From positions 1-43,236 of the forward strand of contig JACZQZ010000007.1 of NCBI GenBank assembly GCA_022545455.1: 43,236 bases of DNA, given 5' to 3'. This DNA is from Pseudomonadota bacterium (GTDB lineage: Bacteria > Pseudomonadota > Alphaproteobacteria > Rhodospirillales > 2-02-FULL-58-16). Positions within the stretch are counted from its first letter, which is position 1, and every line of letters begins with the position of its first letter. The notes under the pieces were generated by a model. The model saw only the letters and a list, made by a program, of their open reading frames with translations, did no database searches and had not been told where the DNA came from. A program made the translations under genes and the position numbers. Below, piece after piece: positions 1 through 43,236 of the stretch.

Positions 1-2156
<2,156 letters not shown>

Positions 2157-2163
2157 GAGCGGC

Positions 2164-2526
2164 CTATTCGCCCCCCTCTTCGTCGGTACCGTCCTTCTCG
2201 ATGGTACATTGTAGCGGATGCTGTGCCTGGCGCGCCAGTTCTATGACCTGGGCGACCTTGCTTTCGGCCACCTCGTAGGTATAGACGCCGCACACCCCGA
2301 CCCCGCGCTGGTGTACATGGAGCATGATGCGCGTGGCCTCCTGCTGGGCCATGGCGAACACCGCCTCCAGGACATTGACGACGAATTCCATGGGCGTGTA
2401 GTCGTCATTGAGCATCAGGATCTTGTACATGGACGGCTTCTTGGTCTTCGGCCGGGGCTTGGTGATTACACCCGTGGCGGTGTCGCCGTCGTCGATGGGT
2501 CCCTGGGTACCGGTCTTTCTCGCCAT
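2164..2526 (-). CDS. clpS: ATP-dependent Clp protease adaptor ClpS
   Basis: ClpS binds the N-domain of ClpA and delivers proteins with destabilising N-terminal residues to ClpAP. The 120-residue protein has a flexible N-terminal arm of about 30 residues. The core carries the family signatures [17 protein letters not shown] and the [20 protein letters not shown] stretch, ending with an acidic tail. Length and motifs are standard. It lies 7 nt upstream of clpA in the usual clpS-clpA order. A GGAG Shine-Dalgarno sits close to the ATG. A perfect TATAAT on the minus strand lies about 50 nt upstream. Confidence 0.97.
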
Positions 2527-2884
2527 CGCTCCATACTCGCCGGTCCGGGGGGCGGACGAACGCTGCCCCCGGTTATTATATATTCGCTTTCGGGAGGTTT
2601 GGGGAAGAGCCTGCGGACGGACCCGCGGGTGAAACGGTCCCCCGGGCAGACGATGCGTCCCGGTTGCGGCCCGGGACCGCCCCGGCCGCCCGCCGCCGGC
2701 GGGGCCGGCTCCGGCCCCCGGGCTTTATCTCAACCCTTTGACCTCCCGACGTTTTTTTTGCCCTGGCGCGCCGTCCGCGCCAAGCCGATCATAGCACATT
2801 TTCGCCCTCCGTGCCCATAGGCACCTGTTCGCAAAGTGCAAAGGGGGGCGCCGGCGCGGGGCCTGACGCCCCATCGAACGGGCG
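2527..2884. other. Intergenic region between clpS and the phasin terminator
   Basis: This gap of about 360 nt holds no convincing gene. It is GC-rich and contains GGGGCCGG/CCGGCCCC hairpin arms near 2700 and a run of eight T near 2750 on the plus strand. On the minus strand a TATAAT at 2575-2580 is the likely -10 of clpS. The ORFs the track lists here have no recognisable protein content. Confidence 0.5.
2575..2580 (-). promoter_or_regulatory. Candidate -10 element of clpS-clpA
   Basis: Read on the minus strand, these six bases are TATAAT, a perfect sigma-70 -10 hexamer about 50 nt upstream of the clpS ATG. No good -35 hexamer is seen at 16-18 nt spacing, so this is only a candidate. Confidence 0.4.
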
Positions 2885-2922
2885 AAAAAAAATGCGCCCG
2901 GCGGACGAAGCCACCGGGCGCC
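2885..2922 (-). terminator. Rho-independent terminator of the phasin gene
   Basis: On the minus strand the arms GGCGCCCGG and CCGGGCGC (with adjoining GG/CC pairs) form a strong GC stem with a short loop, followed by an A and a run of eight T. It lies about 40 nt downstream of the phasin stop codon. The phasin gene is therefore a single-gene unit that does not read into clpS. Confidence 0.9.
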
Positions 2923-2958
2923 AATCGCTGCTGCCCGATCAGGGGAGGATGGGGAAGC

Positions 2959-3525
2959 TCAGGCAGCAAGCGGCTTGGTGAATTTCTCCACCGCCACGGT
3001 CACGCGGGCGGTGATCGGCGCCGAGGCGTTTTCGGCCAGCTTCGCCGACATGTCCGAAAGCCGGCGGCTCTCGGCAACGAATTTCTCGTACTGGGCCTGA
3101 GCCAGGCCGGTCTGCAGCTCGACCACCTCGGGCAGGGTCTTGCAGCCGAACAGTGCCTTGGCGGCGCCCACGGCATCCTCCACGGAGGCCCGGGCGAGGC
3201 CGAGCCACACGTCGTTGAGGTCCTGCACGCCCTTGGCCAGGATGGCGCCCGACGTCATCACCGCCTGGACGTTGTCCTTGCCGAAGCCGGCCAGGTCACC
3301 GTAGCCCTTGAAGGCGCCGGCGCCGGCCTTGACGGCGGTCTCGACCTGTTCCCGGCCCATGGCGACGGCCTTCTCGTAGCCCTTGGCTGCCACCTGGGCG
3401 CCCGCCTTGACCACGGTCTCCACGGCTTCCGCGCCGGTGGCCACGGCGGCCTCGACGGGTTTGGCGGGTTTGGCGGGTTTGGCGGTGCCGGCCTTGCCGG
3501 CGCTGTATTTCCTCGCAGCGGTCAT
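2959..3525 (-). CDS. Phasin family protein (PHB granule surface protein)
   Basis: Phasins are small amphipathic proteins that coat polyhydroxyalkanoate granules and limit their coalescence. The 188-residue product has an Ala/Lys/Pro-rich N-terminal arm with an AKPAKPAKP repeat, encoded by tandem 9-bp units. A helical, Ala/Val-rich phasin_2-type domain follows, with no signal peptide or membrane segment. The ATG has a GGAGAA Shine-Dalgarno six bases upstream. The gene is monocistronic: a near-consensus promoter (TTGACA-N16-TATATT) precedes it and a strong terminator follows. A motif matching those at phaA and phaR lies immediately downstream of the promoter, so it is probably repressed by PhaR until PHB accumulates. 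Its sequence type supports a phasin, but the exact subfamily is not determined. Confidence 0.88.
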   Translation of the reverse strand: MTAARKYSAGKAGTAKPAKPAKPVEAAVATGAEAVETVVKAGAQVAAKGYEKAVAMGREQVETAVKAGAGAFKGYGDLAGFGKDNVQAVMTSGAILAKGVQDLNDVWLGLARASVEDAVGAAKALFGCKTLPEVVELQTGLAQAQYEKFVAESRRLSDMSAKLAENASAPITARVTVAVEKFTKPLAA

Positions 3526-3592
3526 CTAAATTCTCCGAATTCCAAAAAAGTTCCAAATCCAGTGCCCGTGCACGGGCCGGCGGGCATCGACC

Positions 3593-3609
3593 GGAATGCT
3601 GCACTGCAC
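3593..3609 (+). promoter_or_regulatory. Candidate PhaR operator at the phasin promoter
   Basis: GGAATGCTGCACTGC lies between the phasin -10 box and the phasin ATG, at roughly +5 to +21 of the predicted transcript, where a bound repressor would block initiation. It contains CTGC-N3-GCA, close to the published PhaR target type CTGC-N3/4-GCAG. It shares AATGCTGCA with sites upstream of phaA and phaR in this window. Confidence 0.65.
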
Positions 3610-3620
3610 CATCAACCCCG

Positions 3621-3648
3621 AATATAGTCCTGATTTTGCCCATGTCAA
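3621..3648 (-). promoter_or_regulatory. Sigma-70 promoter of the phasin gene
   Basis: On the minus strand TTGACA (3648-3643) is followed by 16 nt and TATATT (3626-3621). The -35 is perfect and the -10 is good, giving a predicted start near 3614 and a leader of about 90 nt. Strong promoter quality fits the abundance of phasins. Confidence 0.8.
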
Positions 3649-4004
3649 GGGTTTTTTGTGCACCGCAACATATCCGAAGTATAATTATAACACATTGTTA
3701 TTATTGAAAATTATCTTGAACACTCGAAAGCCTTCCATAAATTTTTCGCACCCGCACGCGAAATCGGGGACGCCATCGGAGGACGGGCGCCGGCGGTGTC
3801 AGGGCAAAACCGGGCACCGGCGTTAACGGTTTGTTATCGGCATTGGGTTAGGAACGTCGGGGTAGGTTCGATGGAAGGGTGCCTTGGTGCGAAGTCGCGA
3901 AAATGCCGCGGAAACGGCTTGAGACGGCCCCCGGGTTTGCGGCTACAATCAAGGCAACAGGGAGTGCTGGTAAAGACCTCCCGGGGAAACCGATAAGGGG
4001 TATC

Positions 4005-5234
4005 ATGAGGGTCGACGGCAGAGACCGGTTCCTCCGCCTAGCCGCGGCGTGCGTTTGCGCGGTGGGCATTTCCGTCCTTTCCGCCTCCCCCGGCCTGGCA
4101 AAATACGCGTCCGTCATCATGGACGCCGAGACCGGCCGCGTGGTCCACGCGGTGAACGCGAACACCCGTAACTACCCGGCGTCCCTGACCAAGATGATGA
4201 CGCTGTACATGGTCTTCGCGGCCCTGGAGGACGGCCGGCTTTCCATGGACCAGCGCCTGAAAGTCTCCGCCCGCGCCGCCCGTCAGCCGTCGTCCAAGCT
4301 GGGGCTGCGCAAGGGGCAGACGATCACGGTCGAGCAGGCCATCCTGGCGATGGTGACGAAGTCCGCCAACGACGTGGCGGCGACCGTCGCCGAGGCGCTG
4401 AGCGGCAGCGAGCGCAATTTCGCCCTCGCCATGACGGCCACCGCGCGCCGGCTGGGCATGGAGCGGACCATCTTCCGCAACGCCTCGGGCCTCCCCCATC
4501 GGGGGCAGCAAAGCACGGCCCGGGACATGGCGGTCCTCGCCCGCGCCCTGATCATCGACTTCCCGCGGCATTACCGTTTCTTCTCGACCAGGACATTCAC
4601 CTTTGGCGGCGTCCGCCACCGCAACCACAACAAGATGATCGCCACCTACGACGGCGCCGACGGCATCAAGACCGGCTACATCCGCGCCTCGGGCTTCAAC
4701 CTGGTGGCCTCGGCCACGCGCGGCGGCCGCCGGCTGATCGGCGTCGTTTTCGGCGGCCGCTCGCCGAGGGCGCGGGACCGCCACATGGCGAAGCTTCTGG
4801 ACAAGGGTTTCAGGGTCCTGAACGGCACGCCCACACAGACGGCGGCGGCCGAGGGGACGCGGAAAAAGAAGGCCCGGCCGGCGACACGGAAACGGCGCGC
4901 CTCGACGCGCCCCGCCTCGGCCTCCAAATCCGCCGCCGCGCCCGCCAGGAAATCCAAGAGTCAGTGGGGCATCCAGGTCGGGGCCTACATGCGCTATTCG
5001 CCGGCCTACGAGAGGGCCGTCAAGGTGGTCGAGAGGCTGCCGAGTCTCCTGGAAAACGGCACCATCAAGGTCGTGCCCCTGAAGATCCGCAACCGCCGGC
5101 CCGTGTACCGGGCGCGCATCCTCGGCCTCAGCAAGAAACAGGCCTACCGCGCCTGCCGCATCCTCAAGAAGCGCAAGATGGACTGCATGGAGATGCGCCT
5201 CAAAGGCCTCCAGATGGCCTTCGCCGGCTCTTAG
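4005..5234 (+). CDS. D-alanyl-D-alanine carboxypeptidase (peptidase S11) with C-terminal SPOR domain
   Basis: This low-molecular-mass penicillin-binding protein trims the terminal D-Ala of peptidoglycan stem peptides in the periplasm. The 409-residue product has a signal peptide (hydrophobic residues ~11-32, cleavage near GLA-KYA). All three S11 motifs are present: SLTK (S60, K63), SAN (S120-N122) and KTG (222-224). After a Lys/Arg/Ala/Ser-rich linker (~280-320), a SPOR-like domain starts at WGIQVGAYM and would bind denuded septal glycan. The track starts the ORF at 3879; I place the start at ATG 4005 because AAGGGG lies just upstream and the signal peptide begins there. Its stop overlaps by three bases that of the convergent gene at 5231-5704. 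Confidence 0.93.
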   Translation: MRVDGRDRFLRLAAACVCAVGISVLSASPGLAKYASVIMDAETGRVVHAVNANTRNYPASLTKMMTLYMVFAALEDGRLSMDQRLKVSARAARQPSSKLGLRKGQTITVEQAILAMVTKSANDVAATVAEALSGSERNFALAMTATARRLGMERTIFRNASGLPHRGQQSTARDMAVLARALIIDFPRHYRFFSTRTFTFGGVRHRNHNKMIATYDGADGIKTGYIRASGFNLVASATRGGRRLIGVVFGGRSPRARDRHMAKLLDKGFRVLNGTPTQTAAAEGTRKKKARPATRKRRASTRPASASKSAAAPARKSKSQWGIQVGAYMRYSPAYERAVKVVERLPSLLENGTIKVVPLKIRNRRPVYRARILGLSKKQAYRACRILKKRKMDCMEMRLKGLQMAFAGS

Positions 5235-5704
5235 AAGACCCGCCCCTGCCCCGGAGAAGGCGCCCCGCCGCCTGCCCGGTCCCGGCCGCGCGGGCCCGCC
5301 ATCCAGACCCCGACGAGACGCAGATACGTCCGCTTGTGGCGCCGCCGCCACGACGCCAAATCCCATTCCTCGGGCGAGGCAGCGACACCAGGGCGGGCCA
5401 TGAAGGCGAGGGCCCGGACCGGGCCGCGCCGCGCCCCCCGCACCGGCAACGCCTCCAGCTCATAGGCGTCGCTTTCGAAATTGGCGATGCGGGCCGCCTG
5501 GGCGGCATCGATGCCGGAGACCAGACGGCCCTCGACCCGCCCGCCGGGCGCCGGCACCAGCATGGGGTACCAGGCGCCGGCGACGTAGAGGCGCCGGTAG
5601 CCGTCGACGACGGCGGCCTCCATGCGCGCCGGGGGCACGGGCTGGCCGACAACGCGGGCCAGCACGTCCCCATCCATCAGGGTTCCGTAAAAGAAGTACT
5701 CCAC
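5231..5704 (-). CDS. Gamma-glutamylcyclotransferase-like (AIG2/GGCT fold) protein
   Basis: The 157-residue protein starts MEYFFYGTLMDGDVL, the substrate-binding loop motif (YGTL) of the GGCT/AIG2 fold. The segment FESDAYE provides the candidate catalytic Glu. Members cyclise gamma-glutamyl amines or peptides to 5-oxoproline, but many remain uncharacterised, so the substrate here is unknown. It is the last gene of the galU-ugd-phosphohexomutase-hydrolase run, starting 5 nt after the preceding stop. Its own stop overlaps that of the convergent D,D-carboxypeptidase gene. The C-terminal ~25 residues are Gly/Arg-rich. Confidence 0.85.
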   Translation of the reverse strand: MEYFFYGTLMDGDVLARVVGQPVPPARMEAAVVDGYRRLYVAGAWYPMLVPAPGGRVEGRLVSGIDAAQAARIANFESDAYELEALPVRGARRGPVRALAFMARPGVAASPEEWDLASWRRRHKRTYLRLVGVWMAGPRGRDRAGGGAPSPGQGRVF

Positions 5705-5709
5705 GGCGC

Positions 5710-6450
5710 TTACAGGCGCACGGAAGACGCCAGCACGGCCCCCCGCGAGGCCATGAAATAAAGGCCCAGGTGATGGGTCAGGGTCTGGGGATGAGAGGCC
5801 GTTTCCTGGAGGCCGAGGGACAGCGCCGCCTCCCTGGGCAGGTCGTAGGTGGCGCAGCCGGCCTCGTAGACGACGATATCGCGCAACGCCGGCATCATGG
5901 CGTGGTTGCGCGCCGACAGCATGGTCAGCACGAAGTCCATGACGCAGATGTCGGTGCAGATGCCGACGATGACGATGGCCTCCAGGCCATTGTCGTTGAC
6001 CCAGCGGACCATGCCGTTCTCGCCGCTATCCAGGGCTTGGGCGCCGACGAAGCCGTTGATGCAGTCCTTGCGCATCAGCGTCGCCTGGGGACAGTCGTGG
6101 AACCACGCCAGGGCCGGCACCAGCTCTTCCTCGCCGGTGCCCCTCTCGCAGTGGGGCGGATAGGGCGGTTCCGGTTTGCCCGGCTCGTGGGTGTCCAGGA
6201 ACGCGGCGATGGGCAGGCCGCGCCCGGCGAAGACGCGGGCCAGGCGGTCCGTCTCCTCCACCATGCGGCTGACCTGGGCGTTGGGCTCGCGCGGCGCCAG
6301 GGCGCCGGCGCCCACGGTGGCGAAGCCGTTGACCTCGTCGACGACGACCAGGCCGCATTTCAGGCCCCCGGTGTCGAAGGCGCAGAGCGCCACCGGCAGC
6401 TGTTCACGCACGGCGTCGAGCGCCGCCTCCTCGGTCACGGTATCGGCCAC
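5710..6450 (-). CDS. Nicotinamidase/isochorismatase-family cysteine hydrolase
   Basis: The 246-residue protein has the isochorismatase-like fold. The catalytic triad appears as Asp in VVVDEVNGF, Lys in LMRKDCINGF and Cys in GICTDICVMDF. The stretch LDTHEPGKPEPPYPPHCERG resembles nicotinamidases, including plant ones, more than isochorismatases. Deamidation of nicotinamide to nicotinate for NAD salvage is therefore the best guess. No pncB or other NAD gene is adjacent. It sits 61 nt downstream of the phosphohexomutase gene and 5 nt upstream of the GGCT-like gene. Other amidase substrates are possible. Confidence 0.85.
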   Translation of the reverse strand: MADTVTEEAALDAVREQLPVALCAFDTGGLKCGLVVVDEVNGFATVGAGALAPREPNAQVSRMVEETDRLARVFAGRGLPIAAFLDTHEPGKPEPPYPPHCERGTGEEELVPALAWFHDCPQATLMRKDCINGFVGAQALDSGENGMVRWVNDNGLEAIVIVGICTDICVMDFVLTMLSARNHAMMPALRDIVVYEAGCATYDLPREAALSLGLQETASHPQTLTHHLGLYFMASRGAVLASSVRL

Positions 6451-6511
6451 GAATTCGCCTCCTTTCGCCGCCGGCCGCCACGCCGGTCCCCCATATATAG
6501 GCAGTGTGCCC

Positions 6512-7900
6512 TCAGGAAAACCGGGGAATCTCCAGCCCGCTGGCGCGAAGCTGGTCGGCCAGGGTCCCCTTGAGCCGCTTCAGTCCCTCTTCACTGTCGG
6601 ACTCGCAGCGGGCGACGAGAACGGCCTGGGTGTTGGAGGCGCGCAGAAGCCACCAGCCGTCGTCCGATTGCACGCGGACCCCGTCGATGTCGTGCACGGT
6701 GATTCCGTCCATGCCCTTGAGGCGCTCGCGGACCTCCTCTACGACCTGGAATTTGCGTTCCTCGTCGCAGGGAAACCGCACCTCCGGCGTGTTGACCATC
6801 GCCGGCAGGCGGTCGCGCAACTCCGCCAGGCTTTCGTCCGAACGGCCCAGCACCGTGAGCAGGCGCACGCCCGCGTACAGGGCGTCGTCGTAACCGTAGT
6901 AGCGGTGGGCGAAAAAGATATGGCCGCTCATCTCGCCGGCCAGCGGCGCGCCGGTCTCCGCCATTTTGGCCTTGATCAGGGAGTGGCCCGTGCGCCACAT
7001 CAGGGGCGTGCCGCCGAGGCGCGCGATCTCGTCGAAACACGCCTGGCTGGCCTTGACGTCGGCGATAATGGTGGCGCCGGGCAGGTCCTCAAGCACGTCC
7101 CGCGCCAGGATGGCGAGCAACTGATCCCCCCACAGCACCCGGCCCAGGGAATCGACGACGCCGATGCGGTCGCCGTCGCCGTCGAAAGCGATCCCGAGGT
7201 CGCATTTCTCGGCGGCGACGGTTTGTTTGAGCTGCTCCAGGTTGGCTTCCACGGTAGGGTCCGGGTGGTGGGCCGGAAAGGTGCCGTCGACGCGTTCGTT
7301 GAGCAAAATGTGCCGCCCCGGCAGGTCGGCGCACAACATCGTCAGGGCGTCGCCGGCGGCGCCGTTGCCCGCGTCCCAGGCCACGGTCAGCGGCTTGACC
7401 GGATCGAAGTCGCGGGCCAACCGTTCCACGTACTCCTCGATGACCCGCCGGTCGAGCACCTTGCCGCGCCCGGACGCGAAGTCGCCGGCGGCCGCCACCC
7501 GGCCCAGTTCCTGGATGGCGTCGGCGAAAAAGGGCCGCCCCTTGAGGACCATCTTGACGCCGTTGTATTCGGGCGGGTTGTGGGAACCGGTGATCATCGC
7601 CCCGGCGTCGGTGGCCAGCGCATGGGTGGCGTAATAGAGCATCGGAGTCGGCCCCAGCCCGACCCGCAGCACCTTCAGACCCGAAGCGGCCAAGCCGTCG
7701 ACGAGGGCCGCCTCCAGGTCCAGCGAGCTCAGTCTCCCGTCGTAGCCGACGGCGATGGTGCGGCCGCCTTCGCCGATGACCATGGTGCCGAAGGCACGGC
7801 CGATGGCGCGGAGGTCCGCCGCCCCTAAGGTGTCGTCGACGATGCCGCGGATGTCGTATTCGCGCAGGATCGTCGGGTCCAGCGTGTGCGCTTCGGACAT
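6512..7900 (-). CDS. Phosphomannomutase/phosphoglucomutase (alpha-D-phosphohexomutase)
   Basis: This enzyme interconverts hexose 1- and 6-phosphates, giving mannose-1-P or glucose-1-P for sugar-nucleotide synthesis. The 462-residue protein shows REYDIRG near the N-terminus, the phosphoserine loop [11 protein letters not shown] (S106), the Mg site DGDGDR (240-245), a GEMSGH sugar-binding loop and a C-terminal phosphate-binding RASNTQ. It belongs to the AlgC-like PMM/PGM group. The start at 7900 has GGGAG at good spacing. An alternative ATG at 7921 would overlap the upstream dehydrogenase stop as ATGA, so translational coupling is possible. The track fuses it to an upstream open frame up to 8557, which is spurious. 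Together with galU and ugd it forms a UDP-sugar supply operon. Confidence 0.94.
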
Positions 7901-7917
7901 GGGCCCGCTCCCGCCCT

Positions 7918-9237
7918 TCATTTCTCCGGCGGCGAAGGCCGGCCGACGCAGGTGTAGTGGAAACCGGCCGCCGCCATCTCGTCGGGATTGTAGATGTTGC
8001 GCAGGTCCACCATCACCGGACTTTTCATCAGCGATTTCACGTGATCGAAATCCAGTGCCCGAAACTCGTTCCATTCGGTGATGATGGTCAGCGCCTCGGC
8101 ATCGATCATGGTGTCGTAGGCGTTGTCGCACCAGACCACGCCGTCGAGCACCGCCTTTGCCTCTTCCATGCCCACCGGATCGAAGGCGCGCACGGTTGCC
8201 CCGGCGGCCTGCAGGGCGGACACGATGTCGAGGCTCGGGGCCTCGCGCATGTCGTCCGTGTTGGGCTTGAAGGTGAGCCCGAGCACGGCGATGGTCTTGC
8301 CGTCCACGGACCCGCCGCAGGCGTCCACGATCTTTTGCGCCATTTGCTTCTTGCGCGCGGTGTTGATTTCGGTCACCGCCTCGACGATGCGCATACGGCC
8401 GCCCAGTTCCTGGGCCGTGCGCACCAGGGCCACGGTGTCCTTGGGGAAGCAGGAACCGCCATAGCCGGGACCGGCATGCAAAAACTTGCGCCCGATGCGC
8501 CCGTCCAGGCCGATCCCCCTGGCCACGTCGTGGACGTCGGCGCCGACCTTCTCGCACAGGTCGGCGATCTCGTTGATGAACGTGATCTTGGTGGCGAGGA
8601 AGGAGTTGGCGGCGTACTTGATGAGCTCGGATGCCGGGCGCGAGGTGAAAAGGATCGGTGTCTCGATCAGAAACAAGGGCCGGTAGAGTTGGCGCATCAC
8701 CGCGTTGGCGCGTTCGCTGTTGGAACCGATGACCACCCGGTCGGGACGCATGAAATCATTGATCGCCGAGCCTTCGCGCAGGAACTCCGGGTTCGAGACC
8801 ACGTCGAACTCGGCGTCCGGGCGGGCCTCGCGGATGATCCGCTCCACCTCGTCCCCGGTGCCCACGGGCACGGTGGATTTGTTGACGATCACCGTGTATC
8901 CGCCGATGGCGGCGGCGATCTCCCCGGCCGCCTCGTAGACGAAAGACACATCGGCGTGCCCGTCGCCGCGGCGGCTCGGTGTCCCGACGGCGATGAAAAC
9001 CGCGTCCGCCCCGTCCACCGCCTGGTCCAGGTCGGTGGTGAACGACAGCCGCCCGCCCCTGACGTTGCCCGCCATCAGGCTGTCCAGCCCCGGCTCGTAC
9101 AGGGGCAGCTCGCCCCGGTTCAGGCGGTCGATCTTGTCCGCATTCTTGTCGACGCAGACCACGTCGAGGCCGAATTCGGAAAAGCAGACACCGGAAACAA
9201 GGCCCACGTATCCGGTGCCGATCATCGCAACATGCAT
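7918..9237 (-). CDS. ugd: UDP-glucose 6-dehydrogenase
   Basis: Oxidises UDP-glucose to UDP-glucuronate with two NAD+ in the cytoplasm, a precursor for acidic exopolysaccharide, capsule or LPS sugars. The 439-residue protein starts with the Rossmann motif [14 protein letters not shown]. It has the VGTP and STVPVGT segments, the active-site stretch [12 protein letters not shown] with the catalytic Cys, and the C-terminal [22 protein letters not shown]-binding motif. Length is typical. It is 79 nt downstream of galU and overlaps or abuts the phosphohexomutase gene. Confidence 0.96.
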
Positions 9238-9316
9238 GGCTCCGTCCTTCTTCCGCCGGCGGCCCCGTTCCGCGAAGACACCGCAAGGAGCGACGGCGCG
9301 GGGCCGGCGGCGGGAT

Positions 9317-10180
9317 TCACGCGTAATCCTTCAGCATGGCGCGGACGTCGCCCGCCAGATCGTCGCGGGTCAGCGCGAAGGCGACGTTGGCTTCGAGGTA
9401 CCCCAGCTTGGTGCCGCAGTCGAACCGTTTCCCGGAGAACCTGAGGCCGTGGAAGGGGACCTCGCCGATGGTCCTGGCCATGGCGTCGGTGAGCTGGATT
9501 TCGTTGCCGGCGCCGCGTTCGTGCCGGTCCAGATGGGGGAAAATCTCGGGCCCGAGAATGTAGCGGCCGATGATGGATAGGGTCGACGGTGCGTCCTCCG
9601 GCGCCGGTTTCTCCACCAAGCCCCTGGCGCGGGCCAGGCGGCCGTCGTCCTCCACCACGTCCAGGATGCCGTAGCGCATGGTGTGGGCGCGCGGCACGTC
9701 CTCGACCGCCACCAGATTGCCCCCGGTCTCCCGGTAGACCTCCATCATCTGCTTGAGGCACCCGGGCTCGGCAAGGATAAGGTCGTCGGGCAAGAGGACC
9801 GCGAACGGCCCGCCGCCAACGAAGCCGCGCGCGCACCACACGGCATGGCCCAGCCCCAGCGGCTGGCGCTGGCGGGTATAGAATACCCGCCCGGGCATGC
9901 AGTCGAGCACCGAGCGCAACGCCTCGTCCTTGCCCCGTTCCTTCAGTACCTGCTCGAGCTCGACGGCGTGGTCGAAATGGTCCTCGATCAGGCTCTTGCC
10001 GCGTCCGGTGACGAAGATGAAGTCCTCGATCCCGGCCTCGCGAGCCTCCTCCACCGCGTACTGGATCAACGGCTTGTCCACCACGGCAAGCATTTCCTTG
10101 GGCAGGACCTTGGTCGCCGGCAGGAACCGGGTTCCCAGCCCGGCCACCGGAAACACGGCCTTGCGTACAGGCTCGACCAT
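9317..10180 (-). CDS. galU: UTP-glucose-1-phosphate uridylyltransferase
   Basis: Makes UDP-glucose from UTP and glucose-1-phosphate. The 287-residue protein starts MVEPVRKAVFPVAGLGTRFLPATK with the nucleotide-binding GxGTRFLPATK motif. It contains LPDDLI and the VEKP segment with the catalytic-site Lys, and ends within the usual length range. The start at ATG 10180 has GGGGGA upstream. The track's longer frame (to 10360) adds a Pro/Arg-rich stretch with no homology. It is the first gene of the operon galU-ugd-phosphohexomutase, transcribed from the AT-rich region divergent to the SPOR lipoprotein. Confidence 0.96.
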   Translation of the reverse strand: MVEPVRKAVFPVAGLGTRFLPATKVLPKEMLAVVDKPLIQYAVEEAREAGIEDFIFVTGRGKSLIEDHFDHAVELEQVLKERGKDEALRSVLDCMPGRVFYTRQRQPLGLGHAVWCARGFVGGGPFAVLLPDDLILAEPGCLKQMMEVYRETGGNLVAVEDVPRAHTMRYGILDVVEDDGRLARARGLVEKPAPEDAPSTLSIIGRYILGPEIFPHLDRHERGAGNEIQLTDAMARTIGEVPFHGLRFSGKRFDCGTKLGYLEANVAFALTRDDLAGDVRAMLKDYA

Positions 10181-10360
10181 GGGCGTCCCCCGGAATGGTG
10201 GTGCTGTTCGGACATACGGCCGCGGCGCGTCCGCGGGCGCGGTCTTTGTGCCACAGCGAACCGGACACCGCAACCCAAGCCTTCGCCGCCTGGCCGGATG
10301 CCGCCGGCCGGACCGGCGTCGGCCCGGCCGCCCGGCGATCGGCGGCGCCGCGCAGATCAC

Positions 10361-10557
10361 CTCGAATTTTAATAAAATACTAGATAATAAAAAACCGAAT
10401 AATTTAATTATAGAAGAATTTTATTTTGTTATTGTTAAAGTATTTATTCTTTACAAATAAGTAAAGCTAATATATAGACTTGCACATTGTCTGGCCATAT
10501 TTCGAACCGATTTTATTTTTACCAAAATTTATCGACGTTGTCTGGAGAGGAAATCCG
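10361..10557. other. AT-rich divergent promoter region between galU and the SPOR lipoprotein gene
   Basis: About 150 nt of this gap are strikingly AT-rich compared with the surrounding sequence, with long runs of A/T from 10370 to 10520. It must drive galU leftward and the lipoprotein gene rightward. A good plus-strand promoter is annotated separately; no equally clear minus-strand promoter was found. Confidence 0.6.
10450..10478 (+). promoter_or_regulatory. Sigma-70 promoter of the SPOR lipoprotein gene
   Basis: TTTACA (10450-10455) is followed by exactly 17 nt and TATAGA (10473-10478). The predicted start lies about 70 nt upstream of the ATG at 10558. Confidence 0.65.
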
Positions 10558-11496
10558 ATGCCGATCACGACCACCAACGCCCGGCCCTCACGCGCGCCCC
10601 GCAAGACCCATCCGCTGACCCCACGCCTCGGCGTTGTCCTGTTGCCGTTGTTCGTGGCCGCATGCGGGTTGCCCCCCGCCGTCACCATCGCCTCATTGGC
10701 CATCGACGCCATCAGCCTCGCCGTAAGCGAGAAGACCGTCGCCGACCATGCCCTTTCCCAGATCGCCCAGAAGGACTGCTCGATGTGGCGCGGCTTCACG
10801 GGCGACGGACTATGCATCGACGAAGACAGCACCTTCGCCGTGGCCGCCGCCGATGGGCAGCCGACGGCCGGCGGCGCGGCCTCCGCTGATCTGGTGTCGT
10901 TCACCACCGCCTCGGGCCCCACCGAGGACGAGTTGATGAATCTGGCCATGCTCGACGCCGAATCCGACCTCCTCGAGCCGGCCGAGCCGCAATCGGCCGA
11001 TTTCACCACCGCCTCCGCACCGGCGGAGGAAACGGCGCCCCCGTCGGGGTTCGTCCAACCGGCGACGGAAGTAGCCGCCGTCGATACGGCCGGCGCGCCC
11101 GGGACCGTGGATCACGTACAGCCGGCGGCCACCGCGGACCGGCCCGCGCCGCGCCGGGAATGGGTGCCCGCGGCAATGGTGGGTCCGGGCCTGTACTACG
11201 TGATCGGCACGTTTTCGCGGTGGAACAACGCCAAGCGCCTGGCGGCGCGGCACGGCACGCTGGCGCCTTCCGTCGTCACCGCGAAGCTGGACGGCCGCAG
11301 GGTGTTCCGGGTGGTGATTGGACCCTTCGGCCCCAGTGAACAGGAGGACATGCGCGCGCTCATCCGCCGGTCCGGCATCTACGACGCCTGGGCCGTACGC
11401 ATGAACTCCGCCGAGTGGTCCGTCGCCAGATCGACCGGCACCGCCAGGAACCGGGTACACTCGATCGCCCAACTGACCAAGCCGTCGAGCTTCTGA
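10558..11496 (+). CDS. SPOR domain-containing lipoprotein
   Basis: A 312-residue exported lipoprotein: residues ~22-36 form a lipoprotein signal ending in the lipobox FVAAC (C36). A long low-complexity Ala/Pro/Thr/Glu-rich middle (~85-205) would span the periplasm. A SPOR-like domain begins at LYYVIGTFSRWNNAKRLA and carries RVFRVVIGPF. SPOR domains bind peptidoglycan stripped of stem peptides at division sites, so a role in wall or septum biology is likely. I chose ATG 10558 over the track's GTG-type upstream start because GGAGAGG precedes it and the signal peptide is then N-terminal. The stretch PTEDELMN and related acidic repeats in the linker have no known role. Confidence 0.85.
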   Translation: MPITTTNARPSRAPRKTHPLTPRLGVVLLPLFVAACGLPPAVTIASLAIDAISLAVSEKTVADHALSQIAQKDCSMWRGFTGDGLCIDEDSTFAVAAADGQPTAGGAASADLVSFTTASGPTEDELMNLAMLDAESDLLEPAEPQSADFTTASAPAEETAPPSGFVQPATEVAAVDTAGAPGTVDHVQPAATADRPAPRREWVPAAMVGPGLYYVIGTFSRWNNAKRLAARHGTLAPSVVTAKLDGRRVFRVVIGPFGPSEQEDMRALIRRSGIYDAWAVRMNSAEWSVARSTGTARNRVHSIAQLTKPSSF

Positions 11497-11524
11497 CCGC
11501 GCCGGCCCGTCGCCGGCTTCTCAC

Positions 11525-11549
11525 GTCGAAACGACCCGATCGTTTCGAC
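11525..11549. terminator. Hairpin between convergent genes (GTCGAAACGA arms)
   Basis: GTCGAAACGA and TCGTTTCGAC form a perfect 10-bp stem with a 5-nt loop just after the SPOR lipoprotein gene. There is no T-run, so factor-dependent termination, or protection of the 3' end, is as likely as intrinsic termination. Confidence 0.5.
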
Positions 11550-11559
11550 CCCCGGGGCT

Positions 11560-11581
11560 AGTGGCCTGTATACAGGCCACT
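11560..11581. repeat. Perfect 22-bp palindrome at the J-protein stop codon
   Basis: The half-site AGTGGCCTGTA is followed directly by its exact reverse complement, with no loop. It overlaps the stop codon of the minus-strand J-domain gene. A loopless palindrome suits a dimeric DNA-binding protein better than an RNA hairpin. Confidence 0.75.
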
Positions 11582-12317
11582 ACTTCCCGAGCAGCACGTC
11601 CTTGGCTTGGTTGATCTTGGCGGCGAGATAGGTGGACCCCCCGTGATCGGGGTGCAGCCCGGCCATCAGCCGGTGGTAGGCCTCCTTGATCTCCTCGGTG
11701 CCGGCGCCGGGATCGAGGCCCAGGATGCGGTAGGCCTCGTCGCGGCTCATGGGCCCTTCGCCGAAGGCCTCCGCCCCGCGGCCGCCCGCCTTCGCCGCTT
11801 CCTCCCGCCAGTCGCCGTGGACCCGGTTCAGATAGGCCTCCAGAACCTGCGTCGATTGTTGGTCTTCGTCCCAGCACGTCTTCAGCAACTCCAGCAGTTC
11901 CGCCAGCGACATCTGGTCCAGGCGCCGTCCGGCGTAGGTCCCGGCAATCACCTCGCCGGTCATGGCACCGCTGTCGTGATCGAGAAACATGCGCAGGAAC
12001 CGGGTCTCGACCTCCGAGGCCTGTCCCGTCCCCGCCCCGGGGCCTCCGTGCATCGCCGCCGACATGCGCGAATAGGCCTTGGCCGTACGGGCCAGGGCCC
12101 GCAAGCGCAGGAACCACGGCAACAGCGCCGGCAGGGCGAACAGGGCCCAGGCCAGCCGGCCGGTAAGGACCAGATACAGGGCGACGCCGACGATGAGCGC
12201 AGAGGCAAGCCGTTTGAGGACCTTGGCCAGAAGCCTGGGGTCGGCCCGGGTGAACCAGTGCCCGGCCAGGATCAACCCGGCGAGCAGGGCGATGCCGAGG
12301 AGAAAATAGGGCAACAA
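11580..12317 (-). CDS. Membrane-anchored J-domain (DnaJ-like) protein
   Basis: The 245-residue protein has an N-terminal membrane helix (residues 2-20), then a hydrophobic stretch (~38-70) that forms one or two further helices. A cytosolic region follows, ending in a C-terminal J domain (~190-245) with the HPD motif in LMAGLHPDHGG. The J domain stimulates the ATPase of DnaK-type Hsp70s. The arrangement, with membrane segments first and the J domain last, resembles the TIM14/DjlA-like class rather than canonical DnaJ; no Gly/Phe or zinc domains are present. The middle segment (VETRFLRMFLDHDSGAMTGE) occurs in alphaproteobacterial proteins of this type. It lies in a minus-strand run with the VWA protein and mipZ, but a 300-nt repeat-bearing gap separates it from them. 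Confidence 0.88.
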   Translation of the reverse strand: MLPYFLLGIALLAGLILAGHWFTRADPRLLAKVLKRLASALIVGVALYLVLTGRLAWALFALPALLPWFLRLRALARTAKAYSRMSAAMHGGPGAGTGQASEVETRFLRMFLDHDSGAMTGEVIAGTYAGRRLDQMSLAELLELLKTCWDEDQQSTQVLEAYLNRVHGDWREEAAKAGGRGAEAFGEGPMSRDEAYRILGLDPGAGTEEIKEAYHRLMAGLHPDHGGSTYLAAKINQAKDVLLGK

Positions 12318-12333
12318 GACCTCAGATCTCCTT

Positions 12334-12530
12334 ATACCAAGGAGTGTTGATCATGACCCATAGAGACGGCTTACCAAGGTTTTCGGCGAGGAGTGTGCGC
12401 CGTGGCGATGCGGTGCATCGTCAAAACTTTTCGACGCCCCCCGACGAGCCGCCTACGCGATCTCTGTGAGTCATGATCAGCGCCCCTTGGTATTATACCA
12501 ATATTCGAAAATATTGGTGTCAGCGGGCCA
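12334..12530. repeat. Composite inverted-repeat element (ATACCAAGG...GATCATGAC ends)
   Basis: The left arm reads TTATACCAAGGAGTGTTGAT, continuing CATGACCCA. The right arm (12473-12500), on the opposite strand, reads AATACCAAGGGGCGCTGATC, continuing ATGACTCA. About 110 bp lie between, including the hairpin CGATGC-GGT-GCATCG. A second stem, ACCAATATT-CGAA-AATATTGGT, follows, then GTCAGCGGGCC. Parts recur at 15948 and at 31560-31600. It looks like a MITE- or REP-like intergenic element. A 38-codon frame (12353 onward) spans it but has no recognisable content. Confidence 0.65.
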
Positions 12531-12619
12531 TTGAGGCCCCGTCTCGGCGCCGGGCATTGCCGCCCGGTGGGCCGGGCGCGCCCCGTGCCCGTCTCGGTGC
12601 CGACTCCATCCGAGCCCGG

Positions 12620-13342
12620 TCATTTCGACGGATTCTGAACCTGGTGGGCGATTTTCAGGATCTCGCCGCCGCGGCGCTTGGCCAGATCCTCGAGGGCGGG
12701 ACGGCCGCCGGCGGCATAGACGGCAACCGCGCTCAGGAGATCCCGCAACACATTTGCGCTAGAGGAATCGAACCGGCAGTAGGCGCCGTTGGTGAGGCGG
12801 GCCATCTGCTGGAAGGCGAAGCCCGCCACCGGGTTGTCGCCCTCGTGGAACATGAAGGCGGGCACGCCGAGCAGCCCCAGTTCGCCGGCAAGGGCGCCGA
12901 GGTGGTCCACGTCCTCCTCCATGGAATCGCCGACGAAAACGACGGCGTTGACCTTTTTCCCCTTCGTCTCGTTGATGGCGTGGCGCAGGACCTTGCCGAT
13001 CTGGGTCTGTCCGGCCAGGCACAACACCGACGTCATCAGCCGGTTGAGCTCGGACGATCCGGTCAGCCATCCGCTGACCCTGAATTCCCCGAAGCCGCGG
13101 TAGAAAGCAAGCTGGATTTCCAGCCCGCCGAGGGCCGCCGTCTCGACGAACATCTCTCCCTGGATCTGGGCGGCCCGGTCCCACATGGGCTCGCGACTGG
13201 CGGTGGCGTCCATGGCGAAGATCAGCCGCCCCCGTTCCCCCGTCGCCTTGGCGACGGGCGCCTCCGCCACCTTGCGCAGGAAGGCCGCGACGTCGTCCCG
13301 GGACGCCGTCTTGGTGGGGACTTTGCTGTTGCCGCTCGCCAT
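12620..13342 (-). CDS. VWA domain-containing protein
   Basis: The 240-residue product contains a von Willebrand A fold: the MIDAS-like FAMDATASREPMW (DxTxS in place of DxSxS), then the TGSSELNRL region and VVFVGDSMEEDVDHL as the conserved acidic metal-site strand. No signal peptide or membrane segment is seen. The start at ATG 13342 begins the well-formed MASGNSKVPTKTASRDDV; the track's upstream extension is Arg/Gly-rich and unlikely. It is followed by the J-domain gene and lies just downstream of mipZ on the same strand. The family is common in alphaproteobacteria beside J-domain and mipZ genes, but I know of no assigned function. Confidence 0.82.
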   Translation of the reverse strand: MASGNSKVPTKTASRDDVAAFLRKVAEAPVAKATGERGRLIFAMDATASREPMWDRAAQIQGEMFVETAALGGLEIQLAFYRGFGEFRVSGWLTGSSELNRLMTSVLCLAGQTQIGKVLRHAINETKGKKVNAVVFVGDSMEEDVDHLGALAGELGLLGVPAFMFHEGDNPVAGFAFQQMARLTNGAYCRFDSSSANVLRDLLSAVAVYAAGGRPALEDLAKRRGGEILKIAHQVQNPSK

Positions 13343-13409
13343 TGCCGATCTCACCGGGTGGAGGGATGTGAAATAGTGCCCAAACGGGCCCGCTCCTCCT
13401 CTTTTTAGA

Positions 13410-14243
13410 TTACCCCGTGGCCGAGCCCCGTGCCAGCGACGCAAAGCGGATGCCCTCGACCAGTGTCCGTACCTCCTGGCGCGCCGCGATCTGCGACAGC
13501 GTCAACGCGTCCGGGCCGGCCACGTCGCGCAGGTCCATCATGGTGAGGCCGCGGAGGAAAAGCTCGCGGAAGACCACCCGCTCGCCGAAACCGGGGACGA
13601 GGCGGAAGCCCAGGCGCGTCGAAAGCTCGCGCAAAATGCGGGCCATCCGGCGCTTGTTGCGGGCATCCAGGCTGCTCAACCGGTTGCGCATGACGATCCA
13701 GTCGATGAAACCGTTGTCGCGTTGGGCCCGCGTCATCTTCTGCTTCCACACCATCTCGGCGTACTGGCTGGGTCCGATGATCCGCATGCTGTCGCCGTCG
13801 ACGCGCGCCAGCACGTCCAGATCCATGAAACTGTCGTTCAGCGGCGTGATCAGGGTGTCGGCGTACGAGTGGCCCAAACGGGTGAGGCCGGCATCGTTGC
13901 CCGGCGTGTCGATGACAATGACGTCGTGGAGCGGCGCCAGTTGCTCGATCAGCGAGGACAACCGATCCTCCTCGGCCCGCGCGGCGCCCGACGGGGCGTC
14001 CGTGCGCGCCTGGATCACCGCGTGTACGGGCATGGGCAGCCTGCGCCCGGGCGCCGCCGCGAAGGCGCGCCGGTTGTCCATATAGCGCGTCAGCGTCCCC
14101 TGGCGCACGTCCAGATCGATGCTGGCCACCGACCGGCCGAGCTTAAGAAGGGCGACGATCAGATGCATGGACGTGGTGGACTTGCCGGTGCCGCCCTTTT
14201 CGTTGCCGACGACGATGACGTGCGCTCCCTTGCCGGCGGTCAT
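13410..14243 (-). CDS. mipZ: Division plane positioning ATPase MipZ
   Basis: MipZ is a ParA/MinD-type ATPase that forms a gradient from ParB-bound origins and inhibits FtsZ polymerisation away from midcell; it takes the place of Min in many alphaproteobacteria. The 277-residue protein has a deviant Walker A NEKGGTGKST (K21). A SIDLDVRQGTLTRY segment follows, then VIVIDTPGNDAGLTRLGHSYADTLITPLNDSFMDLD and the conserved VWKQKMTRAQ and DWIVMRNRLS stretches typical of MipZ. The start at ATG 14243 gives MTAGKGAHVIVV; the track's longer frame adds an unsupported leader. It is first in a run with the VWA gene, 67 nt downstream. Confidence 0.94.
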   Translation of the reverse strand: MTAGKGAHVIVVGNEKGGTGKSTTSMHLIVALLKLGRSVASIDLDVRQGTLTRYMDNRRAFAAAPGRRLPMPVHAVIQARTDAPSGAARAEEDRLSSLIEQLAPLHDVIVIDTPGNDAGLTRLGHSYADTLITPLNDSFMDLDVLARVDGDSMRIIGPSQYAEMVWKQKMTRAQRDNGFIDWIVMRNRLSSLDARNKRRMARILRELSTRLGFRLVPGFGERVVFRELFLRGLTMMDLRDVAGPDALTLSQIAARQEVRTLVEGIRFASLARGSATG

Positions 14244-14840
14244 TCCCGGCCTCCCCTCAGGCGGGCGCCGGCGTTCGGACGGTTGGAAGGGATGAATCCC
14301 AGGACCATGCCTTTCCACACCCGGATTGTTGGAACGGACCGACTCTAGCGCCCGCCCCCGATCGGGGCAACACGCGCCGGAAGGGCTCTTTTGTCCTAGT
14401 GGTTAGGCCAGGGGTGGCATAGACAACGCTTCGTTCCCGTCCGCGGCGCGGCGCGCGGAACGCCGGCGAAGGTGTCGCAAACTTCCGGCCCCGGCCTTCG
14501 CCGTCGATGGGCTCCGCCGGATCGGTCCTGCCAAAATATGGGGATCGGATTAGCGTGAACATCAGGTCGGATACACCAACGACGGATGGCGGCCACCTCC
14601 GCCCTACCTCGGTTCTCCTTCCGCCTCCCTCGCAAGGGACTGGTGGTGGGCCGGGGAGTATACGGGGGGTGGACGCGAAGGCCCGCTGCCCTTCCCAGGT
14701 GTCGGGAGCCTAAAGAGGCGCGGCGACGTCCGCTTTACCCCTGAAAGCAGACATCAAGATGAGTGCCGCTTAACGTCTGCTTGTGACCCTTAGCGGACAT
14801 TCGGGCAAGTGTTGGGGGAAGCATGTGCAACCAGGCGGCA
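14244..14840. other. Intergenic region between mipZ and the solute-binding protein gene
   Basis: About 600 nt without a convincing gene. The right part carries two GTCCGC-type inverted repeats (annotated separately). The middle, ~14570-14700, has a pyrimidine-rich stretch followed by GGTGGTGGGCCGGGG, which could fold. I could not match it to a known RNA family. Confidence 0.5.
14728..14800. repeat. Pair of GTCCGC palindromic repeats, left of the solute-binding protein gene
   Basis: Two imperfect hairpins occur in tandem: GTCCGCTTT...AAAGCAGAC (14728-14751) and GTCTGCTT...TAGCGGAC (14775-14798). Each stem is 8-9 bp with one G/T-type mismatch. Related copies lie at 15783-15858 and 41553-41578. 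Confidence 0.8.
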
Positions 14841-15611
14841 CTAACGGTATTTTGCGTAGATAGCTTTCAGTCCACCACTGGCCCGCAATTCGCCAAGCGC
14901 ATGATTGAATTTTTCCGCGAGCTCCCGATAACCCGGCCATTTTTTACTGAAACACAGATGGTAGGGACGGAGGGCGAAATCCCTCAACGGGATATATTCG
15001 AACGCTCCCGCCATCCCGGCTTCGGCGGCGAGGAATTGCCCGGTTTCCAAAGTAAGGTACAGGGCATCGAACCTTTCTCGGACCAACATTGGGATCGCAC
15101 TCCTGATTTCTGGCACGCCGACAAAAGAAATTCCGGCCTTGTTCAGGAATTTGTTAGCTGCGAATCCAGTGACCGCGCCGACGCTGACATTATGCAAATC
15201 CTTGAGTGCTGAAATCGGAGAGCCCTGGTAGGTTTTTTTGACGATGACCCCTTTGGTTGCGTAACTGATGGGGGCAGAATAATGGACAAAGCTTTCCCGT
15301 TCTTTTTTGTAGCCGCAGGAAAATACGCCGGTGGCTTTACCCATTTTTGTGGTTTTGACGGCCCGCTTCCACGGCAGAAATTCAACCTGGATGGGGATGC
15401 GGAGACGGTCAAAAACAGCTTGGACGACCTCATAAGATGAACCGCGTGCTTCACTGTCCGGCGTGAGATATTGATAAGGTGGAAAATCGTCGGCAACGAA
15501 CAAAATCTCCGCCGCCAAAGCAGGACGTGGCGACAACAGAACCAACCCCGTCAAAAATATCCAGGCCGATAAAGTGTCTTTCGGCCGCGAGCGCGTATTT
15601 CGTGTTTTCAT
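14841..15611 (-). CDS. Periplasmic solute-binding protein, family 3 (amino-acid type)
   Basis: The 256-residue protein has a signal peptide (KDTLSAWIFLTGLVLLSPRPALA, cleavage before AEILFV). A periplasmic binding fold of the SBP_bac_3 type follows: FVADDFPPYQYL at the start, GSSYEVVQAVFDRL, and a C-terminal LAEKFNHALGELRASGGLKAIYAKYR. Such proteins usually deliver amino acids or small polar ligands to an ABC permease, but no permease or ATPase gene is nearby, so it is an orphan or a sensor. Start ATG 15611 has GGGAG upstream. The gene is visibly lower in GC than its neighbours and flanked by paired GTCCGC repeats, suggesting transfer. An 18-bp tandem duplication covers its Shine-Dalgarno. Confidence 0.85.
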   Translation of the reverse strand: MKTRNTRSRPKDTLSAWIFLTGLVLLSPRPALAAEILFVADDFPPYQYLTPDSEARGSSYEVVQAVFDRLRIPIQVEFLPWKRAVKTTKMGKATGVFSCGYKKERESFVHYSAPISYATKGVIVKKTYQGSPISALKDLHNVSVGAVTGFAANKFLNKAGISFVGVPEIRSAIPMLVRERFDALYLTLETGQFLAAEAGMAGAFEYIPLRDFALRPYHLCFSKKWPGYRELAEKFNHALGELRASGGLKAIYAKYR

Positions 15612-15646
15612 CCGATAGCTCCCGGTTATCCGATAGCTCCCGGTTG
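15611..15646 (-). repeat. 18-bp tandem duplication over the translation start
   Basis: Two units of TCCGATAGCTCCCGGTTR (plus strand) lie end to end at 15611-15628 and 15629-15646. On the coding strand each unit carries GGGAGCTATCGG. The inner copy leads into ATG and the outer into ATA, so the ribosome-binding site is duplicated but the second start codon is inactive. Confidence 0.8.
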
Positions 15647-15782
15647 GCCGCCAAGTCTTAGAGAAATTTTCGTCATCGGAGTATATACGATTTTCGTCGG
15701 TTGGCGGTGTACAGAAGCCCATTCGGTCAATTTTGCCACCATCCAGACGCACCTCTCCGAGGATTGGACGTGTACCCTTGGA

Positions 15783-15858
15783 ATGTCCGCTTATGGCTAT
15801 TAGCAGACATCCTGCCGCCTAGTGATTTATGTCCGCTTTGCCCCCAAAAGCGGACATT
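15783..15858. repeat. Pair of GTCCGC palindromic repeats, right of the solute-binding protein gene
   Basis: ATGTCCGCTTA...TAGCAGACAT (15783-15810) and ATGTCCGCTTT...AAAGCGGACAT (15829-15856) are two further copies of the hairpin family seen at 14728-14800. The second has a near-perfect 10-bp stem with a short C-rich loop. Confidence 0.8.
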
Positions 15859-15947
15859 AGCGTGCGTACTGAACAAAGAACGCTTGGAAGTCCGACCCTA
15901 GTAAATGGGGGGCGTCCAACATCCCCGGAGAAACGACCGCCTTATAC

Positions 15948-15966
15948 CAAGGAGCGCTGAAACCGG
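15948..15966. repeat. ATACCAAGGAGCGC repeat copy
   Basis: TTATACCAAGGAGCGCTGA lies just downstream of the stop codon of the minus-strand cupin gene. It matches the arm sequence of the composite element at 12334 and, inverted, the element at 31580-31600. Confidence 0.65.
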
Positions 15967-15972
15967 CGTTCT

Positions 15973-16539
15973 TTACTGAGCCTCTGGCCCGGCGCGCAGC
16001 CGCTCGTTCGCCTCTTCGAACAGGCGCATGTTCTTCTCTATGTCGTAGGGGCTCTCCTCCAGGGTCTCCGGGTCCCATTCGCTGCGCGGCGTCTCGAAGA
16101 AATCACCGCCGTAAACGTGGATCGCCGCGGTCACCTTCGCCAGGGGGTTGATCACGGCGTGGATCACCTTCTCCCCCAGGGCGACCGTGTCCCCGTCCAC
16201 AAGGTCCTTCGTTCCCGCTTCCTGGAGACCGTTGCCGTCGCGGCGGTAAAACACATTGTGCTCCTGCCCTCCGTAGATGCCGATCACGGCCCACATCCGG
16301 TGATCGTGAGGCAGAAAGCGCATATGTGGCCCGAAACCGATGTTGAGAACGGTCAGATCGTCGGCATGGTAAAGCGTCTGGACCCCGGCCAACCGTGGTT
16401 CCCCGAGCGCCCCGATGACCTCGTTCGGTGTCGCTACCACCTTGGCAACGATTTCCCGAACGGCTTTGTGTGCATCGCCCTCGCGAAGCGCCGATTTGCA
16501 CTCTTCGACGAGGCGTTCAACCTGAAACATTGGAAGCAT
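15973..16539 (-). CDS. Cupin-fold metal-dependent enzyme (cysteine dioxygenase-like, COG5553 type)
   Basis: The 188-residue protein has an N-terminal helical part and a double-stranded beta-helix. Candidate iron ligands are in FLPHDHRMWAVIGIYGGQE (H78, H80) and a later His in EKVIHAVINP. It resembles the cysteine dioxygenase-like family of predicted metal-dependent enzymes of the double-stranded beta-helix superfamily. True thiol dioxygenase activity is not established and the substrate is unknown. Two in-frame starts (16539 and 16530) are possible. The gene is followed by the ATACCAAGGAG repeat and is separated by 176 nt from the DUF3179 gene upstream. Confidence 0.75.
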   Translation of the reverse strand: MLPMFQVERLVEECKSALREGDAHKAVREIVAKVVATPNEVIGALGEPRLAGVQTLYHADDLTVLNIGFGPHMRFLPHDHRMWAVIGIYGGQEHNVFYRRDGNGLQEAGTKDLVDGDTVALGEKVIHAVINPLAKVTAAIHVYGGDFFETPRSEWDPETLEESPYDIEKNMRLFEEANERLRAGPEAQ

Positions 16540-16715
16540 CTCCGGTCAGTGAGCACTATGGACGGGCATTTCCCCAACGCCCCGGAAACCGACGCCATGG
16601 TACCCGGGCGATTGGTTCCACGGAAGGCGATTCGGTCACCCGCCGGCTCGATCCGCCGCAGGATTTCCGCGAATGGATCCCGGGCCGCCACGCGCCGGAA
16701 GACCCCTTGTCGGGT

Positions 16716-17732
<1,017 letters not shown>

Positions 17733-17897
17733 CCCCGGAGCTTGGCCCCGCGGGGTGCATGGGGCAACCCGTTTCCGGTTCAATTTTTGGTGATGTGGGG
17801 CGGACCCGGGCGGCCGGGCGGTCCGCCGCCCGCTTGACCGGCCGGCGGCCGGCGCACAAACTCCGCTCCCCGGATCGCTAATACTCAAGGGGCAGGC

Positions 17898-19013
17898 ATG
17901 GCGGACACCATCGACTGCGCGGTGATCGGCGGCGGCGTGATCGGCCTGGCGGTGGCGCGGGCACTGGCGCTCAAGGGGCGCGAGGTCGTCGTCGTGGAGG
18001 CGGCCGAGACCATCGGCACGGGCGCCAGCTCGCGCAACAGCGAGGTCATTCACGCCGGCATCTATTACCCCAAAGACAGCCTCAAGGCCCGGCTGTGCGT
18101 CAAGGGACGGCAGTTGCTTTACGCATACTGCGCCGCGCACGGGATCGAGCACCGGCGTTGCGGCAAGCTGATCGTCGCCACCGAGGAGAGCCAGATCCCG
18201 GCCCTGGAGGACCTGCGCGCCCGCGCCGGGGCCAACGGGGTGGTTGACCTGGAGTGGCTGGACCGGGACGGGGTCTCGGCGCTGGAACCGGCTCTGCACG
18301 CCGTGGCCGCGATGCTGTCGCCGTCTTCCGGCATCATCGACAGCCACGCCTTCATGCTCGCCCTCCAGGGGGACGCCGAGGCCGCCGGGGCCGTGATCGC
18401 GTTCCTCAGCCCGGTCACGGGCGGGCGGATCGCCGGAGGCAACGGGGACGCCCGCGTGGTCATCGAGGTGGGCGGCGCCGAGCCGGCGACCTTGGCCTGC
18501 CGCACCCTGGTCAACTGCGCCGGCCTGGGCGCCCAGGCCGTGAGCGCCGCCATCGAAGGGGTGCCGGCGGCCACCATCCCCCGGCGCTACCTGGCCAAGG
18601 GAAACTATTTCTATTTGTCCGCCAGGCCCCCGTTCGAGCGCCTGATCTACCCCCTGCCCCTGCCCGCCAGTCTGGGCCTGCACTACACCCTGGATCTGAG
18701 CGGACAAGGGCGATTCGGCCCCGATGTGGAATGGGTGGACGAGATCGACTACGCCGTCGATCCCGGCCGGGCGGCCTCTTTCTACGCCGCCATCCGCGAA
18801 TATTGGCCGGCGCTCGAGGACGACGCCCTCAGGCCCGGCTACGCCGGCGTCCGCCCCAAGATCCAGGCGCCCGGCCAGCCGCCCGCCGATTTCGTCATCC
18901 AGGACGCCGGCGTGCACGGCGTCCGGGGCCTGGTCGCCCTGTACGGCATCGAGTCGCCGGGGCTCACATCGTCGCTCGCCATCGCCGAGGAGGTGGCGGC
19001 GATGCTCGACTAG
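17898..19013 (+). CDS. FAD-dependent oxidoreductase, L-2-hydroxyglutarate oxidase-like
   Basis: The 371-residue protein begins with a dinucleotide-binding motif, DCAVIGGGVIGLAVARALA. It continues with the DAO-fold flavoprotein hallmarks GTGASSRNSEVIHAGIYYP and LVNCAGLGAQ, plus the C-terminal VALYGIESPGLTSSLAIAEEV. The SSRNSEVIHAGIYYP stretch is typical of the LhgO/L2HGDH group, which oxidises L-2-hydroxyglutarate to 2-oxoglutarate. Related 2-hydroxyacid or glycerol-3-phosphate-type substrates cannot be excluded. AGGGG precedes the ATG. It heads a plus-strand run with the GH114-like gene 78 nt downstream. Confidence 0.88.
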   Translation: MADTIDCAVIGGGVIGLAVARALALKGREVVVVEAAETIGTGASSRNSEVIHAGIYYPKDSLKARLCVKGRQLLYAYCAAHGIEHRRCGKLIVATEESQIPALEDLRARAGANGVVDLEWLDRDGVSALEPALHAVAAMLSPSSGIIDSHAFMLALQGDAEAAGAVIAFLSPVTGGRIAGGNGDARVVIEVGGAEPATLACRTLVNCAGLGAQAVSAAIEGVPAATIPRRYLAKGNYFYLSARPPFERLIYPLPLPASLGLHYTLDLSGQGRFGPDVEWVDEIDYAVDPGRAASFYAAIREYWPALEDDALRPGYAGVRPKIQAPGQPPADFVIQDAGVHGVRGLVALYGIESPGLTSSLAIAEEVAAMLD

Positions 19014-19091
19014 AGCCGACTTCCCCTTTCCCAACCGGCCCCCTGTTGCGTTACAACTGGACATGCACCAAATGGAATCAGGAAAGCGCGC

Positions 19092-20156
19092 ATGTTGGTT
19101 CCACGGGTAACAGCCGTTCTGGCGTTCGTCCTCCTCGCTCTGGCCCCCGCCGGCGCCCAGGAGCCGGGCCAGGGCGGCGCTCAACAACCGCAGAACCAGG
19201 ACGCCGCCCCGGCGCCCGATTACCGCGAGGAGATGCGCCGGTTCATCCAGGCCATCGGCGCCTTCGCGCGGCAGAACCGGCGGGACTTTCTGATCATCCC
19301 CCAGAACGGCCTCGAGCTGCTGGCGAAAGTCGACGCCATCGACACGAGCCAACGATCCCCGGCCCGCACCTATATGCGTTCCATAGACGGCGTCCTTCAG
19401 GAGGCCCTGTACTTCGGCGACCCGGACTTCGACAAGCCGCCGCCGGCAGAGCGCCAGGAGAAACTCCTGAAACTGACCGAACTGGCCCGGACGAACGGAC
19501 TCCGGGTCCTGGTGATGGACTACGGCCGGAAGGCGAAGACGGTAAACGACTCCCACCGGCGCAACGCGGCCAAGGGCTATGTCCCGTTCGTCGCCCATGC
19601 CCGCGCCCAGGAGCTGGGCAGCCTGCCCCGCTATCCCAAGCGCCCCTTCCACGAAAACGGCGCCAGCGTGCTGTCGCTGAAGTCTGTCAGGAACTTTCTG
19701 TATCTGCGGACGTCCGCGCCCTTCGGCCGGCAGGACGAGTTCGCCATGGCCCTGCGCGGCACCAACTTCGACATGGTGGTCGTCGACGTCTTCCACGGGC
19801 GAACCCCCCTGACCAAACAGGCCGTCGAAGGCCTGAAGTACAAGAAGACGGGCGCGCGGCGGCTTGTGCTGGCCTACATGGACATCGGCTCGGCGGCACG
19901 CTACCGCCACTACTGGAAGCCCTATTGGCGCGAGGGCGCGCCGCGGTGGATCCGCGGACCGTTTTGGAGAGACCCGGACAAGTACTATGTCGAGTACTGG
20001 CGCGCCCAATGGCAGAAGATCATCACCGGCGACACACAGTCCTACGTGTACGGCATCATCGATCTGGGCTTCGACGGCGTGGTCCTGGGCGGCGTCGACG
20101 CGTACCGCTATTTCGAAAGCGGCGGCGAACTAGAACTCGAACGCGCCGGGCAGTAA
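19092..20156 (+). CDS. Secreted GH114-like (endo-alpha-1,4-polygalactosaminidase family) protein
   Basis: The 354-residue protein has a signal peptide (VTAVLAFVLLALAPAGAQ) and a Gln/Pro-rich linker. A TIM-barrel-like domain follows: FLYLRTSAPFGRQDEFAMALRGTNFDMVVVDVF, RRLVLAYMDIGSAARYRHYW, a WRDPDKYYVEYW segment and IIDLGFDGVVLGGVDAY. The acidic residues in AYMDIGSA and GFDGVVLGGVDAY fit the GH114/TM1410-like family, whose characterised members cut alpha-1,4-linked galactosamine polymers. Substrate is not proven here. A possible role is processing of surface polysaccharide. A hairpin CCGCCGG...CCGGCGG follows the stop at 20165-20185. Confidence 0.82.
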   Translation: MLVPRVTAVLAFVLLALAPAGAQEPGQGGAQQPQNQDAAPAPDYREEMRRFIQAIGAFARQNRRDFLIIPQNGLELLAKVDAIDTSQRSPARTYMRSIDGVLQEALYFGDPDFDKPPPAERQEKLLKLTELARTNGLRVLVMDYGRKAKTVNDSHRRNAAKGYVPFVAHARAQELGSLPRYPKRPFHENGASVLSLKSVRNFLYLRTSAPFGRQDEFAMALRGTNFDMVVVDVFHGRTPLTKQAVEGLKYKKTGARRLVLAYMDIGSAARYRHYWKPYWREGAPRWIRGPFWRDPDKYYVEYWRAQWQKIITGDTQSYVYGIIDLGFDGVVLGGVDAYRYFESGGELELERAGQ

Positions 20157-20260
20157 CACGGCCGCCGGACCGTGGCCGGCGGATGCGGCGCCACGCCGCT
20201 TGACGCGGCGCGCGCAATGGCCATCATGCCCCGCCGGGGACTCGCACAGGGGAGGCGGCC

Positions 20261-20860
20261 ATGACCAGGACCATCCAGTACTATTACTCCCTCAACTCGC
20301 CCTGGACCTATCTGGGCGGCGTGCGGTTGGAGGAAACGGCCCGCCGCCACGGGGCGACCATCGACCACAAGCCGGTAAGCCTGCAGGAGGTCTTCCCCGT
20401 CTCGGGCGGCCTGCCGTTGGGCAAGCGCGCGCCCCAGCGCCAGGCCTACCGCCTGGCTGAACTGGCACGCTGGCGGGACTTCCTGGGGATGCCGCTGAAT
20501 TTGCAACCCCAGTACTTTCCGGCCGCCGAGTGGCCGGCGGCGGGCATGGTGATCGCGGCCAGACAAGGCGATCAGGATTGCGGCAGGCTGACCAACGCCA
20601 TCCTGAAGGCGGTCTGGGTCGAGGAACGGAACATCGCCGACACCGGGACCCTCAGGACCATCGCCGGCGAGATCGGCATGGACGGCGACGCCCTGCTGGA
20701 GGCGGCCGAAAGCGCACCGGTGGCCGCCGAATACGAAGCCAACACCGCCGAAGCCATCGAGCGCGGCGTGTTCGGCGCGCCCACCTACGTCTTCGACGAC
20801 CAGATGTTCTGGGGCCAGGACCGGCTCGATTTCCTGGACAGGGCGCTGGCGGACAAATGA
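20261..20860 (+). CDS. DsbA-fold 2-hydroxychromene-2-carboxylate isomerase-like protein
   Basis: The 199-residue protein has the thioredoxin/glutathione S-transferase kappa-like fold of HCCA isomerases. YYYSLNSPWTYLGG at the N-terminus has Ser in place of the redox Cys. Also seen are PVSLQEVFPVSGGLPLGKRAP, FPAAEWPAAGMVIAA and a C-terminal GVFGAPTYVFDDQMFWGQDRLDFL. Characterised members isomerise hydroxychromene carboxylate in naphthalene catabolism with glutathione, but many homologues lie outside such pathways. No aromatic degradation genes are adjacent, so the physiological substrate is open. AGGGGAGG precedes the ATG. Confidence 0.9.
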   Translation: MTRTIQYYYSLNSPWTYLGGVRLEETARRHGATIDHKPVSLQEVFPVSGGLPLGKRAPQRQAYRLAELARWRDFLGMPLNLQPQYFPAAEWPAAGMVIAARQGDQDCGRLTNAILKAVWVEERNIADTGTLRTIAGEIGMDGDALLEAAESAPVAAEYEANTAEAIERGVFGAPTYVFDDQMFWGQDRLDFLDRALADK

Positions 20861-21000
20861 CTCCGGCGCCGCGCCCTTAGACTCCCCGAAAAAGTCCTGC
20901 TAACCGGCACCCGCCCGGCCATCGGCGGGATGCCCGCGCCGCCTGCCGGCACAGGTGGTGATAGCGCTTCCCCGCGCGCCGTGACCCCCGAAGGAACCCC

Positions 21001-21193
21001 GGAGGCACCATCCGCGCCCCGGCACGGTTGTGTAACCCCTCTAGGCGGGTCTCCCGGGATTCGGTATTTTAACGGTCGGGTTCCGCAACCAGGGGAACAT
21101 AGTGGAGGGAAGTATACGATGCCCGAAAAAGGAATCTACATCGGGGGCAGGCCGGCGGGCGGACCGCTTCCGCAGGAGTGCCTACGGAGATGA
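21001..21193 (+). pseudogene. Duplicated leader and remnant of the 22746-type gene (24-codon peptide)
   Basis: Positions 21001-21118 match 22628-22745 without any gap and with about nine mismatches in 118 nt, including GGAGGGAAGTATACG before the ATG. The reading frame (ATG 21119) starts MPEKGIYIG, against MLEKGIYIE in the full gene. It then jumps to GGRPAGGPL, resembling residues 43-51 (GGPPAGKSL), so about 35 codons seem deleted. It ends after 24 codons at TGA 21191-21193. The stop overlaps the ATG of the next gene as ATGA. It is thus either a decayed copy or a working leader peptide that couples translation. Confidence 0.75.
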
Positions 21194-21882
21194 AGGCGTT
21201 CGTGCGAACGGCGTTGGTCATGGCGGCTCTCGGACTGGGTGCCGCGATGGCCGCACTGCCCACTCCTTCCCTGGGCGCGCGCGCAATCCCGAACGACGCG
21301 GACGTTGCGGAATTCACCATCATGGGACACCGCTTCCGCATCCCCAGGGTCTACCTTTCGGAATCTCACCAAGTCGTGGAACGCACCCCCGAATACAAGG
21401 GGGACTCGGTTCTCATGGAGGCCGCCCTGCCGGACCTTGTCCCCATCACCGAGCGGGACACCGATTACTACAAATGGGGCAAGGGTCGTTCCGACGTAAT
21501 CACCTTCCATATTTCGGCGGAGCCCGGCCATGCGGGACCGGACGAGGATTACTTCAAGCAAGATTACCTGAGGAAATGCGGCGGTCCGAAGAACGGGTAT
21601 CTGGTGTGCCCCCACAGATCTGAACTTTTCGAGCACCGTGAGGTTCTTGTGCGGGTTGAAGGGAAACGCAGGCTTGCCTTCGAATGCACGAAGGAGGGCG
21701 CCAGGCCCTCTCCCCACTGCAGAATAACTCTGCCACTTCTGGACAATGTCGAGCTCTATATCTCATTTTCGAGAAAGCATTTCGGCGATGCGGACCGCAT
21801 CCTCGCGCGGGTTTACGACCTGGTCTGCAGCTTCCTCGTGGCCGGCCCCGCGCGGGAACTCACCGTCAACCACTGCGACTAG
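21190..21882 (+). CDS. Secreted protein of unknown function
   Basis: I do not recognise this 230-residue protein. It has a clear signal peptide (MKAFVRTALVMAALGLGAAMA, cleavage near ALA or ARA). The mature part has FTIMGHRFRIPRVYL, an acidic ERDTDYYKWGKG stretch and six cysteines that could form disulfides, four of them in KCGGPKNGYLVCPH and ECTKEGARPSPHC. No repeat or membrane helix is seen. I prefer ATG 21190 to GTG 21178 because AGGAG is 11 nt away and the upstream 24-codon frame ends on it (ATGA). The promoter is a duplicate of that of the 22746 gene, so the two may be co-regulated. An exported inhibitor, immunity or wall-associated protein is possible, but this is inference. Confidence 0.75.
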   Translation: MKAFVRTALVMAALGLGAAMAALPTPSLGARAIPNDADVAEFTIMGHRFRIPRVYLSESHQVVERTPEYKGDSVLMEAALPDLVPITERDTDYYKWGKGRSDVITFHISAEPGHAGPDEDYFKQDYLRKCGGPKNGYLVCPHRSELFEHREVLVRVEGKRRLAFECTKEGARPSPHCRITLPLLDNVELYISFSRKHFGDADRILARVYDLVCSFLVAGPARELTVNHCD

Positions 21883-21900
21883 ACCAACCAAACGGAGGAT

Positions 21901-22068
21901 ATGTTGAAAAACGACACGGATTTACAGGCCGTCCTCGATCGGGGGAAGGCGTTGCTGGACAAAGGCGACGTGGCCGGATACTGGAACCTCATGTCCCGAC
22001 ACAGCGGCTTCGCCCGGCTTGCCGGGGACGTAGCGAGCGGCTCAGAGACCGATGAAAAGGGTGCTTAG
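21901..22068 (+). CDS. Short truncated ORF (55 aa), effector-like N-terminal segment
   Basis: Too short for the track, this frame follows the secreted protein gene by 18 nt and has GGAGG just before its ATG/TTG. The product starts MLKNDTDLQAVLDRGKALLD and continues KGDVAGYWNLMSRHSGFARLAGDVAS. I associate the GDVAGYWNLMSRHSGFARLAGDV pattern with the beginnings of larger exported or toxin-like proteins, from memory only. It then runs into unrelated residues and stops at 22068, overlapping by 27 nt the end of the convergent membrane-protein gene. The simplest reading is a gene cut off by rearrangement. Confidence 0.5.
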   Translation: MLKNDTDLQAVLDRGKALLDKGDVAGYWNLMSRHSGFARLAGDVASGSETDEKGA

Positions 22069-22563
22069 GACGACAACGCTGAGCATCCACACGAACACGC
22101 CGCTGAAAACCACCACGCCAAGCCGTCTTTCGAGGGACCGGCTGCCGAATATCAAGGAAAATTGCCGCGATCCCAGCAGCCGCGCCTCCAGGAAAATCAG
22201 GATCAGGGCGATCCCTCCCCAAATCAGAAAATGTGCGCCCCTTACATCGAAATGATACCTAAACGCCATAATCAACCCTGCGGTGAAGAGAAACGGCGCG
22301 GGAAGAATGAGTGCGCCGTGAAGAATAAACGTCGGCCGCCGGACATCGCGAATCGGCCGGCGCGAGAGGCGGCAGAAAAGCCAAAGATGGGCAACCATCG
22401 AGAGCAATAAAATAAGGACGAAGACGGTGAGCACGGAGTACAGCGGTTCCGTGGGCGAATCGCCAATCCACGCCGACCCGGCCCAGATCACTCCAACCCC
22501 GGTGGCCATCACGAACAGGAAAACCCAGGCCAGGAATCGCACCGGATCGCGTTTTCCCGTCAT
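22042..22563 (-). CDS. Five-helix integral membrane protein of unknown function
   Basis: The 173-residue product has a basic N-terminus and five hydrophobic segments, at about residues 10-30, 42-63, 78-101, 112-130 and 148-172. Short loops rich in Arg (CRLSRRPIRDVRRP, GSRSLERRLG) probably lie on the cytosolic side. I recognise no family. It is transcribed against its neighbours, is lower in GC than the housekeeping genes around, and overlaps the truncated ORF at 22042-22068. In this setting it could be an immunity-type membrane protein, but there is no direct sign of that. Confidence 0.65.
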   Translation of the reverse strand: MTGKRDPVRFLAWVFLFVMATGVGVIWAGSAWIGDSPTEPLYSVLTVFVLILLLSMVAHLWLFCRLSRRPIRDVRRPTFILHGALILPAPFLFTAGLIMAFRYHFDVRGAHFLIWGGIALILIFLEARLLGSRQFSLIFGSRSLERRLGVVVFSGVFVWMLSVVVLSTLFIGL

Positions 22564-22627
22564 CTTTTTTCCTTGAATTCCGATTGCCCCCTCCCGTCAC
22601 GCGCACCGCAACCGCCGAATGAAACCC

Positions 22628-22745
22628 GGAGGCACCATCCGCGCCCCGGCACGGTTGCGTAACCCGTCTAGGCGGGTCTCCCGGAATTTAGTATTTTAAC
22701 GGTCAGGTTCCACAACCAGGGGAACATATTGGAGGGAAGTATACG
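22628..22745 (+). promoter_or_regulatory. Leader of the two-domain protein gene, duplicated at 21001-21118
   Basis: This 118-nt leader is about 93 percent identical to 21001-21118 and contains AT-rich GTATTTTAACGG around 22690 and a strong GGAGGGA Shine-Dalgarno. It also contains a short CTAGGCGGGTCTCCCGG stretch able to fold. Keeping the whole leader intact in both copies suggests that it holds the promoter and perhaps an RNA element. Confidence 0.6.
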
Positions 22746-24200
22746 ATGCTCGAAAAAGGAATCTACATCGAAATCAAGTCGGTGCAATTGACCGATGACA
22801 TTGGCGTGTTCGGCAAACTGCATTCCTATCTGGTCTTTCGCGACGGCAAAGGCAATGCCCGCGTCATCCGCGGGGGACCGCCGGCGGGCAAATCGCTCAA
22901 GGCGTTTGCAAAGGCCGCCGCCGGCGGCGACATCGAAGTCCAGGCCGACGTTGCCTTGCAACGGTCGAAGGACAGATACGGACCCGACGACACGCCGCAA
23001 TCCCGCCATGCCCGCAAGCTGGACCTTGGCGGCCGTGAGCCGGAGGAAGTCTGGAAAGGCATGGTCGAAAGGGCGAAGGCGATCAACGGGGCCGAGATAG
23101 ACTATGACGTGATCACACAGAACAGCAATTCGGTGACGCGCGCGGCGTTGGAAGCGGGTGGCGTCGATCCCAACAAATCCATCCCGGCCGGCATCGATAA
23201 GGGCGACCTCACCGGGTTCGACAACGATCTCTCGAAGCCTAAAGATATTTTCGACACGATGTTCGACGAGAAAGACGACGAACCCCTGGACGACCCCAAC
23301 CTGGCTTCCCGGGACGATGGAGACGGCAAGGAAAAACGCACCGCCGTCTTCCGTGCCCGGCGCGAAACGGCCCTCACCCGGAAATTCGGCGCCGACGCCG
23401 ACGATCTAAGGAATTCATCTCCCGAGGCCCGCAAGTTCCTGGACGCCGTGGCCAAGCCCGGCAGCAAGGCCGATGAAATCCTCCTCAAGCCCGTCTCCAA
23501 ATGGACCGACGACGAACTCGGTGTGGTCATGGGCACCCGCCTCGACCTGCCGTCGGGCCACCCGGAGCGCAACCGGATGGCGGACAAGGAGACCGAGTTC
23601 TTCAAGCGCTTCCATAGCGCCGGCACGACCCCTCCCATCCCCAAGGACCCCACCCCGGCCCGGGCACCGGACGGCGGCGACTTGGCGTCCGCCCTCAGGC
23701 GCGTCGGCGCCCAAGTGGTGCGCGCCGCCGGCAGGGACGGCCTGCCGCCGGCGCTCCGCGACCTGCAGCGGGGCATCAACTTCAAGCGCGACGCGGCGTC
23801 GACGTTGACGGTGGACGGCGCCTTCGGCCCACGCACCCGTTCCGCGCTCAGGCGCGCCACGGCCGACCTGGGGTCGGCCGGAGTGGAGCGGTTGTTGGCG
23901 CTCGGGCGCTTCCATGGTTTCGCCGAGAACGCGGAGCGCGACGGGCCCGCCGGTCTCGAGGGCACCCTGGAGGCCGTCTTCGCGGGTTCGGGGCGCACCC
24001 GGGCAAGGCCCGTCGGGGCGCTCAAGCGCATGCTCAACGACCTGGGCCAGATCCACTTCGGCCGCGACGCCTGGAAGCCGCTCGACGACGGCGGGGGGCG
24101 GATCGGACCCGAGACCACGTCGGCCTTCGCCAAGGTCCTGCGGGCCGCCGGGCCGAAGCTGCTCACCGAGCGCTTCGGCCGCTTCCTGGGAATCCTCTGA
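22746..24200 (+). CDS. Two-domain protein: unknown N-terminal domain plus peptidoglycan-binding-like repeats
   Basis: A 484-residue protein that I cannot name. Residues 1-140 look like a compact domain: FGKLHSYLVFRDGKGNARVIRGGP (H26), then DLGGREPEEVWKGMVERAKAING and YDVITQNSNSVTRAALEAGG (N126-S129). The HxY...NSNS pattern recalls papain/NlpC-like peptidase folds with a substituted or rearranged site; I saw no Cys in this part. A charged Asp/Lys-rich linker (~150-310) follows. The C-terminal part has two related modules, LQRGINFKRDAASTLTVDGA plus FGPRTRSAL, and LKRMLNDLGQ plus GGRIGPETTSAF, resembling peptidoglycan-binding domain 3. There is no signal peptide, so export would need a dedicated secretion system. 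A wall-targeted effector or endolysin-like role is inference. Confidence 0.72.
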   Translation: MLEKGIYIEIKSVQLTDDIGVFGKLHSYLVFRDGKGNARVIRGGPPAGKSLKAFAKAAAGGDIEVQADVALQRSKDRYGPDDTPQSRHARKLDLGGREPEEVWKGMVERAKAINGAEIDYDVITQNSNSVTRAALEAGGVDPNKSIPAGIDKGDLTGFDNDLSKPKDIFDTMFDEKDDEPLDDPNLASRDDGDGKEKRTAVFRARRETALTRKFGADADDLRNSSPEARKFLDAVAKPGSKADEILLKPVSKWTDDELGVVMGTRLDLPSGHPERNRMADKETEFFKRFHSAGTTPPIPKDPTPARAPDGGDLASALRRVGAQVVRAAGRDGLPPALRDLQRGINFKRDAASTLTVDGAFGPRTRSALRRATADLGSAGVERLLALGRFHGFAENAERDGPAGLEGTLEAVFAGSGRTRARPVGALKRMLNDLGQIHFGRDAWKPLDDGGGRIGPETTSAFAKVLRAAGPKLLTERFGRFLGIL

Positions 24201-24411
24201 GCGGGACGGGTGGGGCCGCGCCGGGGCGAAGAAAACGGCGCGGCGCGGACCTACGCTTCGGCATCGTGACGGAAGCTGCTTGTGGCGAGCGCTGCGGCGC
24301 GGGCTTAGGGCACACGGCCCCAGGAAAAAGCGGGAGGTCAGGGGACTTACGCGCCCCCGCCCGGCGTAGCCGCTATCCGTTGAGGGCTCGCCAACCCCCG
24401 CAACCCCGCCC
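24201..24411. other. Gap between the two-domain protein gene and phaB
   Basis: About 210 GC-rich nt separate the convergent genes. I see no clear terminator with a T-run and no further reading frame of substance. Confidence 0.4.
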
Positions 24412-25137
24412 TCAGGCCATGTACTGGCCGCCGTTGACCGAGAGGGTGGACCCGGTGATGAAGCCGGCCTCGTCGGCGGCCAGGAAAACGACGCACCGGG
24501 CCACCTCTTCCGGTTCGCCCAGGCGGCCGACCGGAATGTAGGCGAGGATCTTGGTTTTCAGCACCTCTTCGGGCACGGCGCGCACCATTTCGGTGCCGAT
24601 GTATCCGGGCGCGACGGCGTTCACGGTGACGCCCTTGGCGGCGTTCTCCTGGGCCGCGGCCTTGGTGAAGCCGATGATCCCGGCCTTGGCGGCGGAGTAG
24701 TTGGACTGGCCGAACTGACCCTTCTGGCCGTTGATCGAGCTGATGGTGATGATGCGGCCGAAGCCGCGTTCGCGCATGCCCCCGATGACGGCGCGGGTCA
24801 TGTTGAAGACGCTGCTTAAGTTGGTGTCGATCACCGCCGACCATTGCTCGTGGGTCATCTTGTGGAGCGTCGCGTCCCGGGTGATGCCGGCGTTGTTGGC
24901 CAGCACCTCGACCGGGCCCAGGTCGGCCTCGATCCGGGCGACGGCCTCGGCGCAGGCGGCGAAGTCGCCGACATCGAACTTGTAGACGGGAATGCCGGTA
25001 TCGGCGGTGAAGGCGTTCGCGGCGTCGTCGTTGCCGGCGTAGGTCGCCGCCACGTTGTGGCCGGCGTCCTTCAGGGCCTCCGAGATTGCGCGGCCGATGC
25101 CGCGCGTGCCGCCCGTGACGATCGCTACACGGCCCAT
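24412..25137 (-). CDS. phaB: Acetoacetyl-CoA reductase (PHB synthesis)
   Basis: Reduces acetoacetyl-CoA to (R)-3-hydroxybutyryl-CoA with NADPH, the second step of PHB synthesis. The 241-residue short-chain dehydrogenase has the cofactor loop VTGGTRGIG, LANNAGITRDATLHKM and the catalytic set in TISSINGQKGQFGQSNYSAAKAG (Ser, Tyr, Lys). It also has the PhaB-specific VNAVAPGYIGTEMVRAVPEEV and ends LSVNGGQYMA. AGGAGG lies a few bases upstream of the ATG. It follows phaA by 86 nt on the same strand. Confidence 0.96.
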   Translation of the reverse strand: MGRVAIVTGGTRGIGRAISEALKDAGHNVAATYAGNDDAANAFTADTGIPVYKFDVGDFAACAEAVARIEADLGPVEVLANNAGITRDATLHKMTHEQWSAVIDTNLSSVFNMTRAVIGGMRERGFGRIITISSINGQKGQFGQSNYSAAKAGIIGFTKAAAQENAAKGVTVNAVAPGYIGTEMVRAVPEEVLKTKILAYIPVGRLGEPEEVARCVVFLAADEAGFITGSTLSVNGGQYMA

Positions 25138-25223
25138 TCTATCCTCCTGTTTTTTTTGGAAAACCGTTCGACGAAATGTGTGCGGAGCCGCCGGGGCGCC
25201 GCGCGCTCAGATGTGCCCCGCGT

Positions 25224-26399
<1,176 letters not shown>

Positions 26400-26451
26400 T
26401 GGATGTCTCCTCGATCAGGATCCGCAGCGGTTGGTGCGCGGCGTGGCGGCC

Positions 26452-26480
26452 GTTATAGGGCCGCCCGGACGCCGAAACAA
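26452..26480 (-). promoter_or_regulatory. Sigma-70 promoter of phaA-phaB
   Basis: On the minus strand TTGTTT (26480-26475), 17 nt, TATAAC (26457-26452). The predicted leader is about 45 nt. It separates phaAB from the upstream phaC unit. Confidence 0.7.
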
Positions 26481-26485
26481 GGGAC

Positions 26486-26500
26486 GGAATGCTGCACCGC
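26486..26500 (+). promoter_or_regulatory. Candidate PhaR operator at phaA-phaB
   Basis: GGAATGCTGCACCGC lies six bases upstream of the -35 hexamer of phaAB and ends 12 nt from the phaC stop. Fourteen of fifteen positions match the phasin-promoter site at 3593. Confidence 0.6.
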
Positions 26501-26511
26501 GAAAAAAATTT

Positions 26512-27801
26512 TCAGGTCATGGCCGCCTTCAACCAGCGCGCCAGGGGTCCGTACAAAATCGTCGCCGCGCGGCCGCCGGCGACCATGCCGATATGGCCGG
26601 CGCCGAGCACCCGGCGCTCCGCCCGCGGCAGGGCCTCGGCGAGCGGCGCCGCCGACGCGGGCGGCACGATGTGGTCCTTGCCCGGGATCATCACCAGCGA
26701 CCGTGCCTGCACCTCGGCCGGCAGCACCGGCCGGCCGGCGATGCGCCAGGCGCCGCGCGCCGGCCTGTTTTCCACGTACCAGCCGACCAGGCATTCGTGC
26801 GCCACCGGCCCGGCCAGGGGCACCCCGTCGTTGAGCCAGTCCTCGAGGACGACGAAGTGGCGGGCCTTCTGCGAGCGCCCGTCCAGGGCGGCGAACCGTT
26901 GGAACTTGCGCGACGTGAGATAGGGGTCCAGGCTCATGAACATGGCCTGCAGGACATCCACCGGCAGGACGCCGAGATGCTCCATCATCATGGCCAACTG
27001 GGGCGCCATGGCCTTGAGCAGGCGGATCTTGCCCGTCTGGCCGGCGTGGAAATCCCACGGCGTGCCCATGAGGGCGAGCGCGGCGACCCGATCGGGCCTG
27101 CGCTGGGCCAGCGCCAGCGCCAGCAGACCGCCCATGCAGTAGCCGATGACGCCGGCCGGCCGGCCGGCCAGGTCGACGGCCGTGGCCAAGGCCGCTTCCA
27201 GACGCCCGGCGACGTAGTCGGACAGGGTGAAGGCCCGCTCCGCCGCGCCGGGGGCGCCCCAATCCACCAGAAACGGCCGGAACCCGCGCGCCGCCAGGGT
27301 GCGCACGAGGCTGCGTTTTTCGGTAAGATCCAGGATGTAGGCCCGGTTGATCAGCGACGGGACGACCACCAGGGGGACGCCGCCGGCCCCTGTCGCCGCG
27401 CCCGCGCCGTAGTCGAGAAGCCGCGTCGACCCCTCGCTCCACACAACGGGCGGATCGGCCGGCCGCGCCCGGCGGGCATGGCGGCGATAGGCCCGCACCC
27501 CGTCGGCGAATGCGCCGAGCCGCCGGCAGGCCTCGGCGTCGACGGCGCCCGCGAAGGCGTCAGGATCGACGCGGCCGAGATCCTCCCTTAGCGCCGCCGC
27601 GGCCTCGGCGAGTTCCGGCCTCCAGGGCAGCGACCCGCTTTTCAAGGGCCCCAAGGCGGCGCGCGCACTCAGCCAGATCATCGTCTGCAGCGCCACGTGC
27701 AGCGGCAGGGGCCTGGGCCCCGGGGGCACGGCCCGCGGCGCCGGAGGGGCCGGCGTCGGGCTTTTGCTTGGTGTCGGTGCCATCGCGTTTCGGGGTTTCA
27801 C
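26512..27801 (-). CDS. phaC: PHA synthase PhaC-type alpha/beta hydrolase
   Basis: Polymerises (R)-3-hydroxyacyl-CoA into polyhydroxyalkanoate at the granule surface. The frame codes for up to 429 residues. The lipase-like box is GYCMGG with the catalytic Cys (about C222). The triad is completed by Asp in PGKDHIVPP and His in GAGHIGMVAG. VPSLINRAYILDL, the LVDWGAPGAAER stretch and MGTPWDFHAG are PhaC hallmarks. Length and the small partner upstream suggest a class III-like two-subunit enzyme. The first ~30 residues are Pro-rich. The true start is uncertain (GTG 27801, ATG 27783), but family-like sequence is visible from about 27710, so it overlaps the phaE-like frame by at least 150 nt. Confidence 0.85.
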   Translation of the reverse strand: MKPRNAMAPTPSKSPTPAPPAPRAVPPGPRPLPLHVALQTMIWLSARAALGPLKSGSLPWRPELAEAAAALREDLGRVDPDAFAGAVDAEACRRLGAFADGVRAYRRHARRARPADPPVVWSEGSTRLLDYGAGAATGAGGVPLVVVPSLINRAYILDLTEKRSLVRTLAARGFRPFLVDWGAPGAAERAFTLSDYVAGRLEAALATAVDLAGRPAGVIGYCMGGLLALALAQRRPDRVAALALMGTPWDFHAGQTGKIRLLKAMAPQLAMMMEHLGVLPVDVLQAMFMSLDPYLTSRKFQRFAALDGRSQKARHFVVLEDWLNDGVPLAGPVAHECLVGWYVENRPARGAWRIAGRPVLPAEVQARSLVMIPGKDHIVPPASAAPLAEALPRAERRVLGAGHIGMVAGGRAATILYGPLARWLKAAMT

Positions 27802-28000
27802 CGCCCTTTGCCGCGCCTTCGGGCGGCACCGTCGCGGACTGGGCCATGGAGGCGAAGGCGGCGGCGCCCGTATTCATCAACTCGATCGTCCGGGCCATGA
27901 GTTCGGCGACCTCGCGGTCCTCGGCAAGGCCGGCCAACTGCTCCTGCCAAAGGTCCAGGTACCGTTGGGCCAGCCCGTGCAAATCCGGAGGGTCCGACAT
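27560..28000 (-). CDS. PhaE-like PHA synthase accessory subunit
   Basis: The 146-residue product starts MSDPPDLHGLAQRYLDLWQEQLAGLAEDREVAELMARTIELMN. A Pro/Ala/Gly-rich low-complexity linker follows, then a short coiled coil (LGALEKRVAALE) and a basic tail. Architecture and position, immediately upstream of and overlapping phaC, fit the PhaE subunit of class III synthases, though it is shorter than the ~350-residue PhaE of purple sulfur bacteria. Its last 50-80 codons are read in a different frame from phaC. The promoter side has a perfect TATAAT (28033-28028) about 28 nt upstream and a PhaR-like operator behind it. Confidence 0.7.
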   Translation of the reverse strand: MSDPPDLHGLAQRYLDLWQEQLAGLAEDREVAELMARTIELMNTGAAAFASMAQSATVPPEGAAKGGETPKRDGTDTKQKPDAGPSGAAGRAPGAQAPAAARGAADDDLAECARRLGALEKRVAALEAGTRRGRGGAKGGSRPRRS

Positions 28001-28027
28001 GGCCTTTCCACGTGTCCCGCGACAGTC

Positions 28028-28033
28028 ATTATA
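28028..28033 (-). promoter_or_regulatory. Candidate -10 element of phaE-phaC
   Basis: Minus-strand TATAAT about 28 nt upstream of the phaE-like ATG. The -35 region is GC-rich and poor, which suits a regulated promoter. Confidence 0.45.
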
Positions 28034-28060
28034 CCGCGCCCGGCGAGGGCGGGGGAAATT

Positions 28061-28078
28061 TCACTGCAATGCAGCATT
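28061..28078. promoter_or_regulatory. Candidate PhaR operator between phaR and phaE-phaC
   Basis: CTGCAATGCAG (28064-28074) is an exact CTGC-N3-GCAG palindrome, the published PhaR target type. Read on the minus strand it is AATGCTGCATTGC, sharing AATGCTGCA with the sites at the phasin and phaA promoters. It lies 20 nt upstream of the phaR start, allowing autoregulation and control of phaEC. Confidence 0.75.
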
Positions 28079-28095
28079 TTCCGCGAGGCTTTTTT

Positions 28096-28761
28096 ATGGT
28101 ACCAATGGCGGAGACGCGCAAGGCCACTTGGGACAACCCGGCCATGGCTGACACTTCCCGGGGCGACGGTTCCGGTTCGGAAAAGACGCCGGTCACCATC
28201 AAGAAGTACGCGAACCGGCGCCTCTACAACACGGCGACCAGTAGTTACGTGACCCTTGACCACCTGTCGCAGATGGTCAAGGACGGCTGCGACTTTGTCG
28301 TCTACGACGCAAAGACGGGCGACGACATTACGCGCTCCGTGCTCACCCAGATCATCGTCGAGGAGGAATCGAAGGGACAGACCCTGTTGCCCGTCAGCTT
28401 CCTTCGCCACCTGATCAGCTTTTACGGCGACAGCCTGCAGGCCCTGGTGCCGCGCTATCTGGAATACAGCATGCAGTCGTTCGCCCGCAATCAGGAGCAG
28501 ATGCGTCATTACATGAGCGACGCCATGGGCGGCATCATGCCCTTTGCCCAGTTCGAGAAGATGGGGGAGCAGAACGCCGCCCATTTCGAGCGTGCCATGA
28601 AGATGTTCACGCCGTACTACGGCACCGAGGCGGCCAAGAAAAACATCGGTAAAACGGAAGAGCCCGAACCCCACCAGGAGCAGCTGGAAGAACTCCGTGC
28701 CAAGCTCAACCAGATGCAGGAGCAGTTGGACGCCCTGACCGGCAACGGCCGTGAATCCTGA
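28096..28761 (+). CDS. phaR: Polyhydroxyalkanoate synthesis repressor PhaR
   Basis: PhaR binds both DNA and PHB; it represses phasin and pha genes until polymer accumulates and titrates it. The core has TIKKYANRRLYNTATSSYVTLDHL and the DFVVYDAKTGDDITRSVLTQIIVEEE stretch, the PHB/PHA_accum DNA-binding domain signature. A middle helical region and a Gln/Glu-rich coiled coil end the protein. Start choice is open: ATG 28096 has GAGG seven bases upstream; ATG 28105 and 28144 are in frame; the track's 28012 start lies upstream of the operator and is unlikely. From 28096 it is 221 residues. It is divergent from phaE-phaC with a CTGC-N3-GCAG site between. Confidence 0.93.
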   Translation: MVPMAETRKATWDNPAMADTSRGDGSGSEKTPVTIKKYANRRLYNTATSSYVTLDHLSQMVKDGCDFVVYDAKTGDDITRSVLTQIIVEEESKGQTLLPVSFLRHLISFYGDSLQALVPRYLEYSMQSFARNQEQMRHYMSDAMGGIMPFAQFEKMGEQNAAHFERAMKMFTPYYGTEAAKKNIGKTEEPEPHQEQLEELRAKLNQMQEQLDALTGNGRES

Positions 28762-29164
28762 GGGCCGCGGGCTGCGCAAAAACACCATCCCGTGAAGTCC
28801 CGGACCGGGGACGGAGCGGTCAGCAAACACCTTCGCTTTCGGTAGCGTGGCGCCTTCCGGGCGCGCCGTCCGGCCGACCCGTGTTTGCGGCTTCACGGAC
28901 TCTTGAACATGCACACCAACAATTGTATATCTTTATGGATCCTAACGTTTTAATGTTGGGCACAATGCGATAGGATATACATGCCGCCGCATGGCCGCGG
29001 TCCAGGAAAGGGTGTCCGCCGGCCGTGTCCTCGTCATCGAAGCGATCGAAACGCAGGGCGTGACCGAAGCCACCACGTGGGGGATTGGCCGCCAACGCCG
29101 GTTTCCTTCGCGACGGGGCGAACGATGAAAAGCGCACACCCAACGTGATCTTGGAGGAACCCAC
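28762..29164. other. Intergenic region between phaR and the XRE regulator
   Basis: About 400 nt with no convincing gene. A lower-GC block at 28905-28985 contains AACGTTTTAATGTT, an imperfect palindrome, and GGATATACAT, which may be a -10 for the regulator gene. Such a palindrome could be an autoregulatory site. No terminator is evident after phaR. Confidence 0.45.
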
Positions 29165-29572
29165 GTGCCTCGGAAAGCCAGGAAAATAGAGTCATTGCCA
29201 CGCGGTAGCACGACGATCAACCGTGCGACCGAAACCGACCGCTACGTGGGCGGCCGCATCCGCGAGCGCCGCATCATGCTGGGTTTGAGCCAGCAGCAGA
29301 TGGCCCACATGATCGGCGTCACCTACCAGCAGACCCACAAGTACGAGCGCGGCATCAACCGCATATCGGCGGGGCGGCTGTTCGAAATCGCCCGGGTGTT
29401 GAAGGTCCCGGTGAGTTATTTCTTCGAAGGTTTGGGAGACCGGCCCGAAGGAGGAACCCTGACCGGACGTCAGCGCATGTGTCTTGAGCTGGCGCGCAAT
29501 TTCGCCCGGATCACCAACGAGCGCCACCAGGAGGCCCTGAGCCGGCTGGCGCGCACCCTGGCCCGGGAATAA
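29165..29572 (+). CDS. XRE-family helix-turn-helix regulator
   Basis: A 135-residue DNA-binding protein with a single HTH_3 domain at about residues 28-90: IRERRIMLGLSQQQMAHMIGVTYQQTHKYERGINRISAGRLFEIARVLKVPVSYFFEG. A short Arg-rich tail follows that may mediate dimerisation. The whole protein is of a type very common in alphaproteobacteria, often essential or conserved, though with few defined targets. The GTG start at 29165 has GGAGGAA five bases upstream. It converges on queG with a 16-nt gap. Regulated genes are not evident. Confidence 0.88.
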   Translation: MPRKARKIESLPRGSTTINRATETDRYVGGRIRERRIMLGLSQQQMAHMIGVTYQQTHKYERGINRISAGRLFEIARVLKVPVSYFFEGLGDRPEGGTLTGRQRMCLELARNFARITNERHQEALSRLARTLARE

Positions 29573-29588
29573 CGTCCGCGCCCCTAGC

Positions 29589-30662
29589 CTACGCCCCGGG
29601 GGCCGCGGGGGCGTCCCCCGTGGTTCCGGCTTTCGGCACTAGCCGCCCGAGGGCCCAGCGGGCCGCGTCCCTGACCAGGGGCGAGGAATCGTCCAGGCGC
29701 TCGCGGGCGGCCCGGGCGAGGGCGCGGTCGGCGCTGTTGCCGATGGCGATCAGCACGTTGCGCACGAAACGGTCGCGCCCGGTGCGTTTGATCGGGGACG
29801 CGGCGAAGGCCCGGCGGAAGGCGGCGTCGTCGAGGCGCGCCAGGTCGGCGAGGCGCGGGCTGTCCGTCTCCGCGCTGGCGGCAAACGCCTCGTCCGGCGT
29901 CGGCGCGGCGAACTTGTTCCACGGACAGACGGCCAGGCAGTCGTCGCAGCCGTAGATACGGTTGCCCATCCGCTCGCTGAGGCCGGGGGCGATGGGGCCC
30001 TTGTGCTCGATGGTCAGGTACGAGATGCAAAGTCCCGGATCGATCCGGTAGGCCTCGGCCAGGGCGCCGGTGGGACAGGCCCGCTGGCACAGGTCGCACG
30101 ATCCGCAGTGGTCCGTTTCCGGGGCGTCGGGCGGCAGGGTGAGCGTCGTGAACACCTCGCCCAGGAACAGCCACGAGCCGAAGGCGCGCGAGATCAAATT
30201 CGTGTGCTTGCCCTGCCAGCCGACCCCGGCCCGCGCCGCCAGGGGCTTCTCCATGACCGGCGCGGTGTCGACGAAGACCTTGACCTCGCAGTCGAGCGTC
30301 TCCGCCATCCAGCGCCCGAGCCGCTTGAGGCGCTTTTTGAGAACGCGGTGATAATCGACGCCCCGGGCATACACACTTACCGTGCCCCGGTCGCGCCGGG
30401 CGAGCGATGCCAGGGGATCCCCCCTGGGGCCGTAGTTGGTCCCCAGGACGACGATGCTCTGCGCCTCGGGCCACAGCGCCCGGGGCGCGGCGCGCCGGGC
30501 CTGGGTGTCGGCCATCCACGCCATGTCGCCGTGCAGGCCGCGGGACAGGAACTCGGCCAGATGGCGCTGGTCGGCCTCGGCCGCCTCGGCGGCGCAGAAG
30601 CCGACCGCCTCGAACCCGATCGCGCACGCCTTGTCGCGGATGACCTGCGTAGTGGCCTGCAT
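29589..30662 (-). CDS. queG: Epoxyqueuosine reductase
   Basis: Catalyses the last step of queuosine synthesis, reduction of epoxyqueuosine to queuosine in tRNA, with cobalamin and two 4Fe-4S clusters. The 357-residue protein has the QueG N-terminal part (YARGVDYHRVLKKRL, DTAPVMEKPLAARAGVGWQGKHTN). Ferredoxin-like motifs CGSCDLCQRACPTGAL and CDDCLAVCPWNKF follow, with C-terminal HEAT-like repeats (RDRFVRNVLIAIGNS). It is divergent from queC. Confidence 0.96.
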   Translation of the reverse strand: MQATTQVIRDKACAIGFEAVGFCAAEAAEADQRHLAEFLSRGLHGDMAWMADTQARRAAPRALWPEAQSIVVLGTNYGPRGDPLASLARRDRGTVSVYARGVDYHRVLKKRLKRLGRWMAETLDCEVKVFVDTAPVMEKPLAARAGVGWQGKHTNLISRAFGSWLFLGEVFTTLTLPPDAPETDHCGSCDLCQRACPTGALAEAYRIDPGLCISYLTIEHKGPIAPGLSERMGNRIYGCDDCLAVCPWNKFAAPTPDEAFAASAETDSPRLADLARLDDAAFRRAFAASPIKRTGRDRFVRNVLIAIGNSADRALARAARERLDDSSPLVRDAARWALGRLVPKAGTTGDAPAAPGA

Positions 30663-30852
30663 CGGCTAAATTGTACTCCCTGGCATGATGTCGCGCACCG
30701 TTCCCTCGCCAGCCCGGGCGCGGATGTGCTATTCAGCCCGCGCCGTGTCGGTGCCACCAATGGTGCCACGGAATGGCGCCCGGCGCACCGTTCTTTGCGC
30801 GATGCCCGCGGGGCGCACGGACACGAGGCGTGTTCATGGAGGAATCGACGCC

Positions 30853-31560
30853 GTGACGGCCAAGGCCGTGGTTCTTCTCAGCGGCGGACTGGACTCCGCC
30901 ACCGTGCTCGCCATCGCGCAAGATGAGGGCTTCGAGGCGTGCGCCCTCACCTTCCGTTACGGCCAGCGCCATGACGTGGAGGTCGAGGCGGCTGGGCGCA
31001 TCGCCGCCCGCGCCGGGGTCACGCACCACGTCACCGTGGACATGGATCTGCGCACCTTCGGCGCCTCCGCCCTTACCGGCGACATCGAAGTCCCCAAGGA
31101 CCGCTCCGAGGCCGACATCGGCACCGGTATTCCGATCACCTACGTCCCGGCGCGGAACACCATCTTCCTCGCCTATGCCCTGGCCCAGGCCGAGGTGTCG
31201 GGCGCCTTCGACATCTTCATCGGAGTCAACGCCCTCGATTACAGCGGCTACCCGGACTGCCGGCCGGCGTACATCGCGGCCTTCCAGGCGATGGCCAACC
31301 TGGCCACCAGGGCCGGCGTGGAGGGAGGAGGAAAGACCGTCATCCACACGCCGCTGATCGACCTCACCAAGGCCCTGATCATCCGCAAGGGCCTGGAGCT
31401 GGGCGTCGACTTCGCCCTCACGGTGAGCTGCTACGATCCCGGCCCGCCCGCAGACGACGGGATCCAGCACTGCGGCCGCTGCGACGCCTGCATCGTGCGC
31501 CGGAAAGGCTTCGCCGGGGCGGGCGCCCGGGACCCGACCCGGTACGCCGATAGTCGATAA
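30853..31560 (+). CDS. queC: 7-cyano-7-deazaguanine synthase
   Basis: Converts 7-carboxy-7-deazaguanine to preQ0 with ATP and ammonia. The 235-residue protein has the PP-loop [45 protein letters not shown], the [18 protein letters not shown] stretch and the zinc-binding C-terminal YDPG...[15 protein letters not shown] place the start at GTG 30853 with GGAGG ten bases upstream, giving a normal length; the track's 30685 start adds an implausible leader. The queD and queE partners are not in this window. I see no preQ1 riboswitch upstream. Confidence 0.95.
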
Positions 31561-31828
31561 TATCGGTATCAGTGGGCCTGAAACGCGCTCCTTGGTATTA
31601 ACCGCCAATCGTCGGACCCCGGCCGTCAGGCCGTGATGGCGTTATTTTTTTTATCCCTCGGCGGCCCTCTGCGTCCTCGGCGTTTGTATTTTTAACGCGG
31701 AGGACGCGAAAGGACGCAGAGGAAAAGACAGGGCGCATCAACCCACAAAGTGCGCCAAGCGTGTGGCGCACATGTCGAGCATCTCTTCGCCTTGGTGTCT
31801 TCTGCAATCGGATGGTCGAAGGAGTCCC
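31561..31828. repeat. Repeat-rich gap between queC and queF (ATACCAAGGAG and CTCTGCGTCC elements)
   Basis: At 31556-31602 lies AATATCGGTATCAGTGGGCC followed by CGCTCCTTGGTATTA, the same pair of motifs as in the composite element near 12500. At 31667-31724 the arms CCTCTGCGTCCTC and AGGACGCAGAGG, with inner GGCGTT/AACGC, form a large inverted repeat. This CTCTGCGTCC type is known to me as widespread in bacteria. Between them CGGCC-GTCA-GGCCG followed, 10 nt later, by a T-run (31640-31652) may terminate queC. Confidence 0.7.
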
Positions 31829-32293
31829 CTACCCCCGCCCCCGGTAGGGCGCGACGCCGGGGTCGGGAATCCACAGGCCGGCGGGCGGGTCGCCGGTCTG
31901 GTAGTAGACGTCGATGGGGATGCCGCCGCGCGGATACCAGTAGCCGCCCATGCGCAGCCATTTGGGCCGCACCTCTTCCGTCAGCCGCCGGGCGATGGTC
32001 ATCGTGCAGTCCTCGTGAAAGGCGGCGTGGTTGCGGAACGAGGCCAGGTATAATTTGAGCGACTTGCTTTCCAGGATCGCCCGGTCGGGCACGTAGTCGA
32101 TGACCAGACAGGCGAAATCGGGCTGCCCGGTCACCGGGCACAACGAGGTGAACTCCGGGCACGTGAAGCGCACCACGTAATCGGCGCCGGTTTCGGGGTT
32201 GCTCACCGTTTCCAGCACGGCCTCGGCGGGCGAGGCCGGGATGCCGGCGGCGCCGCCGAGCCGGGTCAGGTTCTGGTATCTGTTGTCGGCCAT
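31829..32293 (-). CDS. queF: preQ0 reductase (NADPH-dependent 7-cyano-7-deazaguanine reductase)
   Basis: Reduces the nitrile of preQ0 to the primary amine preQ1, using NADPH. The 154-residue protein is the short unimodular (YkvM) type. It has the catalytic Cys in [14 protein letters not shown], the Asp in the same motif, and the QueF motif [24 protein letters not shown] 32293 is the proper start; the track extends it upstream. Eight nt separate it from the tgt stop, so queA-tgt-queF form one unit. Confidence 0.95.
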
Positions 32294-32301
32294 GTCGTGT
32301 C

Positions 32302-33429
32302 CTACACCGGCTCGATGTCGCCCGCCGCCCGTTCCCCGGCGAACGCCGCGGCGAACGCCTCGAAGGTGCCGTTGCCGATGGCCCGCCTGAGCCCCACCAT
32401 CAGCTCCTGATAATAATGCAGGTTGTGGCGGGTCAACAGCATGGCGCCGAGGATTTCTTTCGAGCGCACCAGGTGACACAGGTAGGCCCGGCTGTATCGG
32501 GTGCAGGCGGGGCACGGGCAGTTGGCGTCGAGCGGCCGGGAATCCTCCGCGTGCCGGGCGTTGCGCAAGTTCACCGTGCCCCGCCGGGTGAAGGCCTGGC
32601 CGGTGCGCCCCGACCGGGTGGGCAGCACGCAGTCGAACATGTCGGCGCCGCGCGCCACCGCCCCCACCAGGTCGTCCGGCTTGCCGACGCCCATGAGGTA
32701 GCGTGGACGGTCCTCCGGCAACAGTGCCGTGGTCAATTCCAGGGTGTCGAACATCAGCTCCTGACCCTCGCCGACGGCGAGGCCGCCGACGGCGTAGCCG
32801 TCGAAACCCAAGGCGGTCAGCGCTGCCGCGGACTCCCGGCGCAAATGGTCATGGACCCCGCCCTGGACGATGCCGAAAAGGCCGGCCCCGGGGCGTTCGC
32901 GGAACGCCGCCCGGGACCGTTCGGCCCAGCGCATGGACAGGCGCATGGACCGGGCGCACACCGTCTCGTCCGCCGGGTAAGGGGTGCATTCGTCGAGCAC
33001 CATGGCGATGTCGGCGCCCAGGGCGCGCTGGATGTCCACCGCCCGTTCCGGCGACAGCGCGTGGCGGGCGCCGTCGATGTGGGAGGTGAAGACGACGCCG
33101 TCTTCGCGCACCTCACGCAACTTGGCCAGGGACATCACCTGGAAGCCGCCGGAATCGGTGAGGATGGGCCCGGGCCAGTTCATGAACCTGTGCAACCCGC
33201 CCAGTCTTTCCACCACCTCGACACCGGGACGCAGCATCAGATGATAGGTATTGGCCAGGATCACCTGGGTACCGGTCTCCGCCACCGTCTCGGGCGTCAC
33301 CGCCTTGACCGTGGCGCCCGTGCCGACGGGCATGAAGGCGGGGGTGTCGATCATCCCGTGGCCGGTGTGCACCTGGCCGAGCCGGGCCCGGCCGTCGGTG
33401 GCGAGGACCTCGAACGAGAGCCCGCTCAC
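32302..33429 (-). CDS. tgt: tRNA-guanine transglycosylase
   Basis: Exchanges guanine-34 of GUN-anticodon tRNAs for preQ1. The 375-residue protein has [29 protein letters not shown], the catalytic Asp region [24 protein letters not shown], the second Asp in [12 protein letters not shown], and the zinc site [18 protein letters not shown] with a distal His. GTG 33429 is the start and overlaps the queA stop as GTGA (33426-33429), indicating coupled translation. The track fuses it with an unrelated upstream frame to 34428. Confidence 0.96.
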
Positions 33430-34466
33430 GGCGTCCGCTCCAGCAGGCAGCAGTCGCCGTAGGAATAGAAGCGGTAGCCCTCCCGTTTCGCGTGCTCGTA
33501 GGCCCGCTTCATGCGCGCCGTGCCGGCGAAGGCGCAGACCAGCATGAACAGGGTCGTGCGCGGCAGGTGGAAATTGGTGAGCAGCACGTCGACGATCCTG
33601 AACCGGTATCCCGGCGTGATGAAGATGTCCGTGTCCCCGGCAAAGGGGCGCAGGCGCCCGTCTTCCGCGGCCGCGGCCTCGAGCAGCCTGAGCACGGTGC
33701 TGCCCACGGCCACCACCCGGCCGCTGGCGGCGTTGACGGCCTCGGCCGTCGACGCCGGGACCTCGCCCGATTCGGGGTGCATCCGGTGGTCGTCGGTGTC
33801 CGCGACGCGCACCGGCAGGAAGGTCCCCGCGCCCACGTGCAGGGTGAGGAACGCCGTCTCGACGCCGCGCGCCTCGAGGGCCGCCATAAGGCCCGGCGTG
33901 AAGTGCAGGGCCGCCGTCGGCGCCGCCACCGCGCCGTCTTTCTCGGCGAACATGGTCTGGTAATCCTGCCGGTCCCGGGCGTCGCCGAGGCCGGGGCGCT
34001 TGATATAGGGCGGCAGGGGCATGAACCCGTGGCGCTCCAGGGCCGCCATCAGGTCGCCGCCGGCCCGGGTGAAGGCCAGGGTCACCTCGCCGTCCACACC
34101 CTTGGCGGCGACCTGGGCGGCGAAGCCCGGCGCGAAGTCCACCCTGTCGCCCACGTGCAGCTTGCGCGCCGGCTTGGCGAAGGCGAGCCATACCGCGGGA
34201 TCGATCTGGCGGTGCAGGGTCACTTCCACCCTGGCCTGGCCGCACCGTCCGGGCAGGCGGGCGGGGATCACCCGGGTGTCGTTGAAGACGACGATGTCGC
34301 CGGCGCCGAGGAGGCCGGGCAGGTCGCGCACCGTATGGTCGCGCAGCCCGTCGTCCCCGTCCGCCGCCCGGCCCACTTCCAGGAGCCGCGCCGAGTCCTT
34401 GGGGACCGCGGGCCGTTGCGCGATGCATTCGCGCGGCAGGTCGAAATCGAAATCATCCACGTTCAT
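33426..34466 (-). CDS. queA: S-adenosylmethionine:tRNA ribosyltransferase-isomerase
   Basis: Transfers and isomerises the ribosyl group of S-adenosylmethionine onto preQ1 in tRNA, making epoxyqueuosine. The 346-residue protein begins [29 protein letters not shown]. It carries [54 protein letters not shown] and [19 protein letters not shown], all standard. It leads the queA-tgt-queF operon and is divergent from the DegP-type gene across a gap of about 250 nt. Confidence 0.96.
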
Positions 34467-34718
34467 GGGTCGGGACGGTGTGGCGGGACGGCACGCAACC
34501 TACAGAGATTCGCGGCAAAGGACAAACGCGCCGCCGCGCGCGGGCCGATGTGACGGCGCCCGCGAACCTTACCGATTTGTAACCCGCCGGAAAGCGTCCC
34601 GTAAGGCGATCGAACGTAGTGTCTCCGGCAACCGGCCGGTGTGCGGCGGGAGCGAACGGCCCAATGGGGGGCGCGCTTCGCCCCGCCGTCCGCAACCGGC
34701 CAACAGAGGAGAAGGACG

Positions 34719-36257
34719 ATGAAGACACAGGAATACGCAAACCGCGGGCGCACCGCCGGCAGGGTGGCGGCCGTGGTGGCGGTGCTTGCCATCGCCGGCG
34801 GGGCGGTCGCGATCGGCACCTCGAATGCGCTCACGGCCGGCACGGCGCCGGCGGCGGCGGTGACCGGTAGCGCCCTGCCGGTGAGCTTCGCCGATATGAT
34901 CGAGAAGGTCAGCCCGGCGGTGGTCAACATCCGGGTGACGGCCGGGGGCTCCGCGACCCCGGCGCGCATGGAGCCCCGGGAATTCCACGGGCCCAAGGAC
35001 ATGCCCGAGTTCTTCCGGCGCTTCTTCGGCGACGAGTTCGGAAAGCGTTTCGGCGGCGAGTTCGGAAAGCGTTTCGGCGGCGATCACGGGCGCCGGTCCG
35101 GGCAACACCGGATGCGGGGCATGGGGTCGGGCTTCATCATCGACAAGGGCGGCTACATCGTGACCAACGACCATGTGGTCCGCGGGGCCGAGAAGATCCT
35201 GGTCACCCTCAAGGATGAAGAGCAGTACGAGGCGACGCTGATCGGGCGCGACCGCAAGACCGACCTGGCGCTGATCAAGATCGAGGCGGACCGGGATCTG
35301 CCCTTCGTTCCCTTCGGCAATTCGGACGCGGCGCGTGTCGGCGACTGGGTGGTGGCGGTCGGCAACCCGTTCGGCCTCGACCACACGGTGACCGCCGGTA
35401 TCATTTCGGCCCGCGGCCGCGCCATCGGCAACGGCCCCTACGATGACTTCCTGCAAATCGACGCTCCCATCAACAAGGGCAATTCCGGCGGCCCGGCATT
35501 CAACCTCCGGGGCGAGGTGATCGGCGTCAACACCGCCATCTTCTCACCCACCGGCGGCAGCGTCGGCATCGGCTTCGCCATCCCGTCGTCGCTTGCCCAG
35601 GAGGTGATCGCCGACCTCAAAGACGACGGCACGGTCGAGCGCGGCTGGCTCGGCGTCAACATTCAGGCGGTGAACAAGGACATGGCGGCCAGTCTGAGCC
35701 TGGACAAGGCCAGGGGCGCCATCGTCTCCAGGGTCGTCCCCGACAGCCCGGCGGCGGACGCCGGCCTCGAACAGGGCGACGTGATCCTCGCCGTCGACGG
35801 ACGGCCCGTGCGCACCGTCCGCGACCTGCCCAGGCTGATCGCCGGGATCGAGGGCGGCAAGTCGGCGAAACTCACCGTCTGGCGCGACGGCAAGGAGAAG
35901 ACCGTGCGCGTCCGGATCGGCCGCATGCCCGAGTCCATGCGCCTCAGCGGCGGCGAGGCCGAGGTCCAGGGGATGCGCCTTAGCGGCTTGGACCCGGCGG
36001 TCCGCCGCACCTATGGGATCGGCGACGACATCGCCGGCGTCGCCGTCATCGGCGTCGCCGCCGACAGTTGGGCGGCGAAAAAGGGCCTGGCCGCGGGCGA
36101 CGTGATCGTCTCGGTAGGCAACGCCCGGGTGTCGTCGCCCGCCGACGTGGCCGCCGAGATCGGGCGGGCCCGGAAGACACGCCAGAAGGCGGTGCTGCTC
36201 TTGGTCAACCGGGAGGCCGAGGAACGCTTTGTCGCGCTTCCCCTGAAGGCCGCTTGA
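34719..36257 (+). CDS. DegP/HtrA-type periplasmic serine protease (Do family)
   Basis: A 512-residue envelope quality-control protease/chaperone. A signal or anchor segment covers ~14-36. The catalytic triad is H152 (TNDHVV), D182 (RKTDLALIK) and S256 (GNSGGPA). Two PDZ domains follow, ~275-365 (GWLGVNIQ...SPAADAGLEQGD) and ~400-510 (AWAAKKG-like ADSWAAKKGLAAGD). The LA-loop region contains an exact 24-bp tandem duplication encoding EFGKRFGG twice (residues 106-121). The start at 34719 has GAGGAGAAGG upstream. A strong terminator follows, and a two-component system is next, so envelope-stress control of the protease by that system is plausible. Confidence 0.94.
   Translation: MKTQEYANRGRTAGRVAAVVAVLAIAGGAVAIGTSNALTAGTAPAAAVTGSALPVSFADMIEKVSPAVVNIRVTAGGSATPARMEPREFHGPKDMPEFFRRFFGDEFGKRFGGEFGKRFGGDHGRRSGQHRMRGMGSGFIIDKGGYIVTNDHVVRGAEKILVTLKDEEQYEATLIGRDRKTDLALIKIEADRDLPFVPFGNSDAARVGDWVVAVGNPFGLDHTVTAGIISARGRAIGNGPYDDFLQIDAPINKGNSGGPAFNLRGEVIGVNTAIFSPTGGSVGIGFAIPSSLAQEVIADLKDDGTVERGWLGVNIQAVNKDMAASLSLDKARGAIVSRVVPDSPAADAGLEQGDVILAVDGRPVRTVRDLPRLIAGIEGGKSAKLTVWRDGKEKTVRVRIGRMPESMRLSGGEAEVQGMRLSGLDPAVRRTYGIGDDIAGVAVIGVAADSWAAKKGLAAGDVIVSVGNARVSSPADVAAEIGRARKTRQKAVLLLVNREAEERFVALPLKAA
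35034..35081 (+). repeat. Exact 24-bp in-frame tandem duplication in the protease gene
   Basis: Two identical units starting GAGTTCGGAAAGCG lie end to end and add eight residues, EFGKRFGG, twice. They sit just before the protease core, in the flexible loop region. Confidence 0.9.
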
Positions 36258-36336
36258 GAAGGGATGCCGGGGCCGGGCGCGGCCGCCCCTGTCTGCCGCT
36301 CCCCTGCAGGGGCGCCGGCCGGCCCCGGTTATCCCG

Positions 36337-36370
36337 CCCGCCGGCCGCCGTGGCCGGCGGGTCATTTTCG
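36337..36370 (+). terminator. Terminator after the DegP-type protease gene
   Basis: CCCGCCGGCC-GCCGT-GGCCGGCGGG is a perfect 10-bp GC stem with a 5-nt loop, followed by TCATTTTC. It lies about 80 nt past the stop, separating the protease from the response regulator. Confidence 0.75.
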
Positions 36371-36473
36371 GCCTCGGTTCCCGAGACCACGGCATATGAC
36401 AGTCCTTCGGCGGCCTGTATCATAATAGGATGGTATTAGCCGGCTGCTGAAAACGGACGGAGGGTTCCGGGCG

Positions 36474-37151
36474 GTGCGTGTCCTGATCATCGAGGACGAT
36501 CCCGAAGCCGTCGAGTACATGGTCAAGGGCCTGAAGGAAAGCGGCCACGTCGCCGATCACGCCATCGACGGCGAGGACGGCTTCCAGATGGCCCAGGGCG
36601 AAGAGTACGACGTCCTCGTGGTCGATCGCATGCTGCCCAAACTGGACGGGCTTTCCCTGGTCGGGCGCCTGCGCGCCGAGGGCAACCAGACCCCGGTCCT
36701 TTTCCTCAGCGCGCTGGGCACGGTGGACGACCGGGTCAAGGGCCTGAGGGCCGGCGGCGACGATTATCTGGTCAAGCCCTACGCCTTTTCCGAGCTTCTG
36801 GCGCGCATCGAGGCCCTGGTGCGGAGGCAGCGGCCGGCGGAGGCGCAGACCAGGCTGCGCGTCGGCGATCTGGAGATGGACCTGCTGGCGCGCCGGGTGG
36901 TGCGCGGCGGCACCAGGATCGAGCTGCAGCCGCGCGAGTTCCGCCTGCTCGAATACCTGATGAAACACGCCGGCCAGGTGGTCACCCGGACGATGCTCCT
37001 GGAGAACGTGTGGGAGTACCATTTCGATCCCCAGACCAACGTCATCGACGTCCACATCAGCCGCCTGCGCGCCAAGATCGACAAGGGCTTCGCGCGGCCC
37101 CTCCTGAACACGGTGCGCGGCGCCGGGTACTGCATCCGTGAGACCGAGTAG
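36474..37151 (+). CDS. OmpR-family response regulator
   Basis: The 225-residue protein has a receiver domain, with IIEDD at the N-terminus, phospho-acceptor D51 in VVDRML and Lys in LVKPYAFSELLARI. A winged-helix DNA-binding domain follows (~128-222; LQPREFRLLEYLMKHAGQVVTRTMLLENVW and IDVHISRLRAKID). A GTG start fits MRVLIIEDDPEA. It overlaps the kinase gene by 14 nt. Targets are unknown; the upstream protease gene is a natural candidate. Confidence 0.94.
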   Translation: MRVLIIEDDPEAVEYMVKGLKESGHVADHAIDGEDGFQMAQGEEYDVLVVDRMLPKLDGLSLVGRLRAEGNQTPVLFLSALGTVDDRVKGLRAGGDDYLVKPYAFSELLARIEALVRRQRPAEAQTRLRVGDLEMDLLARRVVRGGTRIELQPREFRLLEYLMKHAGQVVTRTMLLENVWEYHFDPQTNVIDVHISRLRAKIDKGFARPLLNTVRGAGYCIRETE

Positions 37152-38508
37152 GCTGCTCCGGACCTCCACCTTCCGCTTGGCGCTGGGATACCTGGTGCTG
37201 TTCGGTCTTTCCGTGGCGGCGCTGCTGGGGTTCATTTACTGGAACACCACCGGCTTCATCGCCCAGCAGACCGACGAGACCATCGCCGCCGAGATCACCG
37301 GCCTCGCCGAGCAATACCGCCGCACCGGGCTGGCGGGTTTACGGAGGATCGTCAGGGAGCGCAGCCGCGATCAGCGCCAGAGCCTGTATCTGTTCACCGA
37401 TCCCGACCGCCGGTCCATCGCCGGCAATCTGGACTCCTGGCCGACGGTGCAGGCGGGGCCGGGCGGCTGGCTCGACTTCGCCTACGAACGCCCGGTCGGG
37501 GCGCGCGTCGAGACCCACCATGCCCGCGCCCGGCACCTGCTGCTGCGCGGCGGCTTCGAGCTGCTGGTCGGCCGCGACGTCGAGGAGCGCCACGCCCTGG
37601 AGCAGCGCATCCGCGACTCCCTGATCTGGGTGGTGGCGCTGACCATCGGCCTGGGCCTTGTCGGCGGCGTCGTCATGAGCCGCAGCTGGCTCCGCCGCAT
37701 CGACGGCATCAACCGCACCAGCCGCGACATCATGGCCGGCGACCTCGGCCGCCGGGTGCCGGTAAGCGGCAGCAACGACGAGCTCGACCGGCTGGCCCAG
37801 AACCTCAACGCCATGCTCGACGAGATCGAGCGCCTCATGGCCGGCATGCGCCAGGTCACCGACAACATCGCCCACGACCTGCGCAGCCCCTTGAACCGCC
37901 TGCGCAGCCGGCTCGAGGTGACGCTGCTGGAACCGCCGTCCATCGAGTCGTACCGCGCCGCCCTGGAGCGCACCATCGAAGACGCCGAGGACCTCCTGCA
38001 CACGTTCACCGCCCTGCTCGGCATCGCCCAGGCCGAATCCGGGGCCAAGCCGGAAGACATGGCGGACCTGGACCTGGACGCCCTGGCCCGGGACGTGGCC
38101 GAGCTTTACGAGCCGGTGGCCGAGGACAAAGGGCTGTCGTTGACCCTGGTGTGCGGCGACGGGCTGACGGTCAAGGGCAACCGCCATCTGCTGTCCCAGG
38201 CGCTGGCCAACCTGGTCGACAACGCCATCAAGTACACGCCCGGGTCCGGCGCCGTCATCATCACCGCCCGGGACGCCAGCGGGGCCGTCGAGGTGGCGGT
38301 CGCCGACACCGGCCCCGGCATCCCCGAGGGCGAGCGCGACCGCGTGCTGGACCGCTTCGTGCGCCTGGAATCCAGCCGCCGCAGCCCGGGCAGCGGATTG
38401 GGCCTGAGCCTGGTCGCGGCGGTGGCCCGGCTGCACGGCGCGGACCTTACACTCGAGGACAACCGGCCCGGCCTGCGCGCGGTCATGCGGTTTCCCACAC
38501 GGCCGTGA
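37138..38508 (+). CDS. Sensor histidine kinase
   Basis: A 456-residue inner-membrane kinase. Transmembrane helices lie at ~14-34 and ~162-181, flanking a periplasmic sensor of about 125 residues. HAMP follows, then HisKA with phospho-acceptor H246 in DNIAHDLRSPLNRLR. The HATPase domain has N box NLVDNAIKYTP, G1 DTGPGIP and G2 GSGLGLSLV. GTG start at 37138 lies inside the regulator gene (14-nt overlap), so the pair is translated together. A bidirectional terminator follows. Signal is unknown. Confidence 0.93.
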   Translation: MRPSRLLRTSTFRLALGYLVLFGLSVAALLGFIYWNTTGFIAQQTDETIAAEITGLAEQYRRTGLAGLRRIVRERSRDQRQSLYLFTDPDRRSIAGNLDSWPTVQAGPGGWLDFAYERPVGARVETHHARARHLLLRGGFELLVGRDVEERHALEQRIRDSLIWVVALTIGLGLVGGVVMSRSWLRRIDGINRTSRDIMAGDLGRRVPVSGSNDELDRLAQNLNAMLDEIERLMAGMRQVTDNIAHDLRSPLNRLRSRLEVTLLEPPSIESYRAALERTIEDAEDLLHTFTALLGIAQAESGAKPEDMADLDLDALARDVAELYEPVAEDKGLSLTLVCGDGLTVKGNRHLLSQALANLVDNAIKYTPGSGAVIITARDASGAVEVAVADTGPGIPEGERDRVLDRFVRLESSRRSPGSGLGLSLVAAVARLHGADLTLEDNRPGLRAVMRFPTRP

Positions 38509-38557
38509 GAGCCCGGCGCAAGGGCCGGCGGGTCCCACCGCTTAGGCTCGATCCAAA

Positions 38558-38590
38558 AAATAAGGCCCCCCGCCGGGGAGGGCCTTATTT
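38558..38590. terminator. Bidirectional rho-independent terminator
   Basis: AAATAAGGCC and GGCCTTATTT arms flank a GC-rich centre, giving a strong stem with A-run and T-run on opposite sides. It serves the kinase gene rightward and can stop the leftward ketopantoate-reductase transcript. Confidence 0.9.
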
Positions 38591-38798
38591 CGCCGCGGCA
38601 ACGGGAGGAGGAGGGCACCCACGACCTGCCACGGCAGAAATAGCGCCGGTCGCCGCGCCGAAGGGTCGGACCAGGACCCTGCAAGGACCGCCAGTAGCGG
38701 CCAATCCCCGCCCCCCGGAGGGACAACAAGGGGGGTGCCCCCCGGCTATACGGTATGCGGGGAACGCCCCCGCGCCCCCGGTATCACACCGGACCTTT

Positions 38799-39833
38799 TC
38801 AGGCGACGGCCGCCCGCCGGGCGGCCACACCTTCCATTGCGGCCGCGGCGGGCAAACGCGGATACAGCCCGGCCTGAAGAGCGCGCTGGCGGGTCAGGGC
38901 CAGCACGGTGTCGATGTAGGGCGTGGGGACGCCGGTAAGACGGCCCAGTTCCTGGACGGACGTGAGCAGGGCGTCGATCTCCATGGGGCGGCCCCGCTCC
39001 AGGTCCTGGAGCATGGATGTCTTGTGGGCCCCGACCTGGGCGGCGCCGGCGATGCGTTTGTCCATGCTGATGCGGAACTCCACGCCCAGGGATTCACCGA
39101 TGGCCTGGGCCTCGCCCATCATGTTGCGCGCCAGCGCCAGGGTGCCCGGGTCCGCCGTGATCACGTCGAGGGTGGTCAGGGTGAGGGCGCTGATCGGGTT
39201 GAAGCACAGGTTCCCCCACAGCTTCTTCCAGATGTCGTCGCGGATGTTGTCGCGGATCGGCGCCTTGAGGCCGGCGTCGGTCAACGCCTCGCCGAGGCGC
39301 AGGCAGCGGCGCGAGATCGAGCCGTCGGGCTCGCCCAGGGTGAACTTGTCCCCATAGACGTGACGGATCACGCCCGGCTCGACGATTTCCGTGGCCGGAT
39401 ACACGACGCAGCCGATGGCGCGTTCGGGGCCGATCAGGTCCCATTGCCGGCCGCCCGGATCGACGCTTTCCAGACGGTGGTCCTCGTGGGGGCCCGGGAG
39501 CTTATGGAAGTACCACCAGGGAATCCCGTTCATGGCCGTCACCACCGCGGTGTCCGGCCCGAGCAGGGGCGCCATGCGCCCGGCCACCTCGCAGGCCTGA
39601 TGGGCCTTCAGGGTGACGATGACATAGTCCTGGGGACCGGCCTCGGCGGGATCGTCCGTACAGGTCGGATGGATGATCCGCTCGGCGCCGTCGATGCGCA
39701 GCCTGAGACCCTTGGTTTTCATTGCCTCGAGGTGGGGGCCGCGGGCGATCAGCGTCACGCCGTATCCGGCCTCCGCCAGGTGCAGGCCCAGATACGCCCC
39801 GATGGCGCCGGCCCCGTAAATGCAGATCTTCAT
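38799..39833 (-). CDS. 2-dehydropantoate 2-reductase (ketopantoate reductase family)
   Basis: Reduces ketopantoate to pantoate with NADPH in pantothenate/CoA synthesis. The 344-residue protein starts MKICIYGAGAIGAYLGLHLA (Rossmann GxGAIG). It has VTLKAHQ with the conserved Lys, TAMNGIPWWYFH, and the C-terminal KLWGNLCFNPISALTLTTLD and GRPMEIDALLTSVQELG stretches. It is a bit longer than typical PanE (~300), and no other pantothenate gene is near, so a related 2-oxoacid substrate is possible. The ATG at 39833 has GGGGGG upstream; the track's 39983 start is too early. Confidence 0.85.
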   Translation of the reverse strand: MKICIYGAGAIGAYLGLHLAEAGYGVTLIARGPHLEAMKTKGLRLRIDGAERIIHPTCTDDPAEAGPQDYVIVTLKAHQACEVAGRMAPLLGPDTAVVTAMNGIPWWYFHKLPGPHEDHRLESVDPGGRQWDLIGPERAIGCVVYPATEIVEPGVIRHVYGDKFTLGEPDGSISRRCLRLGEALTDAGLKAPIRDNIRDDIWKKLWGNLCFNPISALTLTTLDVITADPGTLALARNMMGEAQAIGESLGVEFRISMDKRIAGAAQVGAHKTSMLQDLERGRPMEIDALLTSVQELGRLTGVPTPYIDTVLALTRQRALQAGLYPRLPAAAAMEGVAARRAAVA

Positions 39834-39959
39834 GCGAATACCCCCCGCTTTCGAACGATCAGGACGGAATACGCGTTCCCGGCCCTGTCCACGCCGGTTC
39901 CCCCCAGACCCCGGATTTTTCCGGGTTTGGAGAGTGATGTTTTCACATTCTCGGATTGG

Positions 39960-39991
39960 ATTCAATAAGTACTTGAAAAACACTATTGAAT
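39960..39991. promoter_or_regulatory. Candidate operator: ATTCAATA inverted repeat over the -35 box
   Basis: ATTCAATA (39960-39967) and its exact reverse complement TATTGAAT (39984-39991) are 16 nt apart; the right arm is the -35 hexamer region of the regulator gene. This is a natural autoregulatory site for the regulator encoded just downstream. Confidence 0.5.
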
Positions 39992-40014
39992 TTGGTAAAT
40001 TTACAGCATATACA
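39986..40014 (+). promoter_or_regulatory. Sigma-70 promoter of the ScfR/MccR-like regulator gene
   Basis: TTGAAT (39986-39991), 17 nt, TATACA (40009-40014). The surrounding AT-rich block contrasts with the rest of the region. Confidence 0.65.
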
Positions 40015-40050
40015 AGTTATATTATTGAAATATTATAAAACGAGGCAGCC

Positions 40051-41499
40051 ATGGGCCGGGATACCATGCTGGGACACAAATTGCGCCGGCTGCGCCGCGA
40101 GCAGGGGCGGACCCAGGCGCAGATGGCCAGCGCCATCGGCATCTCCACCAGCTACCTGAACCTGATCGAGAACAACCGGCGGGCCGTCACCGTTCCCGTT
40201 CTGCTCAAGCTGGTGCAGGCCTTTGACATCAACCTGCGCAGCTTTACCGAGGACGACGAGGCCCGCCTCGCCGGCGCCCTGGTCGAGGTCTTCAGCGATT
40301 CCCTCCTCGAGGAGCACACCGTGAATGAAGCCGACCTGCGCGAGCTTGCGGCGCGCCTTCCCGACGCCGGACGCGCCGTGCTCGACCTGTACCGGGCGTA
40401 CCGCAGCGCCCGGGACGACGCGCAGACCCTCGCCGAACGCCTCTCGGACGGACGCGCCAGCGGGCTCGAGGCCACCGCGCCCCCGTCCGAGGAGGTCACC
40501 GACTTCATCCAGGAGCGCACCAACCATTTCCCGGAACTGGAGGAAGCGGCCGAACGGCTGTGGCGGGAGGCCGGCCTCGACCACAGCAACCTCCATCGGG
40601 GCCTGGTCGATCATCTGGCGCAGATGTACGCCGTCGAGGTCGAGACCACGGCGGTCGAGGCGAGCCGGGGCGCGGTCCGGCGGTTCAATCCGGTGACCCG
40701 CAAGCTGCAATTGTCCGAGGTGCTGCCGGCGAACAGCCGCGACTTCCAACTGGCGCACCAGATCGGGCTGTTGTCCTGCGGCAAGATCCTCGACCGGCTG
40801 GTGGCCGGAACCAAGCTGTCGACGGCCGATGCGGAATCCCTCTGCCGGGTGGCGCTCGCCAACTACTTCGCCGGCGCCGTGGTCCTGCCGTATGTCCCCT
40901 TCCTCGAGGCGGCGCGCACGCTCCGTTACGACATCGAGCTGCTTGGGCAACGGTTTTCCGCCGGTTTCGAGCAGGTCTGCCACCGGCTCACCACCCTGCA
41001 CCGTCCGGGCGCCACGGGGGTGCCCTTCCACCTGCTCCGCGTCGATATCGCGGGCAACATCTCCAAGCGTTTCAGCGCCTCAGGGATTCACATCGCGCGC
41101 TTCGGCGGCGGCTGTCCGCTGTGGGCGGCGCACGCCGCCTTCCTCACCCCGGGCCGCATCCTCACACAGGTCTCGCGCATGCCCGACGGGGCGACCTATT
41201 TCTGCATCGCCCGCACGGTGACCAAGGGCGGCGGCGGCCACCACGTGCCGCCAAGCACCTATGCCGTGGAGGTCGGATGCGAGATCGGCCATGCGCGGGA
41301 GCTCGTCTATGCCGACGGGATTTCGCTGGACAACGGCACCGCCGCCGTGCCCGTCGGCGTCGGCTGCCGCATGTGCGAGCGCATGGACTGCCGGCAGCGC
41401 GCCTTCCCGCCGCTCCAGGACCGGCTCAACGTGGACGTCAACGTGCGCGGCCTGTCGGCCTACGTCTCGACCGGGCCGGAGCCGGCGCCGGGCGCCTGA
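40051..41499 (+). CDS. XRE / ImmA-IrrE-like short-chain acyl-CoA regulator (ScfR/MccR/RamB type)
   Basis: A 482-residue regulator with an HTH_3 domain (~8-62; LRREQGRTQAQMASAIGISTSYLNLIENNRR), a central ImmA/IrrE-type domain and a C-terminal DUF2083-like region with CRMCERMDC. This architecture is that of RamB and the propionyl- or methylcrotonyl-CoA regulators PccR/MccR, which control short-chain acyl metabolism. In the central domain the metallopeptidase HExxH is replaced by FQLAHQIGLLSC, as expected for the non-proteolytic regulators. The ATG has GAGG six bases upstream, after an AT-rich promoter with an inverted repeat. No obvious target gene lies beside it. Confidence 0.87.
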   Translation: MGRDTMLGHKLRRLRREQGRTQAQMASAIGISTSYLNLIENNRRAVTVPVLLKLVQAFDINLRSFTEDDEARLAGALVEVFSDSLLEEHTVNEADLRELAARLPDAGRAVLDLYRAYRSARDDAQTLAERLSDGRASGLEATAPPSEEVTDFIQERTNHFPELEEAAERLWREAGLDHSNLHRGLVDHLAQMYAVEVETTAVEASRGAVRRFNPVTRKLQLSEVLPANSRDFQLAHQIGLLSCGKILDRLVAGTKLSTADAESLCRVALANYFAGAVVLPYVPFLEAARTLRYDIELLGQRFSAGFEQVCHRLTTLHRPGATGVPFHLLRVDIAGNISKRFSASGIHIARFGGGCPLWAAHAAFLTPGRILTQVSRMPDGATYFCIARTVTKGGGGHHVPPSTYAVEVGCEIGHARELVYADGISLDNGTAAVPVGVGCRMCERMDCRQRAFPPLQDRLNVDVNVRGLSAYVSTGPEPAPGA

Positions 41500-41552
41500 G
41501 GGCGTGTCCCTCATAAAGATCGGCGTAGTCGGGTTTTGACCGGCGTTCCCGC

Positions 41553-41578
41553 TGTCCGCTCATAGCCAGAAGCGGACA
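41553..41578. repeat. GTCCGC palindromic repeat, single copy
   Basis: TGTCCGCT and AGCGGACA form a perfect 8-bp stem around a short loop, between convergent genes. It is the same family as the copies at 14728-14800 and 15783-15858. Confidence 0.75.
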
Positions 41579-41609
41579 TGATCGCCTTGCCGTCCTTGGG
41601 GTCCCAGAC

Positions 41610-42692
41610 CTAGACGAGGTGCCGCGCCACGACCTCTTCGTTCCAGCGCATGCCCAGCCCCGGCCCGCGGGCGGTGACGAAGCCATCCTTGAGGTCCGCC
41701 GGTTCCTCCAGCAAGGGCGCCGCCTTGTTCAGGCACTCCAGCCAATGGGCCGTGGGCGTCACGGCGAGGGCGTGGGCGCTGGCCTCGACGAAGGCATGGC
41801 TGGAGACCGGCAGGGACGCCGCCTCCGCCTGGGCCATGGCGCCGAGCCACCCCGTCATGCCGCCGATCTTCATGACGTCGAGCATGGCGTAGTCCGAGGC
41901 GCCGGCGGCGATGGCAAGGGCCATACCTTCCGGGAACCACCAATTCTCGCCGGTCTGGATGGGCACGCTCGACTGGGCGCGGACTTGGGCGTGGCCGGCC
42001 AGGTCCTCGGCCGGCACCGGCTCCTCCACCCAGTGGAGGTCGTATTCGGCCAGGCGCTCGATGCGGCGGATGGCCTCCGCCACGTCCAGGGACTGGTTGT
42101 AGTCGACCATGAGGGCGATGTCGGGGCCGATGATCTCGCGCACCCCGGCCACCGCCGCCACATCGTCCTCCAGATCGCCTATGCCGACCTTGAGCTTGAG
42201 GCCCGGGAAGCCCTGGGCCAGGGTCTCCTCCAGGGCGGCGCGGTCCGCCATCGGGTCGACGACACCGTAGCTGTCGTAGGCCTTGATGGGTTTCGGCGCG
42301 CCGCCCAGGAGCGTCGCCACGGGGAGGTTCCGGGCCCGGCCGATGGCATCCCAAAGCGCCATGTCCAAGCCCGCCAGCGCCATGCCCACCAGGCCCTGGC
42401 GGCCGAGCAGGCGGAACGCCGCCTCGAAGTCCCGCGCCCGCTCCCGGGGCGCCACGGGCTTGCCCTTCACCATGTCCTCCACATTGGCGAGGAAGTTGAC
42501 CATGGGCCCAAGGGCGCGCGGCGTATAGGCGAACACATATGCCGAGCCGGTGACGCCCTCCTCCGTTGCCACGTCGACGAGGACAAGGGGCGCTGTGGGC
42601 AGAAACCCGGACGCCGTGCGCATGGGCCGCTCCAGGGGCAGGTCGACAGCCCTGGCGGTGACGGCGCGGATGGTCAGGTCGTCGGCGAGCAT
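41610..42692 (-). CDS. Mandelate racemase-like enolase-superfamily enzyme
   Basis: The 360-residue protein aligns by eye along its length with mandelate racemase. All the catalytic positions are recognisable: KLKV (second Lys), MVDYNQSLDV (Asp and Asn), VEEP and TGENW (the three metal ligands), DVMKIGGMTGW (Asp), SSHAF (general-base His) and the TAHWLE Glu. Having both the Lys and the His-Asp dyad puts it in the mandelate racemase subgroup rather than the muconate-cycloisomerase subgroup. The actual acid substrate may be mandelate or another alpha-hydroxy acid. It lies 40 nt from the MFS transporter on the same strand, so uptake and racemisation may be paired. Confidence 0.88.
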   Translation of the reverse strand: MLADDLTIRAVTARAVDLPLERPMRTASGFLPTAPLVLVDVATEEGVTGSAYVFAYTPRALGPMVNFLANVEDMVKGKPVAPRERARDFEAAFRLLGRQGLVGMALAGLDMALWDAIGRARNLPVATLLGGAPKPIKAYDSYGVVDPMADRAALEETLAQGFPGLKLKVGIGDLEDDVAAVAGVREIIGPDIALMVDYNQSLDVAEAIRRIERLAEYDLHWVEEPVPAEDLAGHAQVRAQSSVPIQTGENWWFPEGMALAIAAGASDYAMLDVMKIGGMTGWLGAMAQAEAASLPVSSHAFVEASAHALAVTPTAHWLECLNKAAPLLEEPADLKDGFVTARGPGLGMRWNEEVVARHLV

Positions 42693-42732
42693 GGGAACCT
42701 CCGGGGCGGGTTGCGTCCGTTCAGATTTGGAT

Positions 42733-43236
42733 TCATGGTTGGACGACCTCGTTGTTGGAGGAACCGCCGATCAGGGTTATCGCCGTAATGACGAGTATGG
42801 CGCTCGTGATGATGAGGGAAACCGCGAAACTTTGAGTCAGGCCGTAAACGGAGCCGGCAAACACCGGCCCGATCATCTGTCCCGTGGCAAAAGACGCCGT
42901 CATGACGGCGATATGACGCATGACGTCTTCAGGCGGTGCACTGCGATGCGCCTCTTTCATGCCCGCCATCGTGATGATCATGAACGTTCCGCCGACGCAG
43001 AGGCCGGCCGTGATGATCGTGAAGATGTGTGGATGAATGACCGGCAGGAGAAGCCCTATCGCCATGACGACCTGGCTTGCGGCCCATATTTGCCGATTGG
43101 AATACCGCTTTTGAAACCTTGCGGCGAGGAGCGTGGACACGAATGCCGCCGCACCGAACACCGGCCAACTCCAACCGAATATCAAGGGAGACTGAACGAT
43201 TTCGCGGGCCATGACGGGCAGATATGTGGCCGGAAT
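42733..43236 (-). CDS. MFS transporter, YbfB/YjiJ-like (5' end cut by window edge)
   Basis: The visible part (168 residues from the window edge to TGA 42733-42735) reads IPATYLPVMAREIVQSPLIFGWSWPVFG and continues through at least four membrane helices: ~AAAFVSTLLAA, VMAIGLLLPV, IITAGLCVGGTFMII and ITSAILVITAITLIGG. It matches the C-terminal half of the YbfB/YjiJ-type major facilitator family. The gene starts outside the window, so the track's Met at 43212 is an internal residue. GC is lower than in its neighbours. It is upstream of the mandelate-racemase-like gene, so a hydroxy-acid substrate is a reasonable guess. Confidence 0.85.
   Translation of the reverse strand: MPATYLPVMAREIVQSPLIFGWSWPVFGAAAFVSTLLAARFQKRYSNRQIWAASQVVMAIGLLLPVIHPHIFTIITAGLCVGGTFMIITMAGMKEAHRSAPPEDVMRHIAVMTASFATGQMIGPVFAGSVYGLTQSFAVSLIITSAILVITAITLIGGSSNNEVVQP

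Follow-up and report, generated by a model that had tools for sequence, protein, structure and literature searches.

Selection maintains a long out-of-frame overlap between phaC and a small upstream gene across many Alphaproteobacteria

Organization of the overlapping locus

In the stretch of DNA analysed here (43,236 nt, hereafter the window), the 3' end of a small gene and the 5' end of phaC, which encodes the catalytic subunit of a PHA synthase, occupy the same nucleotides in two frames of one strand. This dual coding is kept by selection across many Alphaproteobacteria. The explanation that best fits the data, and which we regard as highly probable, is an ancient same-strand overlapping pair in which both frames are selected, PhaC is initiated internally and the small protein is a partner or activator of PhaC.

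Both genes are located on the minus strand. The small gene (27560..28000; ATG at 28000, TGA at 27562-27560) encodes a protein of 146 aa and is recognized by its open reading frame, its alphaproteobacterial homologues and its dN/dS. The phaC gene (26512..27783) encodes a protein of 423 aa if read from ATG 27783, or of 429 aa from GTG 27801, and the dual-coded overlap (27560..27783) measures 224 nt from the former start and 242 nt from the latter. A minimum overlap of 161 nt (27560..27720) is set by the conserved PhaC motif GPRPLPLH; since PRPL, which is invariant among 27 diverse PhaCs, begins at 27717, at least ~161 nt is read twice. Within the shared stretch, codon position 3 of PhaC corresponds to codon position 1 of the partner gene. 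The original prediction, which had described a long overlap between two different frames of the same strand, was thus borne out with respect to both the coordinates of the frames and the extent of the dual-coded stretch.

Downstream of phaC, in an operon-like array on the same strand, lie phaA (thiolase; 25224..26399; PF00108 and PF02803) and a phaB-like acetoacetyl-CoA reductase gene of the SDR type (24412..25137), the latter assigned from its translation and from the gene order annotated in Azospirillum. A common phaE-phaC-phaA-phaB transcript would be consistent with this arrangement. Divergent from the small gene is the ORF of the repressor gene phaR (28012..28761, plus strand; PF07879 and TIGR01848, above cut-off), whose true start is probably the ATG near 28144. 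The order phaR/phaC/thiolase/phbB is also annotated in Azospirillum plasmids. An ORF for an XRE-type helix-turn-helix regulator, as judged from the sequence alone, is situated beside the pha cluster (29165-29572, plus strand). Elsewhere in the same genome (contig C61:29778-30296), a 598-aa open frame encodes a further PhaC, of canonical type and with a complete PF07167 domain; the organism therefore possesses two different PHA synthases.

Conservation of the overlap among relatives

Using PhaC alone as the query, 130 loci were retrieved within the order, with upstream DNA present in 129. All 129 were shown to carry a homologue of the small gene in the same relative frame and overlapping phaC, the small ORF running 53-206 nt (median 161) past the GPRPL anchor of PhaC. 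The same kind of overlap, in an unchanged relative frame, was observed in 109 of 109 further loci, representing named GTDB genomes together with class-level genomes found through the small protein, among them members of Magnetospirillum, Azospirillum, Thalassospira, Reyranella, Pelagibius, Thalassobaculum and Telmatospirillum; the few odd overlap lengths in this set reflect an anchor misplaced by the text pattern. The frame of the small gene is thus kept beyond its linker in relatives, as the original prediction implied. All strong matches to the small protein came from the class Alphaproteobacteria; when the other classes of the phylum were searched with it, weak coiled-coil matches only were returned. 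Many of the compared sequences are MAGs.

Two variations on the common arrangement were observed. One MAG (G031, locus L068) contains an in-frame TAG in the partner gene, 53 nt beyond the PhaC anchor and within the overlap; the heptads past the TAG are intact and a sister genome (L056) lacks it, and the TAG represents either a recent nonsense mutation or an assembly error. In addition, loci L123, L126, L128, L129 and similar ones, which are probably from Thalassospira, carry a long Met/Pro/Gly-rich insert in the partner, placed between its N-terminal hairpin and its coiled coil, with the overlap kept.

Selection on both reading frames

The non-overlapping N-terminal block of the partner gene exhibited a dN/dS of ~0.085 (138 pairs), and the phaE-like frame is therefore a real protein gene. 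A frame that is genuine N-terminally could nevertheless continue into the overlap as an out-of-frame shadow of a conserved, GC-rich phaC: the N-terminus of phaC is itself conserved, off-frame GC-rich DNA yields R/G/A/P-rich sequence, and for the window the partner frame would stay open in 87% of synonymous phaC shuffles. Averaged over genomes, only 55% of such shuffles leave it open. Codon-level comparisons, in which the residues of 89 PhaCs with <80% identity were held fixed while synonymous codons were permuted within each gene, two misaligned loci being left out, render such a shadow exceedingly improbable. Amino acid conservation in the partner frame exceeded that of the shuffles with z = 16, 42 and 31 at PhaC residues 36-45, 46-55 and 56-65, respectively (numbering from the GTG, as for all PhaC residues in this section), and codon identity at residues 46-55 was 0.74 versus 0.38 expected. 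Most windows in the rest of phaC were 0-10 SD above the shuffles, with the exception of residues 146-155 (16 SD), a value comparable to that of the first overlap window. As relatedness inflates all windows, the evidence lies in how far the overlap stands apart from the remainder of phaC.

The same PhaC-preserving shuffles destroy the heptads and the E/R positions of the partner, whose heptad core is 98% hydrophobic in the natural sequences versus 54% in the shuffles. Similarly, the last 17 partner residues carry a net charge of +4.5 versus +2.2 in synonymous shuffles (p = 3e-12).

Codon-box usage pointed in the same direction. Leu and Arg were used for this comparison, as a single synonymous step separates their boxes. 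Leu 50 is encoded by TTG in 84 of 84 sequences and Leu 53 by TTR in 58 of 59, as compared with 20% TTR among Leu codons outside the overlap, where the highest single column reaches 45% (59 Leu columns). Conversely, the neighbouring Leu 52 and Leu 58 are never encoded by TTR (0/28 and 0/52, respectively), because the partner needs an NCT-type codon there. Arg 54 and Arg 61 are AGR in 24/25 and 21/21 sequences (45/46 together), versus 6% of Arg codons outside the overlap and at most 25% in any single one of 68 outside columns. Residue 61 varies among K, R, N and S, yet all codons for these residues begin with AA or AG at this position, so that the partner Glu is kept in 87/87 sequences. Leu and Arg codons are thus restricted to the less common box at precisely those positions where the partner requires L/I/V or E. 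Codon choice is dictated by the partner heptads and E/R positions throughout a double-constraint core covering PhaC residues 45-61 (27619..27669, minus strand).

The same codon-box pattern was seen in two additional samples, one of 25 class-level and one of 51 named-genome sequences (<65% identity in each), the latter partly sharing genomes with the first sample. Conservation and the codon-shuffle tests together rule out a chance open frame in GC-rich DNA. Both frames in the overlap are under purifying selection, and the originally predicted constraint on both genes is supported by codon-box choice, by the synonymous shuffles and by the conserved frames.

Ser codon boxes were set aside as weak evidence, since switching between AGY and TCN takes two steps and some Ser columns outside the overlap (residues 164 and 149) are fixed to the same degree. 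Synonymous conservation outside the overlap is raised at PhaC residues 146-155 and 164 (~27366-27310); Ser boxes are partly fixed there (TCN at residue 149 and AGY at residue 164), and may be ancestral rather than selected.

The PhaC protein and its dual-coded N-terminus

PhaC matched PF00561 and, just above cut-off, PF07167 (PhaC_N). Among PhaC subfamilies, TIGR01836 was the best match, although its score is below cut-off (172.7 versus 365.3 bits). The lipase-like box G214 Y C216 M G218 G, D370 and H397 are invariant or nearly so in the 27 diverse PhaCs; as in other members of the PHA synthase superfamily, a catalytic Cys/Asp/His set is combined with an alpha/beta-hydrolase fold, as indicated by sequence and by Foldseek. 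The latter retrieved PhaC structures with E-values down to 6e-17, the best of which were full-length and catalytic-domain class I PhaCs.

AlphaFold2 predicted the PhaC structure with a mean pLDDT of 89.9. The overlap encodes two N-terminal helices, at residues 26-49 and 56-70 (ATG numbering; 27574..27708, minus strand); another helix (74-101) lies just past it, ahead of the hydrolase domain. An hhalign comparison with an annotated class III PhaC from Rhizobium begins only at residue 114, and the overlap therefore encodes an extension which class III lacks.

If phaC were to start downstream of the overlap, the conserved 'N-terminus' would instead be a shadow of the partner gene. Neither ATG 27783 nor GTG 27801 is preceded by a strong SD match in the window, and later ATG and GTG codons are present around 27680; a start near residue 41 (27681) or later would be compatible with such a reading. 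However, conserved PhaC sequence is located upstream of 27681. PRPL is invariant and G22 and H29 are nearly invariant among the 27 diverse PhaCs, and P29, P31, L32 and H35 (GTG numbering) are conserved where the partner frame is less so. The confidently predicted helices in this region and the start codons described below likewise argue against a downstream start, which we consider very improbable.

Translation of phaC

A start codon is found no more than 35 codons upstream of GPRPL in 119 of 119 anchored relatives (ATG in 113 and GTG or TTG in 6), from which internal initiation of PhaC is inferred. Alternatively, programmed ribosomal frameshifting could link the two frames in a PhaE-PhaC fusion, with no separate translation of PhaC; in most loci the PhaC frame extends without a stop well beyond its start in the upstream direction, and the relative frame is constant throughout both sets of relatives. 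Nevertheless, the near-universal presence of a start codon of PhaC's own ahead of GPRPL, and the fact that the linker, where the shift site would necessarily lie, is the least conserved part of the partner, make frameshifting highly unlikely. Internal initiation, most likely at ATG 27783 or GTG 27801, is the preferred reading. The SD match is weak at both of these candidates, and the region shows purine enrichment only; an SD motif at the internal start was therefore not taken as decisive evidence.

The original prediction had further proposed that the overlap fixes the PhaE:PhaC stoichiometry through translational coupling, a regulatory claim that is compatible with internal initiation and additional to it. 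A same-strand overlap within an operon would suit coupling, as translation of the partner could expose the PhaC start. However, the partner stop is situated ~220 nt downstream of that start, a distance too great for ordinary termination-reinitiation, and classical reinitiation is therefore not expected. Structure in the start region is at the level of shuffled sequence (z 0.0 to 0.5), and among relatives the minimal overlap ranges from 92 to 266 nt. With the weak SD matches, these observations leave the coupling claim unsupported, and we consider it rather doubtful.

The partner protein

The AlphaFold2 model of the partner consists of an N-terminal helical hairpin (helices 7-26 and 29-56), a disordered linker, a single helix at residues 105-132 and a disordered basic tail. 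As the pTM of this model is 0.29, only its local helices are to be trusted. The hairpin (residues 7-56; 27833..27982, minus strand) lies outside the overlap and contains a conserved RYLDLWQ motif. Helix 105-132 (27605..27688, minus strand), with the coiled-coil heptads DLAECARRLGALEKRVAALE, is located wholly within the overlap and has a pLDDT of ~90 in its core. It is followed by the basic tail (residues 133-146; 27563..27604, minus strand), whose net charge was compared with the shuffles above; this tail is reminiscent of that of PhaM. As had been anticipated, the shared DNA thus specifies both a basic coiled-coil tail for the partner and the N-terminus of PhaC, and the predicted helices and the tail charge agree with this.

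Apart from weak matches to phasin models, profile scans linked the partner neither to classical PhaE nor to any other known family. No match to PF09712 (PHA_synth_III_E) was found in the window's own genome, this family is absent from those listed for 50 partner homologues, and no NCBIfam PhaE match was obtained among the homologues scanned. Alignment to an annotated Rhizobium PhaE using hhalign reached 7.7% probability over 19 columns, which is chance level. NCBIfam and Pfam scans of the homologues yielded no match to a PhaM or PhaR-subunit model. When compared with phasin families (PF09361 and TIGR01837), only weak matches were observed, i.e. to Phasin_2 in 3 of 50 members (best 0.011) and to TIGR01837 in 1 of 50 (0.0012). 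PDB matches of the partner were to generic coiled coils and were not taken as indicative of its identity. The protein is accordingly 'PhaE-like' by position only and not by family homology, and the name given in the original prediction does not hold in the latter sense.

Under the favoured explanation, the 3' end of the small gene would supply a coiled-coil helix and the basic tail at the C-terminus of the partner, and the same ~160-240 nt, read one base later, would supply the N-terminal helical extension of PhaC. The small protein, with its hairpin, flexible linker, coiled coil and basic tail, would most likely oligomerize through the dual-coded helix. By analogy with PhaE, PhaR (class IV) or PhaM, it may serve as a partner or activator of PhaC at the nascent granule; this role is proposed from its position, its constant pairing with PhaC and its shape rather than from homology. 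We tentatively suggest, as a possibility that falls short of being probable, that much of the Alphaproteobacteria possesses a two-component PHA synthase whose small subunit is hidden under the first 50-75 codons of phaC, and that the dual-coded segments share the subunit interface. In that case, one mutation could alter both partners at once.

Annotation of the small gene and its consequences

In the records of seven Azospirillum plasmids, that of A. brasilense Sp7 among them, nothing other than phaC ('alpha/beta fold hydrolase') is listed at the position of the small ORF. No CDS for the small gene is listed between phaR and phaC on three Azospirillum plasmids (L270-L272), where the small ORF is present and shares 230 nt with the annotated phaC. 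As the plasmid gene table describes itself as incomplete, the missing CDS is strongly suggestive but does not amount to proof. In Prodigal, same-strand overlaps are limited to at most 60 bp (PMC2848648), which would explain a systematic omission of the small gene; pipelines that bar longer same-strand overlaps cannot report both genes. The open-access literature, to which the search was directed, yielded no description of a phaE-like/phaC overlap. A paper on Defluviicoccus places phaE beside phaC, without naming its family.

The evidence for the overlap comes from codon usage in well above 100 sequences. The findings also point to an accessory protein that has been overlooked, although the enzyme concerned is of industrial importance. 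Recoding, codon-optimizing or deleting the overlapping phaC also destroys the partner. PHB is reported to be absent from a phbC mutant of A. brasilense (cited in PMC10383645), in which the mutated copy may or may not be the overlapping phaC; such a mutant phenotype may be partly that of the partner if the lesion is in the shared stretch. The cost and purpose of dual coding are directly testable in Azospirillum, Magnetospirillum and Thalassospira, which are tractable in the laboratory.

Comparison with known systems

To our knowledge, long conserved out-of-frame overlaps in cellular genomes have rarely been proven. The present pair resembles other long same-strand bacterial overlaps in being out of frame on one strand, and, as in a same-strand overlapping pair, there are two conserved open frames with selection on each beyond the effect of the other. 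It differs from them in a length far above the 60-bp limit of Prodigal, in its occurrence in many genera and in codon-level selection on both frames. The phases of same-strand overlaps have been analysed (PMC2542354), and long overlaps have been described as underestimated, with few established (PMC9927249).

Among PHA synthases, class I PhaC (e.g. that of Aeromonas caviae, 9knj-9knl) provides the top full-length structural matches and shares the PF07167 match just above cut-off, whereas the overlapping PhaC has only ~423 aa and dual-coded N-terminal helices. PhaR of the class IV PhaR/PhaC enzyme and PhaM of R. eutropha are analogous to the partner in being small accessory proteins of a PHA synthase, but differ from it at the level of family models, as reported above; PhaM attaches granules to the nucleoid (PMC3556143).

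In the class III PHA synthase (PhaE/PhaC), too, a gene for a small helical partner immediately precedes that for a short PhaC bearing a G-x-C-x-G lipase box and catalytic D/H, and the TIGR01836 model of this class is the best subfamily match. In contrast, the partner described here lacks a PF09712 match, and its PhaC falls below the TIGR01836 cut-off and carries an N-terminal extension. The annotated class III phaE and phaC of Rhizobium do not overlap, being separated by a 4-nt gap. This classical pair, on plasmid pRLTp73_2 of Rhizobium leguminosarum (L273), provides a useful contrast from within the same class.
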